Below are positions 1 through 64,000 of a stretch of 64,000 bases of DNA, piece after piece (position 1 is the first letter of the stretch; each line of letters begins with the position of its first letter). The notes beneath the pieces are model-generated. The model had not been told where the DNA came from. It searched no databases and saw only the letters and a list, made by a program, of their open reading frames with translations. The translations under genes and the position numbers were made by a program. The DNA lies in contig NZ_CP029287.2 in the NCBI RefSeq assembly GCF_003201675.2, forward strand, positions 2,158,001 to 2,222,000. The letters run 5' to 3'. Origin of the DNA: Metallosphaera hakonensis JCM 8857 = DSM 7519 (GTDB lineage Archaea > Thermoproteota > Thermoprotei_A > Sulfolobales > Sulfolobaceae).

Positions 1-585
1 TGCCGCGCCTCTAAGTCCGCTGGTAAATGTGAACGAAGCAAGGACGATGAAAGCTATAATTAGGGCAATGTCTGAGATGGTCTTCGAGACCACGCCCGTT
101 AATCCCACAAGCAATGAAGCCAATACTGCCTGCATTCCCACTATCTGTAATGCGATATAGGGAAGCTCTGCAACAACCCCTGTTAGTGCTACTGCTATGG
201 CAAGCCATTTGCTATCAAATCTGTCCTTCACGAAATCTGACGCTGTAACATAGCCCTTGTTCCTAGAGACCGTCCACAGTCTGGGCATAGTTAATAACGC
301 GACTGCAAACCCCCAAGCAACGTAGGGAACGGCAAAGAAGTATAGAGAACCTACGGTCAACATGCTAGACGGAACTGCAATAAACGTATATGCGGTGAAA
401 AGATCAGCACCCATGAGGAACCATACTAGAAGCCATCCAAGTCTTCTTCCTCCGAGTCCCCACTCGTCAATCCTTGAAAGGTCTCCTCTTCTAAATCTAG
501 AAGCCCAGAAGCCTAAAACTGCAAAAATAGCAAAAAGTATAATGAAAACTCCAAGAGTTACGTAATCAATATTTCCGAAAGCCAT
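1..585 (-). CDS. Sodium/solute symporter family permease (partial, C-terminus outside window)
   Basis: The 195 visible codons begin at an ATG at 585 and run off the left edge. The protein is highly hydrophobic, with an N-terminal helix starting about residue 8 and several further membrane segments. The [18 protein letters not shown]-type cytoplasmic segment after helix 1, followed by a membrane helix with a [10 protein letters not shown] stretch, is typical of the solute:sodium symporter (SSS) family. It probably moves an organic solute with Na+ or H+ across the cytoplasmic membrane; the substrate cannot be told. A DUF3311-like small membrane protein ends 5 nt upstream, a pairing common for SSS transporters. 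Confidence 0.8.
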
Positions 586-590
586 TTTCT

Positions 591-794
591 TCACCTTCCT
601 GAACCATTATCTTTAACAGCGAGAACTACACCTGCAAAAAGGGCCGTACTTACCACTAGGAGAATAATTTGATAGGAGTAGAAGTTAGTTAGACCTCCAA
701 TAGACGGCACACTGTTATTAAAAACTGGATATAAAGAGTATATAATTATATCTATCAAAAAAGCAATTCCCATTGCCAAATAGAACTTGTTCAT
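591..794 (-). CDS. DUF3311-like small membrane protein, symporter partner
   Basis: This 67-aa protein has two predicted membrane helices (about residues 5-25 and 38-60) and a short polar C-terminus. Its size and its position directly before an SSS-family symporter match the DUF3311 family, which is thought to be an accessory of such transporters; that role is inferred. The stop lies 5 nt before the symporter ATG and the GGTGA around the stop could act as a ribosome site for the next gene, so the two are probably one operon. The following 211 bases (795-1005) are AT-rich with no gene seen. Confidence 0.7.
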
Positions 795-1005
795 AGACTA
801 CCTGAATATGTTTTAAGGAAAACAAACTTATAAATTTTATAATCTAGAGGGGTAATTATCATTGATATTTTCATAAAGCAAAACTACTTGTCTCTTACAT
901 TAGAAGAAATGTTTATTTTGATTGGAAGGTGCTTATGATTCAATTATATGCTATTTTTGAAAAATGGAAATAGATTACAAATAATCTATATCAGAAAAAT
1001 ACAAC

Positions 1006-2052
1006 TCACTGGGTTATTACAGTTGATCTAATTATACCTCTTATTTTACTTACTAATTCCTCTTCTCTTCTCGTGTAGTATGAGATTGCCCTTCCTTTTC
1101 TTCCCATTCTTCCGGCTCTACCCACCCTGTGAATGTAAGTCTCCACGTCTCTAGGTAAATCGAAGTTAATCACTTGATCCACATCAATCACATCGATCCC
1201 TCTAGCCGCGAGATCGGTGGCAATTAACAGATCGCTATTGCCTCTCCTGAAGTTCATTAAATTTCTTCTCCTAGCTCCCTGAGACATATCACCGTGGAGA
1301 ATCGAGGTGTTGAACTTATCCGCTACCCTGTCATAAAGGGCCTCTGCTCTAACCTTAGTATTGGTGAAGACTATGGCCTTGCCTTGAACATTACTAAATA
1401 ATTTCGTAATTTTTTCATTCCAATTATCACGAACTGGATAAAACTCATGATCTATCTCAACTGGTTTATATTCGTCTACTTTTAAGAATTCAGCGTCAGG
1501 TGCAAATTCCTCAGCCAATTCCCTAACCTCAGGCGGAACAGTGGCTGAGAAGAAACCGAAGGACTGAGCGTTGGTCTTCGATAGAATCATTCTCACATCC
1601 TCAATAAATCCCATATCTAGCATCCTATCTACTTCGTCAACTATCCCGAGCCTGAACCTGGAGAGGTCGAGAGTTCCCTTCCCCCAAAGATCCAAAATCC
1701 TTCCAGGCGTGCCCACAATGATATCACTATCGGCCTCCCTTTCCTGTCTCTCGTAACCTACACCACCTATGATTACTCCCAATGAGGTCCTCTTGTATTT
1801 TCCAAGCCTCTTGGCCTCATAAGCTACTTGCTCCGCTAACTCTCTAGTGGGGGTCAAGATTAGTGTATCCACACCTCTTTCTAGGACAGGTATCAAGTAA
1901 GATGCAGTCTTTCCTGAACCCGTTTTAGCTTGGACAATCACACTACGCCCGGTAATGAAGACCGGGATAGTAATTTCTTGAACTTTAGTGGGGCTCCGGT
2001 AGTTAATGTCAGCCAGTGCCCTTTTCAGTTGATCGCTTAACTGATCAAACAT
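1006..2052 (-). CDS. DEAD-box ATP-dependent RNA helicase
   Basis: The 348-aa protein carries the superfamily-2 helicase motifs in order: a Q-motif-like segment at residues 19-27, Walker A AKTGSGKT at 42-49, PTREL, TPGR, a Walker B DEVD (the usual DEAD with V for A), SAT, and motif [13 protein letters not shown] near 320. It is a minimal two-domain helicase with no long C-terminal extension. It should unwind short RNA duplexes in the cytoplasm, for example in ribosome assembly or cold adaptation; the exact substrate is unknown. Monocistronic by spacing. The 297-bp region upstream (2053-2349) is AT-rich and holds no gene I can support. Confidence 0.95.
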
Positions 2053-2349
2053 GATGTCGTCATAAATTTCTGAGTTAATAAATTCACTTGAAAAATCTAA
2101 GGATACTAAATCTTTCAGTAATGGAAGTAGTGAAAGTTTGTTAAAAACTTTTTAATCATCATGGTCATATCCACAATTATAAATCTCGAGAATGACATTC
2201 TTGTTTGCTATATTTCTTGCAAGAATTCATTTACAATGAACTAAAATCATGCACATGTTTATACATTTTAGATCTTCATATTATATTTTGGGCAAATCAA
2301 AGTGCAATTTAATTACTGATAAATTAACTTGTAAGTAAGATATTATCCT

Positions 2350-2895
2350 ATGAAGCTGTTTGGAATTAAGGTAGACTCGTTATTAACGTCACAAACGACT
2401 CACCTTGTTACCATGTCTACGTATATCCCAGAATACGGCGAAGAAAAACCAAAAATAGTGTCCTTGGACAGCGATAGGAGGGTCCTAAGGGAATTAGTAA
2501 TCTTAAGGGAATCAATATTGCCTGGAAAAAGGATTCAGCCAGGGTATAAGGTTGAAGTTTATGCCGTGTCAGATGGTAAATTGTCTAGTTTTTCTAAAGC
2601 AAGAACGCTAACCATAGTTCCTAGAATACTAAAAGGGCAGAACTGGTTGAGAGGAGAATTAATAATACTGGCGAAGAAGGACGAACCTGAAGCAATTCTT
2701 GTGCTTCACGATGTTCCCGCTCTTGGAAAATCTAACCAAGATGTGAAGAAAGAACTAATTCAGTTCTTAGGAGGATGGGGTGTCCACGTCAATAAACTTC
2801 CCGTAATTGTTAAGAATTCAAAGTTATCAGAGAAAATGAAAATTAAAGCTAAACTAATAGATATAGACTATCTGCTCTCTAGCTCTCTCCCCTGA
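2350..2895 (+). CDS. Conserved-looking hypothetical protein, 181 aa
   Basis: I do not recognise the family. The protein is soluble, with alternating beta-strand-like stretches and Lys/Glu-rich segments, no cysteines, no signal peptide and no membrane helix. The ATG at 2350 fits the normal coding pattern and the 3' end overlaps the convergent vWA gene by 17 nt. The open frame is long and its codon use resembles its neighbours, which supports a real gene. It lies next to the FHA/phosphatase/vWA signalling cluster, but on the other strand, so no functional link can be claimed. Confidence 0.75.
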   Translation: MKLFGIKVDSLLTSQTTHLVTMSTYIPEYGEEKPKIVSLDSDRRVLRELVILRESILPGKRIQPGYKVEVYAVSDGKLSSFSKARTLTIVPRILKGQNWLRGELIILAKKDEPEAILVLHDVPALGKSNQDVKKELIQFLGGWGVHVNKLPVIVKNSKLSEKMKIKAKLIDIDYLLSSSLP

Positions 2896-4030
2896 GCTTC
2901 CTAGTAACTTCACTGGATACTTCCTTTGAGAGCTTTCTTGTCTGTTCCGTGGCGTTGGAGGCCCTTTTAGTAGTTTCAAGGCTGTCTGAGAGTCTCCTAG
3001 TAGTCTCCATTAGCTCAATTTTCCTAGTTTGCCCAGCTATCTCCTCCATTCTCTTAAGTGTTCGAGTAGCCTCGACTAGGTTTCCAGCTTCTACCTCGTT
3101 TGAGACCTTCTGCAAATTATTGAAATATTCGTACTCTAAGAGTACGTCCTTGTTAACTCCCTTCACGAACATGCTTTGATCTTGGGCGGAAGAGATATTT
3201 ACTACACTTAAGAGTGCTTGTTTCCTACCGTCAGTAGGCTCCTCGTAATTAACCTTAACTGTCATGAAGTTCCCGTTGTAATTGGGTGGAATAACTGCCT
3301 CTCCCAGTATCTTGATTACCCCCTCCACAGCGTTGATCTTCACCGGAGGTCCAGAATAGTTTAATAGCTTGACATTAGACTCAGCAACGAACTCCACATT
3401 AACGTTCTTAGCGGCGATCTTGGTTTTCGCTGCTTTGGGAAGCTTGTCAGGGATTTCCATGGCATCGTTTACATGGTAGAACACGCCTCCCGACCTATCT
3501 GCAAGAGTCTTGAGGATAGTCTCATTGTAGTCGTCTCCTAGACCAAAAGAAATGGCCTGAACACCGCTGGGTATAGGGACTCTCTTATAAGTTTCAGTGT
3601 TAGTATCATCTGTGGGATTCCCGTCAGTGAGCAAAATCACATAGCTGGGGAGCTTGTATTTATTATGGAGATTAAATGCTGTAAGAAGAGCAGTGTAAAG
3701 TACAGTCTGACCTCCTGCAGTAAGATCTGCTATCTCCGTAGTTAGGTCCTCGGGATCGGCGAACTCTCTTACTATATTCACCCTACTTGAAAATGTAACA
3801 AAGGACACCTTATTTCCTTGCGGAATTCTTTTTAGAAGCTCTATGGCCCCCCTCTTTGCGTTCTCAATTTTTAGACCATCCATAGATCCGCTGGTATCTA
3901 GTAACACAATGTAATGAAAGCCGGTGGCGGTAGTTATCTTTTCAGGAACCAGGAGAACCTTGAATGCCATTTTTATGTCGCTGTTGAAGGAATATCTATG
4001 GCTTACTTCTACCTTCATGGAAAGGGTCAT
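2879..4030 (-). CDS. arnB: vWA-domain protein, ArnB-like
   Basis: The 383-aa protein has a von Willebrand A domain with the metal-ion site DTSGSM at residues 45-50, followed by Thr and Asp (LTDGNPTDDT) for MIDAS completion. The last 90 residues are charged and rich in Thr/Arg/Glu repeats (TRKL, TTRR), probably helical and a likely target for phosphorylation. Architecture and linkage to a zinc-ribbon/FHA gene match ArnB, which with ArnA represses archaellum expression in Sulfolobus acidocaldarius. Its start overlaps the phosphatase stop by 4 nt, so the three genes are translationally coupled. The orthology is inferred from domain order, not from a search. Confidence 0.8.
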   Translation of the reverse strand: MTLSMKVEVSHRYSFNSDIKMAFKVLLVPEKITTATGFHYIVLLDTSGSMDGLKIENAKRGAIELLKRIPQGNKVSFVTFSSRVNIVREFADPEDLTTEIADLTAGGQTVLYTALLTAFNLHNKYKLPSYVILLTDGNPTDDTNTETYKRVPIPSGVQAISFGLGDDYNETILKTLADRSGGVFYHVNDAMEIPDKLPKAAKTKIAAKNVNVEFVAESNVKLLNYSGPPVKINAVEGVIKILGEAVIPPNYNGNFMTVKVNYEEPTDGRKQALLSVVNISSAQDQSMFVKGVNKDVLLEYEYFNNLQKVSNEVEAGNLVEATRTLKRMEEIAGQTRKIELMETTRRLSDSLETTKRASNATEQTRKLSKEVSSEVTRKLRGES

Positions 4031-4863
4031 ATCTTATCACCATTAAACAGGAAAGTCTCATCCAAGAATACTTGGTTGAATTTACCTTGCTCTTGAAGTA
4101 AAATACCAGCTCTCATCTTGTGATATCTACTGGAGAACACCGTAATAACCCTTTCATCTAACTCCCATCTCATACCATCAGCAACTTCATGTCCTCTTAT
4201 TATTCCAGCGAGTGAATTCTCCTTTAAGAACTCTAGAGTGACATCTTTTCCGTAAAAGAACGTTCCCTCACCCCTGATGTTTGGAACGAAGCCATCCAAT
4301 TCTTCCCTTGGATCGTTCCAAAGCATTTCGAAGGCTATCTCGTCCTCTGGTATAATATCTGGTTTCTTCAAATCCTCTATTTGCTCAACCTTCTTTAGAT
4401 TCCTCGCTATACCACCATGAACACACAGGTAATTGTTGACAATTGCCGCATAGGGCATATTAGCAAATAGATTCACGAATTCGGGGTAAGCCTCCTCTCC
4501 CAACTTCTCCTTTACCTCAGCTTTAAAGCCATAGTAGTCGTTTGTCAGCGGACTTTCATGATTTCCTCTTAGGACTACAACTTTTTCCTGGTTTTCTAGG
4601 AAGCGGGATAAGATTAACTCTAGGTTCTCTAGTCCATAGGGCTCGCGATCTACGTAATCCCCTAAGAACACAATTGCGTCGTAATCCCAGTATTTATCGA
4701 AAACGTATTTTGTAACGTTATAAGCCCCATGTGTGTCCCCCACGAATGCGACCTTGCTCTTCTCCCCGATCCTCAAGAGAGGCTTCATCGAGGAGAATCT
4801 CTCTCTCGATTTCATGACAAGGTCTAATATGGCATCCTTCCTCTCTTGAGGCCAAGAGCTCAT
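4027..4863 (-). CDS. PPP-family Ser/Thr protein phosphatase
   Basis: The 278-aa enzyme has the three PPP metallophosphatase signatures: GDTHG (residues 42-46), GDYVDRE (68-74) and RGNHE (99-103), plus a downstream HGG that supplies a metal-binding His. It should remove phosphate from Ser/Thr in proteins using two divalent metals. It sits between the FHA gene (4-nt overlap upstream) and the vWA gene (4-nt overlap downstream), which strongly suggests that it dephosphorylates these partners or works on the same pathway. Length is normal for archaeal PP1/PP2A-like enzymes. Confidence 0.92.
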   Translation of the reverse strand: MSSWPQERKDAILDLVMKSRERFSSMKPLLRIGEKSKVAFVGDTHGAYNVTKYVFDKYWDYDAIVFLGDYVDREPYGLENLELILSRFLENQEKVVVLRGNHESPLTNDYYGFKAEVKEKLGEEAYPEFVNLFANMPYAAIVNNYLCVHGGIARNLKKVEQIEDLKKPDIIPEDEIAFEMLWNDPREELDGFVPNIRGEGTFFYGKDVTLEFLKENSLAGIIRGHEVADGMRWELDERVITVFSSRYHKMRAGILLQEQGKFNQVFLDETFLFNGDKI

Positions 4864-5534
4864 TCTCTCACAATCTTGATTATTGTGCCGTTCCCCAGTT
4901 TAACGACTGCGTTCTTAGGGAGCTGGGCCTTGCCCTTGACCGCTTGAAAGACCTTTCCATCATATATATAGGTCCCATTGGTGCTGTTCAGGTCTTCAAT
5001 AAATAGAGAGTCCCCCTCTTTATATAGGAGGGCATGTCTCCTTGATATCTCCCCGTCCGGTATCATTAGTACGTTTTCTGGGCTTCTACCTATGGAAATG
5101 CTTTCAAATACTTCAAAGTCAAGTGGGACCTTTGTTTTATTTAGAGCGGAGACAGGGGTAGCTATAAACTGAACGTAATACTTTCCCTGTTCCACGGCTG
5201 ATGGCGGCTGTTGTGTGGTTATAGGTGTGGTTATTGGTTGATTCTCTTGAGCTGTAGTTGTCTCTGGGGTTTGAGTCTGTTGAACGGGCTCTTGTAATGG
5301 TGGATTTTCCGTCTGTGGAGTCTGTTCTGTAACTGTAGGCTGATTCTCTGGTTGTACTGGTTGGTTGTTTTGCTCTGAAGCTTGTGATTGATGTTCCGTT
5401 TCCTGAACTTGTACTTCTTGGCTCGTTGAAGTGGTTAAAGCTTGTTGCTCATCTGGCCTTTTTAGTCCGCAAGTAGTACAATACATTGCATCGTCGGGAT
5501 TCTCGGTTCCACATCCTGAACATTTCCATGTCAT
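4860..5534 (-). CDS. arnA: Zinc-ribbon / FHA-domain protein, ArnA-like
   Basis: I place the start at the ATG at 5534 rather than at the far upstream ATG (5717), because the zinc ribbon begins right there (Met-Thr-Trp-Lys-Cys) and a TATA-like box lies 28 nt upstream. The resulting 224-aa protein has a CxxC...CxxC ribbon at residues 5-21, a long Gln/Thr/Pro-rich linker, and a C-terminal FHA domain with SIGRS, EISRRH and NSTNGTY motifs that bind phosphothreonine. This is the ArnA architecture, a negative regulator of archaella. First gene of the three-gene operon. Confidence 0.85.
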   Translation of the reverse strand: MTWKCSGCGTENPDDAMYCTTCGLKRPDEQQALTTSTSQEVQVQETEHQSQASEQNNQPVQPENQPTVTEQTPQTENPPLQEPVQQTQTPETTTAQENQPITTPITTQQPPSAVEQGKYYVQFIATPVSALNKTKVPLDFEVFESISIGRSPENVLMIPDGEISRRHALLYKEGDSLFIEDLNSTNGTYIYDGKVFQAVKGKAQLPKNAVVKLGNGTIIKIVRE

Positions 5535-5555
5535 GGAACTATTCTTGATACAAAA

Positions 5556-5568
5556 CCTATTAAGTATT
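5556..5568 (-). promoter_or_regulatory. TATA-like box for the arnA-like operon
   Basis: On the minus strand this reads AATACTTAATAGG, centred about 28 nt before the ATG at 5534. It supports a leaderless transcript and the shorter start chosen for the FHA protein. Confidence 0.5.
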
Positions 5569-5809
5569 TTCGCCAATGACACTCTGTCGAATTTTTCAAA
5601 TTTTATAACGGTTGGCGCTAAACCTGCATTCAAATTAACATCTGGTCTTGGATTAAAGAGAAACATTTGAACTAAATATCGATAAAGAGATTCATAAAGC
5701 ATGCCAATTAAGGTCATTCAAATTATTCAGATAATGAGACAGGGCTCAATACCATAGGGTTTGTGTGGTCAAAAAAATTAATAATCGCTCCGTACGGTAA
5801 ACTAGTTCA

Positions 5810-6373
5810 ATGCAGAAGACAATTCAAGGGGTTTACGTGAATCTTCAGGAACTAGCCTATAGCCTAGAAAACTGGTTCAAATCCAAGAAGCATTATCAAA
5901 CGCAGGTTTTGGGCATGGGACAGAGCTTTATAGTTCAGGCTAAAAAGGTAGGATTTTTCAGGACAATAATAGGAGCAGATAGGGCATTTACGGTAAGATT
6001 AATGGGTGGGCAAGGTTTCTTGAACGTGGATGTTGGGTTAGCTGACTGGTTAAAGGCTGCAGACGTAACCGAAGACGTTATAGCAGCCCTGGTATTCACT
6101 CCCTTAGCCGTAGTCGAGGGAATAGAGCAACTCTATGATCTGAAGCTCGAAAAGGACATTATCAAGGAAGTGGAAACGTTGGCGTTTTCCATGTCCCAGA
6201 GTTCTCCTACATATTATCAGCCCTCTCCATCATATCAGCCGCCTATGCAACCCCAATACCCGTATCAGCCCATGACTCAGCAACCGAGTCAACAGAAATA
6301 TTGTCCGTCCTGTGGATCGCCAAATCCGGCTACTGCAAGGTTTTGCATAAGCTGCGGAACTAGGTTCCTTTAA
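5810..6373 (+). CDS. C-terminal zinc-ribbon protein, divergent to the arnA-like operon
   Basis: The 187-aa protein has an N-terminal domain of about 120 residues of mixed alpha/beta character, then a Pro/Gln/Tyr-rich linker (about 130-160) and a C-terminal zinc ribbon with two CxxCG knuckles (CPSCG, CISCG). The low-complexity linker and ribbon mirror the neighbour ArnA-like protein with the domain order reversed. The function is unknown; divergent transcription from the FHA/phosphatase/vWA operon suggests the same signalling system. The start ATG at 5810 is preceded by an AT-rich TATA-like stretch near 5775-5785. Confidence 0.8.
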   Translation: MQKTIQGVYVNLQELAYSLENWFKSKKHYQTQVLGMGQSFIVQAKKVGFFRTIIGADRAFTVRLMGGQGFLNVDVGLADWLKAADVTEDVIAALVFTPLAVVEGIEQLYDLKLEKDIIKEVETLAFSMSQSSPTYYQPSPSYQPPMQPQYPYQPMTQQPSQQKYCPSCGSPNPATARFCISCGTRFL

Positions 6374-6374
6374 G

Positions 6375-7052
6375 TCAAATTTTCTTATTTATTAACCGTA
6401 AAAATTCTAGATCGCCTGGAGAGGAAATGAGAATGGCCTTAGCGCCTATTCCCTTCAATTCCTCAATGATGATCATTGCGCTCTCCTCATCAAATGTTGG
6501 CTGGGAAATGTTCTTGAGAAGCTCTCCATTCTTCTTTGTCTTCACAATAACGTAAGGAATTATTCTATCTAAAGGAAGTCCTTCAAGTACCTTCAAACTC
6601 CCGAAGTGTAAACCTAGAAAGAAATCTGCAGGAACATCAAGCCTCAAGAAAATATCCTCCCTTCTCTTTCTTAGACTAACCATCCCCCCGCTTCTTATTC
6701 CATATCCTTTGCTTATCTCTATAGCCTTTTCAGTAGTAACTTGGTTAACCTCTCCTCCAAACTTGGGCCTATCTCCCCTCGTGAATGCCACCTCCAAGTC
6801 TAACATTTTAGCGGTTATGGAGAGAGATCTCACATAGAGCTCGTTAACGTCCGCCAATCTCTGATTAATGATCACTCTTTTACTCTCTCCTAACGTCTCC
6901 CTCACTAACGTGGCCATAACCGAGGGAAGAACGGATGGTTCTCCAAGAGCCGCGTCAGGAACGTCAAATCCATCAAAGCCTTCAAGCTCGTTTATCTCCT
7001 TCTTGAGTTTCTCCAGTTTGTGCTTGGGATGAAGCTCCGCCAGAATTTCCAT
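6375..7052 (-). CDS. Putative TIM-barrel protein, distantly like methylenetetrahydrofolate reductase
   Basis: This 225-aa soluble protein starts with an [11 protein letters not shown] stretch followed by a segment in which a goal such as [15 protein letters not shown] is named, which recalls the first strand and substrate loop of MTHFR-type TIM barrels. It is shorter than bacterial MetF (about 290). The order of the remaining strands ([43 protein letters not shown]) is consistent with a small barrel. Assignment to folate metabolism is tentative; it could be another flavin- or pterin-linked barrel. It ends 1 nt from the convergent zinc-ribbon gene. Confidence 0.5.
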
Positions 7053-7060
7053 TTTACGCT

Positions 7061-7072
7061 CTATTTTATAAC
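7061..7072 (+). promoter_or_regulatory. TATA-like box for the tRNA thiolation gene
   Basis: The stretch TATTTTATAAC lies about 25 nt upstream of the ATG at 7089 and argues for that leaderless start rather than the upstream in-frame ATG at 7020, which falls inside the divergent gene. Confidence 0.4.
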
Positions 7073-7088
7073 CCCTTTAAAAATATTT

Positions 7089-8054
7089 ATGTACGTGAAC
7101 TGTAAGAGATGTGGTTCTAAGGCAGTAATAAGAATAGATTACGCCAATCTCACTCTGTGTGCTGAGCACTTTTCGGAATGGCTGGAAACAAGAGTGGAGA
7201 AAACCGTCAAGGATTATGGAATGGTTGCGCCTGGAGATATTGTAGCCGTAGCTGTGTCTGGTGGGAAGGATAGTACTACCCTTCTTCATGTAATGAAGAA
7301 AGTATCAGAACGGATGAAGTTCGATGTAGTGGGTATTAACATCGACTTAGGCATAGATCGTGGAACTAAGTACTCCTCTCTTAGCACAGAGCTAGCGGTC
7401 AGAAACTTCGAGTTGACCGGCGTTAATTACAAGGTAGTGAAGCTTAAGGAAACCCATGGTTTCACTATTGATGAAACCAAGCATAGAGTAAAAAGACCTG
7501 TTTGTAGTACCTGCGGGCTAGTTAAGAGATACGTCTTAGACGAGGTTGCAAAGGAGATAGGAGCCAATGTCCTGGCTACAGGTCACAATTTAAACGATAT
7601 GGCTGTGTTTGTTATGTCCGGTTATCATACAGGAGATCTCCAAAATCTAGCTAGACTTAGGGCTGTTTCGCCTGGGGAGAACGGATATATTAAGAAGATA
7701 AAACCTCTCTTTTTAACGTCTGAGAAAGAGACTACAACTTACGCTCTGGTTAACAAAATCCCCTTCCTATTGGATTCGTGCCCCAATAATCCGAAAGTTG
7801 GTGGCCCAACTTCAGATAAGTTAAGGAGAATGGTGGAGTTGACAGAGGAAGAAATACCCGGATTTATGTTGAGATTAGTTGAAAACTTTGAAAGAAGGAT
7901 TAGACCCTTCTTTGAGGATCTGCCAAGGTTTAACTTAGGCAAATGTAAAGTCTGCGGTAAACCCACTAACAGTGATAGGGACATCTGTTCCTTCTGTGCC
8001 CTGAAAATCAAGATGAATGGCGGTGAAGTTTCCAATGTCGTCTCGGGAGAGTAA
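7089..8054 (+). CDS. TtuA/Ncs6-family tRNA 2-thiolation PP-loop ATPase
   Basis: With the start at 7089 the protein has 321 residues. An N-terminal zinc-binding pair (CKRC at 5-8 and CAEH at 24-27) precedes the PP-loop SGGKDST at 57-63, which adenylates the tRNA uridine. Further cysteines in PVCSTCG and a C-terminal zinc finger (CKVCG...CSFC) fit the TtcA/TtuA family, where three cysteines bind an Fe-S cluster. It probably makes 2-thiouridine at U34 or U54 of tRNA. The last 20 nt overlap the start of the priX-like gene, so they are likely co-transcribed. Confidence 0.88.
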
Positions 8055-8493
8055 GTTCAGGGTCAATCTCCATTACTTAGACGGTATGCCCGCAGGTCAC
8101 TCTGAATATCAAGACGGAATGTCAAGAGTTTTTAATGAAAATGGCGAGTTTTTATTTGAAACCGATGGAATATTTCCGCCTAGGCCTAGGACCACATCAT
8201 TGGACTGGATAGATGTTGTCTTGGATAGAGGCCTCTCTGACGGGAGGAAGAGGTTCATTCTCTATGTTGCTTCGCGGTATCTGGTTAATGTAAAGGGACT
8301 TCCAGAAGATCAAGCGGTGGAGAAGCTGAAGGAGTTTTACTATAAAAGTGGTGGAAAGGTTTACGATACCTGGATTAGGTCAGTTTTGAGGGGAGTAAAG
8401 AGTAAGGGCCTAATGCCTCCCTCTCTTAAGAGATTGGAACTCAAGGATAGAGAATTATATAAGGCTATAAAGGAGGTTTTAGAAAGAAAATAG
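8035..8493 (+). CDS. priX: DNA primase noncatalytic subunit PriX-like
   Basis: I choose the ATG at 8035 (152 aa) over 8017 because a GGTG lies about 12 nt upstream and the length fits Sulfolobus PriX (about 154 aa). The C-terminal half has the helical pattern of the PriL C-terminal/PriX fold: a basic [17 protein letters not shown] helix followed by a segment ending in [20 protein letters not shown]. In Saccharolobus PriX joins PriS and PriL in a heterotrimeric primase and is needed for initiation. The call rests on this recognition, not on a search. The start overlaps the thiolation gene by 20 nt. Confidence 0.7.
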
Positions 8494-8530
8494 TAAACTA
8501 AGTTTATAATGTACAAACGTTATTTAGCTT

Positions 8531-8740
8531 ATGGTATCGGAAAAAAGATGGGATACTTTCACTTGGTTCGTCATAGTAGCTCCTCTAGTTGGTTTCTTCA
8601 TTATGACTCTCATCCTTTCAGAATATCTGAACAATTTTGCACCCTGGAGATCCGTAGTCCCCGTAATACTCGGCTTTGGAGTGTTTTTCTTATTGGTCGG
8701 TATATTTCTGAGGACTAAGTTCGGGAGGATGGCCCTTTAA
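8531..8740 (+). CDS. Small two-helix membrane protein
   Basis: The 69-aa product has two membrane segments (about residues 11-28 and 39-61) with a short basic tail, and no recognisable family. A TATA-like GTTTATAATG lies about 26 nt before the ATG, which supports this frame over the overlapping one starting at 8509. Its stop overlaps the convergent gene at 8737 by 4 nt. Confidence 0.65.
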   Translation: MVSEKRWDTFTWFVIVAPLVGFFIMTLILSEYLNNFAPWRSVVPVILGFGVFFLLVGIFLRTKFGRMAL

Positions 8741-9051
8741 CTTAACCTTTCACTGGCCTTGTCAAGGAAGCTGTCCACATAATTCTTTTCTCCGAATATG
8801 ACCAGGTCGTCAATCTCCTTTTGATAATATTTCTCCACTACCCTTAGAATATGCTCGTTTGTACCTGGGAAGACGTCTACAACTTCTCCTCCTTGAAGTT
8901 TGTCATCCTCGTAGATGGCCACGGCCATATTCTTGTACACATTTACTCTGAAGGTCGAGATCACCTTACCGTCCTCAACTTTTTTATAGACGTAGATGAG
9001 GAGTAAGGGTTCGGTCATGGAATGCCTTACGTATTCAGCGTATTTTATCAT
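8737..9051 (-). CDS. Hypothetical protein, 104 aa
   Basis: A small soluble alpha/beta protein with no family I recognise; it has strands such as LLLIYVYKK, KVISTFRVNVY and MAVAIYEDD followed by a helix-rich C-terminus. It shares a 31-bp divergent promoter region with the M20 peptidase gene at 9083. The even codon pattern and the compact spacing make it likely real. No signal peptide and no cysteine. Confidence 0.65.
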   Translation of the reverse strand: MIKYAEYVRHSMTEPLLLIYVYKKVEDGKVISTFRVNVYKNMAVAIYEDDKLQGGEVVDVFPGTNEHILRVVEKYYQKEIDDLVIFGEKNYVDSFLDKASERLS

Positions 9052-9082
9052 GGCTTATTTAATAGTCAGATAATTAAAAAAC

Positions 9083-10339
9083 ATGAACTCCATTCAGGAC
9101 CTCATAGAGTTTGCTCGAATAGATACAACCTCTGCCAAAGGGAGAGGAGAGGAGGGAGCTAAATTCATCAAGGACTATATGGAGTCTCACGGTATTGAAG
9201 CTAGACTAATCAGGCATAGGTCTAAGAACCCATACGTATATGGGGAGATCAACGTTGGAGCCAGTAAAACTTTACTTATTTATAATCACTATGACGTTCA
9301 GCCTGCAGAACCGCTGGAGAAATGGAATAGCGACCCGTTTCAACCCGTGATAGAAGGAGACAAAATAATTGGTAGGGGGGTAGGAGACGATAAAGGCTCT
9401 CTCATGGCGAGATTGCAGGCAATAATAGAGATGGGACGACCTCCACTCAATGTTAAGTTCATCTATGAAGGCGAAGAGGAGATTGGAAGTCCAAACATTG
9501 ACTCATTCCTTAACGATTATAGGGATCTCCTGAGATCGGATTACGTTCTCTGGGAGGGCGCTGGGAAAGGACCCAGTGGTGCCCCGAGTATAGTGTTGGG
9601 TGTTAAGGGTCTACTTTACGTGGAACTCACGGTCCGGACTCCAAAGGATCTCCACTCCATGTATGCCCCTATAGTTACCAATCCCGCTTGGGAACTCGTT
9701 AAGATCTTAACTTCCCTTAAAGCGGAAGATAAAGTAGCTATTCCTGGTTTCTATGACAAGGTCAGGCATCTATCCGACGAGGAAATCATGTTTCTTAAGG
9801 GAGATAGGAAGTCCATGGAGAGTGCCCTAGGTCAAGAGGTGCCCAACGACTTTCAAAGGAAGTTAGTCGAGGAACCTACGTGTAACATAGCCGGACTTCT
9901 CTCAGGATATACGGGGGAAGGTTCGAAGACAGTAATTCCGTCGTATGCAATGGCTAAGCTGGACTTCAGATTAGTTCCAGATCAAGACCCAGAGGAGATA
10001 CTGAGCTTGCTACAAACTTACGTTAAAAACGCTGAAATTAAGGTGTGGGGAAAAGTGAGACCCTATAGGACTTCCATTAAAAGTAAAATCGCTAGGTCGC
10101 TGATAGAGTCCGCAAAGGAAGTATATGGAGTGTCACCCGAAGTTATCCCGAATAGTCCAGGGACAGGACCCATGGAATCATTTGCGCGGATACTTCAAAA
10201 CAATCAGATTGCCGATGGAGTAGGCGTGGAGCATCCTGGTTCCAATATACACTCTTTCAACGAGAATATCCACATCAGTGATTACCACATGAGCAGGGAG
10301 TGGATGAAGTCCTTCATTAAACACTTAGCTCAGCCCTGA
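9083..10339 (+). CDS. M20-family zinc metallopeptidase (dipeptidase/carboxypeptidase/deacylase type)
   Basis: The 418-aa enzyme has M20 signatures: YNHYDVQP (metal His and Asp), GVGDDKGSL (bridging Asp), and YEGEEEIGSPN (catalytic Glu and metal Glu). DLHSMYAP starts the dimerisation domain and a C-terminal HPGSNIH stretch supplies the last metal-binding His. It probably hydrolyses dipeptides or N-acyl amino acids in the cytoplasm; the substrate is not evident. The start ATG is leaderless-type with a TATA-like TTATTTAATAG about 24 nt upstream. Confidence 0.92.
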   Translation: MNSIQDLIEFARIDTTSAKGRGEEGAKFIKDYMESHGIEARLIRHRSKNPYVYGEINVGASKTLLIYNHYDVQPAEPLEKWNSDPFQPVIEGDKIIGRGVGDDKGSLMARLQAIIEMGRPPLNVKFIYEGEEEIGSPNIDSFLNDYRDLLRSDYVLWEGAGKGPSGAPSIVLGVKGLLYVELTVRTPKDLHSMYAPIVTNPAWELVKILTSLKAEDKVAIPGFYDKVRHLSDEEIMFLKGDRKSMESALGQEVPNDFQRKLVEEPTCNIAGLLSGYTGEGSKTVIPSYAMAKLDFRLVPDQDPEEILSLLQTYVKNAEIKVWGKVRPYRTSIKSKIARSLIESAKEVYGVSPEVIPNSPGTGPMESFARILQNNQIADGVGVEHPGSNIHSFNENIHISDYHMSREWMKSFIKHLAQP

Positions 10340-10421
10340 TTTTCATGTCACTAGTCCGTACTCGGCAAACTCATCATCTCTCATCTTCTAAGACGTCACG
10401 AGTTCAAGGAAACTGCAATCC

Positions 10422-10429
10422 TTTATATG
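10422..10429 (+). promoter_or_regulatory. TATA box for sfsA
   Basis: TTTATATG is centred 28 nt before the ATG at 10453 and supports that start over the upstream in-frame ATG at 10345, which would begin 6 nt after the peptidase stop. Confidence 0.5.
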
Positions 10430-10452
10430 AGTGTTTTGAACCTCTATCTAAA

Positions 10453-11097
10453 ATGTTCATTGTTCATCGTATTGAGGAAGAAATGTGGGAAGAGGTGGTG
10501 AAGGAAAGGCCCAACAGGTTTATGGTTATCACTCAATCAGGTCTATCTTGCCACCTACATGATCCTGGCAGACTAAAGGAACTGATATATCCTGGAAATA
10601 AGATCTTGGTTAGAAAGTTACCTGGCAAGAAGACAACGTGCTCCGTAGTAGCGGGATGGGACGGGACTTGGGTAATAGTGGATAGTAGGTTGCATCCAAT
10701 ATTAGCAAGGAAATTTCTTCCAGGGAATGTTAAGTCCGAAGTTAAAGTTGGAGGAAGCCGATTAGATTTTCAATTTGACGATACATGGGTTGAAGTCAAG
10801 GGATGTTCCCTGGTTAAGAACGGAGTGGCTCTCTTCCCAGATGCCCCAACTAAAAGGGGACAGAGGCATCTAAAGGAACTCACAGAGATAGCGAAGCAAG
10901 GTCATAGGGCACTTCTCATGATTCTTGTAATGAGAGCGGCTAAATGCTTTCTACCCAACGAGGCTACGGACATGAAGTTCTCAAGTGCTTTTTGGGAGGC
11001 AATGAAGGAGGGGGTCAAGGTCGAAATAAAGGATTTCAAGTTAGAGGGGAGGGACATCATTTACATCTCTGATCTTGAGCTGTGTGAGAAGGTCTGA
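10453..11097 (+). CDS. sfsA: SfsA-family DNA-binding/nuclease-like protein
   Basis: From the ATG at 10453 the protein has 214 residues, near the family length of about 230. It shows the SfsA pattern: HLHDPGRL early, then DSRLHP, SEVKVGGSRLDF, WVEVKGCSLV, ALFPDAPTKRGQRHL. The SRLDF...EVKG arrangement is the PD-(D/E)xK-like core seen in SfsA. The name comes from sugar fermentation stimulation in E. coli; the archaeal role is unknown and may be nucleic-acid binding. The 3' end overlaps the convergent GIY-YIG gene by 57 nt. Confidence 0.88.
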   Translation: MFIVHRIEEEMWEEVVKERPNRFMVITQSGLSCHLHDPGRLKELIYPGNKILVRKLPGKKTTCSVVAGWDGTWVIVDSRLHPILARKFLPGNVKSEVKVGGSRLDFQFDDTWVEVKGCSLVKNGVALFPDAPTKRGQRHLKELTEIAKQGHRALLMILVMRAAKCFLPNEATDMKFSSAFWEAMKEGVKVEIKDFKLEGRDIIYISDLELCEKV

Positions 11098-11430
11098 GCT
11101 AGCCTTGAAGAGATGACCTTGATGCTTCCTGCAGTCGGACGAGCCAAAACCTTTAACTGGATCAGATAACATGTCAGCTATCTCTTCCTCGGGGATCGGC
11201 AGAACTAGGACTCCCTCAGGTTCACATATTTCCTTGAGATAATCCACGTGCCATCTCTTTCTTTTGACCTCTTTGGACAAATGCCTTGATATCCTCTTTG
11301 TACAGTTAATCCCACAGGATCCCACATACACGTAGATTCCTTGACTGAGCCAGAACTCTCTCTTACCAGTCCTTACTACTCCTTCCATACAGCTAAAAAT
11401 CACAACGTAACCCTTTATATTCCGTTTCAT
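11041..11430 (-). CDS. GIY-YIG / DUF123 domain protein
   Basis: The 129-aa protein has a GIYVYVGSC motif followed by an Arg-rich RISRH helix and a KRKRWHVDYL segment, the pattern of the DUF123 branch of GIY-YIG domains that also appears fused to endonuclease III in some archaea. It may be a small nuclease. The start is uncertain: ATG at 11430 or at 11439; a TATA-like CTAAAAATC near 11460 suits either. The 57-nt tail-to-tail overlap with sfsA is unusually long. Confidence 0.8.
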   Translation of the reverse strand: MKRNIKGYVVIFSCMEGVVRTGKREFWLSQGIYVYVGSCGINCTKRISRHLSKEVKRKRWHVDYLKEICEPEGVLVLPIPEEEIADMLSDPVKGFGSSDCRKHQGHLFKASSDLLTQLKIRDVNDVPPL

Positions 11431-11498
11431 TAATTTCATCAATATCTATTGGAAAGATTTTTAGTTTAGTGTGCACTCAAATGTGAAACAGTGGTAAA

Positions 11499-11945
11499 AT
11501 GGTAGTTGAATCAAATTGTGAGATTCCCGAAAACCTTCTCTATTATATAGATGGTAAAAATACCGTGTGGGCCAAGCAGGAGTCATCAGATACTGTCTTG
11601 GTTGGAATAACTGATATTGCTCAGACCATGGCAGGTAAAGTGGTGAAAGTTAGGATAAAGAAAAAGGGTACGAAGCTAGAGAAAGGGAAGCCAGTTGCTA
11701 CAATGGAAAGTGGTAAGTGGGCAGGACCTGTTCCAGCTCCAGTCTCTGGAGAGATAGTGGACGTCAACGGGGAAGTGGAGAAGAGTCCAGTCCTGGTCAA
11801 CAGGGATCCCTACGGAAACGGTTGGCTCGTAAGAATGAAAGTTGCTAATCCGGAGGAACTGAAGCAATTATATACTGGGGCTCAGGCAGTCCAGAAACTT
11901 AAGGAGTTGGTAGCCTCGGAGAAGATATCCTGTAAGAGGCTCTGA
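11499..11945 (+). CDS. gcvH: Glycine cleavage system H-like lipoyl protein
   Basis: A 148-aa lipoyl-domain protein with the lipoylation site ESGKWAGP; the modified Lys is residue 73. The flanking hydrophobic pattern (VGITDIAQTMAGKVV before, PVPAPVSGEIVDVN after) is that of GcvH, which shuttles the aminomethyl group in glycine cleavage. Some sulfur oxidisers have GcvH-like lipoate carriers (LbpA) that work with sHdr complexes, so that alternative cannot be excluded, but no hdr genes are nearby. The lipoate ligase gene begins 1 nt after its stop, so the pair makes a modification operon. Confidence 0.9.
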   Translation: MVVESNCEIPENLLYYIDGKNTVWAKQESSDTVLVGITDIAQTMAGKVVKVRIKKKGTKLEKGKPVATMESGKWAGPVPAPVSGEIVDVNGEVEKSPVLVNRDPYGNGWLVRMKVANPEELKQLYTGAQAVQKLKELVASEKISCKRL

Positions 11946-11946
11946 A

Positions 11947-13041
11947 ATGTCTTGGAGGTTCATTTCCCTCCCTCCCCAAGACGGCTACCATATGGTTACG
12001 TCTTTTGTGTCAGTCGCAGACTACGTAACTAGGGGAGGGAAAGACACGTTTTTGGTTTTTTCAGTTAAGGAGCCATTTGTAAATGTAGGAGTTCATCAAG
12101 AAGTTTGGCTCGAGGTTGATCTCGACTACACTCTAAAAAACAAGATTCCTGTGGTGAGAAGGGATTTGGGTGGGGGGACAGTGGTCATAACTCAGGGTGA
12201 ACACGACTACTTCATTGTTTTGAAGCAGGACGAAGCTCCCTCCGATCCCAAAGCCCTTTACGAGAAATATCTCACTCCTGTGGTCTCTGTCTTAAAGGAC
12301 TACGGGTTAAATGCGTCCCTGAGAGATCAAGATATAGTAGTAAATGGAAGGAAGATAAGCGGAAATGGGGCCATGACCCACGGCAAGGCTGTGGTCATAG
12401 CTGGAAACATATTAATGAGCGTGGATACAAATCTCATGAGCAAGTGCATAAGGGTACCGTCAGAAAAGTTCAGGGACAAGATGGCTAAGGACATGTCGGA
12501 ATGGATCACGTCGTTGGAGAGAGAATTGGGATACGTTCCACCTAGGGAAGAAATAGACAAGAAGCTTAAAGAGAGCTTCCAATCCCACCTGGGAATCAAG
12601 TTTGAGGACTCATTCCTAACTCCAGAGGAAATAGAGAGATGGGAACAGCTTGCGGCAGAGAAGAGGAATGAGGAGTGGGTTTACTATAAAGATAGGAGAC
12701 ATCCAGAGTTAAGGACTGAAAGATGCGTGAAGATATCCTCTGCAGTAGCCATATGCCACATGGATTACAAGGCTAGGAAACTAGTTAGGATCACCGCTAA
12801 ATTCGTAGAGAAGAAGCTTCAGGAGGTTTCCATATCAGGCGACTTCTTCGTTATGTCTCCTAAGGGTTTCCTTGAGACGCTTGAGGATAAACTGAGTGGA
12901 GTTTCAGTGGACGCTATATCTCAGGTTATTGACTCGACCTTTACAGAGCTTAAGCCTGTGATATTCGGTTTCACGGCAGAAGATCTGAAGAAAGCCTTCC
13001 AAGAGATAATTAACAAGCCAGAGGTACAAGAGGTAATTTAA
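11947..13041 (+). CDS. lplA: Lipoate-protein ligase with fused C-terminal domain
   Basis: The 364-aa protein has the LplA lipoyl-binding motif RRDLGGGTVV with the following HDYF, and the catalytic lysine region VNGRKISGNGAM with HGKAVVIAGNIL. It should adenylate lipoate and transfer it to the adjacent GcvH-like protein. The last approximately 100 residues (LVRITAKFVEKKL to the end) look like the accessory (LplB/C-terminal) domain, which is a separate gene in Thermoplasma but is joined here. The gene follows gcvH by 1 nt. Confidence 0.9.
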   Translation: MSWRFISLPPQDGYHMVTSFVSVADYVTRGGKDTFLVFSVKEPFVNVGVHQEVWLEVDLDYTLKNKIPVVRRDLGGGTVVITQGEHDYFIVLKQDEAPSDPKALYEKYLTPVVSVLKDYGLNASLRDQDIVVNGRKISGNGAMTHGKAVVIAGNILMSVDTNLMSKCIRVPSEKFRDKMAKDMSEWITSLERELGYVPPREEIDKKLKESFQSHLGIKFEDSFLTPEEIERWEQLAAEKRNEEWVYYKDRRHPELRTERCVKISSAVAICHMDYKARKLVRITAKFVEKKLQEVSISGDFFVMSPKGFLETLEDKLSGVSVDAISQVIDSTFTELKPVIFGFTAEDLKKAFQEIINKPEVQEVI

Positions 13042-13051
13042 GAAAACAAAT

Positions 13052-13768
13052 CTAGATTGATACCACAGCTAGTATTTCTCTTTCCTCTACGCTTCCAAGA
13101 ACAGTGCGGGAATCCACAACGGGTAAGTAACCTATGTTTTCGGTTGACATTAACGTCCTGGCAGTCTCAAGGAGTGAGTCTGGAGTAACCTTGTACACTG
13201 GTCTTCTCATGATCTCAGAGGCTCTCGACTTAGCTTTTCCCTGAACTATGGACTCAGCAACGTCTCTAATTGAGATCACCCCAGCAGGCAAGCTCTCCTC
13301 AACGACTATTGCGTGCCTTTCCCAGTTCTCCTTCATGACATTAGCGATTTCCATAACGGAGGCATTAGGGGACGAAATCACTGGATCAACCTTCATTACG
13401 TCGCCCACCCTGGCCTCACCCTCAATACGACAACTCCTCAGCAGGTCCCTTTCCGTAACTATTCCCACCACCTTATCATTCTCGTAAACTAGGAGCGAAC
13501 CTACACCCTTTCCAGTCATGATTTTGGTTGCCTGCCTAACTTCTAAATCTGGTGATACCATTAGCAGATCCGTGGTCATTACGTCTTTAACCCGCTTTTT
13601 TCCCTCTAACCATCCATAAACCAGGTCCCTAACTGTTACTATCCCTAGCAAGTCACCTACAACTAGCCTTCTTATTCCCTTGGTAATCATTATCTTCATT
13701 GCGTCCTCTAGCTCAGAGTCAGGGTTGGACTTGATGAGCTCCTTGGTCATTACGTCTCTGATTTTCAT
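13052..13768 (-). CDS. Four-CBS-domain protein
   Basis: The 238-aa protein is built from four tandem CBS repeats (each about 55-60 residues with a V.DVM start and a GIVT.RD end), i.e. two Bateman modules, and nothing else. Such proteins bind adenine nucleotides or SAM and act as energy sensors. No catalytic domain is attached. A 40-aa cysteine microprotein lies 4 nt upstream in the same direction, so the pair is probably an operon. Confidence 0.9.
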   Translation of the reverse strand: MKIRDVMTKELIKSNPDSELEDAMKIMITKGIRRLVVGDLLGIVTVRDLVYGWLEGKKRVKDVMTTDLLMVSPDLEVRQATKIMTGKGVGSLLVYENDKVVGIVTERDLLRSCRIEGEARVGDVMKVDPVISSPNASVMEIANVMKENWERHAIVVEESLPAGVISIRDVAESIVQGKAKSRASEIMRRPVYKVTPDSLLETARTLMSTENIGYLPVVDSRTVLGSVEEREILAVVSI

Positions 13769-13772
13769 TTAA

Positions 13773-13895
13773 TCACGGTTTTGTAACTTTTAATGATGAA
13801 CATCTGGACAGACATTCCGATATGTCAGTATATTTCCACTCCCCTTTTGGCTTGAAACATTCTTCTACGCAAGGATCTGATGTAACAGCTTGCAT
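13773..13895 (-). CDS. 40-aa microprotein with twin CX3C motif
   Basis: A short gene, too small for ordinary ORF calling, from ATG 13895 to a TGA at 13773. The product is acidic at the N-terminus and basic at the C-terminus and carries CVEEC and CLSRC separated by 14 residues. That is the twin CX3C spacing seen in small disulfide or metal-binding helical hairpins, e.g. the mitochondrial small Tims; likeness, not homology. A TATA-like TTTTATAT is centred 26-27 nt upstream of the ATG, and the CBS-protein ATG lies 4 nt after the stop, both supporting a real translated gene. Function unknown. Confidence 0.65.
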   Translation of the reverse strand: MQAVTSDPCVEECFKPKGEWKYTDISECLSRCSSLKVTKP

Positions 13896-13916
13896 TTTTC
13901 CACCGATATCATTTTT

Positions 13917-13926
13917 CATATAAAAG
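13917..13926 (-). promoter_or_regulatory. TATA-like box for the twin-CX3C microprotein / CBS operon
   Basis: On the minus strand CTTTTATATG centred near 13922, about 26 nt before ATG 13895. It falls in the 79-bp divergent region to the gene at 13975. Confidence 0.45.
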
Positions 13927-13974
13927 GAAAAAACCTTTACGGGGGAAGTATCAATATATCCAAGTGGAATTTTG

Positions 13975-14418
13975 ATGGAAAAAGTGGGTAATCTAGAGCT
14001 CGAAGTCGAGGCTATAGTTGACATAGACGGAAACGAATATAAGGTAGTAAACGTTCCCTCAGCTGATGAGTATCGAGGCTTTCCTCCTTCCTGGGAATAT
14101 GTCAAATCGAACATGCTTACATGGAGGCCTTACTTTAAGGGAAGCATGATAGAATTCAACGGTCAGTTGATCCCCGCTGTGGGCCAATACCTACTCAATA
14201 TGGACGAGGAAATGTATAAGTTCCTCTTTGATATTTACCAGACCTTCAAGGTAAACAAACCTTCTATTGAGACAAATATCAGCGTGGTTATAACTAAGCA
14301 GATTGACGATATTGAACGCGAGCGTGGTAAGACCATGAGCGAGAACGAGAGAACTCAGCTCTACATTAGGTTCGCCATAGAAGCCGCGATATTCAAGGAT
14401 CTAGGATTGATCAACTAG
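13975..14418 (+). CDS. Hypothetical soluble protein, 147 aa
   Basis: I do not recognise a family. The ATG at 13975 is preferred over the in-frame TTG one codon upstream. The N-terminal half is strand-rich (LELEVEAIVDIDGNEYKVVNVP) with a WEYVKSNMLTWRPYF segment; the C-terminal half is helical with an ERTQLYIRFAIEAAIFKDLG ending. The N-terminus resembles a small SH3-like barrel by pattern only. It is 17 nt upstream of the OsmC-like gene and probably co-transcribed. Confidence 0.65.
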   Translation: MEKVGNLELEVEAIVDIDGNEYKVVNVPSADEYRGFPPSWEYVKSNMLTWRPYFKGSMIEFNGQLIPAVGQYLLNMDEEMYKFLFDIYQTFKVNKPSIETNISVVITKQIDDIERERGKTMSENERTQLYIRFAIEAAIFKDLGLIN

Positions 14419-14435
14419 TGTAATGGGTGATCCCC

Positions 14436-14849
14436 ATGATAACGTTCACTGCTGAAGGAAGACTTGATGGAGATAGCGCCCGTGTAACAATAAAGGACAC
14501 TGAACTTAAGATAGGCCTTATGGGTTCTGACGACCCTACTCCAGAAGAGGTTTTATTGGGGGCTGCCCTTTCATGTATGATATTAACAATATACTACATT
14601 TCGAGGGAGATGGGAGTACAGGTTAAGAACGTCGAGGGTTACATTGAGGGAACACTTGATCCAAAGGGATTTCAGGGTGATCCAAATATACCTCCAGGTC
14701 TCCTCCAAGTCAAATATGATCTAACGATCGATTCGGACGACGAAAGAATGGATGAGGTAATGAAGCTTTCCATGAGAAGATGTCCCCTTAAGGACACTTT
14801 AATGAGAAGGGTTGATGTGGACGTCTCGTGGAAAATCAGAAAGACTTAA
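14436..14849 (+). CDS. OsmC/Ohr-family redox protein
   Basis: Starting at the ATG at 14436 the protein has 137 residues, close to the family size. It has the two conserved cysteines in OsmC context: Cys47 in AALSCM (helix 2) and Cys116 in RRCPLKD. These form the peroxidatic pair that reduces organic hydroperoxides. The neighbours are a DsbA-like protein and a hypothetical gene, suggesting a redox or stress group. A GTG three codons upstream is an alternative start. Confidence 0.88.
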   Translation: MITFTAEGRLDGDSARVTIKDTELKIGLMGSDDPTPEEVLLGAALSCMILTIYYISREMGVQVKNVEGYIEGTLDPKGFQGDPNIPPGLLQVKYDLTIDSDDERMDEVMKLSMRRCPLKDTLMRRVDVDVSWKIRKT

Positions 14850-14881
14850 ATTCCCCATTAAATTAAGTTTTTACGATAAAA

Positions 14882-15214
14882 ATGTCTGAAGAGTTAATGA
14901 AACCTGGGGAAAAGGAGCTAGAGGAAATAAGAGGTTACCTATTCGATCTTCTAGACAACCTTAATAACCTTATTGAGAAGAATGAGAAGCTCCTGACCTC
15001 TAGGGGAATTATGCCAAGATTGGGAGTTCTCCTCGGAATGATTACAATGCAAAGGTATCAAATAGACTTGGTAATGAAGTATTATTGGAGACAGCTGGAA
15101 GAGGTAATTGGTTCCATGGGGCAGATACCAGAAATTCAAAACGATATGAAGGATATAATCCAAGACGTGGAGAAAATTAAGGAACTTCTCTCGTTATCTG
15201 GACTAAAACTTTGA
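14882..15214 (+). CDS. Hypothetical helical protein, 110 aa
   Basis: A mainly alpha-helical, Leu/Glu/Lys-rich protein with heptad-like stretches at residues 10-35 and 80-105 that could form a coiled coil, and a central hydrophobic stretch (MPRLGVLLGMITMQ). No known family. It follows osmC by 32 nt with a TATA-like AAGTTTTTACGAT between, so it may have its own promoter. Real by length and composition. Confidence 0.65.
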   Translation: MSEELMKPGEKELEEIRGYLFDLLDNLNNLIEKNEKLLTSRGIMPRLGVLLGMITMQRYQIDLVMKYYWRQLEEVIGSMGQIPEIQNDMKDIIQDVEKIKELLSLSGLKL

Positions 15215-15280
15215 TTTTTTCTCTAGAATGACGCGATCGTTTTAAAAAGTACATTTCATTATAAGTGAAGAGGAACCTTG

Positions 15281-15943
15281 ATGCAAATTACTTTCTTTCA
15301 TGACGTATTGTGTCCATTCTGCTACGTCACCAACAAGAGACTAAGGAAAATAGTCTCAGAATACAAAGACGTTCACGTAAAACATAAGGCCTTCATGATA
15401 ATTTCGTCCTTAGAGGATCTAGAGGCAGCAGCACCTACTCCTGAAGATGCCAGGGAACTCTTCAAGAGTGAGTTTTCTATTCTAACCAGGTATTTTCCAG
15501 ACTATGACCCAAAGAAAGTTCTAGATAAGGGTAAGATTGGACATGTTTGGTCCTTGCCTCCTCTGATGGCCTGTAAGGCCGCTGAGTTCCAGAAGGGAGA
15601 CGAGGGGCATTGGGAATACTTTAGCAGAGCCCAAGACAAGTTCTTTATGGAAGGGGAGAACGTAAACGACGATCAGGTTCTCATCTCCATCGCTGAAGAG
15701 ATAGGACTCGACGTGGAGAGATTTAAGAGAGACTTCAAGTCAAAGGAGGCTAAATTAGCAGTGATTCAAGACGAGGAGGAGGCCAAGGCCATGGGCATAA
15801 AGGGTGTACCGGCCCTTCTAGTGAACGAAAAGTGGCTTATAAGGGGTGTACAGTCGGAAGAATACCTGAAACAGGTTATAGATGACGTATTAACTTATGG
15901 AGAGCCTAAAAAAATAGAATTAAAAGCATATTGGGAACAATAA
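15281..15943 (+). CDS. DsbA-family (FrnE/HCCA isomerase-like) oxidoreductase
   Basis: The ATG at 15281 gives 220 residues. The thioredoxin-fold active site is CPFC at residues 11-14, directly after a QITFFHDVL strand; the cis-Pro loop KGVPALLVN appears near 180. This fits the cytoplasmic DsbA-like FrnE/HCCA-isomerase group; the CPxC motif favours a dithiol oxidoreductase over a glutathione-dependent isomerase. No signal peptide. Probably in the same redox set as the OsmC homologue upstream. The 268 bases after it (15944-16211) hold only a short palindrome CTCCATGGAG at about 16081-16090. Confidence 0.85.
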   Translation: MQITFFHDVLCPFCYVTNKRLRKIVSEYKDVHVKHKAFMIISSLEDLEAAAPTPEDARELFKSEFSILTRYFPDYDPKKVLDKGKIGHVWSLPPLMACKAAEFQKGDEGHWEYFSRAQDKFFMEGENVNDDQVLISIAEEIGLDVERFKRDFKSKEAKLAVIQDEEEAKAMGIKGVPALLVNEKWLIRGVQSEEYLKQVIDDVLTYGEPKKIELKAYWEQ

Positions 15944-16211
15944 TTTTTCAAGTATCCGATCCAGTAATTTAGGCTAATTGCAAGCTCTAGACCTTATCCG
16001 AAATGGGGTTGGTTATCTCCATCACGATCTTAGGAATGAATGGAAATCGCAACAGAGCCTCTGTTCTCTCATAATTTTCTCCTCCATGGAGATTGTATCT
16101 TCTTTAGAAAATTTGGAGAAATATTACAGGATTTTTATATCTATGTAGAGATAATATTGTACATAGTCTCGTTTCAAAAAAGCTTATTTTGATGGTAGAC
16201 TATTGTTGTTT

Positions 16212-16589
16212 ATGAAGAGAGTTAAAGACGTGATGAGCTCTCCAGTTCTTCAAGTTGAGGCCAATACAACCCTACAAGAAACATGCAAATTAATGCTAGA
16301 GAAAGGAGTTGGATCAGTTGTGGTAACAGAGAATGGAGTCCCCAGGGGAATATTCACTGATAGGGACGCAGTTAAGGCAATCGCCAGCGGTGCCTCAGCC
16401 ATGGACGAATTAAGGACAGTAGCTACAATGAGGGATTTGATGACAGTGGAGGAAGATGTTGATATTGTTCAAGTGGCTAAGCTAATGGCAGAAAAGAAAA
16501 TTCGTCATCTCCCAGTTAAAAATAAGGAAGGAGAATTGGTGGGAATGGTCTCAGTAACAGATCTATCTCAGGAATTGAAAGAAATGTAG
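16212..16589 (+). CDS. Two-CBS-domain protein
   Basis: A 125-aa stand-alone Bateman module: two CBS repeats, the first from residue 3 (VKDVMSSPVLQV) to about 60, the second from about 70 (MRDLMTVEEDV) to the end with GMVSVTDLSQ. The ATG at 16212 is preferred over two in-frame TTGs just before it. Probably binds adenosyl ligands; partner unknown. A TATA-like TTTTTATATC lies farther upstream, about 16130-16140, suggesting a leader of some 45 nt or an unseen nearer box. Confidence 0.88.
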   Translation: MKRVKDVMSSPVLQVEANTTLQETCKLMLEKGVGSVVVTENGVPRGIFTDRDAVKAIASGASAMDELRTVATMRDLMTVEEDVDIVQVAKLMAEKKIRHLPVKNKEGELVGMVSVTDLSQELKEM

Positions 16590-16658
16590 TGGCTTCTTAA
16601 TTAGCGTCTTGATAAGTATGAATGAAAATATTTATTTGTTGAAACATATCTTCTCGTC

Positions 16659-17258
16659 GTGAAGCTAGCAATCCTTAAGGACGATAGGGACAAGATAGCA
16701 CCGTTATGGAGGACAATCTCCATAGAGACCATAGATGGGATTTCGGAGAGAGTAAACGCGAGTATGGGCAGATCATCAGTTTTACCTAATGCCGACGTAA
16801 TTATTGGCAACGACATGTTAGCGGGGGAGATTAATCTACTATCAGGGATATATCCGCTAGTGATAAACGATAACAGGCTTATTAGATATGAGAACCTTGC
16901 CTCAAATTATCCAGAGGTTCCAGCACAGGGTAAAGTGTTGGAAGTGGGTTGGTGTTCAGAAAGCAGTGACGCTTGCCTTTCCACTATTGGAGAGAACTCA
17001 ATTCAGGCAATATATCCCTTTCCGTTTAGAGATGAGTCTTTTAATAGCGTAGTGAATTACGAAGTCCTAGATTACGATGCAGTTAGGGAATCGCACAGGG
17101 TGTTAAGAAAGGGAGGCAAGATATACTTGGTGTTTAGGGACTCTATTTTTGGAGGAGTGAAACCATCAGTGGCCCTAAAATTTCTAATCAAGTTTTCTGT
17201 CTCGTCTGTAGCAATAAAGCAGGGATACTGGATTTTAGAAGGGAAAAAAGTAAGATAG
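16659..17258 (+). CDS. Methyltransferase-like protein with degenerate SAM site
   Basis: A 199-aa protein. Residues about 85-160 follow the second half of a class I SAM methyltransferase: an EVGWCSES loop in place of the usual GxGxG, PFPFRDESFNSVVNYEVLDY, and SHRVLRKGGKIYLVFRD. The first 80 residues are unusual. The glycine loop is poorly conserved, so catalysis is doubtful. The start is a GTG at 16659, supported by a TATA-like AATATTTATTTG about 26 nt upstream. Monocistronic by spacing. Confidence 0.65.
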   Translation: MKLAILKDDRDKIAPLWRTISIETIDGISERVNASMGRSSVLPNADVIIGNDMLAGEINLLSGIYPLVINDNRLIRYENLASNYPEVPAQGKVLEVGWCSESSDACLSTIGENSIQAIYPFPFRDESFNSVVNYEVLDYDAVRESHRVLRKGGKIYLVFRDSIFGGVKPSVALKFLIKFSVSSVAIKQGYWILEGKKVR

Positions 17259-17332
17259 TCCATGGGAAAACCTTTCAATTTAATTGTGATTCTCAAGAAA
17301 AATTAATTACAAGGTAACCCTATGATAGTGAG

Positions 17333-18088
17333 ATGTCGAAGTTAATTCCACTTGAAAAGGCCTGGTCCATTGTTCGAATAGGTGACACGATTACCGTAAG
17401 TGGAATATCAATACATCGTAATCCCATGGCTTTTATCAAGTTTCTAGTTGACTATGAATACGAGGAAATGGGGTTTATTGATAGGGAACCTGGAGTAGCC
17501 CTGGAACTTCTCCTAAGGCATAACGTGGTTAACAGGGTCAGGGTGGCCATGGCTACATTGGAATGGTTTGGGATGTTACCTACGTTTAGGTATAAAGTGG
17601 AAAAAGGAGAGATTGAGTTTCTAGAGGACACCTGTGGAGCTTTCATAGCCGGGATTAGGGCAGGAGCAGCTGGCGTTCCATTTATGCCTGTGAAAGGAGT
17701 GTTGGGAAGCGATCTTGTGAAGATCCATGAGGAAGCTGGTACATGGAAGGTTTCTAAGGATCCATTTAGTGGAGAAGAAATAGTTCTGGTTAAGGCTATT
17801 CAACCTGACGTCGCGATAATCCATGTAAATAAGGCAGACGAGAACGGGAACGCAGAAATTATTGGCCCCCTATATGAAGATGAATATAAGGCTAAAGCGG
17901 CTAAGAAGGTCATCATTACTGCAGAAGAGATAGTAGACGAGAGTTACTTTTATGGTAAGAGACCCACAATAAATTCCGTGTATGTGGATGCAGTTATTCA
18001 TACTCCTAAAGGCGCTGAGCCCACTAGCATGTATCCATTATACGACGCTGATTACGAAGCCATATTGAAGCTGTTGGGCCAAGCTTGA
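17333..18088 (+). CDS. CoA-transferase family protein, alpha-subunit-like
   Basis: The 251-aa protein follows the class I CoA-transferase subunit A pattern: DTITVSGISIHRNPMAF at the start, RAGAAGVPFMPVKG near 110, ALVKAIQPDVAIIHVNKADENGNAEI-type core near 160, and a KKVIITAEEIVD strand. A beta-like subunit lies 206 bp downstream on the opposite strand. Substrate unknown; 3-oxoacid, glutaconate or cholesterol-ring-type IpdA families all resemble it. No membrane or signal segments. Confidence 0.8.
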   Translation: MSKLIPLEKAWSIVRIGDTITVSGISIHRNPMAFIKFLVDYEYEEMGFIDREPGVALELLLRHNVVNRVRVAMATLEWFGMLPTFRYKVEKGEIEFLEDTCGAFIAGIRAGAAGVPFMPVKGVLGSDLVKIHEEAGTWKVSKDPFSGEEIVLVKAIQPDVAIIHVNKADENGNAEIIGPLYEDEYKAKAAKKVIITAEEIVDESYFYGKRPTINSVYVDAVIHTPKGAEPTSMYPLYDADYEAILKLLGQA

Positions 18089-18100
18089 GGGTCATTTTTC

Positions 18101-18154
18101 GAGGCTTCCCTGAATAAAGGCGCAGATAACGTCGTTTCCAGGTGAAATATACAA
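18101..18154 (+). repeat. Dispersed intergenic repeat, copy 1
   Basis: This segment in the 206-bp gap between the CoA-transferase genes is clearly similar to the reverse complement of 48481-48536 (shared GCTTCCCT, GCAGATAACGTC and GGTGAAATA blocks) and less so to the reverse complement of 41888-41933. No open frame runs through it. Confidence 0.6.
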
Positions 18155-18294
18155 CCATAGCCGATAGACCTATTCATGAGTCGGGTTGAAGAGTAGCTCG
18201 TCTACTGCACATAAGATCTTAAATAATGAAGTTGCCCAAAAGTTAGCTCACAAACAATTCAATTAATTCAACAACATATTAAAGATTCACTAGT

Positions 18295-19014
18295 TTAAAA
18301 ATCATATGCTGATCTAAGTCCATAAGGATCTAGCATGTCAATATATCTTCTGTCATATTCGTGGAGAGCTACTACTCTATCAGAGTGCAGATCAACTGGG
18401 AAATCTGTGTTGTTAATTATATCATTGACTTCTGACCAGGGATATAACGCAATTATTTCCCATTTCTTTTTGTCTCTGTTATATCTTAGCACACCTAAGT
18501 TTGTAACAAGATAAACTTTGTTGTTTGAGTTCTTCGCTGTGCCGGTCACGAAATCAACCTTCTTAACCAGGGAGCTTTTTGAGTGTTTTAGGTTCCATAA
18601 TACCATCTTTTTAACAAGAGGCATCAAATACGCTGTGGCAGCTCCGCCAGGTAGCTTAACTGCGGGTTTTCTGTAATCCCCTATGGCTGTTAGGTTAACA
18701 TTGGTCTCTTGATCTATTTGAACTGGACCTAAAAACATAACATCGAGTTTACCCTTCTGGGCCAAGTCAAAGGAGTCGGCTGTTATCATCACGGGAGAGC
18801 CTTCCAAGAAGAAAGGATCCCCTGTAGACGGCGAAAGAACAATGCTCTTAGGGTTAAAGGCCTCTGCTACACCTACTATATGAATACTTTTCCTAAGTAA
18901 GTCTCTAGCTAAGAAAGTCCCAAGTAACGCTGGGCCTGAATTAAGACCGACATATACTAACTCATCATCGCATAATATCTCGGCTATAGCCTTAATTACG
19001 TAATCTACTCTCAT
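18295..19014 (-). CDS. CoA-transferase family protein, beta-subunit-like
   Basis: The 239-aa protein resembles subunit B of class I CoA-transferases: a DELVYVGLNSGPALLG segment where the classical enzymes carry the catalytic Glu in an SENG-type turn, then LPGGAATAYLMPLVKKM, KVDFVTGTAK, and VYLVTNLGVLRY. The usual catalytic Glu is not seen at the expected place. Such Glu-less pairs include IpdB, part of a ring-opening hydrolase, so the pair may not be a transferase. It is convergent with the alpha-like gene, not in an operon with it. Confidence 0.75.
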   Translation of the reverse strand: MRVDYVIKAIAEILCDDELVYVGLNSGPALLGTFLARDLLRKSIHIVGVAEAFNPKSIVLSPSTGDPFFLEGSPVMITADSFDLAQKGKLDVMFLGPVQIDQETNVNLTAIGDYRKPAVKLPGGAATAYLMPLVKKMVLWNLKHSKSSLVKKVDFVTGTAKNSNNKVYLVTNLGVLRYNRDKKKWEIIALYPWSEVNDIINNTDFPVDLHSDRVVALHEYDRRYIDMLDPYGLRSAYDF

Positions 19015-19051
19015 AGGGAAAATTCTTAAGCTTAGGTTTTAAGCTGTAATC

Positions 19052-19369
19052 ATGTTCTCGGTGTATAAGTATCGGGAATATTTTATAGCTGGGGTCAATC
19101 ATGTGGTTCCAGATTACTTTCAGGACGTGGTCTTCATAAGACAACAGGGGTCAAGATGGGACGTCACTAGTGCCGAGAGATTTAGGCCACAAGACTCTGA
19201 GCTCTCCATTATTAGGGACGCGGTGAAGTTCGCAACTCATAAGGATGACCTGAAGAAGGCTGTAGTGGATCTTAGATCGAAGGGGATAGTCCTAGAAGAA
19301 ATTAGGAACTTCCCCTTTCCGCGTTCACTTATTGAGGGTAAGAAGAAGATTCAGGCCGAGTTCGATTAA
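19052..19369 (+). CDS. Hypothetical protein, 105 aa
   Basis: A soluble small protein with an N-terminal strand-rich part and a helical DDLKKAVVDLRSKGI-type segment; no known family. It diverges from the CoA-transferase beta-like gene with only 37 bp between starts, and its 3' end overlaps the Trm10-like gene by 41 nt tail to tail. TTTTAAGC about 14 nt and TTCTTAAGC about 30 nt upstream are possible TATA boxes. Confidence 0.65.
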   Translation: MFSVYKYREYFIAGVNHVVPDYFQDVVFIRQQGSRWDVTSAERFRPQDSELSIIRDAVKFATHKDDLKKAVVDLRSKGIVLEEIRNFPFPRSLIEGKKKIQAEFD

Positions 19370-20237
19370 CTATTTTTCTAACTCTTTCCTTAATTCTATC
19401 TCCGGCCTTAAGCCACCTGGCGTTTCCTTCCAGGTCCCCGTTCATTGTTGTGTCCCTCAGTAAACGGGTGAACTTGTCGGCATTTGACTGTTCTCCAATT
19501 ATGCTTTCCTCAAGACTCTCGCCCTCTTTCACTCTCAGTATGATTGACATGATCTTATTGAGCCTGTCTGGTACACCAACCCTTGAACCGCGAAGAGATA
19601 TCCTTACCCTCTTCAAGTTATATCCTACTTTGTCTGCTAATTCCCTGGTAGCGTATCTCCAACCGGAGTCGTCAACTATCCCTCCCAAGACAAACGTGTC
19701 CACGCTTCTGATGAGCCCCTCTGTAGCGTCTTCATCACCGTAGGGATCCAAAACAACACCGTGAATGGGCGAAACGTTTCTCCTTACCCTGTTGAAGAAA
19801 CCCATCTCATTAAACATCTCCTCAAATTCTTTACTGGTATTGTTAAGGGAGAGATTATAGTCCCAAAGATACTTTCTTAGTGTGGAGATACTCATGAGTA
19901 TTTGCATTACCAGTTTAGTTTTTTCATCGGGCGAATGCCTATCCCAGAGCGCTAGGTCGATGATGAAAACCGGAAATTCAGGAAATTCAAAAGGAATCTT
20001 CTCTCCTTGAGGATGAGGAGAATTCGTGGCTAATTCGAGTCCCCTTCCGCTAAGGAAGTGTATCCCTAATTCCTCCGAGATTATGTTCCCATAGAAGATC
20101 CCTCTCTTTATTCCCCAATTATACAGGGCGAGTTTTAGGCCCAGATGCTGTAGAAACGGTTTCTTTAGCCCACGGACGTAAAGGGAATCTATTCCCATCT
20201 CAAGGAATTGTTTTGCTAAGCTCCTACCCAATATCAA
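19329..20237 (-). CDS. trm10: tRNA (position 9) N1-methyltransferase, archaeal Trm10-like
   Basis: A 302-aa protein with Trm10/SPOUT features: FPVFIIDLALWDRHSPDEKTK, where the family places an Asp-rich strand and helix, ILMSISTLRKYLWDYNL, and the SAM-knot part with VLDPYGDEDA and TFVLGGIVDDSG, followed by a basic C-terminus. The Sulfolobus acidocaldarius member methylates A9 of tRNA; some archaeal ones also modify G9. The start shown is a TTG; the next Met (residue 14) is an alternative. Confidence 0.8.
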   Translation of the reverse strand: MILGRSLAKQFLEMGIDSLYVRGLKKPFLQHLGLKLALYNWGIKRGIFYGNIISEELGIHFLSGRGLELATNSPHPQGEKIPFEFPEFPVFIIDLALWDRHSPDEKTKLVMQILMSISTLRKYLWDYNLSLNNTSKEFEEMFNEMGFFNRVRRNVSPIHGVVLDPYGDEDATEGLIRSVDTFVLGGIVDDSGWRYATRELADKVGYNLKRVRISLRGSRVGVPDRLNKIMSIILRVKEGESLEESIIGEQSNADKFTRLLRDTTMNGDLEGNARWLKAGDRIKERVRKIVNRTRPESSSYPQ

Positions 20238-20739
20238 CTGGATCCTGTAGCTAGTAAACTGAGCTTTACAGAATATAAAGACATTATCTTGGTTGGGCCA
20301 GAGGAGACTGATGGTCGCTCATAAGGTTTGAGCTAATTTCCCATGAACGACGTAGATCTTGTGAGTTACTTCCTAATCAAAGGGTGAAAATCTTGCTTCA
20401 CAATACACTCTATCATTAGTCTACCTTCTGCACACCCGATCACTCCTACGGTGGCAGAAAATTGACGGCTTTGTCACGCTCCGGTCTGTTAGAGACGAAG
20501 TGTGTGGAGCCTCCTACGGTGGCAGAAAAGTAACGTCACTGCCACGATTAGTTTCGTTAGAGGTAAGGCATGTGGAGCCTCCTACCCCAAAGATAGAAGC
20601 GATCCGACGTCTGTGATCCTTCAACCGGACTACTTGACGAAGCAGAGGAGAATCGCATGCACTTACTTAGCTCAGGACGCATCAGTGACGTTAACTCGTA
20701 AGTGGCTGTCATTAAGAAATTCCGTACTATCTAGACTTT
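20238..20739. other. Gene-free region left of the tnpB element
   Basis: About 500 bp between trm10 and the tnpB element. No supported gene. It holds the 68-bp imperfect tandem repeat described separately (20444-20586); the rest shows no clear structure. Confidence 0.5.
20444..20586 (+). repeat. Imperfect tandem repeat, 68-bp period
   Basis: TCCTACGGTGGCAGAAAA starts at 20444 and again at 20512 and a third TCCTACC begins at 20580, exactly 68 bp apart each time. The last part of each unit also matches (GTTAGAG...TGTGGAGCC). The unit length is not a multiple of three and both copies are diverged, so it looks like an old noncoding duplication. Confidence 0.65.
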
Positions 20740-20758
20740 TGATAAAATGAACGACAAA

Positions 20759-20779
20759 CCTCGCCTTTTTAAGGCGGGG
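20759..20779 (+). repeat. Left-end hairpin of the tnpB element
   Basis: CCTCGCC and GGCGGGG flank a short T/A loop, 24 bases before the tnpB ATG. Subterminal hairpins of this sort are recognised by TnpA in IS200/IS605 elements. The same hairpin is at 61926-61946 in copy 2. Confidence 0.6.
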
Positions 20780-20802
20780 TAAAGCCTTTTAACCAACTTA
20801 AC

Positions 20803-21408
20803 ATGGACTTTCTTGTGACACCTCCTGGTCAATTTACTGGGGATGAGGAGCGGGAGCCGACTTCTACTCCCGCAATACCGGGGGGTGTCCACGAAGCTGA
20901 GTTTAAGAATATGAGGACGAACGTGATTCGTCTCCTTCCAAACGGTTCACAACGTAAAAAACTACTGAAGTTAGCGGACACTTCTGCGAAGTTGTTCAAC
21001 GAGATAAACTACGAGAGGAGGCAACAGTTCTTTCGAGAAGGAAAGGTGGACTTCAAGGGGACGTGGGGTAAGTGCTACGAGAAGTACAAGGGTGTACTTG
21101 GTGTCAACGCTCAGGCTGTGATGAAGAACAACGAGGCGTGGTCGTCCTTCTTCTCCCTTCTGAAGCTGAAGAAACAGGGAAAGTTACCGCCCCACATGGG
21201 TCGCGTTTCTCCTCCACGTTATTGGAAGGATAGGGAGAGCAAGGAGAGGGAGAAGATACTGGTGGTTAGGCAAGACCGTTACGAAGTGCATGAGGAGAGT
21301 CATAAGATCGTCCTCAAGGACTTCATGGAGATCGATTTTGAAGGTAGACTTAGATGGTACGGTAAGCAAGGTAGGCTGGAGATAATTCAGTGGTGTTTCA
21401 CCAATTAA
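20803..21408 (+). pseudogene. tnpB: tnpB, 5' fragment (cut by IS insertion)
   Basis: This encodes the first 195 residues of a TnpB protein that matches the uninterrupted N-terminal part of copy 2 at 61971, with a few substitutions. The IS4-like element enters after codon 195 and adds six foreign residues before a stop. A functional product is not expected. The region corresponds to the REC/wedge domains upstream of the RuvC core. Confidence 0.85.
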
Positions 21409-22849
21409 GTTCATCTAGATGATATATAGTTTGTACTTTTAATTATTGATTGATATAGAGTAAATGTTGATTAAACATAATGAAACATAACATGTTTAAG
21501 TATTTTTGGACATATTTAGCCAGTATATTCGATCAAGATCAGTGGATTCTGAATTTTTCTCACGTGGTTGGGAGGACGTGCATAGCCCACCCTGCACGCC
21601 CCGGTTTTTAGAGAAGTTTGATGAAGGAGTCGAAGGAGATGAACTTCTTGCCTGGAGTGACGTAGCCGAAGACGACACGGTTGAACAGGTTCCACGCGTT
21701 GTCCAGTATCGTGTAGTAGAGGAAGAGGAAGACCTTGTTCCTGAGCTTCCTCACCAGCTCTATCCTGGCCTTCTTGACCTTGAAGCCCTCCTCGATCTGC
21801 CACCTTAGCCTGTAGAGTTCAGCTAAGGTGTAGGGGTCGCCCTTGAAGTTGGTGACGAAGGTGAAGTGCCTGGGCCTCTCCTTGTCCTTCACGTAGACCA
21901 CGTCGTAGTAGTAGAGGCCGTCGAGCTCCAGCTCCCTGTACGCCACGTAAGTCCTGTCTTCCACCTTCCTTACGCTCTCCTGGAGACGAAGGGAGGAGAG
22001 CTGCTGAAAGCCCTTCAACCCGGACTTCCCCCTCACCACGACCTTCACGGGCATCTCCCTCAGTACCTGGAAGTTGAGGAAACCCGCGTCTGCGAGCACG
22101 TAATCTACCTCCACGTGCTTCACGACCTCCTGCACCGAGTGGAGGAGGAAGAGAGAAGGGCTCTCTCCTCTCAGGTCGGCGAACTGGAGCATGAGGGAAC
22201 ACCTCACTGGGTGAACTAAGTCCACGCTCCTGGCCTTCACTCCCTTCCTCCTCCACGGGATGAGTCCAACTCCGTCCCTCAAGGCCTCCAACTCCCCCTT
22301 CTCCCCCACCGTGAGCCCGCTCTCGTCGACTGCAAGCACGGTCCCGAACTTCCCCTTACCCACCTTCCCGCACTGGTCCCAGAACGTGAAGGTCTTGCCC
22401 ACAAGCGAGCCCAACCCCTCTCCCAACCTCGTGAGGTACACGTAGTCCTTCCCCCTGTTCCCCTGAAGTAGGGAAGGAGCTGCCTGGACCAGCTTCTCAG
22501 GATTGGGGGAGATAAGTTTAAACTGCTCCAATGCCATAACTTGAGCGAGGGACTCCAACCTCTCTTGGGAGTACACGGGAACTTGTACTCCTTCTATCAT
22601 GGTTTGCATAGTGGGGCTCTGGGGTCCCTCGCTTAAATCTTTTCTCCCTCAACTCCACCCCGCTTGATAATACTAGACATTTAGTATTACAGCACGCGGG
22701 AAAACACGTCTCCTCTCGTCTTCTTCGCGCTTAATTCAATCTGTCTCGTCCATCACAAGGAAATTAAACGTATTTCTCCAACTTAACGAGAGATATAACC
22801 GTGTTTAAGAAATTTCCTCTTAATGAGTAAAATTGGTGTAACACCACTG
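21388..22849 (-). mobile_element. IS4-like insertion sequence, copy 1 (1462 bp)
   Basis: The ends are 19-bp imperfect inverted repeats starting CAGTGGTG, with one mismatch between the two ends. The element is flanked by a 9-bp direct repeat, GAGATAATT (21379-21387) and CAGATAATT (22850-22858), which differ at the first base. Removing the IS and one repeat restores the tnpB reading as in copy 2. It has exactly the same length as the copy at 52692-54153 and lies in the opposite orientation. Confidence 0.92.
21608..22609 (-). CDS. IS4-like DDE transposase
   Basis: The 333-aa enzyme has a DDE triad in IS4-like context: Asp95 in AVDESG, Asp174 in LADAGF, and Glu273/274 in YRLRWQIEEGFK, which matches the Y(2)R(3)E(6)K signature. 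It would catalyse cut-and-paste movement of this IS. It differs from copy 2 at only a few residues (for example Glu/Lys at 103, VV/TM at about 190) and has no frameshift, so it may be active. Its codons are clearly richer in G+C than the host genes. Confidence 0.93.
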   Translation of the reverse strand: MQTMIEGVQVPVYSQERLESLAQVMALEQFKLISPNPEKLVQAAPSLLQGNRGKDYVYLTRLGEGLGSLVGKTFTFWDQCGKVGKGKFGTVLAVDESGLTVGEKGELEALRDGVGLIPWRRKGVKARSVDLVHPVRCSLMLQFADLRGESPSLFLLHSVQEVVKHVEVDYVLADAGFLNFQVLREMPVKVVVRGKSGLKGFQQLSSLRLQESVRKVEDRTYVAYRELELDGLYYYDVVYVKDKERPRHFTFVTNFKGDPYTLAELYRLRWQIEEGFKVKKARIELVRKLRNKVFLFLYYTILDNAWNLFNRVVFGYVTPGKKFISFDSFIKLL

Positions 22850-23652
22850 CAGATAATTTACCATGAGGACACGGACAGGTGGTACGCCCACATACCCGTT
22901 GAGGTAGGCGTTGAGACCACTAAGAGAGGTAAAAAGTCTAAACACGTAGTTCACGGTGAGAGGAGGTCAATTCAAGTTTCACCGAAAGGTAATAAGGTGG
23001 CTTCCATTGATCTGGGTGTAAACGTTTTGGCAAGTGTAGTGGTGGACGACGGCACTTGGTATACAAGGGTATCAGAGCTAAGGAGGACTACTTTCACTTC
23101 GAGAAGAGGGTTGCTGAAGTTCAATCACTTGCCCACAAAGCTAGAAACGTAGGTGAGTGTGAGGCCTACGAGGAGTTAACGAGAGGGAAGAGGAGGTTGT
23201 TCAAGAAGTTACAAAGAAGGTTCCTCCATGTATACAGAACATTGGCGAGAGGTATCGTTGAGGAACTTCACGAGCTTGGCGTATCCACCATCTACCTGGG
23301 CTATCCTTACAGCATTGGGCAGGATAAGGGCAACAAGTACACGGTGAACGTATGGTCTTACCGTAAACTCATTGACGCAATCGAACTTAAGGCTCAGGAG
23401 TACGGTATGAAGGTGTATGAAGTAGTTGAGTACAACACGTCCAGACTATGCGCTTATCATAACGTTGAGGTGAGGAGGAAACCAAGGGGAGTAATAACGT
23501 GCCCACTCAACCACAAATTACACAGCGACTTGAACGGTGCTTTGAACATTCTAAGGAAGTCCGTGGGAAAGGTCATCAACGCGGTAAAGAAGCCTCTCTC
23601 CTTCATCGTAGACCATAACCGAATAGCTCCCGTAAAGGGGAGTAACCCTTGA
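22850..23652 (+). pseudogene. tnpB: tnpB, 3' fragment with additional frameshift
   Basis: It continues the TnpB protein after the IS. Near 23059 four bases present in copy 2 (after GGCACTTGG) are missing, which shifts the frame, so the RuvC core is split into two frames. Recognisable parts are RuvC-I IDLGVN, a GYPY segment where RuvC-II Glu is normally found, a CxxH/CxxxH finger replacing CxxC/CxxC, and RuvC-III SDLNGALNI. The element is doubly dead, but the 3' structured RNA region is intact. Confidence 0.85.
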
Positions 23653-23700
23653 GACCTCGGGGAACCATCGCCCTTTAGGGCGGTGAGGAGGTCAGCTCAA
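23600..23700 (+). ncRNA. Putative omega-RNA scaffold at the tnpB 3' end
   Basis: Overlapping and following the tnpB stop are a hairpin CTCC/GGGGAG (23627-23642) and a stem GACCTC/GAGGTC (23653-23693) enclosing CGCCC-TTTA-GGGCG (23669-23682). TnpB guide RNAs are known to come from the 3' end of tnpB and the right end of the element. The first parts are also present in copy 2, where another IS cuts the structure near 63594. Transcription is inferred. Confidence 0.55.
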
Positions 23701-23907
23701 TTACTAAACACGACTATATAGAGAAATGAAGTATCCAACTCCTTGAGTCTCTGTAATAGTTGAAAATCGTAACGTCTTTCATACTAGAAAATCTGCTGAA
23801 AGTTAAAATAGAACTTTTCACCAAAATCTTTTATCACGCCTGTCATCTCCGCCAAAAGTATATAGAAAATATTATAAACCTATAGTAAGTAATGGATATG
23901 GATAAAA

Positions 23908-24063
23908 ATGGCAGTAGAAGATATAGTTAAAGTGAGTAGAAACTATCAAGTTACTATACCAGCCAGAATTAGACAAAAATTCCAAATAAAAGAAGGAGAC
24001 CTAGTAAGAGTCGTGTTCGACGAAAATGAAAATTCTGTAAAAATACTGCCTATGAAGCAATAA
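23908..24063 (+). CDS. AbrB/SpoVT-type DNA-binding protein (solo)
   Basis: A 51-aa protein with the swapped-hairpin AbrB pattern: VKVSRNYQVTIPARIRQKF followed by KEGDLVRVVFDENENSVKILP. These are transition regulators or antitoxins of VapBC type. No toxin gene is adjacent: the next gene is aconitase on the other strand. The ATG at 23908 is chosen over the nearby ATG at 23892, which is in another frame. A TATA-like TATTATAAAC lies at 23870-23879. Confidence 0.85.
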   Translation: MAVEDIVKVSRNYQVTIPARIRQKFQIKEGDLVRVVFDENENSVKILPMKQ

Positions 24064-24111
24064 CTTCTTTATTGCTAAGGTATTTAGACTTTTTTGTTTT
24101 CCTTTTATGAT

Positions 24112-26628
24112 CTATACTAGCTTATTGAAGACATAATTCAATATATTTCCATGTTTAATGTACTCTAGTTCAGTTCTAGTATCTATTCTAGCTACCCCTT
24201 TTATGGTGTTTTCTCCATTTCCTTTTACTTCAATCGTGACAGAAGTCCTCGGCTTCATCTCGTCTAGTTTTATATTGACTATCTCATCTCCCTTTAAATT
24301 AAGGGATTTCCAGTTGGCTTCCACGGGTATTACTCCCATAGCGACCAGGTTGCTTCTGTGAATTCTCTCGAAGCTTTCTGCAATTACTGCCCTAACACCG
24401 AGTAATGCAGTTACCTTTGCTGCCCAATCCCTAGAGCTTCCAGTACCGTACTGTTTTCCAGCGAAGATGACCAAGGGCACGCTCTCGCTCTTATACCTCA
24501 TGGCCACCCTGTATACTGTATCCACGCTCCCGTCAGGGAAATGAACCGTATACCCCCCTTCCCTATTAACCATGAGGTTTTTGACTTTCGGATTCGCAAA
24601 CCCACCCCTAAGCATCACCTCGTGGTTCCCTCTTCTGGCTCCATAGGTGTTCAATTCACTGGCACCTTTCTCTTGAAGATACTTCGCAGCATCCGATTCC
24701 CTCCCTATCGGGCCTGCAGGAGATATGTGATCAGTAGTTATCTTGTCTCCTAGGATAAGAAGAATTCTTGCGTTCTTAATCTCCCCAAATCCAAGGTTCT
24801 CCTTGAACCAGGGAGGCTCCATGATATAGGTGGAGGAAGGATCCCAGGAGTATGTTAGACCGCCTTCAACAGGCAACGATTTCCAGTTTTCATCTCCTTG
24901 GAATATCGCCTCTTTCTGGGACTTGTAGAACTCAGGGTTTAGGGCCAGGTCCATGAACCTAGAGATCTCCTTTATGCTTGGCCATACATCCCTTAGATAA
25001 ACTGGTTTTCCGTTGGGATCAAATCCAAGTGGCTCCGAATTGAAGTTAATATTTATTCTCCCTGCTATAGCGTAGGCCACAACTAAGATCGGAGAGGCTA
25101 GATATGTTCCCTTCAATAAGGGGTTGATTCTTCCCTCAAAGTTCCTGTTTCCGCTGATTACAGCATATCCTTCTACACCTTGCTTTAGGTCCTCCTCAAT
25201 TTCCTTGGGTAGAGGACCCGCGTTTCCTATGCATGTAGTACAACCGAAACCCACCACATGAAAACCTAGGGCCTCGAGATAAGGGGTTAACCCGGCTTCG
25301 TTAAGATACTTCACCACTATTGGAGAGCCTGGAGCCATGCTGGTCTTTACGTAACCCATTGACCTTAATCCTAGGGCTATGGCTTTTCTTGCAAGGATAC
25401 CCGCCCCTATCATAACCGTAGGGTTGGAGGTATTAGTACAGCTGGTGATAGAGGCTATTACTACGCTCCCGTCCGAGATCTTTTTGCCTCTTTTATTCCC
25501 TACGGGGAGCTCAGCCATCTTGGTAAGCGGAACTCTCTCGTCTGGGTTCCTTGGGCCGGCTAGAGATGGCTCAATGTCCCCAAGGTCTATATTGACTACC
25601 TCGGTGTATCTAGGTTCCTCTACGTAAAATAGGCCTTGAGCCTTAGCGTACTCTCTGACAATATTATCATCTCTTCCTGTCGCCCTAAGGTAGTTTAACG
25701 TATTTTGGTCTATGGGGAAGTATCCCACAGTGGCCCCATATTCTGGCGCCATGTTTCCTATGGTTGCTCTATCTGGTACAGAAAGGTTTGAGATTGATGG
25801 ACCGAAGAACTCGACGAACTTACCCACTACGCCCTTCCTTCTCAGGGTCTCAGTTATGTAAAGAACGACGTCAGTTGGCGTTACTCCCTCTCTGACTTCT
25901 CCTGTAAGTTTCACTCCTACCACTTCGGGAACGGACATGTAGTATGGTTCTCCCAACATTACTGCCTCAGCCTCGAGGCCTCCAACTCCCCATGCTAAGA
26001 CCCCAATCCCATCGGCCATAGTTGTGTGGGAATCAGTTCCTATCACAATCTCCGGGAACGCTGTGGCTAAGCCATTATGCTCCCTAACGTCTACAACCTT
26101 ACTTAGGAACTCCAGGTTAACTTGATGAATTATCCCGTTTCCTGGTGGGACTATCCTTAAGTTAGAAAAGGCCCCTTGCGCCCATTTTAGGAATTTGTAC
26201 CTTTCCCTATTTCTCTCAAACTCGGCCTTCATGTTCAGGGTCAATGAGTACTCGGTCCCGAAGTAGTCCACTTGTATTGAATGGTCAATTACTAGATCAG
26301 ATGGAATCTTGGGGTTAACCTTGGAGGGATCTCTTCCTCTCCTCTGTAGCTCAGATCTCATTGCTGCCAGGTCAACCAGAAGGGGCACTCCCGTGTAGTC
26401 CTGCATGATAACCCTAGTTGGTAAGAAGGCGAAGTCCTTTCCCGTTTTCCAGTTTCCTATGGTTTCTAGGTCTTCCTCAGTAATCTTTTCCCCATCAAGG
26501 TTACGCAGAACGTTTTCTATCAAAACCTTAATGGAGTAGGGGTATCTATCAATCTCGTACCCTAAATCTTTCAGCTGGGAAAGAGGGTAATAATAAAAAT
26601 CCCCCATTTTCGCTTTATCGATTTTCAT
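24112..26628 (-). CDS. acnA: Aconitate hydratase
   Basis: The 838-aa protein is a full-length AcnA-type aconitase. The three [4Fe-4S] cysteines are in SITSCTNTSNP and GFGCTTCIGNAG; the substrate-binding VIGTDSHTTMADGIGV and the C-terminal swivel domain with FAGKQYGTGSSRDWAAK are all present. It interconverts citrate and isocitrate in the TCA cycle. It is single and convergent with the AbrB gene. No sign of damage. Confidence 0.97.
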   Translation of the reverse strand: MKIDKAKMGDFYYYPLSQLKDLGYEIDRYPYSIKVLIENVLRNLDGEKITEEDLETIGNWKTGKDFAFLPTRVIMQDYTGVPLLVDLAAMRSELQRRGRDPSKVNPKIPSDLVIDHSIQVDYFGTEYSLTLNMKAEFERNRERYKFLKWAQGAFSNLRIVPPGNGIIHQVNLEFLSKVVDVREHNGLATAFPEIVIGTDSHTTMADGIGVLAWGVGGLEAEAVMLGEPYYMSVPEVVGVKLTGEVREGVTPTDVVLYITETLRRKGVVGKFVEFFGPSISNLSVPDRATIGNMAPEYGATVGYFPIDQNTLNYLRATGRDDNIVREYAKAQGLFYVEEPRYTEVVNIDLGDIEPSLAGPRNPDERVPLTKMAELPVGNKRGKKISDGSVVIASITSCTNTSNPTVMIGAGILARKAIALGLRSMGYVKTSMAPGSPIVVKYLNEAGLTPYLEALGFHVVGFGCTTCIGNAGPLPKEIEEDLKQGVEGYAVISGNRNFEGRINPLLKGTYLASPILVVAYAIAGRININFNSEPLGFDPNGKPVYLRDVWPSIKEISRFMDLALNPEFYKSQKEAIFQGDENWKSLPVEGGLTYSWDPSSTYIMEPPWFKENLGFGEIKNARILLILGDKITTDHISPAGPIGRESDAAKYLQEKGASELNTYGARRGNHEVMLRGGFANPKVKNLMVNREGGYTVHFPDGSVDTVYRVAMRYKSESVPLVIFAGKQYGTGSSRDWAAKVTALLGVRAVIAESFERIHRSNLVAMGVIPVEANWKSLNLKGDEIVNIKLDEMKPRTSVTIEVKGNGENTIKGVARIDTRTELEYIKHGNILNYVFNKLV

Positions 26629-27113
26629 GCATAATTATAGCTTCAAGCTAATAAGAGGTTTTCCTCTATAATTTTAGTAATCTAAAAATCATATAAACAC
26701 CGTCAGGACGAATATTGATCTTTCTGATAAATTCGCGACGCGGAATTATGGACTTCATTGATAAAGGCGTGCTGGAAACACTAACGCAATAGCTGACGTA
26801 GACTTGGCGTGATATATTTGGATAAACGCTATTGGAACGTAGTAACTTTAGTCTATAAAGAGCAATCCTTTGTAACTCTTCATAGGGGTTTTAGGGTTTT
26901 AGGGCTTTCATAGGATTTTATGATATTTCATGTCGATCCTGGGTCCTTGGACTTCACAGAAGTCTTGTGGATCCCTCTTCTTTCCTCTTAGTCTTTTTGA
27001 CAGTGTAATGGGACAATTACACCTAAGAGTACTCGTCGTTGATGTAAGGGAAAGATATAGCCTTGAGGATATCTTGGGAAAAGAGAGTTCTCTCTACGCC
27101 ATGGCGGAGCAGT
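26629..27113. other. Intergenic region with short repeats
   Basis: A 485-bp stretch between acnA and the lutB-like gene without a supportable gene. It has a GGGTTTTAGGGTTTTAGGG microrepeat at 26885-26905. GGACTTCATTGA at 26750-26761 recurs at 39297 and 39344. The part around 26937-26975 resembles 39330-39362. It may hold decayed mobile DNA. Confidence 0.4.
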
Positions 27114-28250
27114 TCAAATGGATCCTTTCCACCATCTTGCCTTAATCTTCTCAAGTACCCTAGGTATGTTGATCTTCATGGGGCAAACCTCCTTGCATCC
27201 ACCAGAATGAGTGCAGAGCATAGCAGGTTTAGGATCTCCATAAACCATGTATGACCACATCGCTCCCATGGGACCTGTGTAGGGTGGTACCCCCCAGTTT
27301 CCATCCAGAACCCTATACACAGGACAATGTAGATGGCATCTCCCACATCTAATACAGAGGAGGGCTTCCCTAAGTTCAGGGTCTTTAGATGCTTTGATTC
27401 TACCGTTATCCACAAGGACCAGGTGAAATTCCTTGGGTCCATGGGCTGGGCTAACTCTCTTCATTTCTATGTCACCCGTTGAGCTTGGCCCAGAGGTCAG
27501 GTTTACGTAAGTCGGCGGATAAAGGCCAGCATATGCGGCCTGAACCATCGCCTCCATCATTGCATGAGGTAAGGTTGGAACGATCTTCTCGAATCCTGCC
27601 ACTGAAATGTGAACAGAGGGAGACACAGTTGTGAACCTTATGTTTCCCTCGTTCTCCACAAGGATTATGGATCCGGTGTCAGCAGCTACCGCATTAGCCC
27701 CAGTTATTCCCACTTCTGCATTCACGAATTTATCTCTTAAAAACTCCCTCACTTTAGCTACTATCTGTTCGTGGGTCGAGTTAGGTGGAAGACCACCCAA
27801 AACATCTCTCACCAACTCCTCTGCTCTCTCCTTCGACATGTGAATTGCGGGGGCAATTATGTGTGAAGGCGGTTCATTGGCTAGCTGAATAAGAAACTCA
27901 CCTAGATCGGTTTCCCATACATCCTTCCCTAGGTTCTTGAGGTGCTCCCTTATTCCTAGCTCATAAGCTACCATTGACTTTCCTAGCACTATCTTTTTCC
28001 TATCCCCAACAATCTTGGCCACAACCTCTCTACCTTCCTCAGAACTACTAACTACGTGGGGAATACCACCTACTCTCTTCACCGACTCGACTGTCTGATC
28101 AATGTACCTCTCAAGGTTATTTAGCACCTCAAGCTTGGCGTCCCTAAGCTCCTTAGCCAATTCCTTAATGTAGGGATGCCTCTCTAAGACGTCATAAACC
28201 CTAGGGACATTGTTCTGAATAGTCCTATTAATGGCTATTTCCCAGCTCAC
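27114..28250 (-). CDS. LutB-like iron-sulfur protein (LUD domain + two 4Fe-4S motifs)
   Basis: The 378-aa protein starts with a LUD-type domain ([36 protein letters not shown]) and ends with ferredoxin-like clusters: [12 protein letters not shown] and [12 protein letters not shown]. This is the LutB/LldF architecture, in which electrons from lactate or glycolate oxidation pass through the clusters. It overlaps the LutA-like gene by 4 nt. With the FAD protein at 30226 it may form a D-lactate or glycolate dehydrogenase complex in the cytoplasm, membrane-associated through partners. Confidence 0.85.
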
Positions 28251-29113
28251 AGTATCACCTCAGCTATGTCCTTGACCTCTCCCTTGAAGTAGGGAGAGAG
28301 GGTAACGTAACATATGGGACACATGACCAGAAGCCTTTTTGATAACTTGTTAAGGTTCTCGGCTCTTTTCTTCGCGATCGCCTCGCTCAATTCCCTATCA
28401 AGTCCTGCAATAGGTCCTCCACAGCACGTAGACGTCTCTTTCCCTGTAAGGAGGAAACCCTCCTTGAGCTTTACCCCAGATTCATTGACCATGTCCCTAT
28501 ATTTATCTCTCAAATTCAAGAACCTTGAGTACAGGCAAGAGTCGTGTATTGTGAACTCCTCATCAACTCTCTTCTCAGGTCTAACTAGCTCCAGGTAGTT
28601 TATTACCTCGACCTTGAAATCGATGAATTCCCCATATCTGGTTAGTGCATTATGGGTGTGTGGATCTACGGTGATTATCCTCTTGATCCCATGTTCTTCT
28701 AAAATCTTGGAGACCTTCTTAGCGTGTTCTGTGAACTCTTCGAGTAAACCCATTTCCAGGAGCAGGGCGCCGCTATAGGGCTCTTCCTCATAGAGGTAAC
28801 CAGGGTTTATCCCTCTTTTCCTTAAGGCATTTATAATGTTATTAAGAATGTTATATGCCCTGTCTAACTCTTCCTTAGGCGGTTTAACAAACTTAGCTAG
28901 GGAAGACAGTCCCTTGAGAACCCCAGCCATGGATGAAAATTTGCTCAACGTTGGCACTACGGGTTCGACCTGATACATGCAGGACGTGAAAATTATGGTT
29001 TCTCCTCCCTTGGGAAGGTCTCTCGCCCATCCCGAGCAAACCCTCTTATCTACAGGGAAGGGCATCCCGTACTTTTCAAGGCTATCAATCAGGAGTGAAC
29101 GTAGACTTTCCAT
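28247..29113 (-). CDS. LutA-like CCG-domain Fe-S oxidoreductase
   Basis: A 288-aa protein with a cysteine-rich CCG pattern: CMYQVEP near residue 35, HDSCLYSRF near 190, TSTCCGGP near 235 and CPICYV near 268. CCG domains are shared by LutA, GlcF and heterodisulfide reductase HdrB and ligate Fe-S clusters. It is the upstream partner of the LutB-like gene with a 4-nt overlap, so the two are clearly co-translated. The first CCG half is less complete than usual, so the cluster content may differ from LutA. Confidence 0.8.
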
Positions 29114-29144
29114 GTATCTTACATGTATGTCTCCATTAAAATAT

Positions 29145-30059
29145 TCAGATTTTAGCTTCCCTGCTGGTTCCTTCCACGTTTCTCTTCATTCTCATAATCT
29201 CCCTGTAGCTCATGATCATGCTGACTACCCCGAGAATTCCTACTACGGAAACCACCAGGAGGAACCCTACGTCAACGGCGTTAAGGTTTGGTATTGCAAC
29301 CCCGGTAGAGATGGCCCAATTATCAATGCTCGGGAAAAGGACTATTAGTATCCCCACCAAGGAGAAGGTCATCCCGCCATAGTATAGTACCCTACCAGCA
29401 GTTTTGCTTCCCACATATCGGATGTCGTCCTCAGTGAGCTTCTTTACCTTCATGAGATTTGCGAAAAGGGCTCCGAAAATAATCTGCATGGTCATAGTAC
29501 CTAACCCGAACATTACTCCAGGGAGAGGTGCGTAAAGTACACTTGGCATTCTGGGAGCCAGTACGAAAGTGATTATGGACGCATACGCCCCGAATCCGAA
29601 GCCGGCTATGAGCCCGTGTACTATGGTCATCTTTATTGGTGGGTCCTTGAGCTCACTTCTCTCAGCAATTGGGTCATGATGCTCACTTCCCAATATCTTA
29701 TCAATGGGCAAGTGGATGTATCTTCCCTCAAGTATATAGGATCCTGCAATAGCCATGACTATTCCTACTACAACATAGACCGGTCCGTCCAGATTATATC
29801 TAGTGTAAATTTCAGCCAATCCTAGGAAACCAAGAGTAGTTAAAAGTGCCCTCTGTGCCGTAAATCCGAGCGAGAAAAGGAAGCCTGCCTTCATTCCTCC
29901 CTTAGTGCTATATTTTCCTACAGCGTAACTGAAGGTAATGGGCCAGGTGTGTTCGTCTGGAGTGGCCCCATGCATCAAGCCGAGTATGAAAGAAATGACT
30001 AGAATTTCACCTATGGTAAGATTCAGTGGAGGATTTAGTAGGACGTCTAGTAAATTCAT
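29145..30059 (-). CDS. NiCoT/UreH-like membrane transporter family protein
   Basis: A 304-aa polytopic protein with about seven or eight membrane helices. The motif HGATPDEHTWPI in helix 1 recalls the HxxxxDH metal-binding motif of nickel/cobalt transporters and UreH/RcnA relatives, and a second IVHGLIAGFGFGAYA helix is similar to the second signature. A cytoplasmic loop has SEHHDP. Metal transport is inferred. It is 32 bp upstream of the lutA-like gene in the same direction, so it may be in that operon. Confidence 0.65.
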   Translation of the reverse strand: MNLLDVLLNPPLNLTIGEILVISFILGLMHGATPDEHTWPITFSYAVGKYSTKGGMKAGFLFSLGFTAQRALLTTLGFLGLAEIYTRYNLDGPVYVVVGIVMAIAGSYILEGRYIHLPIDKILGSEHHDPIAERSELKDPPIKMTIVHGLIAGFGFGAYASIITFVLAPRMPSVLYAPLPGVMFGLGTMTMQIIFGALFANLMKVKKLTEDDIRYVGSKTAGRVLYYGGMTFSLVGILIVLFPSIDNWAISTGVAIPNLNAVDVGFLLVVSVVGILGVVSMIMSYREIMRMKRNVEGTSREAKI

Positions 30060-30225
30060 TTTAGATCAATTATTAGGGTAACCCTAAAGTATAAAAAGTT
30101 AACTCCGAGCTAGAAATGCTGATTAATATTCCTTGACGGAAATTGACGAAATCTAACGTTATACTGAGCTTAGGTTGTAAGATGGGCCGTTTTTCTTTTA
30201 AAAGATTCTAAAGAAGCCTTTACAT

Positions 30226-31083
30226 ATGGAGATTAACAACGAGGCAGAATTACTGGAGACTTTGAAATTAGCTAGGACTGAGAGAAAGAAAGTTGCTATT
30301 ATAGGAACTGGGAAGCACTCCAACAAAAGTGCGGATATTATACTCACCACAACAAGGATGTCTAATTTCGAAATTAAGGGGGCTGAAGTAATTGCCGAGG
30401 CAGGATCGTCAGTAACAAAGATTAGAGAGGAGGCGTTATCTTATGACCTTCTGTTCCCGTCGCTATATGACGGCACAGTAGGCGGATTATTAGCTTTAAA
30501 TGAGGCATATCCCATCTCAACAGCCTACGGGACTCCCTATTCGTTTACTCAGTGGGTTCGGATCGTTACTCCCGTGGGTATATTCAAGTGGAAGAGTCTT
30601 GTGGGTTCTAAGGGTTTACTGGGCGGATTTTCTCAGGCGTCAATGAAGTTGTATCCCCGTCCACACAAGGTAGTGACTTTCACCAAGAGAGTTGAGACTC
30701 AAGAACTAGTGAACCTTTATGGAAAAATCATAGCTCACAATCCCCTAGCGTTCCTAGTGGAATATGATAACGGATTCAGATTTCATGTATCCCTAATAGA
30801 GGGCGAAATTGAGTCAGCGGAGAGATATGAGGGTGTACCTGTTGTGGAGGACAATGACAAGGGAAGCTACATGGTTAAAACTGAGGATCTCTCCTCTTTC
30901 ATACAGCTCACGGATAGAATAAAACCAATCTACGCATACTATATTCACGGTGTAAAGTGGAGTAAGGTTTACACTTCTGATGAATCCGAATTGGAGGGGG
31001 TAGAACACTATCCTAGCAACGACGTCCCAAGGATAGTTGGTAGATTGAAGCTAATTCTGGATCGATGGAATGTTCTGGTCTAG
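30226..31083 (+). CDS. FAD-binding oxidoreductase, GlcE/GlcD-like (short)
   Basis: The 285-aa protein follows the PCMH-type FAD fold: KKVAIIGTGKHS, then IAEAGSSVTKIREEA, YDGTVGGLLALNEA and VRIVTPVGIFKWKS. It has no large C-terminal catalytic domain like GlcD (about 480 aa), so it is nearer GlcE in size. Divergent from the metal-transporter/lutA/lutB-like genes with a 166-bp gap, it probably supplies the flavin subunit of the same lactate/glycolate dehydrogenase. A TATA-like CTTTTAAAAG lies 20-30 nt upstream of the start. Confidence 0.78.
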   Translation: MEINNEAELLETLKLARTERKKVAIIGTGKHSNKSADIILTTTRMSNFEIKGAEVIAEAGSSVTKIREEALSYDLLFPSLYDGTVGGLLALNEAYPISTAYGTPYSFTQWVRIVTPVGIFKWKSLVGSKGLLGGFSQASMKLYPRPHKVVTFTKRVETQELVNLYGKIIAHNPLAFLVEYDNGFRFHVSLIEGEIESAERYEGVPVVEDNDKGSYMVKTEDLSSFIQLTDRIKPIYAYYIHGVKWSKVYTSDESELEGVEHYPSNDVPRIVGRLKLILDRWNVLV

Positions 31084-31185
31084 CTTCATGTGTTACTCAC
31101 GTGATCCGAGGAATTGTGTTCTTGAGGGAAGATAGCATCAATGTACTGAGGAAAACCTATATGTCAAAGAGTACTTTCTATCTTC

Positions 31186-32505
31186 ATGAAGTACACTGAA
31201 AGTGCCCCAAAACTTTTCATGGACACTGGAACCAGATTTCACAGGTCCCTTATTTTTGCGATGGGAGTCATAAAGTATTCGTGTGCCAGAACCAACGTCT
31301 CTTTAGGCCTTCTCGATTCCAAGATAGGTCATGCCATAGAACAGGCATCCGAGGAATTAATGCAAGGGAATTTAGACCATAAGATCATTCTCGATGTGTT
31401 CCAGACGGGATCGGGAACTGGACTTAATATGAATGTGAACGAAGTAATAGCCGAGAGGGCATCAGAGTTATCAGGTCTAAAGGTTCATCCCAATGACCAT
31501 GTGAACATGGGACAATCCTCGAACGATACTGTACCCACGGCCATTAGAATAGCCGCGGTGAAGCAGGTTCATGAAAAACTAATCCCCTCTGTTAAGGAGA
31601 TGATTGGGGCGCTTAGAGACGTTGGAGATAAGTACTCCGATCTAGTCAAGGCCGGCAGAACTCACTTAAGGGACGCAATGCCAGTTACTTTCGGTCAAGA
31701 GCTTCATGCTTACGCCGACGCATTCAGTCACGACCTGGAAATTTTGAATTCTGTTCTGTCTTACGTGAAGGAACTTCCCATTGGCGGTACTGCTGTAGGT
31801 ACCGGTGTGAACTCTCATCCCATGTTCAGGGAGAACGTAATCAGGGTGATAAATCAGGTTACCGGCCTGAACTTTATCCCCTCTAACCCCTTCAGAGGTC
31901 TAAGGTTCTTAACCGATCTTTTGACCCTAAGCGGGGTGATGAGGACTATGGCCGTTGAGCTCTACAGGGTCGCCCAGGACTTTAGGCTGATGTTCTCAGG
32001 GCCGATGACTGCAGTAGGTGAAATAGACCTACCATCGCAAGAGGAAATAGCTGGATCAAGTATCATGCCCGGTAAAACGAACCCGGTTACGGCCGAAGCT
32101 TCCATGCTAATCTCGGCCCAAATAGTAGGTCTTGATCAAGCAAATCAATTCGCATCTAACTTGGGCGAGTTTGAATTGGCTATGGGCGTACCTCTCATAG
32201 GGCAAAATGTCTCCACTCAAGTGGATCTACTTTCTGAAGGATTAAGAAAATTCTCCTCCCTAGTTATACGGGGAGTAGTGCCCAACGAGGAGAAAATGAA
32301 GAGGTATGCAGAAAGTAGCCCGGCGTTAATCACGGTTATCTCCCCCATTGTGGGTTACGACAAGGCCTCGCAGATTGGGAAGATGTTGAATAAGGGCATG
32401 TCCATCAGGGAAGCTTTAAGAGAATTAGGATTCGACGATAAAGCTATTGAAGAAATACTTGATCTAAGTAAATTAGTTAGACCAGGAATACAAAAGAAAA
32501 CATAA
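31186..32505 (+). CDS. fumC: Fumarate hydratase, class II
   Basis: The 439-aa protein has the fumarase/aspartase superfamily signature [31 protein letters not shown], and [11 protein letters not shown] as well as the catalytic H in [14 protein letters not shown]. These residues fit class II fumarase rather than argininosuccinate lyase. It hydrates fumarate to malate. Single gene with a TATA-like CTATATG about 28 nt upstream of its leaderless start. Confidence 0.93.
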
Positions 32506-32672
32506 TTTTTATGTAAGGCTTATAATTTTTTCCTATTTATATAAAAATATCTCCTAATCTTGTTTTGAACCTGTGCATTTTTTCCAATTAAACGCGTATT
32601 CCATGAGAATGAAATGGGTCAATTTGGTCAGGTTTTAAATAGAGGAATAGTTGAATTTGCATTAGATAAAGC

Positions 32673-34316
32673 ATGAAAACTATCTTCACAGCTTTGATCC
32701 TGTTCTTGTTAGGGACTGGAATTGCCACTTCTTTTTTGACTCTTGCAGAAAATTCAAATCAAACAAATCAGAACGTAACCATAACCTACGAAAGATATGA
32801 CAGTGTTTACTACGCGGGAGGCTTTCTCCATGTTAAAGGAGACATGAACAATAGAGGTTTCCTGGGTTCAAACGGATCTGTATACTATTATGTTAGTAAT
32901 GTTACTTACTCGTCAGTATACTCAGGAGAGAGCGTAAAAGTCCAAGCCAGTAACTCGCTATATCAATTGAGTCCCGGTGAAATTAAGAGTTATTCAGGGA
33001 ATATTACAGTGAGTCTAACTCAAGGCGGACTCCTAACAGTTAGCTCTCAGATTCCTCAGGTCATAAGGTTAGTAATCAATACCTCAGGAATGGAGGAGTT
33101 AGCGTGGGCAGGTTTTCTTGAGGCTAACGCATCCGTGAGCACTACGGCATACGTAAATGGGACGGGAACGCTAACCCTCGTTTTCAGTAACGGGACTTCT
33201 CTAACTAACGTTACAGTTCCATTGAAAGTGGGACAGCAAAAATTCAGCGAAACCCTGAGTTTGGTTCAGGTTACACCTAACCTAATAGCCCATTCCACTA
33301 GGGAGGTCGAGGTTGAGCAAAACTTCCCCAGGAGATATGCACCGGAATACGATGAATTTCAAGTGAGCAACAGTAGCGTGAATTCCACGGCCAGCTATAA
33401 TACAACCTTAGCTTACTTTAACGGTTCCCTAGTACCAGCATTGGTATGGAAAGGAGAGGGATTGGGCATAATGGACCTAGGATTTGGGAAATTTGGAGTC
33501 CAAGGCAGTATCTACCACCAGTTCGAGACAGTGGAGTTCTTTGGAGTTAACGGGACTGTTCTAGGCTACGTCCATACTGCATTCTTGTCCAGGGAGGGTA
33601 GTAGACAAGGAATAATCGCAAACACGTTCTCAAGTTTAATGGCTGGAGAACTGAAGATTGTCACTGGCAGCGTAGTTCCTCCTAAACCTGAGGTTGAAGC
33701 CAGTGTGAGAGTTCACGGAATTCCAGTGGTGGTAATCGTAACTGATAACGGCTCTGCAGAGTCTACAGCTTACGTTAACCTCACGCATCCAGTGTATGTT
33801 GTATCTCACGGTCATGGCGAAGGAGCCCATCTTGTAGAGGTCTCAGTTAACGGCACATATCAGTTCTTCGTGGTGACACCAAGTGGTCACGTCATTAATG
33901 TGACTCCTGTTAGGCCCGAAAATGTGACTGAGACTGTCTTGAATATGAGCGGGGCTCAGTATCCTGCTCAAAGGGTCGTTGTTAACGCTAATGGTAGTAT
34001 TATATTTAACATTACACTGCTAAAAAATGAACCTATCGTTGTATACAAAGAAGTTAACGGTAGCCTTGTAGCCTTGAACTCTACCAACTATTTCATAGTT
34101 AACGGAAGGATAGTTGTGTACGATGATCCATCCAACGTTTATTACGTAGCATATGGTGTATCCCCCACAACTTCCACTTCCTCGACATCAACTTCGGGCA
34201 CAACGTCAACTCCAAGTTCCTCTAGCTCAGGTACCAGTGTAGTTGTTTATGCTGTTGTTGCAGTTGTAATTATCATTATAGTCATAGCTGCACTAATATT
34301 CCTCAGAAGAAAGTAG
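32673..34316 (+). CDS. Putative secreted/surface glycoprotein with C-terminal membrane anchor
   Basis: A 547-aa protein with an N-terminal signal peptide (about residues 1-25), many Asn-X-Ser/Thr sequons, a Ser/Thr-rich stalk near the C-terminus (about 500-520), one final membrane helix and an RRK tail. This is the layout of crenarchaeal surface proteins anchored in the membrane with a glycosylated ectodomain. The family is not recognised; the beta-rich ectodomain is about 470 residues. It lies 42 bp upstream of the thermopsin gene with the same orientation, suggesting a common expression. Confidence 0.7.
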   Translation: MKTIFTALILFLLGTGIATSFLTLAENSNQTNQNVTITYERYDSVYYAGGFLHVKGDMNNRGFLGSNGSVYYYVSNVTYSSVYSGESVKVQASNSLYQLSPGEIKSYSGNITVSLTQGGLLTVSSQIPQVIRLVINTSGMEELAWAGFLEANASVSTTAYVNGTGTLTLVFSNGTSLTNVTVPLKVGQQKFSETLSLVQVTPNLIAHSTREVEVEQNFPRRYAPEYDEFQVSNSSVNSTASYNTTLAYFNGSLVPALVWKGEGLGIMDLGFGKFGVQGSIYHQFETVEFFGVNGTVLGYVHTAFLSREGSRQGIIANTFSSLMAGELKIVTGSVVPPKPEVEASVRVHGIPVVVIVTDNGSAESTAYVNLTHPVYVVSHGHGEGAHLVEVSVNGTYQFFVVTPSGHVINVTPVRPENVTETVLNMSGAQYPAQRVVVNANGSIIFNITLLKNEPIVVYKEVNGSLVALNSTNYFIVNGRIVVYDDPSNVYYVAYGVSPTTSTSSTSTSGTTSTPSSSSSGTSVVVYAVVAVVIIIIVIAALIFLRRK

Positions 34317-34358
34317 AACAAGGTAAAGGCTTAAATTTTTTCAAAAAATTTTGAGTCG

Positions 34359-36170
34359 ATGAAGTGGTTATTTACTGTCATGTTGGTTCTATCTATATTC
34401 TCTTCATCTGTACTTATGAACGGCCAAACAAATTACACTACCCTGGATGCTGGATACTATCAAGTACATACGATAGTGGTCAATACTACGGAGGTAATCT
34501 CATACTCCTGGAACTCTACAGGATTACTTGCCGTTATGGCGATGAATAACACACAACTGCAACAGTTCTTAAATGGTTCAAACAGGTACTTTGAAGGTCT
34601 CACTATCATTACATCAAGTTATCATAACGAACTCCTCTTATCTCCAGGCACGTACTACTTAGTATTTTATGCGTTCATGGAACAGGTATCATTCGATTAC
34701 AGTGTTAAGCTTATGCCGGCTCAAGTTTCCTATGTCTTACCTCCAGGTTATCGAGAGTATTATTTCCTAAACCTTAGTTATCCTTTCCATCTCACGTTAG
34801 ATTTAATCTCGAATCAATCGTTTTCTATAAAGTTATATAATGAAAATAAAACTATTTTAGAGAACAAGTCTACAAGCGACGTTCCTTTAACATATATCAA
34901 TGAAACCTTAACTTTACCTCAAGGAAATTACTCCATATTAGTTGATAACCCTGATTCCTCTCCCATGGCCGTCTACTCAATGATAACTTACTCCTCAGCT
35001 TATCCAAATCCACTATCATTTAACCGTACAGTTTACCCTATGGGAATAGCCAGCTACGGTCTATATAATAGATCAGGGGTGCCAGTTCCGTATTCCATCA
35101 AGGCCTCCTCAGTGATAGGATTCGCAAACATAACCTCAATTTTGGCCTACAACTCAACAGCAAGGGAACTTAACGTATCTCCATACTCGGCAAGCCTACA
35201 ACTTAACGTACCTCTTCTGCTATTCAACGGGAGAGAGAACCAGACCTATTGGGCTCAAAACGTTGTGACCTTCATTACAAACGAATCCGCTCTATGTTTT
35301 GAGTCCTCGATACTGAATGTAACAAACAAGAACTCTACCCTCACGAACTTCACTGTACAAGGAAGAGGTGGAGTTTATCCGCCTTTCAATAACGGATTCT
35401 ATTATATCTATAAAACTCGAAGCTTCCACTATTCAACTCCACTATCTTTCCTTCTTTCAATTAATGTAAGTATTGTTAAGAAACTAGGGGTTAAACTGAC
35501 TTTCAATGTTAGGGGTATGCAAAACGGTTCCTTGCTAAATAGTTCCTGGGACACATACGATTCGGTATTGATTTTGGATCCCGCGGTCACTCAAGCATAT
35601 CTATACGTCAATGGCAACAGCTCTCCCCCATACCTTAACTTCTATGATGCCGAACTGGTTTTTGGAGGTGGGGGGAACGGTGCCACGGCTTATTTCGAGA
35701 ACCTATCTGCATATCTATCTCTATTTTACTTTAATGGCTCCCTTCATCCTTTCCCCAGCGTTTACAGTATCGGTGGAGATACTGCTGAAACTGCAAGCAA
35801 TGCCCACGTTACTTTAGTTGGAGGATATGCGTACGTTTCTAAGGGAGAGGATGATCCGGAGCTTCTCACAAACGAGTACAATTCATCAATACCTATCATA
35901 GTGAAGATCGTCCCAAGTCACCAATCAAATACAACTAAGCTACAAAATACTACTACAACTAACGTTACCAACACTACTAAAGTTACTAACACCACTAGAA
36001 CAAGCCCTGTGTCAACACAAAATCAAACCCCTACAACTCAAATCCCGCCAACACCATCTCATCAATCTTCCTTTTCATTACCATTAGTTTTGGGAATAGC
36101 CGGAGTTGTAATTGTGGTGATAATAGTATTCTTAGTTAATAGATTCAGAAAACCAGATCTCAACATCTAG
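34359..36170 (+). CDS. Thermopsin-family (A5) acid protease, membrane-anchored
   Basis: A 603-aa precursor with a signal peptide (residues 1-20), an N-terminal beta-rich part of about 200 residues, then a thermopsin-type domain: YPMGIASYGLYN, VIGFANITSILAYN, ASLQLNVPLLL, NQTYWAQNVVTF, followed by a Thr/Asn-rich stalk and a C-terminal helix with an RFRK tail. Thermopsins are acid-stable peptidases secreted by Sulfolobales. Its larger size and C-terminal anchor suggest a cell-surface form. A TATA-like GGCTTAAATTTT lies 25-30 nt upstream. Confidence 0.88.
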   Translation: MKWLFTVMLVLSIFSSSVLMNGQTNYTTLDAGYYQVHTIVVNTTEVISYSWNSTGLLAVMAMNNTQLQQFLNGSNRYFEGLTIITSSYHNELLLSPGTYYLVFYAFMEQVSFDYSVKLMPAQVSYVLPPGYREYYFLNLSYPFHLTLDLISNQSFSIKLYNENKTILENKSTSDVPLTYINETLTLPQGNYSILVDNPDSSPMAVYSMITYSSAYPNPLSFNRTVYPMGIASYGLYNRSGVPVPYSIKASSVIGFANITSILAYNSTARELNVSPYSASLQLNVPLLLFNGRENQTYWAQNVVTFITNESALCFESSILNVTNKNSTLTNFTVQGRGGVYPPFNNGFYYIYKTRSFHYSTPLSFLLSINVSIVKKLGVKLTFNVRGMQNGSLLNSSWDTYDSVLILDPAVTQAYLYVNGNSSPPYLNFYDAELVFGGGGNGATAYFENLSAYLSLFYFNGSLHPFPSVYSIGGDTAETASNAHVTLVGGYAYVSKGEDDPELLTNEYNSSIPIIVKIVPSHQSNTTKLQNTTTTNVTNTTKVTNTTRTSPVSTQNQTPTTQIPPTPSHQSSFSLPLVLGIAGVVIVVIIVFLVNRFRKPDLNI

Positions 36171-36573
36171 GATACTCCAGATCTTCAATACTACATGTCA
36201 CGATTCTTAAGAGGCTCAAAACGTTAGTGGTTCCAATAAGTGTTATACTTAGTCATAGTCTAAAGCGCAATGTAACATCCAAACCCACTCGATGGATCAG
36301 AGAAGGTTACGTTGACCTTTAAAATCTCAGGAAGTATAATCCTGAACGCCCTTAATCTCACGTCAGAACTAATCAAAACACTACCATGCTGACGAGAAGT
36401 TCAAATATAACCCATGTAAAACTTTTGAAAATAGTATTATACCTGAAATTTTCGCGACATGAATTTGAGCATATATTGCTTAAAGAAACTGCTACAAGAT
36501 TATAATGATTATATCTAAGAACACGGTGTTGTTAGAAAGCCTTTTTTTAAGCCATGAATGATAGTTGTTATCG
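36171..36573. other. Intergenic region, nothing seen
   Basis: About 400 bp of AT-rich sequence between thermopsin and the small HTH gene. No open frame, repeat or RNA-like structure could be supported; only a run of T with TTTTTTTAAGCC at 36541-36552 that may be the TATA element of the next gene. Confidence 0.4.
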
Positions 36574-36852
36574 ATGAACATAAGACAACTTGCAATACTA
36601 ACTTTGTTGATGGAGGGCGAGCTTAGCTTCTCAGAGATTGGAGAGTACACGGGTCTGAATAAAGCTCAATTAAAGAAAGAAATAGAAAGATTAGTTAAAC
36701 TGGACTTCGTAGAGCAAAAGGCGGTTATAGGAGGAGATCTGATTCTTGGCATTACGCAGTCAGGCATTGATGAAATGATTAAAGAGTTCCCACTATTAAA
36801 GAGTCTGGTACAAGAAATGGAAAACGTAATTTGCGTGAAGTATGGGTGTTAA
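36574..36852 (+). CDS. Winged-helix transcription regulator, 92 aa
   Basis: The ATG at 36574 is preferred over an in-frame TTG three codons upstream. The protein has a MarR/ArsR-like winged helix: LAILTLLMEGELSFSEIGEYTGLNKAQLKKEIERLVKLDFVEQK-type helix-turn-helix and wing. The C-terminal CVKYGC contains two cysteines that could form a redox or metal sensor. Target genes are unknown. After it (36853-37068) there is 216 bp without a gene. Confidence 0.78.
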   Translation: MNIRQLAILTLLMEGELSFSEIGEYTGLNKAQLKKEIERLVKLDFVEQKAVIGGDLILGITQSGIDEMIKEFPLLKSLVQEMENVICVKYGC

Positions 36853-37068
36853 TAGGGCATACAATATGTAGGTTCGCAGGTAGCATAAGGGCAAAGATAG
36901 TAAAGTTAAGAGATAGTAGCATATATCCGATATTGAAACAGTATTGAAGGCTTACCTGTATAGATGTGAAAGAAATATCATATTCGGGTGAAGCGTACGA
37001 CCGTATGTAATACCAACAATCATCTATAAATCTGAACGCAGAATTCTGACGGGGCACTGGGTCTAGAC

Positions 37069-37175
37069 TTAAGAAAAGTGAGAAGATCTCTCTAAATTGA
37101 GCTCCGCGTATATTTCAATCCTGAACAGTTTACTTTCCCCCGGGGACAAAACAGTCAGTCCGATTCCGTTGTTGA
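37069..37175 (-). pseudogene. 3' end of the aldose-1-epimerase gene, detached by IS
   Basis: On the minus strand this stretch begins right at the IS border and reads as the missing C-terminus of the mutarotase: NNGIGLTVLSPGE and on to a TAA at 37069-37071. Joining it to the part at 38457 after removing the IS and one TTGA gives an uninterrupted frame through PDAFNNGIGL. So the IS inserted about 35 codons from the stop. Confidence 0.85.
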
Positions 37176-38456
37176 GAGAGTGTCCCGAACGCAAATAATT
37201 GAATAAATCTATGTACAAGTTCATGGAGAATTTTTCAGAAGAGAAGATAAATTGGTGAGAAATTTTGAATTTTCTTTTAACGTTAAAGGTCGCGTAATAC
37301 TTATAGGGAACCGGGACGTTGTAATACCGATCGATATGAAACCGTGGATACAATACTACAACGGTCCGGTTCCCTACGAATACTTGTCATCGTGGCATAA
37401 AACTCTTGTGAAAATGAACTACATGTTGGTCACGTCGGAGGTGTTGTCGCGTCTAGATGACTTCGTGTTGAGGGCGTTGATAGTCATGGTCGTGTGGAGG
37501 TGTTCCTACAGGAACGTGCGGAGCTTCTACATGACTGACGTGGTGGTAAGGTGGTTCCTAGGGGAGTGCAAGTCCAAGTCGGAGATCCACAGGAGAGCCA
37601 AGGGATTTAGGGAGGTGTTCAAGGAGGCCTTCAAGGAACATGTAAAGGAGTTGGAGGGGAAGTTGAGCGCGCTAACTGACTACCTGCCCAGCAGCGCGTT
37701 ATATGGGAAGGTCTGGAAACTTTGGGCTGTGGACTCCTTCATAATCGAGGTCCCCTTCGGGAAGAGGAACAGGGAGACCTTGAAGAAGAAGATCCGGCTG
37801 AGCCTGAAGCAGAGGAAGTACAGGGACTTGCCCAAGTTGCTCTACCAATTCGTGAACTGCAAGATAAGCAGGAGGTTCAAGGGCGAGTTCACCAAGAAGA
37901 GGAATCGAAGTTACTTCGGCTTTAAGGTCTTCATAGCGATATCGCCTACCATGTTGGTCCACGAGATTCGGGTGAAACTGGCCAACTTCCCTGACAACGA
38001 GGTCGACTTCTTCCTAAGCGGTTACAAGATAGCCGACAGGGGATTCGTGGGGAAAACGTCGACCTGGTTGATCGGCTTCCCCAGTTTCAGGAGGCACGTG
38101 GAGTTCTTCGGGACCTTCTTGAAGAACTACTGGAGACCCTACGCGGTTGACAGGGAGATGACCGAGCTCTTCGTCTACGTCATCGCGTTGATCTACAACT
38201 CCTCGATGTACACCTCGGTCCTGTCTAGGGTCCCCGAGGCTCAGCTCGCCCATTGACTTCTCGCGCGATTCGAGTGGGGTAGTGAGGAGTATGTTGAAAA
38301 TTCTGTTTTTCTCCACAATTGGTTAATTTGCCTTACAGTATAAGATCGATCTTCAGTTACACTGAAAGATATAACTGTATTTCATCCTTAAAATCTTATA
38401 ATATTATATTTCTCTCTTGATATTTTTATTCAATTATTTGCGTTCGGGACACTCTC
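37176..38456 (+). mobile_element. Insertion sequence with 32-bp perfect inverted repeats (1281 bp)
   Basis: Both ends carry the same 32 bases starting GAGAGTGTCCCGAACGC (37176-37207 and, inverted, 38425-38456) and the flanks show a 4-bp TTGA repeat (37172-37175 and 38457-38460). A single transposase gene fills the element. A second, decayed copy is at 59425-60765. The family is not identified with certainty; DDE-type and perhaps IS5-like. Confidence 0.88.
37252..38256 (+). CDS. DDE-type transposase of the 1281-bp IS
   Basis: A 334-aa transposase, basic, with likely catalytic Asp in WAVDSFII and YKIADRGFVG and a C-terminal segment RPYAVDREMTELFVYVIALIYN holding the candidate Glu. It starts with TTG or GTG (37252/37255). 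A 15-codon reading frame (ATG 37211 to TGA 37258) overlaps this start in another frame and may couple translation. The same gene in the copy at 59501 is frameshifted. Intact here, so likely functional. Confidence 0.85.
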   Translation: MVRNFEFSFNVKGRVILIGNRDVVIPIDMKPWIQYYNGPVPYEYLSSWHKTLVKMNYMLVTSEVLSRLDDFVLRALIVMVVWRCSYRNVRSFYMTDVVVRWFLGECKSKSEIHRRAKGFREVFKEAFKEHVKELEGKLSALTDYLPSSALYGKVWKLWAVDSFIIEVPFGKRNRETLKKKIRLSLKQRKYRDLPKLLYQFVNCKISRRFKGEFTKKRNRSYFGFKVFIAISPTMLVHEIRVKLANFPDNEVDFFLSGYKIADRGFVGKTSTWLIGFPSFRRHVEFFGTFLKNYWRPYAVDREMTELFVYVIALIYNSSMYTSVLSRVPEAQLAH

Positions 38457-39160
38457 TTGAATGCGTCTGGAATACCGCTCATGGGTTCCAATGCGACAGA
38501 TCCAGGAATCCCTGTGTAAATTTGCAGATAGTCCATCCCAGGCTTTGATATCTTCACCCTAGAGTAATCCGAAAATAGTGTGACATCACCAGGTAGAAGA
38601 AAGCAACAGTCATAGTCAGAGAAATCTATAACGTAATCTACCATTTCTCCCGTTGGGATCTTATCGTCGATTATACATTTTTTGCCGGTGTTGGGCAAAA
38701 TGCTCCACATTCCTTTTACAATGAAGTAGGGGTGTGTTCCCACCGTGAGAGGAGCAGTTTCGTCTCCCTCGTTTTTGACTTCAATTTCACAGGTCAATCC
38801 ACTGGCTATATTGTACTTAACGTTTACGTGAAGTCTGACAGGATAACCCTTATCCTCTATATCTGTTGCAAGAGAGACAGCGTCATCTCTTTTGTTTTCA
38901 ATGCTGAAGACCTTGTCCATGACCAGTCCATGAATTGCGTTCCCTTCTTTATTTAAGGGAAGAGAGTATTCTTTACCGTTCCATCTGTAGTTCCCACCCT
39001 TAATTCTATTGGCAAATGGCACTAAGATTGCCATTCCTCCCCTAGTTTGCCTCTCCTTTCCCTCTAAGATAATGTTCTTTCCTTCTTTCTTGAGGGAGTA
39101 TAGATACGCTCCCTTTGGTTCTATGATCGCCTCCATGTCTCTCGATGAAATTTTGATCAT
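38457..39160 (-). pseudogene. Aldose 1-epimerase (mutarotase)-like, truncated by IS
   Basis: The ATG at 39160 is chosen over a TTG at 39181 because a TATA-like ATATTATC sits about 26 nt upstream. The 235 original residues include galactose-mutarotase features: GRGG-like RTRGGMAILVPFANRI, NAIHGLV (catalytic His region), VGTHPYFIV and ALEPMSGIPDAF. The IS cuts after PDAF; the frame runs into the IS and stops at 38426 with about 10 foreign residues. Loss of the last 35 residues probably inactivates the sugar-epimerising enzyme. Confidence 0.85.
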
Positions 39161-39296
39161 GAGAAATGAAACACTCTTCAAGAGATAATATGGATAGTGC
39201 CTTAGGGGATCCCCTTGTTTACCTTGTAACTTGAAGGGTAAGAAAAAGCTGAGATTTCTTCCGTAGGTGTATAGATGCGTTGGTTTTCTGGGGTTC

Positions 39297-39507
39297 GGAC
39301 TTCATTGAATTTTCATGAATTTATATCCAATCCTCAGCCCTTGGACTTCATTGAAATCACGGGGCATTGCCCTGTTCATCCCTCTCCGTCCCTTAAGCGG
39401 GGTAACCCCAACCCACATCTGCGGAACATCACGGATGTGGGGAAACCCGAACATCTCACATAATATCTTGCTACCTTTAGCGAAGTCCATCCACATCTGG
39501 TAGCAAG
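39297..39507 (+). other. Hairpin-rich intergenic block, possible RNA or IS relic
   Basis: In the 450-bp gap between the mutarotase start and the acyl-CoA synthetase 3' end there are four clear stems: GGGCA/TGCCC (39362-39372), GGGG/CCCC (39399-39409), CCCACATC/GATGTGGG (39412-39441) and CTTGCTACC/GGTAGCAAG (39467-39507). CCACATCT occurs twice and GGACTTCATTGA twice (39297, 39344). It could be a structured RNA gene or the end of a lost IS200/IS605-type element; direction unknown. Confidence 0.5.
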
Positions 39508-39618
39508 CTTTCTAAGAAATATTTTACATATAACATATAATTTTCGCAGTTTATTGGTAACTGTTAGCAACGGTGAAAATTCATAGTCATGCCACTGGCC
39601 TTGAAAAACGAGATAGTT

Positions 39619-41583
39619 TCAGTCCTTGAGCTCCCTTCTAAGTTCATCAACTGCCTTCTTTATCTCGTCCATTGAAGCCTCATCCTCAATTGTAGTCAGA
39701 TCTCCCGCACTCGCCCCAGTCATCACTGCCTTAATCACTCTCCTCATTACTTTACCAGATCTAGTCTTAGGCAGTTTTTCAACGAAATGTATCTGAGGGC
39801 TAACTATGGGTCCCATAACTTTCCTGACATGGGACTGTATATCCTTGGCTAGCTCTGAAGAGGGGGAATAACCCTGTTTCAGAACAACGAAAGCGTGTAC
39901 TTCCTCTCCTTTCACGGGATCTGGGACACCTATAACTGCAGCTTCTGCTACCCCTGGGTGTGAGGTAATTGCAGATTCTACCTCACCTGCGCCAATCCTA
40001 TGCGCTGCTATTTTCAGTGTCTCGTCAGCCCTCCCTAATACCCAAACGTAGCCGTCCTCATCTATCATGGCGAAGTCCCCTGGATAGTAGAGCGACCCAA
40101 ATCTACTGAAGTAGGTTTTCTTCAATCTTTCTCCGTTATCGTTCCACATCCCTATCATCATATTTGGTGGGAACGGTGGTCTCATTACAAGGTAACCTCT
40201 GGTCCTTGGGCTGGAGGGGTTCCCGTTCTCGTCAAGAACTTCTATGAAGTTCCCGGGTAATGGGAAGCCTGACGCGGGTCCAGATTTCATGGGCATGTAA
40301 ACCAGGCCTGGGATATACCCCAAGTTTGGAGCTCCAGTTTCTGTTTGCCACCATTGATGAGACATGAAAACCTTTCCCCCTCCTAGAACTTCAAGGCCCC
40401 ACTTCCAAGGGGAGTAATTTAAGACTTCCCCATTGGTGACAATTATCCTTACAGAGGAAAGATCATGGTTCTTGACGTATTCGTCTCCATATTTCATGAA
40501 ATATCTGAGGGCAGTAGCGGAGGTTCCGAACGTCGTCGCCCTGTATCTCTCTATCATCTCAGCCCATTTATCTGGATAAGGGTAATCAGGTGCGCTCTCG
40601 TAAATTACCACCGTTCTTCCCATAACGAGAGGGGAGTAGGTAATGTATGAGTGTCCAACAATCCATCCAATGTCCGAGGTATTGAAGAGTACATCGTTTT
40701 CCTGACTCAAACCGTAACTCCACAGTAACATTACGGAAGTCCCAGTCAAATATCCCCCTGTGGAGTGCATTATTCCCTTTGGTTTGCCTGTGGTCCCTGA
40801 GGTGTAGAGAATGAAGAGTGGATCGTTAGAATCCATTCGCGCCGGTTCTATGTATTTATATTTCCCTACCTCATCGAAGAACACATCTCTTCCTTCCTTC
40901 ATATTAACGTCAGTCTTCAACCTCCTATAAACTAGGACGTGCTTCACTGGGCTTCTATCTCCCAGAGAGTTGAGGGCTTCATCTACGGTCTTCTTAAGTT
41001 CTACCGTCTTTCCTCTCCTGGGGTAAGCATCTGCCGTTATCACAACCTTGGCCTTTGCGTCTTCCACTCTATCAGCTATTGCCTGTGAACCGAAACCAGC
41101 GAAAATGACGCTGTGAATTGCCCCTATTCTTGCTGAGGCAAGCATAGCCGCTACTCCCTCAGGGGTCAGGGGCATATAGATGGTTACCCTGTCACCCTTT
41201 TCTACGTTAAGTGACTTGAGGGCATTGGCCCATTTGTTTACCTCATAGAATAGATCCTGATAGGTAATAATTTTCCTCTCACCCAGCTCACTCTCCCAGA
41301 TCACTGCAGCTTTGAACTTCCTAGAGCTATTGAGATGTCTATCAATTGCGTTATAACAAGCGTTTATTTTCCCCCCAATGAACCATCTGGTCATAGGGTC
41401 CTCTTGACGAAGTGTTTCCTTCCAAGGTTCGTACCAGTCTAAGAGATCTTGGGCCAGGGAGCCCCAGAACTCCGCCGGTTTCTCCTTGCTTAACCTCATA
41501 AGATGATTGTAAAATCTCATGTTGTAGTCAGCTTTTTCCTCAAGTTCCTGCGTAGCGGTCTTTAGAGACTGTTCTTCAACCAT
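39619..41583 (-). CDS. acs: AMP-forming acyl-CoA synthetase, acetyl/propionyl/3-hydroxypropionyl type
   Basis: The 654-aa enzyme has ACS-family motifs: an AMP-binding YTSGTTGKPKG with TGGYL, SDIGWIVGHSYITY, HQWWQTETGAP with the Trp that limits the acyl pocket to short chains, and LPKTRSGKVMRR near the C-terminus with the catalytic/acetylatable Lys. It forms short-chain acyl-CoA from acetate, propionate or 3-hydroxypropionate; the 3-HP synthetase of the Sulfolobales carbon-fixation cycle has the same length class, so that is a real alternative. Single gene. Confidence 0.9.
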   Translation of the reverse strand: MVEEQSLKTATQELEEKADYNMRFYNHLMRLSKEKPAEFWGSLAQDLLDWYEPWKETLRQEDPMTRWFIGGKINACYNAIDRHLNSSRKFKAAVIWESELGERKIITYQDLFYEVNKWANALKSLNVEKGDRVTIYMPLTPEGVAAMLASARIGAIHSVIFAGFGSQAIADRVEDAKAKVVITADAYPRRGKTVELKKTVDEALNSLGDRSPVKHVLVYRRLKTDVNMKEGRDVFFDEVGKYKYIEPARMDSNDPLFILYTSGTTGKPKGIMHSTGGYLTGTSVMLLWSYGLSQENDVLFNTSDIGWIVGHSYITYSPLVMGRTVVIYESAPDYPYPDKWAEMIERYRATTFGTSATALRYFMKYGDEYVKNHDLSSVRIIVTNGEVLNYSPWKWGLEVLGGGKVFMSHQWWQTETGAPNLGYIPGLVYMPMKSGPASGFPLPGNFIEVLDENGNPSSPRTRGYLVMRPPFPPNMMIGMWNDNGERLKKTYFSRFGSLYYPGDFAMIDEDGYVWVLGRADETLKIAAHRIGAGEVESAITSHPGVAEAAVIGVPDPVKGEEVHAFVVLKQGYSPSSELAKDIQSHVRKVMGPIVSPQIHFVEKLPKTRSGKVMRRVIKAVMTGASAGDLTTIEDEASMDEIKKAVDELRRELKD

Positions 41584-41887
41584 AACAAATCACTTAAACT
41601 TACTTATACATTATTAAAAAGCATTGCCCTTAATGATAAGAACCATATCAAAGTATTTGGAGTTTTCGATAAGTGATTCACTTATCTTAAGCGACAGTGA
41701 AGTGCCCGCAAATATTTACTATTAGTAATCTTTACAGGTAGTCCGTAAAGCATGAGGATTAGTTGACTTGTAATTAGTGTTATTGCTAATTTCTTAACCG
41801 GTTTAGATCAGCCTTCAACTAACTTTTTCGCTGGGATACTCACTATCTCAGATGGCGGTAAATTAAGGAGATAATCAAGTATTTAGG

Positions 41888-41933
41888 TATGTATTTCACC
41901 TGAAAATGACCTTTCCCCGCATCTATATCGAGG
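41888..41933 (-). repeat. Dispersed intergenic repeat, diverged copy
   Basis: TATGTATTTCACC, one variable base, then GAAAATGAC and ATCTATAT are shared with 48482-48528; in reverse complement they match 18101-18154. This is the most diverged of the three. Confidence 0.5.
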
Positions 41934-42257
41934 AACTTAGTAAATTATCGCTTGAATCCGACCGAGCCTTGTTCAGTCGAATTTCTTACTATATAACTAT
42001 TTTTAATTTTGTTGATTTGACTATATTTCTTAATACTATATTGGAGATCTCGAGGTAAACGCTTGGACTTACTGATGAGGGAAGGACAACCCATGATTTA
42101 GGATTGACACTCCACTTGTTAATCTTTAAGGCATGAGGAGCCACGATCTAACGCTACAATATAACAAGGGTTCTATAATGGTTAAATGAAAAAGACTTAT
42201 GGTAATTCCTTATTGCCTTAAAAAAAGGATAAAGTAAAGTGATAGATAGTAGAAAGA

Positions 42258-42269
42258 TTTTTAATAAAT
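42258..42269 (+). promoter_or_regulatory. TATA box of the APC permease gene
   Basis: TTTTTAATAAAT is centred about 27 nt upstream of the ATG at 42291, which supports that start over the in-frame GTG at 42276. Confidence 0.5.
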
Positions 42270-42290
42270 AGTTTAGTGCTAAAGATTGAT

Positions 42291-44195
42291 ATGTCAGGAG
42301 AAAAACCTAAATCGGGAGATCTAGGTCTCGAGTCCGATAAGCAATTAAGAAGATCTCTAGGGAAATTTGAACTCCTGTACCTCTCACTAGGAGGTATAAT
42401 AGGGTCAGGCTGGCTTTTCGGTGCACTATATACGGCTGCCGATGCTGGCGGATCAGCAATTTTGTCATGGGTAATAGCAGGAATATTAATATTATTTGTA
42501 GGTCTGGCATATTCGGAATTAGGTTCAGCAATTCCAAAGTCCGGAGGGATAGTAAGATATCCCCATTACTCCCACGGTGGGATAGCGGGTTATATTATAG
42601 CCTGGGCCTACTTCCTGTCAGCAGCTTCATCCCCAGCCATAGAAGCAACTGCTACCGTAACCTATCTCTCAAGTCTGGTACCTTCTCTTACAGTTAATGG
42701 AGTTTTGACTCCTGCAGGGATTTTAGTAGCATATCTCTTTCTGGTTTTCTTCTTTTTCCTAAACTATGCTGGAGTTAATATTCTGGGAAAGGTTACTCAT
42801 GGAGCAGGTTGGTGGAAATTAATTATACCCGCAATAACTGTAATTATACTCTTGATTTTTTACTTCCACCCTGCAAATCTCACTGCAGGGGGAGGATTTT
42901 TCCCATCCCCTTCAAATGTTGCTTTGGGTAGCTCGGGAATTTACGGTTTCTCTGCCGTTCTTTACGCCATACCCACTACAGGCGTGATATTCTCTTATTT
43001 GGGTTTCAGACAGGCCGTAGAATACGGAGGAGAAGGGAGGAATCCAAAGAAGGATATACCCTTTGCAGTAATGGGTTCGTTGATAATAGCGTTGTTCCTC
43101 TACACGTTAATTCAATTAGCTTTCATTGGGGGGATAAATTGGAGCGTATTGACTGTAAGTCAAGGCAATTCCACAGTACCAGTAACTGTGGGTAATTGGA
43201 CAGAGTTAACGCAGACTGTATTACCCTCAGGTCCATTTTATCAGATCTTTAAACTGGCAGCGCCCCTGGGTCTTTTATCATTGATATTTGGAGGATGGGC
43301 ATATATTCTTCTGCTCGATACGGTAGTTTCGCCTAGTGGAACGGGATGGATTTACACTGGAACTAGCGGAAGAACAGTTTATGGGTTTGCAAGTAACGGT
43401 TACTTGCCAGGATTCTTCTTGAAAGTAGGGAAGACAAGGATCCCAGTGTATTCGTTGATTGCAGGTACAATTATAGCAGCCATATTCATGTTACCTTTCC
43501 CATCTTGGCAAGCATTGGCGGGTTTCATTAGCTCTGCTACAGTTTTCACATACATTATGGGAGGAATCGGATTAGAGACATTAAGAAAGACCGCACCTGA
43601 ATTAAATAGACCGTATAGACTCCCACTTGCTAAGGTGATTGCACCAATTGCAACTTTAGCAGCAGGCTTGATCGTTTATTGGTCTGGTTTCGCTACTCTC
43701 TTCTACGTTGTAACCGGAATATTTCTGGGACTTGCCCTATTCTTCGGCTATTATGCTCATAAAATGCTGGGAATAAGTAGAGGCCTTTCCACAGTGGTTG
43801 GGATAGTAAATATCGTAATCACTCTAGTCCTAGCATTCGAGTTTTATGGCGCAACTTCATCATTGACAGCTGCAAATAACATAGCCTTCTTGATTTATGT
43901 GTTAATAATGATAGGTCTAGTGGCTTTCGATATGGCCGTGGTATCAGGCCTTGCAAAGGGCGATGAGGTCAAGAATGAGATTAAGGCTAGTTACTGGCTT
44001 TTAGCATATATCTTTGCAATTATAGTCGTGTCATATTTCGGTGGTTTTGGCTTGAATCCCATAATACCATTCCCAGAGGACACTGTAGTCGCTGCCATTA
44101 TTACTCTGGCTGCCCACTACGGTGCGGTTAAGAGCGGATTCAGGACACAGGCTATTCAAGATATTCTGGAGGAGACTCGAGAAGCACCGCCATAA
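42291..44195 (+). CDS. APC-superfamily amino-acid permease
   Basis: The 634-aa protein has about fourteen membrane helices and the APC start motif SLGGIIGSGWLFGALYTAADAG, in which the small residues line the substrate site, then a conserved FRQAVEYGGEGRNPKKDIP segment (GEE/RNP-like) between helices 5 and 6. It probably imports amino acids with protons; the substrate is unknown. Alone in its transcription unit with a long upstream region, so independent control is likely. Confidence 0.9.
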   Translation: MSGEKPKSGDLGLESDKQLRRSLGKFELLYLSLGGIIGSGWLFGALYTAADAGGSAILSWVIAGILILFVGLAYSELGSAIPKSGGIVRYPHYSHGGIAGYIIAWAYFLSAASSPAIEATATVTYLSSLVPSLTVNGVLTPAGILVAYLFLVFFFFLNYAGVNILGKVTHGAGWWKLIIPAITVIILLIFYFHPANLTAGGGFFPSPSNVALGSSGIYGFSAVLYAIPTTGVIFSYLGFRQAVEYGGEGRNPKKDIPFAVMGSLIIALFLYTLIQLAFIGGINWSVLTVSQGNSTVPVTVGNWTELTQTVLPSGPFYQIFKLAAPLGLLSLIFGGWAYILLLDTVVSPSGTGWIYTGTSGRTVYGFASNGYLPGFFLKVGKTRIPVYSLIAGTIIAAIFMLPFPSWQALAGFISSATVFTYIMGGIGLETLRKTAPELNRPYRLPLAKVIAPIATLAAGLIVYWSGFATLFYVVTGIFLGLALFFGYYAHKMLGISRGLSTVVGIVNIVITLVLAFEFYGATSSLTAANNIAFLIYVLIMIGLVAFDMAVVSGLAKGDEVKNEIKASYWLLAYIFAIIVVSYFGGFGLNPIIPFPEDTVVAAIITLAAHYGAVKSGFRTQAIQDILEETREAPP

Positions 44196-44582
44196 ACTAT
44201 TTTAAGTTATAACTTCCTTATTTTTATTAGAAATCTTTAACATATTTAAATTATTCAATATATTACATCTAAAATTATAATGTAGGTTCTGGAGCACTTA
44301 TCCTAACATTTGAGAAGCGAGATAAGTGTAGATACCCTAAAACTATACAGCGAGCATTATCGTTGGAATTATTGTAGTTAATGTTATGCCAATGAATGAT
44401 TTTTCAAGATAGGGTTGGTTTAATAGTTACAGCTTATATTTTAAATAAAAATAATGTTTTTTAATTATCCAGACAAAAACTAACGCCATGTCTTATCCAT
44501 GTCTTATCAATGTAATCTTATGCCAGGTCCTTGAGTTGCTTAACAGATACCCTTTTTTATCTTCTGGACTCTTAAATTTTCT
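44196..44582. other. Intergenic region, nothing distinct
   Basis: About 390 bp, very AT-rich with runs of T after the permease stop that could terminate transcription (44210-44225). No gene or repeat supported. Confidence 0.4.
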
Positions 44583-45359
44583 ATGTGCTCTGGTATTCAT
44601 GCTATACCCTCTGGGCCAGGTGAGTTTCCCGAAGCAGTATACTCCTTTGTGATTTGCGATAAGATGAACGTCATGATTGATGCTGGAGTTGCCAATTCGG
44701 TTATGGATGTAGGTTTCCTGGATAAATTGGACTATGTTGTAATAACTCATTTACATGTAGATCATGTGGGTGCACTCTCGGAGATTGTTCAAAGATATAA
44801 GTCCAAAGTAATTGTTTATGAAGGCTATTCGAAACATCTAAGGGACCCCAGCAAAATCAATAAGGACGCGAAGCTCGTGTTAGGGGAAGTAGCGGAAATT
44901 TACGGTGAGGTTCCACCCGTGGATGCCACATTTATTGAGGTAAAGGGAGGGGAAGAGATCAACCTTGGCGAGAAGATAATGAAGATATATCATACACCTG
45001 GACATGCTAGGCATCATATCTCAGTTTTTGCAGATCAGATCCTTTATGCCGGAGATTCGGCTGGTGGGAGATATAACGGTATACCAATTCCCACTACTCC
45101 TCCGCCTCTAGACCTCAAAAAATATGTGGAAAGCCTGAGGTTCCAGATGTCTCTAGCTCCCAAGGCTGTAGGTCTCGCTCACGGTGGTTTAGTACACCCA
45201 TCTCACATGCAAGAGCATTTGGAGCAGATAATTTCCAGGAAATATAGAGTAACTGTAGACATTGGAGGAGGAGCAGAGGAAATTCTAAATAAGCACCTGG
45301 AAGTCAACTACAGGGGGTTGGAGGAGGCCTATAGTTCTGTGAAAAATGGAGAGATATGA
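44583..45359 (+). CDS. Metallo-beta-lactamase-fold hydrolase
   Basis: The 258-aa protein has the MBL zinc motif THLHVDHVG at residues 55-63, further ligands in YHTPGHARHHI and YAGDSAGG, and a C-terminal GLAHGG. Substrate unclear: glyoxalase II-like or lactonase-like. It starts at an ATG with a TATA-like CTTTTTTATC upstream. Nothing suggests fusion to RNase domains. Independent gene. Confidence 0.9.
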   Translation: MCSGIHAIPSGPGEFPEAVYSFVICDKMNVMIDAGVANSVMDVGFLDKLDYVVITHLHVDHVGALSEIVQRYKSKVIVYEGYSKHLRDPSKINKDAKLVLGEVAEIYGEVPPVDATFIEVKGGEEINLGEKIMKIYHTPGHARHHISVFADQILYAGDSAGGRYNGIPIPTTPPPLDLKKYVESLRFQMSLAPKAVGLAHGGLVHPSHMQEHLEQIISRKYRVTVDIGGGAEEILNKHLEVNYRGLEEAYSSVKNGEI

Positions 45360-45478
45360 GGAGTTACTAGTTTGTCATCTTTTGGCGCTATGGGTTTCAG
45401 CTTTGTATCTTGCAAGGAAAAACCCTGTTCATACATCTATGCTATGAAACCGCAGACCTTCAACTCTAGTCCTTTCAA

Positions 45479-47302
45479 TCATAGCTGAAACGGTGATACA
45501 TTATCTCCAAATTTCCTCATATAGTATTCGATATCTGCAATTTGCTTGTCAAGAATCTCCAGGACTTCGTATGGAGTGTCCTCAATATTGGCATAGATTT
45601 CCCGAATTCGCAGGAACTTCTGTTTGTATCCATTCAATCTTATTGTGAATTGAGACTCATAGTTCTCTCTTGTGTACGGCTTTCCTAGAACGCTTGAGAA
45701 CATCCTGGAGAGATCCTCATACAAGGGAATAATCCCAATGGGCGATTTAAGTCCGTCTACATTTCCTTCAATCCTTTCCACTATCCATCTAAGCCATACC
45801 CTCTTGTCCTCCTTTCCGTTCAGGAAACCCTTTTCGTTCTTTAGGAAATAATTGGCGCTAAAGATCTTGGGTTCATGGGATAGCTTCTTCCCAAACATGA
45901 GATAGTTCTCTAGGTATCTTCCCAGGGAGACAGAGACGAAATCCAAAAGTGCCATTGGGTTGAACTCCATTTCATCTGATTTCCCCAAGACTGCGCTTGT
46001 TCTGGCAGATTCCATTGATGCGCCCATTGTGATGACACCGTGGGCCCAATTGAAGGCCTCAGCTATGGGAATTAGAGTTGAGTAATCCTTTACGCCGAAA
46101 ATCATTCCCTCAATCTTCACTCCTTCAGGATCATCGAATCTTGGGTCAAGATTTCTGAAGGAACCTAATCTCACTGTGAACCTAGCGTTTGGATGGCTTG
46201 CAGGAACCAGTTTCCCTTTATCATCCATTTTTCCCTTCCACCATTCTCCTGAGAAGTTTATCCCTTTCTCTGGTTCTGGCTCACCACTACCATCCCAATA
46301 TACGGTTCCATCAGATTTAAGTAAAACATTAGAGAAAATTACCTCATCTTCACTGTGTAGGACTTCCCATATAATTGGATCATCCTTCTGATTTATTCCA
46401 TGAATTATTCCAAAAACTCCTGCCTCAGGGTTCCATGCCCTAGCCTCTCCGTCAACCTCCCTGATAAATGCTAGGTCGTCGCTCACTAGCCTCCCAAGCA
46501 TTGATGTATTGGTTTTCCCTGAACCGGAGGGGAAAGACGCAGTTATGTAATGAACTCCCTTATCCCCCTCAAGGCCAATTATTGCCATATGTTCAGAAAG
46601 CCATCCCTCGTTTACTGCCTTATTTAATGTTAGACGAAGGGCCAACTTCTTCAGCCCCACGCTATTACCAGCATACGTAGTGTTCACACTATACACAGTG
46701 CCTTCAAGATCTATTGCAATCCTTCTCTTCTTAATGTCACGTGTCCCCACGGAGTGGATGAACTTCAGGAAATCCCTATCTCCCTGGAACTCCTTGAATG
46801 CATGTCTGTATAGCATGTTTTCGCTATGTATCACGTAAGCTGAGTCAGTAACCTGTATCGCAAGTATCCTATGCTTGGAGCTAACCGGCCCAAGAGAGTA
46901 GAATCCAACGAACATTTCTCGCCCTTTCATTGCTCCCTTGAGGATAGACAGGACTTCTTTTTTGCCCTCTTCCTTAGGTTTAGTGTTAACGAATGGAATT
47001 TTATCGCCAAGAATGAACGTGTCTTCCCTTGCCCTGGCCTGATCTAGGGGATGGTCGAAGTGAATTGTATGTGTCTTTGTGCTAAGGGGTAACTCCTCCC
47101 CTGTTTCTAGGGCGCGCCGTTTGACGTATTCTATATCCTCCATGGTTCCCTCGACGAGGTATATGCTCTCAGGTTCGCATAAATCTATTACATCGGATAA
47201 GAAACTGTTTAGCTTATTATTTCTTAGCTCATATAATTTACTTAAAGCGGACGAAGATAGTCTCCCCCTTAATTTATCGGGAAAAACTTCCATATTAAAC
47301 AT
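45479..47302 (-). CDS. pckG: Phosphoenolpyruvate carboxykinase (GTP)
   Basis: The 607-aa enzyme is the GTP-type PEPCK: the kinase-1a P-loop-like FPSGSGKTN (the family usually has FPSACGKTN), a kinase-2-like [19 protein letters not shown], and a C-terminal nucleotide-binding NYFLKNEKG. It converts oxaloacetate to PEP with GTP, the first step of gluconeogenesis, and lies a few hundred bases from triosephosphate isomerase in a divergent arrangement. No sign of truncation. The Ser replacing the motif's Cys occurs in archaeal sequences as far as I remember, so activity is expected. Confidence 0.93.
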
Positions 47303-47544
47303 GCGCTACAGTCTCTTAAATTCTTTAAATATGTATAAGCGAGCCAGGATACTAACGTCTACCTTATGGATAAATAACTTGTCCCCTAAACCTCTGTGGT
47401 CTACGACTCTCTGAAGGCCAATGGGGGCACAGGTCTATTCAAAAATTACAAGATCCATCTCGTCCATACTACCCCAATACGATACCTTAGAAGTGGATCC
47501 ATATCCTTTCTTGATATCTATTTATTCGTCTCTTGTTGTCACCC

Positions 47545-47634
47545 ATGGACGCAGTTATTATGCGTGAAACCCTCGAGAGAGACCGTGTGGTCAAGAGACT
47601 TAGAGATTTGTTAATTCAAGCAGGTAAAGCTTAA
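47545..47634 (+). CDS. Possible 29-aa small protein upstream of tpiA
   Basis: The frame ATG 47545 to TAA 47634 encodes a charged, helix-prone peptide (MRETLERDRVVKRLRDLL core). A TATA-like CTATTTATTC is centred about 23 nt before the ATG. The region 47303-47544 upstream is otherwise empty. Short frames of this size can be chance; the promoter and the amphipathic pattern are the only support. Confidence 0.35.
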   Translation: MDAVIMRETLERDRVVKRLRDLLIQAGKA

Positions 47635-47659
47635 TTAAAGATTCACCCTTTTCCTAGTC

Positions 47660-48346
47660 ATGAAGCCTCCAATAATTATTGTCAACTTCAAGGCCTATGA
47701 AACTTCTTACGGCAAGAGAGGTCTTGAGATGGCCAAAATCCTGGAAAAAGTCTCGATAGAGACATCTACAGAGATCATTATTTCGGTTCCAGCCACAATG
47801 ATATCTAGGCTAGCACAGGAGGTTACAATTCCAGTTTACGCGCAACATGTGGACGGAGTCTCAGAGGGAGCCCACACTGGTGCCGTGACTCCTGAACACA
47901 TCAAGGATGCTGGGGCTAGAGGTAGTCTTCTCAACCACAGCGAGAAAAGGGTGAGAATGGATGAGCTCGACGATGCATTAAAGAGAATGAAAAAACTTGG
48001 ACTTGAGTCGGTGATATGTGTTGATAGATACGAGCTCGTGGCCCCAATGGGGCTTCTGAAACCTGGAGCAGTGCTGGTGGAACCTCCAGAGCTAATAGGC
48101 AGTGGTGTCTCCGTCTCCAAGGCAAGGCCTGAGGTTATTACCAATGCAGTAAATGAAATAAGAAAAGTCGAGGACGTTTATCTCATAGCTGGAGCTGGGA
48201 TAACTACTGGAGAGGACGTATATGTAGCCATAAAGCTTGGATCGGATGGGTTCGGTGTGGCAAGTGCGGTCATGAAAGCCAAGGATCCACAGAAGGTGAT
48301 CCAAGACTTAGTTCTCAACGCTATTAGGGCCATGGAGGAGAAGTAA
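47660..48346 (+). CDS. tpiA: Triosephosphate isomerase (archaeal)
   Basis: A 228-aa archaeal-length [17 protein letters not shown] with the Asn-Lys site, the catalytic His in [17 protein letters not shown] with the catalytic Glu and the mobile-loop region, and [10 protein letters not shown] as phosphate-binding end. It interconverts dihydroxyacetone phosphate and glyceraldehyde 3-phosphate. A TATA-like CTTAATTAAAG lies about 25 nt upstream of the ATG, so it can be transcribed independently of the small frame before it. Confidence 0.95.
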
Positions 48347-48701
48347 TTGAAAGTATATCGTGAAACTTCGCTTTGGTTTTCTGAACCTTTAATTAGACAT
48401 GAATGGAACCTTCAACTCTGGATCCTTGGTCCTCTTAGGCTTACTCATAAGCGCTTTGACTTTGGGGCTACCAGGCACAGTTATGTATTTCACCCGAAAA
48501 TGACGTTATCTGCACAATCTATATAGGGAAGCCCCGACTTTGAAGTCAAATATAATGGCATCCTAAAAGTTAATTAAGCTCGAATAAGAAACCTCGAGGT
48601 TCGGTTCTATCTAAAGATAATTTCACTTGAACATAAGAAATCATGATATTAATAATGGAATCCAAATTATGTCTAGATAGTTCCTACTAGCGTATTCAAC
48701 C
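48347..48701. other. Intergenic region with dispersed repeat
   Basis: 355 bp between tpiA and the ModE-like gene (convergent). It contains the best-conserved partner of the dispersed repeat (48481-48536) and GGATCCTTGGTCCTCTTAGG at 48418-48437. No gene supported. Confidence 0.4.
48481..48536 (-). repeat. Dispersed intergenic repeat, copy 2
   Basis: In reverse complement this block reads GGGCTTCCCTATATAG, then GCAGATAACGTC and GGGTGAAATACATAA, almost collinear with 18101-18154. Both copies lie between convergent genes. Confidence 0.6.
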
Positions 48702-49043
48702 TTAACTGCTCTTTAACTCCTCCTCAAGCAGTTTTGAATATTTCTCTAGGACTCTTCTCACTTCCTCTTGAGCTTGTTCATAAATCCTAATAGCTTTTAC
48801 TACCCTAGGATTAACGTTGGTACCTCCTGCATTTTTACCTCCCTTTCTCATTTCAATTCCACCTATTTCCCCATTGATTCTCCTAATGTATTGCCAGGCA
48901 AACTTGTAGGACACGTTCATTTCCTCCGAAGCCTTAGCTATTGACCCCGAGTCCACAATCGCCTTTACAAGGGTGACTCCGCCCTTACCCATGACGGGTT
49001 TTCCGTCATCATCCTCTATCCATATCTTGAAGTTAAACTTCAT
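48702..49043 (-). CDS. ModE-like molybdate-type winged-helix regulator (N-domain only)
   Basis: The 113-aa protein has the ModE N-terminal wHTH pattern: [33 protein letters not shown], followed by a wing with [13 protein letters not shown] and a C-terminal dimerisation helix. It lacks the molybdate-binding MOP domains of full ModE. Its start overlaps the purK stop by 4 nt, so it is made with the purine genes. Target and effector unknown. Confidence 0.85.
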
Positions 49044-50125
49044 AGATCCGGCCCATTGGGATATAATATTCCCATAATATTTTCAATCTTTCCTTTCACG
49101 TCACTTAAATCATTCCCTATCACATTTATGTGACCCATCTTTCTCCTTTTCCTTGACTCAGTCTTGCCGTACCAATATAGTGTTCCATATCTTAGGGTGT
49201 CCAGGGGTGGTTCCCCTATCCCTAAGATATTCACCATTCCCGAGAAGGAGAGAACGTTAGTTGGTCCTAGCTCTAAACCTGCTAAAGCCCTAACGTGTTG
49301 TTCAAATTGAGACACCTCAGCTCCATCCAATGTATAATGCCCAGTGTTATGAACTCTTGGCGCGAACTCATTTATGATTACTTTCCCATCTTTAACAAAG
49401 AATTCGATTCCCATTACTCCCGTGTAGTTGAGTTTCTTGGTTAACTCCTCTGCAATTTTTACCATCTCATTATTCCAGAACGGTCCATAGTTGTAAACTA
49501 AGATACCCTTTTCATTGTAGTTAAAGGTTGGCGGATAAGCCCTAAACTCATTTCCTCTTCTGACAGCTATTATAGAGGCTTCAAAATCGAAGTCCACGAT
49601 CTCCTCAACAACGAAGTACCCCTTCTCCTCTCTTAGGAAGTTATAATTCTCGGCATTTCCCCTTATGAAATACTGTCCTTTACCGTCATACCCTCCTTCC
49701 GATCGTTTTATCACCCCGACGTTATGGAACTCATCCCTTAGAACCCTTAGGGCCTCCTCTCCTCCCTCTACAGTGACGAAGCGGGGAACTGGAAAACCCT
49801 CCCTCCTAAGATATTCCTTCTCTAGATGTCTAGCCCTCTTGAGTTCCACAGCGTTCATTCCTGGCACGAGTTTACCCAAGTCTCGTGCGAGATTGAGAGG
49901 TTCATCATCAACATGTTCAAACTCGTATGTCACTACATCGCATTCCTCCATTCTCTGTTTGAAGTCTTCCTTGAAGCATTGAGCTAACTTGCAGGCCGGT
50001 TCGTCCTTCTCGGCATAGACTTCAAAGGTTATTGGGAACTTACTGCCCTCCAGGATCATCATCCAGCCTAACTGCCCACCGCCTAGGATACAATATCTAA
50101 ATGAGTTGTGTCGAGAGAACCTCAT
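49040..50125 (-). CDS. purK: N5-carboxyaminoimidazole ribonucleotide synthase
   Basis: The 361-aa ATP-grasp enzyme has the N-terminal [38 protein letters not shown] and [17 protein letters not shown] motifs of PurK. It carboxylates AIR with ATP and bicarbonate in purine synthesis. Its start overlaps the purE stop by 29 nt and its stop overlaps the ModE-like gene by 4 nt, giving a purE-purK-modE-like operon on the minus strand. Confidence 0.95.
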
Positions 50126-50594
50126 CTCTCATTTCCTCCATGAATTTCCTCATTTTCTCAGCTAGATCCTGATGCTTCAAGGAGAGTATCCTCACTGCGA
50201 GTAGCCCAGCATTCTTCGCTCCGCCGATGGCCACAGTGGCCACTGGAACACCATAGGGCATTTGGACTATGGAAAGGAGGGAATCCAAACCGTTTAGATT
50301 CCTAGATGGAACTGGAACTCCTATCACTGGAAGATGCGTTAACGACGCGACCATTCCCGGGAGATGTGCCGCCCCTCCAGCCCCGGCAATAATTACCTCA
50401 AGACCACGTTGATGGGCTTCCCTAGCGTAGTTCATCATGAATTCAGGAGTTCTATGAGCAGAAACTACCTTCACTTCATGGGAAACTTCAAAGGCCTTTA
50501 GTACCTCTACTGCCTCCTTCATAACTTCCCAGTCACTTTTGCTACCCATAATAACTCCAACTAACGGCATTTCACTTTGATCAAGGTAAGTCAT
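50097..50594 (-). CDS. purE: N5-CAIR mutase
   Basis: A 165-aa class I Pur[26 protein letters not shown], and [18 protein letters not shown] with the active-site Ser-Asp and His in their usual places. It moves the carboxyl group from N5 to C4 to give CAIR, the product PurK prepares. First gene of the purE-purK operon. Confidence 0.96.
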
Positions 50595-50906
50595 GGATAA
50601 TAACGGTTGCTTGAAATTTTCCGCTTAACTTTCTAATATCGCCATACTAAACTCTCCTTTAGACTTACATGCGATTTGTTAAAGTCTACGCATCATAGAA
50701 AATTAGAATTGTGTTGCATGATATTTATAAAAATAATCTAGACCTAAGAAGCAGAACTCTCCATCCTGAGACGAGAGTACCACGTCCGTTAGGGTATTGT
50801 AGCTTATCTAGGTAGCAAAATTCTAGTTCATAGGAGCTAACGATCAGTTTCATACTTTTGTCTAACAGTTCCCGTTTTATATTTTGACTTCACAGTAATA
50901 TTGCCA
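50595..50906. other. Intergenic region, divergent promoters
   Basis: 312 bp between purE and an APC permease, AT-rich, with no gene. A TATA-like TTTTATATTTTG (50875-50886) lies about 26 nt before the permease ATG. Confidence 0.4.
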
Positions 50907-52175
50907 ATGAGTAAATCCAAGATCTCTCCCACAGAGGTGTTCTTTCTATCTTTCGGTGGTCAGTCCCCATTCATATCATTAATAGCCTTTGGTACGGTGA
51001 TGCTTTCCTATGTGGGATCAAACGCGGCTTTCGCAATGATTGTAACTACGCTGCTTGTAATGGTTAATGCATCCGTTGTATATTCTTTATCCAAAAGGTT
51101 TAACAAGGGAGGGGGGTATTACACATATGCTCTTCACGCCCTTACTAGCGACCTCGGCATAACCACTGGGTGGATGTACATCCTCTATTCTCTGGCATAT
51201 GGTGGTACCTTAATGATAGGTGGCGTTTACGTTCTAAACTTACTTACCGGACTTGATCCCTTTTATCTGACCTTGATAGTAGGCATGTTGGCATCAGGGA
51301 TTGTTATAGCCGGCGTAAAGATTTCAGCCAAGTACGCTGTAGCAGTTGGGATATTGGAGATCATAGCTATCCTAGGGATATCGATTTTCTTCATGTATGA
51401 AAACGGGTTTAGGTTCTACGACCCAGTACCTGCTCAATTTCCGTCAGGATTACCTGAGGCTATACTTTTTGGAATCGGAATTCCTTCCGGGTATTCAAGT
51501 ATAGTTAGCTACCCTGAAGAGATAGAGAATGCAGGCAAGACCGTAAGCAAGATATCTATTCTCGTTCCCTTGATTGGAGGAGGTTTAGCAACCTTCTTCT
51601 TCTATTCCTTGGCCACTTTGAGTTTCAATACTAGTCTAGTTGACCTTCTTCTATCTAAGTTTGGAATAATCGGAGGAATAGCCATATCTGCAATAGCGCT
51701 CAGTGACGCAGTGCTTGGAGGAATTGCCTATCTACTTGCAGGATCCAGGACGCTCTATAACATGTCTAAGAACGGCCATCTCGTATATGTATTAGCCAAA
51801 GAATACAAGGGTCAACCCAAGGCAGCTGAAATCTTGGTCTCTGTCCTTGTGGTTCTATCCCTACTTTTCCTATCTAAGGACTTCGGGCCCCTGGTGGCCT
51901 TGGGGTTAATTGGAGGTGTGTCAGGTATGAGCAACCTTTACATACACATGGCTGCCGGCGTCTCTCTAGGAAGAATGGGAAGGAGGAAACCTAAGAAACA
52001 TATTCATGAAATAATCTTCGCTATCTTCTCCTTAATTCTTTCTGGATGGATATTATTCGTCTCTCTAGGCCAGCTAGAAAAATACGTGGTATATTTCTTT
52101 CTTGGATGGATAATCTTGGGATTCCTTCTAGCTGAAAGTCTAGAGATGTTCAAGGAGGATCAGGAGAAGGGATGA
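50907..52175 (+). CDS. APC-superfamily amino-acid/polyamine permease
   Basis: The 422-aa protein has about twelve membrane helices, with FLSFGGQSPFISLIAFG in helix 1 and KRFNKGGGYYTYALHALTSDLGITTGWMYIL (with the GGxYxY motif) near helix 3; GIGIPSGYSSIVSYPEEIENAGKTVSK also fits APC. The ATG at 50907 is chosen over an in-frame TTG at 50901. Substrate unknown. The DUF429 gene begins 3 nt after its stop. Confidence 0.9.
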   Translation: MSKSKISPTEVFFLSFGGQSPFISLIAFGTVMLSYVGSNAAFAMIVTTLLVMVNASVVYSLSKRFNKGGGYYTYALHALTSDLGITTGWMYILYSLAYGGTLMIGGVYVLNLLTGLDPFYLTLIVGMLASGIVIAGVKISAKYAVAVGILEIIAILGISIFFMYENGFRFYDPVPAQFPSGLPEAILFGIGIPSGYSSIVSYPEEIENAGKTVSKISILVPLIGGGLATFFFYSLATLSFNTSLVDLLLSKFGIIGGIAISAIALSDAVLGGIAYLLAGSRTLYNMSKNGHLVYVLAKEYKGQPKAAEILVSVLVVLSLLFLSKDFGPLVALGLIGGVSGMSNLYIHMAAGVSLGRMGRRKPKKHIHEIIFAIFSLILSGWILFVSLGQLEKYVVYFFLGWIILGFLLAESLEMFKEDQEKG

Positions 52176-52178
52176 GAA

Positions 52179-52721
52179 TTGGAGTGCGGAATAGATCTAG
52201 CTGTGAAGAGGAAGTCTGCGGTCGCAGTTCTTGAGGGAAAAACAATCGAGGTAAAGTTCCTCATGACCGATGAGGAATTGATCAACACGTGTAGATCTGC
52301 ATCAGTTGTAGCAATAGACGCACCTCTCACTTACGCCAATGGGTTCAGAGAGGTTGATAGACTTCTAATATCTAAGGGATTGAGGGTTTTCCCTCCATCT
52401 TTCATTAAAAGTCTCACCGAGAGGGGAATTAGGTTGGCAAAACATCTAAGAGCCATAGAGACTCATCCCACATCTTCGTTTAAGCTTCTTGGATGGGATT
52501 GGAGAACCATATCCAAGATTAAGGATGAGGCGGACTCGGTGATCTCTGTTCTAACTGCACACCTCTACCTAGAAGGAGGAACTCTAATACTAAGGGCTAG
52601 AGATGGAGAGATTCATCTCCTGAACAAGTCACCTAGACTTCAGAAGACTGGGGAGAAGAGATATGAGCTAGTTGAAACCTCATCTTTAACTCAGTGGTGT
52701 TACACCAATTTTACTCATTAA
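52179..52721 (+). CDS. DUF429-like protein, C-terminus replaced by IS
   Basis: The 180-aa frame starts at a TTG at 52179 and has the DUF429 pattern: a CGIDLA strand, VAIDAPLTYANG, and IETHPTSSFKLL. DUF429 proteins have an RNase H-like fold with unknown function. The IS4-like element inserted at 52692 after the codons SLT: the original last two codons (Arg, Gln) and TAA survive right after the IS, at 54163. The present protein ends with nine IS-derived residues, QWCYTNFTH. Likely still folded. Confidence 0.8.
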   Translation: MECGIDLAVKRKSAVAVLEGKTIEVKFLMTDEELINTCRSASVVAIDAPLTYANGFREVDRLLISKGLRVFPPSFIKSLTERGIRLAKHLRAIETHPTSSFKLLGWDWRTISKIKDEADSVISVLTAHLYLEGGTLILRARDGEIHLLNKSPRLQKTGEKRYELVETSSLTQWCYTNFTH

Positions 52722-54153
52722 GAGGAAATTTCTTAAACACGGTTATATCTCTCGTTAAGTTGGAGAAATACGTTTAATTTCCTTGTGATGGACGAGACAG
52801 ATTGAATTAAGCGCGAAGAAGACGAGAGGAGACGTGTTTTCCCGCGTGCTGTAATACTAAATGTCTAGTATTATCAAGCGGGGTGGAGTTGAGGGAGAAA
52901 AGATTTAAGCGAGGGACCCCAGAGCCCCACTATGCAAACCATGATAGAAGGAGTACAGGTTCCCGTGTACTCCCAAGAGAGGTTGGAGTCCCTCGCTCAA
53001 GTTATGGCATTGGAGCAGTTTAAACTTATCTCCCCCAATCCTGAGAAGCTGGTCCAGGCAGCTCCTTCCCTACTTCAGGGGAACAGGGGGAAGGACTACG
53101 TGTACCTCACGAGGTTGGGAGAGGGGTTGGGCTCGCTTGTGGGCAAGACCTTCACGTTCTGGGACCAGTGCGGGAAGGTGGGTAAGGGGAAGTTCGGGAC
53201 CGTGCTTGCAGTCGACGAGAGCGGGCTCACGGTGGGGAAGAAGGGGGAGTTGGAGGCCTTGAGGGACGGAGTTGGACTCATCCCGTGGAGGAGGAAGGGA
53301 GTGAAGGCCAGGAGCGTGGACTTAGTTCACCCAGTGAGGTGTTCCCTCATGCTCCAGTTCGCCGACCTGAGAGGAGAGAGCCCTTCCCTCTTCCTCCTCC
53401 ACTCGGTGCAAGAGGTCGTGAAGCACGTGGAGGTAGATTACGTGCTCGCAGACGCGGGTTTCCTCAACTTCCAGGTACTGAGGGAGATGCCCGTGAAGAC
53501 CATGGTGAGGGGGAAGTCCGGGTTGAAGGGCTTTCAGCAGCTCTCCTCCCTTCGTCTCCAGGAGAGCGTAAGGAAGGTGGAAGACAGGACTTACGTGGCG
53601 TACAGGGAGCTGGAGCTCGACGGCCTCTACTACTACGACGTGGTCTACGTGAAGGACAAGGAGAGGCCCAGGCACTTCACCTTCGTCACCAACTTCAAGG
53701 GCGACCCCTACACCTTAGCTGAACTCTACAGGCTAAGGTGGCAGATCGAGGAGGGCTTCAAGATCAAGAAGGCCAGGATAGAGCTGGTGAGGAAGCTCAG
53801 GAACAAGGTCTTCCTCTTCCTCTACTACACGATACTGGACAACGCGTGGAACCTGTTCAACCGTGTCGTCTTCGGCTACGTCACTCCAGGCAAGAAGTTC
53901 ATCTCCTTCGACTCCTTCATCAAACTTCTCTAAAAACCGGGGCGTGCAGGGTGGGCTATGCACGTCCTCCCAACCACGTGAGAAAAATTCAGAATCCACT
54001 GACCGTTATCGAATATACTGGCTAAATATGTCCAAAAATACTTAAACATGTTATGTTTCATTGTATTTAATCAACATTTACTCTATATCAATCAATGATT
54101 AAAAGTACAAACTATATATCATCTAGATGAACTTAATTGGTGAAACACCACTG
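52692..54153 (+). mobile_element. IS4-like insertion sequence, copy 2 (1462 bp)
   Basis: 19-bp inverted repeats start CAGTGGTG at both ends (one mismatch) and the element is flanked by a perfect 9-bp direct repeat, TCTTTAACT (52683-52691, 54154-54162). Same length as copy 1 at 21388 and in the opposite orientation; the few nucleotide differences and the perfect duplication suggest a more recent insertion here. Confidence 0.94.
52932..53933 (+). CDS. IS4-like DDE transposase
   Basis: A 333-aa enzyme nearly identical to the one at 21608: the same Asp95, Asp174 and YRLRWQIEEGFK. It differs at residues such as Lys103 for Glu and Thr-Met for Val-Val near 190 and an Ile for Val near 278. No frameshift; probably active. 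A TATA-like AGATTTAAG lies upstream around 52900, inside the element. Confidence 0.93.
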   Translation: MQTMIEGVQVPVYSQERLESLAQVMALEQFKLISPNPEKLVQAAPSLLQGNRGKDYVYLTRLGEGLGSLVGKTFTFWDQCGKVGKGKFGTVLAVDESGLTVGKKGELEALRDGVGLIPWRRKGVKARSVDLVHPVRCSLMLQFADLRGESPSLFLLHSVQEVVKHVEVDYVLADAGFLNFQVLREMPVKTMVRGKSGLKGFQQLSSLRLQESVRKVEDRTYVAYRELELDGLYYYDVVYVKDKERPRHFTFVTNFKGDPYTLAELYRLRWQIEEGFKIKKARIELVRKLRNKVFLFLYYTILDNAWNLFNRVVFGYVTPGKKFISFDSFIKLL

Positions 54154-54200
54154 TCTTTAACTAGACAATAATTTTACAGGGAACCGTTGGAAAGTCTGTC

Positions 54201-55151
54201 ATGGAAACTCGATTCTTTGAAATTGAAAGTGAAGTGCTTAAGGACAATCCGTGGAACGATTCCTATAAGAGGAGAGTAGCTACGATTTCCGTGGGAAATC
54301 CGCAGGGCGCCCCTATTGTTCTCTATCTCAGCGGGTATTTCTCTACCAGTTTGGCACAACTTAACATAGATCCGCTCTCAGAAACGTTAAGGGACAAACT
54401 CCATAGACTTCATAGGGAAGGCAAGATAGGGAACCTGATTCTACTCCTCCCAGACACTTTCACTAAATTAGGCGGTAATCAATATCTGGATTCTAAGGCA
54501 GTGGGTCTCTACGAATCTCACTTAATTAAGGAAATTATACCGTTGGTTAAAGAGCACTACTCTTCAATTAACGTTGGTGTTATGGGTAAGTCGTCTGGAG
54601 GCTACGGAGCTTTACATCTGGGGAGTAAGTATAATTTTAAGGCAGTCGCTGCCCATTCCGCTGACGCCTACTTCGAATACGCTTACCTCCCACTTTTCCC
54701 CAAGGTCATCCAGACCCTCCGCAGGGCAGGAAATCCCAGAGAGTTCGTTGATATGTTTTGGTCTTCACAAGATCGAAAGAGGAAGGATCTCTTGGACGCC
54801 ATGATGATAGTAGGTCTATCAGGTTTTTATTCTCCTGAGGAAACCTTGGAGTTACCCTTTGAACTGGATACTGGAAAATTAAGAGAAGACGTGTGGAAGC
54901 ATTGGATATCCCTTGATCCCGTGAGGTTTTTGGCATCAAGAAAGGAAAATTTGAGTGGTAAATATCTCTATATTGATGTCGGGACTAGGGACGACTTTAA
55001 CCTACAGTACGGGAATAGGATAATTCATCAAATGTTAAGTGCTTGGGGGATTTCCCATGCTTATGAGGAATTTCAAGCAGGTCACATGAACACCTCCTAT
55101 CGTTATGATGTGTCCCTAGCTTATCTTTCAAGGTATCTTAGTGTGGAGTAG
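54201..55151 (+). CDS. Esterase-like alpha/beta hydrolase
   Basis: The 316-aa protein belongs to the putative-esterase (esterase D-type) group: the nucleophile elbow is GKSSGGYGALHLG with Ser at about residue 133, an Asp in DVGTRDDFN near 260, and His in FQAGHMNTSYRY near 293. No signal peptide. Its ester substrate is unknown. The gene starts 47 bp after the IS4-like element; the TATA-like CAATAATTTTA at 54166-54176 lies just outside the IS, so expression should be independent. Confidence 0.85.
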   Translation: METRFFEIESEVLKDNPWNDSYKRRVATISVGNPQGAPIVLYLSGYFSTSLAQLNIDPLSETLRDKLHRLHREGKIGNLILLLPDTFTKLGGNQYLDSKAVGLYESHLIKEIIPLVKEHYSSINVGVMGKSSGGYGALHLGSKYNFKAVAAHSADAYFEYAYLPLFPKVIQTLRRAGNPREFVDMFWSSQDRKRKDLLDAMMIVGLSGFYSPEETLELPFELDTGKLREDVWKHWISLDPVRFLASRKENLSGKYLYIDVGTRDDFNLQYGNRIIHQMLSAWGISHAYEEFQAGHMNTSYRYDVSLAYLSRYLSVE

Positions 55152-55366
55152 ATTGGGAAATAAGTTATTTCTAAGCATAAGATATATACGCTTTTTACTG
55201 GTTCAATGCGTCATGTTAAAGACGAATTAGATTCTCTCTACACACACCAAGTTTCACAGTAGACAAATCGTTTCTATCTAACTATCTCCCTATGCCGTCT
55301 CATCTTACAACGTTGCCTCTTAAGTAGGCTACTCAAGTTATTTAATCATGGTTTCGACGTGTAATT

Positions 55367-55903
55367 ATGGAACATCATTTTAGAAGGCTCTTGGATCCAG
55401 AGAGGAAGAAGTTTGAGGACCCAGAGAAATTTATTCCATCCTTACTTAAGGGAGATGAAGTCGTTGCGGACATGGGATGTGGTCCAGGATATTATTGTCC
55501 CGTGTTGGAGGAGCATTCTCGAATGCTCTACTGCGTTGATTTGAGCGAGAAAGCCATTGAAATGACCAGGTCAAGGGTTAAGAGGGACTCCACAACATTG
55601 CTGAACGAGTCATCTGATCACACCTCCATTCCTTCCTCTTCCATTGACGTGGTGATATTTTCAAACTCCTTTCACGACATGAACCCCTCAACAGTGTATA
55701 AGGAAGTTCTCAGAATACTTAAACCGAGTGGGAAAGTAATCATTGTAGACTGGAAAAAGGACGCTCCCATTGGTCCACCAGTCGATGTAAGAATGTCCAA
55801 GGAGGATTACATCAGAGTATTCAAGGATTTTGACCTAGAGTCCGAGTTCACTCCAGGTCCCTATCACTTTGGTCTCGTTTTCAAGAGAAAACTCCAAAGT
55901 TAA
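55367..55903 (+). CDS. Class I SAM-dependent methyltransferase
   Basis: A 178-aa minimal methyltransferase: motif I VADMGCGPGYY near 42, an acidic CVDLSEKAI strand end, IPSSSIDVVIFSNSFHDM and RILKPSGKVIIVDWKK. It resembles UbiE/Methyltransf_11-type enzymes. Substrate unknown. Its 3' end overlaps the convergent gene at 55900 by 4 nt. The preceding 215 bp is empty. Confidence 0.9.
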   Translation: MEHHFRRLLDPERKKFEDPEKFIPSLLKGDEVVADMGCGPGYYCPVLEEHSRMLYCVDLSEKAIEMTRSRVKRDSTTLLNESSDHTSIPSSSIDVVIFSNSFHDMNPSTVYKEVLRILKPSGKVIIVDWKKDAPIGPPVDVRMSKEDYIRVFKDFDLESEFTPGPYHFGLVFKRKLQS

Positions 55904-56136
55904 GCAAACTTACACGATTTACACTCAGGATATACTTTATTTAGCACCTTGGAGAGGCATTCCTTCTCTTCTTCGTCACAGGGAAAGACCTTCAACCCTC
56001 TCTTAGCGTAGTCTTGTAGCTTCTCCCTAGTGAGCTCCTTCACGATTACTATCGAGGGTTTACCTTGCTCTCTTCTAATTGTTCCATCCTGTCCCAGAAA
56101 AAAGGTTATCCCGTTCTCGAATGCTACATACATCAT
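55900..56136 (-). CDS. Small cysteine-containing hypothetical protein, 78 aa
   Basis: No known family. It has VAFENGITFFLGQDGTIRR, a strand-turn-strand, then a helix and a C-terminal CDEEEKECL...CKSCKFA with four cysteines, which may bind metal. The start overlaps the stop of the upstream two-helix membrane protein by 4 nt, so both are one unit. Convergent overlap with the methyltransferase. Confidence 0.65.
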   Translation of the reverse strand: MMYVAFENGITFFLGQDGTIRREQGKPSIVIVKELTREKLQDYAKRGLKVFPCDEEEKECLSKVLNKVYPECKSCKFA

Positions 56137-56327
56137 GGAATAAATGCGGTTACAATAAATAGAGCTAACGCTATCCCTATGAGCATTGACCCTATTATCA
56201 TGGAGTCCCTTCTTGGAATAAAGGGAATATTGAACTTACCTATTATGACATAACCAATCCCGTACACACTGGAGACAATTCCTATGATCAGCAACGCTAA
56301 CTTAGCGAATAACACTACTTCTATCAT
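56133..56327 (-). CDS. Two-helix membrane protein, 64 aa
   Basis: Hydrophobic stretches at residues 5-27 and 41-60, with an IPRRDS turn between. No family recognised. Translationally coupled by a 4-nt overlap to the cysteine protein after it. Probably a small inner-membrane factor. Confidence 0.6.
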   Translation of the reverse strand: MIEVVLFAKLALLIIGIVSSVYGIGYVIIGKFNIPFIPRRDSMIIGSMLIGIALALFIVTAFIP

Positions 56328-56976
56328 TAAAGATATATTGGAAATAGAAGACTAATAATCTTTCTTCTATACTTTCGATGTACTAATATACTTAAATAGA
56401 AAAATACTCAGTATAGAATTTAGCCCACTATTATCAGTACTTTGCAGGGATCTAAATTCGGTTTCAACATTTAGGGTACTGTGTGGACATATACTGCTTA
56501 TTGAGTTTGTTTTAAAGAAATATAACAAGTTTAATTGAATAGTGCTACGTTGGTTAGATGGAGATGTGAACTCTACCCCGCCCTTACGGACGTGACTTCC
56601 CACCTCGCGGTAGAGATTTCCTGATTCTCAGCTCCACCTTGCCAAAGGCAGAAGACGGAACTCCACATCTGAGGGTCGCACCGACCCCGAAGTGAACACG
56701 ACGCTCTGAGGTTCGTTGGTTGGAGCGGAGGCGTACCACATCGACCCTCGCTTTAACCGAGGCATCTCGGTGACGCTTACTCCGTCGAAGACTGTAATCA
56801 ATATATTGAATGCGAATCAATAATCGATATTTAAACTTACACAAAGGGGGCTATCCATCCCCGCCTCATGGATTGGGTCTTCCGCCCCCTTTGAATCCCC
56901 AATGAAGATAAATAATCGCTGGATCCTCGATATAGGTTCTGGCTGAATTAAAAAATCCGAATTCATGTAATTCCCT
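56328..56976. other. Intergenic region with a GC-rich IS relic
   Basis: About 650 bp. The first 230 bp are AT-rich without structure; the remaining part, 56565-56900, is much richer in G+C and looks like a non-autonomous or decayed tnpB-type element (separate entry). Confidence 0.4.
56565..56900 (-). mobile_element. Probable solo end/relic of an IS200/IS605-type element
   Basis: On the minus strand this reads like an IS605-type right end with omega-RNA: stretches such as GGAAGTCACGTCCGTAAGG and GGCGGGGTAGAGTTCACA, and near the other side a stem AAAGGGGGC/GCCCCCTTT (56844-56891). A frame of 86 codons crosses it but shows no TnpB motif. The G+C content stands out from the AT-rich surroundings. 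Boundaries are uncertain. Confidence 0.4.
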
Positions 56977-57564
56977 CTATATAATCCATTTCATTAATCC
57001 CTCCTCCGTCCTACCGTAAATGCTCCATAACCCAAACGGTATCTCAATGTTATCTATTAAGACGCTCTTGACTATGATGGCCCTAAATCCCGAGTGACTT
57101 CTTTCGAGCTTGATTACGCTTTGAGCTGAATGCAGTCCAAACGTAGATCCCTCCTTCTCCCTATCCATATAGCTGAACACGAATTTCCTGCCCCTCTTCT
57201 CCCTAAGTGCACCCACTATCTTGGAGTATTCCCTCGGTTTTCTGTGGTGATACGGATCTATTACTATCAATTCCGTATCTCCCATGGACTTCAATGTGGG
57301 CTCTACGTCCTCAACCTTAAACGCTCGTCTCAACCTTACTTCTCCCTCAGTCCCGAAAGTTCTCTGAAATCTTCTGACAAGGACAGGATCTAGGCCACCT
57401 CTCTCCGACACTATGACAACCATGATTGGAGAGGAGATGGCGATAACCCTATGATAGAACAACCTCAGGAGTTCCTGGTCTAGGGAGTAGAACTCCACCA
57501 AGTTATCCTCCTTGAGTATTCTATCGAGTTCAGGAAAACCGGTGAAGGGCTTATTCCCATACAA
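56977..57564 (-). CDS. RecA-fold-like protein without Walker A, coupled to PolB2
   Basis: A 195-aa protein. The pattern FTGFPELDRILKEDNLVEFYS, PIMVVIVSERGGLDP and TELIVIDPYHHR suggests a RadA/KaiC-like core with a Walker-B-like strand but no GxxxxGKT. It could be an inactivated recombinase paralogue that assists the polymerase. The start overlaps the end of the PolB2 gene by 14 nt, so the two are co-translated. The fold assignment is inference. Confidence 0.55.
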   Translation of the reverse strand: MYGNKPFTGFPELDRILKEDNLVEFYSLDQELLRLFYHRVIAISSPIMVVIVSERGGLDPVLVRRFQRTFGTEGEVRLRRAFKVEDVEPTLKSMGDTELIVIDPYHHRKPREYSKIVGALREKRGRKFVFSYMDREKEGSTFGLHSAQSVIKLERSHSGFRAIIVKSVLIDNIEIPFGLWSIYGRTEEGLMKWII

Positions 57565-59341
57565 CTTGAAAAACCTCGTTGGTAGTCCTTTTCAAGTAGT
57601 TCACGTAGTATGTCACATCTCTACCCTTGAAACCAGATCTGGCATCATAAAATCCCCTGATCCCTCTGATGTATGGCACTCCCTTCACCCAGATTACATA
57701 GTCTTGGGGCTCTCCGTTTAATGCTCTCCTTTCGTATTTCCTCAACGTTTCAATAACGTTTGACCTAAGTCCTCTGATATCGTTGCAGGTTTCAGCCCTA
57801 GACAATAAAGAAATGGTATCCTGTAGAAAGTCCTTAACCAAGTTGGGCATGTTCCTTCTGATAACACCCTTGTGTTTCATTCCGTCCTCGGACAGACCGA
57901 AGTACCTCATGGGATAGGGGAGTCCATCCCGTCTAGCCCCTAGGATCATCCACTTGAACTTCTTCCAGCGTAATTTAATCCCAGTCTCATCCATTATTTT
58001 CCAAGCCAGGGAAGGAGCATCTCCCCTTATAACTAGGGAGTCAATTATCCCGTGTAATACCTCTGCCCCGGACTCTTGTACTATCTCAATAGCTCTCCTT
58101 AATGTTCTCCTTGCAAAATACGTAACAAGTTCGTAGGCCTCAATCTTACCAAACTTAGAGTTCCTATAACCTAGGTATCCAAACGACGCTACAAGTATCC
58201 ATTTTATTGCCTCAGCCCTTTCCTCATCTACTTCCTTCAGTTTCTCCTTTCTATCTATGAGCCAGGACAGGGCCTCAGGTACTATTCCCTTCTCCTTCAT
58301 GCAGATTGTGTGACCTATCTCCGTCTCTAAGTCATTACACGCGTCTACGGTCTCAGCTGATATATTGTACTTAACAATGAGGGACGGATACATTGAAGAG
58401 AAGTCCATCTGCCAGACCTCATCGAAGCATCCAACCTTGGGGAAAATTACCAAGCCCCCCTTATCCATTAGGGTGAGGTCATCTAGGCTTCTCAGCTTCT
58501 CAACTCTAGGTACAACTTCTGGGACAATTATTCTCCTCTTAAAGGCTATCCAGGCCTCGTTCGTGGTCAGAGCCTTTCCTATGGTTGCATCCACGAGTTC
58601 CTTAATTGGGGTCTTACATGTCATGGACCACTCAATTAATCCCTTCAGGGAGACCGGAGACCTCTGCCGTTCAAGCCTTAACTTGACTGGGGCTCTCACG
58701 TGATCGCATGCTCTCCCAGTACAACCAGCAACGTCAACCTCTAGATCTAGATCCTGAAGAAATCCCCTCTCTATCTTTCCGTTGATGTTAGCTTCGTACA
58801 TTCTACCCCTTTCCGAAGGGCCGTACCAGTCCATTGTTATTACGGTGGCATAACTTACGAGGGGAAATTGGAAGTTAAGATCATAGGACGAGATCTTGTC
58901 ACCTTCTACTCTCACTTTCCTAAAGGGCTGAATCCCGAGCCTATCCATAACCTGGGAGAGTAGAGTGGGGAGCTGATTCACAACCTTCACCCTCTTTGAG
59001 ATGTATAGGTAAGCCTCCGTGTCCATGAGTTCGTATCTGTGCAAGGTGACCGTTGTTCCAGTCAACGTTTTCCATTCTTCCTCGTAATGCGACACAACCG
59101 AGGGATGTTCCATTATCATTTCCGGTCTCTCTGTAATCACGTAAATTGGATATGTCGTCTTTACCCAGAACTCCCTATTTCCGTTCAGTATCACTCTGAT
59201 CTTACCTGGATATGGTATCGCATCTATTACGTAACCTTCCATGTAATCGCCCGCTCTACTCGTTGTAAACTCTGGTGTAATACTTGTTACCTTTGTAATT
59301 TCGCCGGAAAATATACACGGGGTGAAATGAAACTTTTCCAT
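57551..59341 (-). CDS. dpo2: Family B DNA polymerase, PolB2 (Dpo2) type
   Basis: The 596-aa protein is shorter than replicative PolB1 and lacks clear 3'-5' exonuclease motifs. Motif A is QMDFSSMYPSLI; motif B is WILVASFGYLGYRNSKFG (the family Asn/Ser replaced by Ala-Ser); motif C is GIIDSLVI, where the usual DTD is reduced to IID. A Cys pair GCTGRACDH lies near 230. Crenarchaeal Dpo2 is DNA-damage induced and was reported to perform error-prone synthesis. The downstream RecA-like gene overlaps by 14 nt. Confidence 0.87.
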   Translation of the reverse strand: MEKFHFTPCIFSGEITKVTSITPEFTTSRAGDYMEGYVIDAIPYPGKIRVILNGNREFWVKTTYPIYVITERPEMIMEHPSVVSHYEEEWKTLTGTTVTLHRYELMDTEAYLYISKRVKVVNQLPTLLSQVMDRLGIQPFRKVRVEGDKISSYDLNFQFPLVSYATVITMDWYGPSERGRMYEANINGKIERGFLQDLDLEVDVAGCTGRACDHVRAPVKLRLERQRSPVSLKGLIEWSMTCKTPIKELVDATIGKALTTNEAWIAFKRRIIVPEVVPRVEKLRSLDDLTLMDKGGLVIFPKVGCFDEVWQMDFSSMYPSLIVKYNISAETVDACNDLETEIGHTICMKEKGIVPEALSWLIDRKEKLKEVDEERAEAIKWILVASFGYLGYRNSKFGKIEAYELVTYFARRTLRRAIEIVQESGAEVLHGIIDSLVIRGDAPSLAWKIMDETGIKLRWKKFKWMILGARRDGLPYPMRYFGLSEDGMKHKGVIRRNMPNLVKDFLQDTISLLSRAETCNDIRGLRSNVIETLRKYERRALNGEPQDYVIWVKGVPYIRGIRGFYDARSGFKGRDVTYYVNYLKRTTNEVFQVVWE

Positions 59342-59500
59342 GAAAGGTTAAGCATTCAACGAGATTACGCAAAGTTTTAGACTTCTATGGAGGTTTCGTT
59401 AACGTTCGTTGTCCTGGAACTAGAGAGAATGTCCCGAACGCAAATAATTGAATAAATCTATGTACAAGTTCGTGGAGAATTTTTCAGAAGAGAAGATAAA

Positions 59501-60565
59501 TTGGTGAGAAATTTTGAATTTTCTTTTGACGTTAAAGGTCGCGTAATACTTATAGGGAACCGGGACGTTGTAATACCGATAGACATGAAACCGTGGATAC
59601 AATACTACAACGGTCCGGTTCCCTACGACTACTTGTCATCGTGGCATAAAACTCTTGTGAAGATGAACTACATGTTGGTCACGTCGGAGGTGTTGTCGCG
59701 TCTAGATGACTTCGTGTTGAGGGCGTTGATAGTCATGGTCGTGTGGAGGTGTTCCTACAGGAACGTGTGGAGCTTCTACATGACTGACGTGGTGGTAAGG
59801 TGGTTCCTAGGGGAGTGCAAGTCCAAGTCGGAGATCCACAGGAGAAGGGATTTAGGGAAGTGTTCAAGGAGGCCTTCAAGGAACATGTAAAGGAGTTGGA
59901 GGGGAAGTTGAGCGCGCTAACTGACTACCTGCCCAGCAGCGCGTTATATGGGAAGGTCTGGAAACTTTGGGCTGTGGACTCCTTCATAATCGAGGTCCCC
60001 TTCGGGAAGAGGAACAGGGAGACCTTGAAGAAGAAGATCCGGCTGAGCCTGAAGCAGAGGAAGTACAGGGACTTGCCCAAGTTGCTCTACCAATTCGTGA
60101 ACTGCAAGATAAGCAGGAGGTTCAAGGGCGAGTTCACCAAGAAGAGGAATCGAAGTTACTTCGGCTTTAAGGTCTTCATAGCGATATCGCCTACCATGTT
60201 GGTCCACGAGATTCGGGTTAGTGTTTCTGGCAAGTTCTTAGTTGGAGACCAGAGATTTTTAGGGTAAATACTTACTGGAACTACTAGTGAAACTGGCCAA
60301 CTTCCCTGACAACGAGGTCGACTTCTTCCTAAGCGGTTACAAGATAGCCGACAGAGGATTCGTGGGGAAGTCCTCGACCTGGTTGATCTTCCCCAGTTTC
60401 AGGAGGCACGTGGAGTTCTTCGGGACCTTCCTGAAGAACTACTGGAGACCCTACGCGGTTGACAGGGAGATGACCGAACTCTTCGTCTACGTCATCGCGT
60501 TGATCTACAACTCCTCGATGTACACCTCGGTCCTGTCTCGGGTTCCCGAGGCTCAGCTCCATTGA
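59501..60565 (+). pseudogene. Transposase pseudogene of the decayed IS
   Basis: It is the same transposase as at 37252, but the frame is lost at about codon 116 by a 4-nt deletion and again at 60219 by the 68-bp element. Three separate frames (59501-59890, 59800-60267, 60287-60565) together cover the whole protein. It cannot be functional. Confidence 0.9.
60219..60286. mobile_element. 68-bp miniature element, copy 1
   Basis: TAGTGTTTCTGGCAAGT at the left end pairs imperfectly with the inverted right end (TAGTAGTTCCAGTAAGT), 12 of 17 positions. The insert is absent from the intact IS at the matching site, and the GT at the target is duplicated (60217-60218, 60287-60288). The second copy at 61691 has exactly the same length. 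Confidence 0.75.
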
Positions 60566-60890
60566 CTTCTCGCGCGATTCGAGTGGGGTAGTGAGGGGTA
60601 TGTTGAAAATTCTGTTTTTCTCCACAATTGGTTAATTTGCCTTACAGTATAAGATCGATCTTCAGTTACACTGAAAGATATAACTGTATTTCATCCTTGA
60701 AATCTTATAATATTATATTTCTCTCTTGATATTTTTATTCAATTATTTGCGTTCGGGACACTCTCTCGAAACAGCTTCGTCTAGGAACCCTCACTACTAA
60801 TGTAGGTAGATCAAGGTCCCCTAAGAGCTAGGGAATTCTCGTTGTGGGATGGGGGCACTTCCCGTATTAGGGTGTATAGTTCACGCCAAT

Positions 60891-61637
60891 CTAGTCCATT
60901 AATTCAAGAACGACAGGCGCATGGTCAGATCCCAACACCTTTTCTAGAATTTCGGCTTTCTTCACCATCGGTTCAAGTTCCTTAGAGACAAGGCAGTAAT
61001 CAATTCTCCAGCCTATGTTCTTTTCCCTAGCGTGAAACCTATATGACCACCAGGAGTAATGTCCTCCATCCTTTACAAACATCCTGAAGGTATCAATGAA
61101 GCCAGTTGAAAGGAATTCATGAAACCACTTCCTCTCTTCCGGTGTGAAACCTGCGTGATTCACGTTATCCTTAGGCCTCGCAATATCAATCTCCTCATGG
61201 GCCACGTTAAAATCTCCGCAAATAACAGTGGGTTTCTTCAGTCCTTGAACGAATTCTTGGAATTTCTGATCGAACTTAAGCTTGAAGTCCAATCTCTTTA
61301 ACTCCTCTCCAGAATTGGGAAAGTACACATTGATGACGTAGAGACTGGGGAATTCAAGAGTGATGACCCTTCCTTCATCATCAAATTCCTCCGCGCCGAT
61401 TCCGTATTTCACGGATATAGGCTCCATTCTAGATAGGGTAAGGGTCCCGCTATATCCTTTCCTTTTTGATGGATTTAAGAAGGCCTTATACGGGAGAAAT
61501 TGGAAGTCTAGAGGGAGCTGGCTCGTCTTCACTTCCTGGAGCATTAACACGTCGTACTCCAGATTCTTGATAAGTTCAATTAGTCCCTTTGACATGATAG
61601 ATTTTAAGCCGTTAACGTTCCATGTGAGTAATTTCAA
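60891..61637 (-). CDS. xth: Exodeoxyribonuclease III / AP endonuclease
   Basis: The 248-aa enzyme has the Xth/ExoIII motifs: LLTWNVNGLKS with the metal-binding Asn7, LQEVK with Glu35, VICGDFNVAH with the catalytic Asp and Asn, and GSDHAPV at the C-terminus with the catalytic His. It cuts DNA at abasic sites in base excision repair. It stands alone between two mobile elements, with 125 bp on its 3' side to the decayed IS. Confidence 0.95.
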   Translation of the reverse strand: MKLLTWNVNGLKSIMSKGLIELIKNLEYDVLMLQEVKTSQLPLDFQFLPYKAFLNPSKRKGYSGTLTLSRMEPISVKYGIGAEEFDDEGRVITLEFPSLYVINVYFPNSGEELKRLDFKLKFDQKFQEFVQGLKKPTVICGDFNVAHEEIDIARPKDNVNHAGFTPEERKWFHEFLSTGFIDTFRMFVKDGGHYSWWSYRFHAREKNIGWRIDYCLVSKELEPMVKKAEILEKVLGSDHAPVVLELMD

Positions 61638-61675
61638 TTTTAACCTGAGAAGATGATCGTAGACAGGTTAATGAA

Positions 61676-61909
61676 ATCTAGTGTTTTCCCTAGTATTTCT
61701 GACAAGTTCTTAGTTAGGGACAAGAAATGTCCAGGTCAAAAACTTACTGGAACTACTACCGTGGCGTTGCTTATGATGGAGAATTGGCGGAGGGATGGAG
61801 AGGTTTCAGGATGGGGTACACCTGGAAACTACTCCACAGTTGCAACCTAAGTGCAGAAGATCCGGCTTTCCAGGTTCACATACGTAACAAAGGAGATGAA
61901 TTAGGATGA
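61676..61909 (+). pseudogene. Small gene fragment split by the 68-bp element
   Basis: If the 68-bp element and its extra CC are removed, a frame opens from a GTG at about 61679: VFSRGVAYDGELAEGW..., continuing with RMGYTWKLLHSCNLSAEDPAF to an ending KGDELG where the tnpB element begins. It looks like real coding sequence but matches no family I know. Its downstream part may have been lost to the tnpB element. Confidence 0.4.
61691..61758. mobile_element. 68-bp miniature element, copy 2
   Basis: TAGTATTTCTGACAAGT at the left and an inverted TAGTAGTTCCAGTAAGT at the right, with CC duplicated on both sides (61689-61690, 61759-61760). The inner GGACA/TGTCC forms a small stem. It has the same length as the copy at 60219 and matches it over most of its length. 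Confidence 0.7.
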
Positions 61910-61970
61910 TAAAATGAACGACAAACCTCGCCTTTTTTAAGGCGGGGTAAAGCCTTTTAACCAACTTAAC

Positions 61971-63566
61971 ATGGACTTCCTTGTGACACCTCCTGGTCAA
62001 TTTACTGGGGATGAGGAGCGGGAGCCGACTTCTACTCCCGCAATACCGGGGGGTGTCTACGAAGTTGAGTTTAAGAATATGAGGACGAACGTAGTTCGTC
62101 TCCTTCCAAATGGTTCGCAACGTAAAAAACTACTGAAGTTAGCGGACACTTCTGCGAAGTTGTTCAACGAGATAAACTACGAGAGGAGGCAACAGTTCTT
62201 CCGAGAAGGAAAGGTGGACTTCAAGGGGACGTGGGGTAAGTGCTACGAGAAGTACAAGGGTGTACTTGGTGTCAACGCTCAGGCTGTGATGAAGAACAAC
62301 GAGGCGTGGTCGTCCTTCTTCTCCCTTCTGAAGCTGAAGAAACAGGGAAAGTTACCGCCCCGCATGGGTCACGTTTCTCCTCCACGTTATTGGAAGGACA
62401 GGGAGAGCAAGGAGAGGGAGAAGATACTGGTGGTTAGGCAAGACCGTTATGAAGTGGATGAGGAGAGTCATAAGATCGTCCTCAAGGACTTCATGGAGAT
62501 CGATTTTGAAGGTAGGCTTAGGTGGTACGGTAAGCAAGGTAGGCTGGAGATAATTTACCATGAGGACACGGACAGGTGGTACGCCCACATACCCGTTGAG
62601 GTAGGCGTTGAGACCACTAAGAGAGGTAAAAAGTCTAAACACGTAGTTCACGGTGAGAGGAGGTCAATTCAAGTTTCACCGAAAGGTAATAAGGTAGCTT
62701 CCATTGATCTGGGTGTAAACGTTTTGGCAAGTGCAGTGGTGGACGACGGCACTTGGTTGTTATACAAGGGTATTAGGGCAAAGGAGGACTACTTTCACTT
62801 CGAGAAGAGGGTTGCTGAAGTTCAATCACTTGCCCACAAAGCTAGAAACGTAGGTGAGTGTGAGGCTTACGAGGAGTTAACGAGAGAGAAGAGGAGGCTG
62901 TTCAAGAAGTTAGAGAGGAGGTTCCTCCATCTATACAGAACATTGGCGAGAGGTATCGTTGAGGAACTTCATAAGTTGGGCGTATCCACCCTCTACCTGG
63001 GCTATCCTTACAACATTGGGCAAGATAAGGGTAGCAAGTACGCTGTGAACGCATGGTCTTACCGTAAGCTCATTGACGCAATCGAACTTAAGGCTCAGGA
63101 GTACGGCATGAAGGTGTATGAGGTAGTTGAGTACAACACGTCCAGACTATGCGCTTATCATAACGTTGAGGTGAGGAGGAAACCTAGGGGAGTAATAACG
63201 TGACGATGTCCGGAATGCAAATATTTCGACGAAAATATTGATATAGAAACAAGAATTTTTCTAGGTATAAGGTTATATCTGGATAACCTGTAAACCGTCT
63301 ATCGTGAGACCCCATTCCCCGAGATAGATGATCCGAATTACCGGTAGAAAAATGATAAAAACATAAATATTTTCTACAATATAAATTGAATTTTTTACAT
63401 TCCGGACATTCTCACGTGCCCACTCAACCACAAATTACACAGCGACTTGAACGCCTTGAACATTCTGAAAAAGGCCACGGGAAAGGTCATCAACGCGGTA
63501 AAGAAGCCTCTCTCCTTCATCGTAGACCATAACCGAATAGCTCCCGTAAAGGGGAGTAACCCTTGA
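61971..63566 (+). pseudogene. tnpB: tnpB, interrupted by a MITE
   Basis: The frame from ATG 61971 runs 410 codons to a TGA created at the MITE border (63201-63203). The rest of the C-terminal finger and RuvC-III (CPLNH, SDLNALNIL) continues after the MITE to a TGA at 63564-63566. RuvC-I IDLGVN is intact. At the expected RuvC-II site the sequence is YLGYPYNIGQ, with no acidic residue. The finger has CxxH and CxxxH. Without the MITE the protein would have about 460 residues. Confidence 0.85.
63203..63413. mobile_element. 211-bp MITE inside tnpB
   Basis: It is bounded by a 5-bp direct repeat, ACGTG (63198-63202 and 63414-63418); copy 1 has the uninterrupted site. ATGTCCGGAATG at 63206-63217 and its inverse at 63398-63409 form the terminal repeats. 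Inside are two stems, AGGTTAT/ATAACCT (63270-63289) and CTATC/GATAG (about 63299-63327). No coding capacity. Its parent IS is not visible in this window. Confidence 0.8.
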
Positions 63567-63606
63567 GACCTCGGGGAACCATCGCCCTTTACGGTAGACC
63601 CCAAAA

Positions 63607-64000
63607 TCACCTCCGTAAAAATAAATCTATCTTGTTATTAAGTGTTTTCTCAAGAGTAAATATAAAATCCTTGAGATCCGATAGATCGTCTAGAAAGCAG
63701 AGGATGAGCAGCAACCTGAACTCCTCCCTTCTCATGACGTCCTTGAACACGGTGTAAAGCGAGTAGAAGACCATGGCCAGCACGAAGATCAACTCGCGGA
63801 AGACGAACTTGGTGGAGCTCGTGAAGGGAAGGAAGGCCTTGATGTTCCTGTAAGACGTCTCAATGGGACCCCTAACCTTGTTGTACAGCTTCAGCACTTC
63901 CCTCTTGGTTAGGTTGAGGTTGGTCGCCCTCGCGAAGTACACCACGGTCTTCCTCTTCTTCTTAACGATTTCCTTACCATACACCAGAAGTCTGAAGTTG
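63607..64000 (-). CDS. DDE-type transposase, C-terminal part (runs off the window)
   Basis: The frame is open to the right edge, so only about 130 C-terminal residues are visible. The segment YNKVRGPIETSYRNIKAF has the Y(x2)R(x2)IE(x2)YR(x2)K pattern expected around the catalytic Glu of an IS4-like transposase. A membrane-like stretch (ELIFVLAMVFYSLYTVF) follows, as is usual in this group. The protein differs from the other two transposases here, so this is a third IS type. Confidence 0.7.
   Translation of the reverse strand, partial: NFRLLVYGKEIVKKKRKTVVYFARATNLNLTKREVLKLYNKVRGPIETSYRNIKAFLPFTSSTKFVFRELIFVLAMVFYSLYTVFKDVMRREEFRLLLILCFLDDLSDLKDFIFTLEKTLNNKIDLFLRR

Follow-up and report, generated by a model that had tools for sequence, protein, structure and literature searches.

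A 40-residue microprotein gene with paired cysteines in Sulfolobaceae, its divergent D148-OsmC neighbours and its linkage to sHdr-LbpA genes

Is an ORF of 40 codons marked by two CX3C motifs a gene, and what might its product do? The question is raised by a locus of the Metallosphaera hakonensis genome, contained in the window, i.e. the whole stretch of 64,000 nucleotides that was analysed. The ORF, hereafter called MICRO, encodes MQAVTSDPCVEECFKPKGEWKYTDISECLSRCSSLKVTKP, in which the cysteines are arranged as CX3C-X14-CX3C. A reading of the sequence alone had proposed an unlisted short gene at this place, carrying a twin CX3C hairpin of the kind seen in small Tim-type chaperones or metal hairpins, preceded by a TATA-like box and followed by a CBS gene as its possible partner. 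The features of the locus are listed in Table 1.

Table 1. Features of the MICRO locus in the window
Feature	Position	Strand	Basis or remark
LbpA-type lipoate-binding protein	11499..11945	+	Pfam GCV_H, E 3e-42; GcvH fold
Lipoate-protein ligase	11947..13041	+	LplA-B_cat and ligase C-terminus; Pfam E 5e-35
Four-CBS-domain protein	13052..13768	-	Pfam CBS x4; downstream of MICRO in 16/30 genomes
MICRO, 40-aa microprotein gene (predicted cysteine hairpin)	13773..13895	-	Stop included; ORF reading, homologues, selection
GGTG, Shine-Dalgarno-like site	13901..13904	-	5 nt before the MICRO ATG
AAAGGAAAAAACCTTT inverted repeat	13923..13938	.	Shared divergent promoter region; AAAGG-N6-CCTTT
D148, divergent 148-aa protein, constant neighbour of MICRO	13975..14418	+	Gene-neighbourhood comparison
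OsmC-family protein, two conserved Cys	14427..14849	+	Pfam OsmC, E 2.4e-15; alignment
H110, 110-aa protein	14882..15214	+	Same direction as D148-OsmC; no family match
DsbA-like thioredoxin-fold oxidoreductase with CPFC	15278..15943	+	Pfam DSBA, E 4e-26

A conserved gene of 40 codons

The CX3C-X8-20-CX3C pattern occurs once in the six frames of the window. As 0.15 occurrences are expected by chance (first-order Markov resampling), the motif by itself would be weak evidence, and conservation is decisive. Homologues of MICRO were identified in 17 genomes, that of the window included, by a protein search of 31 relatives, and a profile built from these homologues revealed the gene in 30 of the 31 Sulfolobaceae genomes, never in more than a single copy. 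When the search was widened to 147 genomes from the order and 398 from the phylum, no credible MICRO was found outside the Sulfolobaceae; the matches obtained there were weak and partial (E >= 8e-4, 20 columns at most), several fell within long ORFs, and all were judged to be due to chance. MICRO has no model in Pfam, NCBIfam and PHROGs. The compared genomes include those of M. javensis, M. yellowstonensis, Ca. Aramenus, Sulfolobales archaeon Acd1 (G015) and strain A20 (G010), as well as G003, G008 and G013, which, from kinship to named records, we take to be M. sedula, Sulfurisphaera tokodaii and Sulfodiicoccus, respectively.

Substitutions in MICRO are largely silent. Ten synonymous and 0 non-synonymous differences separate M. 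sedula from M. javensis; between the window and M. sedula, 23 changes were counted at 25 synonymous sites (pS 0.92), and 7 at 95 non-synonymous sites (pN 0.07). The pattern argues strongly for purifying selection on the protein. The family-wide homologues and the synonymous bias confirm, at the level of sequence comparison, that the short ORF proposed earlier is a real, previously unrecognised gene. The Shine-Dalgarno-like GGTG is found shortly 5' of MICRO in 17 of the 26 upstream regions that were aligned, and supports the ATG at 13895. A longer in-frame ORF extending to 14114 (113 aa) was discarded as spurious: relatives align from the N-terminus of the 40-aa form, and several feature a stop just upstream.

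Divergent neighbours and the shared promoter region

D148 was identified in all 31 Sulfolobaceae genomes, and adjoins MICRO in divergent orientation in 29 of 30, the two genes being usually separated by 57-84 nt. OsmC comes next, with H110 behind it in most genomes; the DsbA-like gene is found also in the G013, G018 and G003 clusters. D148 could not be assigned to any known family at significant scores, the similarity of its C-terminal region to the AF2331-like profile (PF14556) being weak (E 0.006) and below the Pfam cut-off. The D148 model (pLDDT 94.6) features an N-terminal beta part and three C-terminal helices, and finds no PDB match below E 0.2. Going by this model, D148 is possibly a new fold tied to sHdr genes. 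The D148 gene of one genome, G011, overlaps with the stop codon of a gene for a LutB-like LUD/iron-sulfur protein, beside a CCG-domain protein (L072 4741-6311). A similar LutB/CCG pair, not accompanied by D148, resides at 27114-29113 of the window.

The inverted repeat between the two divergent genes lies at a distance of ~35 nt from the start codon of MICRO and 44 nt from that of D148, a position suited to overlapping promoters. Each of four Metallosphaera genomes has a single exact AAAGG-N6-CCTTT motif, always between MICRO and D148; looser AT-rich palindromes are found in other genera. Because exact copies are limited to this locus in the four genomes, the palindrome does not mark a wider regulon. 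The repeat may be the site of a regulator, or back-to-back BRE/TATA elements. The TATA-like box assigned to MICRO lies in a region that is indeed conserved, but conserved as an AT-rich palindrome common to the promoter of the divergent gene.

Other elements of the window were noted in passing. Two CoA-transferase-like subunit genes (alpha/beta style) at 17333-19014 are convergent and do not form one operon, as is also the case in G003 and G018. The ORF list also contains two nearly identical transposase-like ORFs of 333 aa (21608-22609 and 52932-53933) and, at 20803-23652 and at 61971-63203, OrfB-like transposase ORFs. Related transposase-like ORFs reside at 37252-38256 and at 59501-60565, where the reading is spread across several frames.

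Linkage to sHdr-LbpA genes

LbpA and specific ligases define the Hdr-like (sHdr) sulfur pathway, the genes of which are scattered over several operons in Sulfolobaceae, as stated by Cao et al. 2018 (PMC6067878). The genes hdr, dsrE3A and tusA are present in every member of the family according to PMC11323534. The LbpA-type protein of the window carries cysteines near both ends, and matches in this the two-cysteine description of LbpA in PMC6067878.

Coordinates were compared for 11 genomes with MICRO, and each of them has an LbpA-type gene within ~8 kb of it. The arrangement is variable. In G013 the genes are contiguous in the order DsrE3-TusA-HdrC1-B1-A-hyp-C2-B2-LbpA-LplA-MICRO/D148-OsmC (we named hdrC1, B1, A, C2, B2, DsrE3 and TusA on the basis of gene order, of the character of the sequences and of a CCG search). 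Acd1 has D148-OsmC embedded within its hdr cluster, and MICRO immediately beside a second LbpA gene. In G006, LbpA-LplA follows MICRO after 55 nt in the same orientation. LbpA-LplA is more distant or otherwise oriented in g3 and the g6 genomes. The MICRO locus shares with the sHdr-LbpA module described by Cao et al. 2018 (PMC6067878) the genes for LbpA and the ligase, in G013 together with DsrE3-TusA and the entire hdrC1B1A-hyp-C2B2 set. It differs in that the components listed in the available portions of that paper do not include MICRO, and in that one sHdr-bearing genome is devoid of it.

The exception is G011, which has an intact sHdr-LbpA-LplA cluster, with D148 and OsmC at other places in the genome; MICRO was not detected there even at E 10 (genome 91% complete, one contig). 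A component of the module should be encoded near hdr, lbpA or lipoate-ligase genes and be present wherever the module occurs; MICRO does lie near such genes, and is missing from G011. Hence MICRO is not indispensable and is at most an accessory part, its occurrence following D148-OsmC linkage and not sHdr itself. In the portions of the literature available to us, PMC6067878 and PMC11323534 included, no mention was found of MICRO or of the D148-OsmC operon, nor of OsmC in sHdr loci.

Cysteine pattern, predicted fold and possible roles

Residues C13, W20 and C28 alone are invariant in the 24 aligned MICRO members, E27 being nearly so. All four cysteines are found in 23 of 30 genomes; the remaining seven (g4, g10 and Acd1) miss both C9 and C32. 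These two residues are jointly present or jointly absent in all 30 genomes, and none has just one. In the two-cysteine group, position 9 is occupied by P or L; at position 32, g4 and g10 have His, and Acd1 has Leu. The twin CX3C is therefore a feature of the window and of most relatives, but not a universal one, and a homologue search of the kind suggested by the sequence-only reading finds the cysteines kept, with the inner pair invariant. Such a paired loss of C9 and C32 would be expected of an antiparallel hairpin in which C13-C28 forms the inner and C9-C32 the outer pair. As it reflects one or two evolutionary changes on the D148+OsmC tree, the paired loss is suggestive, not statistically strong.

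Helices spanning residues 8-14 and 25-37 were predicted by AlphaFold with modest confidence (mean pLDDT 69), which makes the hairpin layout suspected earlier plausible. From its cysteines and predicted helices, MICRO is probably a small antiparallel hairpin stapled by disulfides. No signal-like hydrophobic stretch can be read in the protein, which is thus likely cytosolic. Disulfides inside the cell are a well-known trait of thermophilic crenarchaea.

Small Tim chaperones share with MICRO the CX3C-X14-CX3C spacing, the predicted two-helix hairpin and the expected inner/outer disulfide pairing. Kinship to them was rejected, since profile, Pfam and fold searches were all negative. The zf-Tim10_DDP model matches one of 24 MICRO members, not significantly (E 0.098); a PDB profile search gave Tim13 (3cjh_A), at E 0.072 and over a short motif only; Foldseek, run with the MICRO model, gave no informative match (best E 6). 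In contrast to small Tims, in which the twin CX3C is expected to be invariant, seven MICRO genomes keep the inner pair alone; the setting is archaeal and cytosolic, the length about half, and there is no sign of a hexameric chaperone. The comparison holds only as an analogy of layout.

Our preferred reading, to which we assign a probability of about 0.6, is that MICRO specifies a Sulfolobaceae-specific, disulfide-stapled helical hairpin, produced from a shared divergent promoter region, which would serve as an accessory or adaptor of the sHdr-LbpA module and bind a neighbour. Starting from the gene, its conservation, cysteine pattern, start-site support and linkage, and from the two predicted helices, we infer disulfides, co-expression, partner and function as follows. 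Helix 1 (~8-14), a loop with the invariant W20 and helix 2 (~25-37) would pack antiparallel in the cytosol, stapled by a C13-C28 disulfide and, in most lineages, by an outer C9-C32 disulfide. MICRO would be expressed together with D148-OsmC-H110 and assist, as a small accessory or adaptor, lipoate-dependent sulfur oxidation; D148, OsmC and LbpA are the most likely partners. Binding, regulation or sulfur carriage may each be its biochemical role. A bolder version, which we consider rather unlikely, makes MICRO a dedicated thiol/sulfane-sulfur adaptor of archaeal sHdr-LbpA oxidation, an independently evolved stapled hairpin acting in the cytosol with D148 and OsmC.

It is rather unlikely that MICRO is a thiol or persulfide shuttle, with a redox-active C13/C28 pair carrying sulfane sulfur or disulfide equivalents, the outer pair serving for stability only, and TusA/DsrE3, lipoyl-LbpA, OsmC and the DsbA-like protein as partners. 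The inner pair is the sole invariant cysteine pair, and the neighbours handle thiols (OsmC through its two conserved cysteines, the DsbA-like protein through CPFC, LbpA through its lipoyl group). However, neither a thioredoxin-like CXXC motif nor any established carrier fold is present in MICRO, a structural staple would account just as well for an invariant pair that joins two helices, and G011 keeps the hdr cluster in the absence of MICRO. TusA/DsrE sulfur carriers are also small, have conserved cysteines and are encoded with sHdr genes, but differ in size, have no detectable homology to MICRO, and adopt folds other than the helical hairpin predicted for it.

A metal-binding hairpin (Zn or Cu) with four cysteine ligands is improbable; metal hairpins had been named as one option by the earlier reading. 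Four cysteines in CX3C pairs are available in 23 genomes, and the His replacing C32 in the g4 and g10 genomes could still ligate, but the P or L replacing C9 could not. With Leu at position 32, Acd1 is left with two ligands, a loss which metal sites rarely tolerate. The four-cysteine site is thus not borne out, because seven genomes retain the inner two cysteines alone, and Cys/His is not conserved at all four positions.

That MICRO acts with the four-CBS protein, as its partner (the earlier proposal) or as its regulator, is quite improbable. In the window, 4 nt indeed separate the MICRO stop from the CBS ATG (13768), and a same-strand CBS gene follows at 0-9 nt in 16 of 30 genomes, where the two are probably co-transcribed. 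Yet the expected synteny fails in the other 14, in which lipoate ligase, LbpA or fumarase-like genes take its place, and linkage to D148 is far stronger. The CBS partnership appears weak and lineage-dependent.

That MICRO is a leader peptide or an incidental ORF over conserved RNA or promoter DNA is very improbable: it is short, cysteine-rich and beside a divergent promoter region, but the synonymous bias is overwhelming, and the downstream gene differs between lineages, so that there is no fixed attenuation target.

MICRO is a 40-residue gene conserved throughout a family of heat- and acid-loving organisms, yet not represented in the family libraries searched. With the caveat that the same genes may also be present in poor sulfur oxidisers, MICRO and the D148-OsmC operon, near-universal in Sulfolobaceae and linked to sHdr-LbpA genes, are concrete candidates for accessory parts of the sHdr-LbpA machinery.
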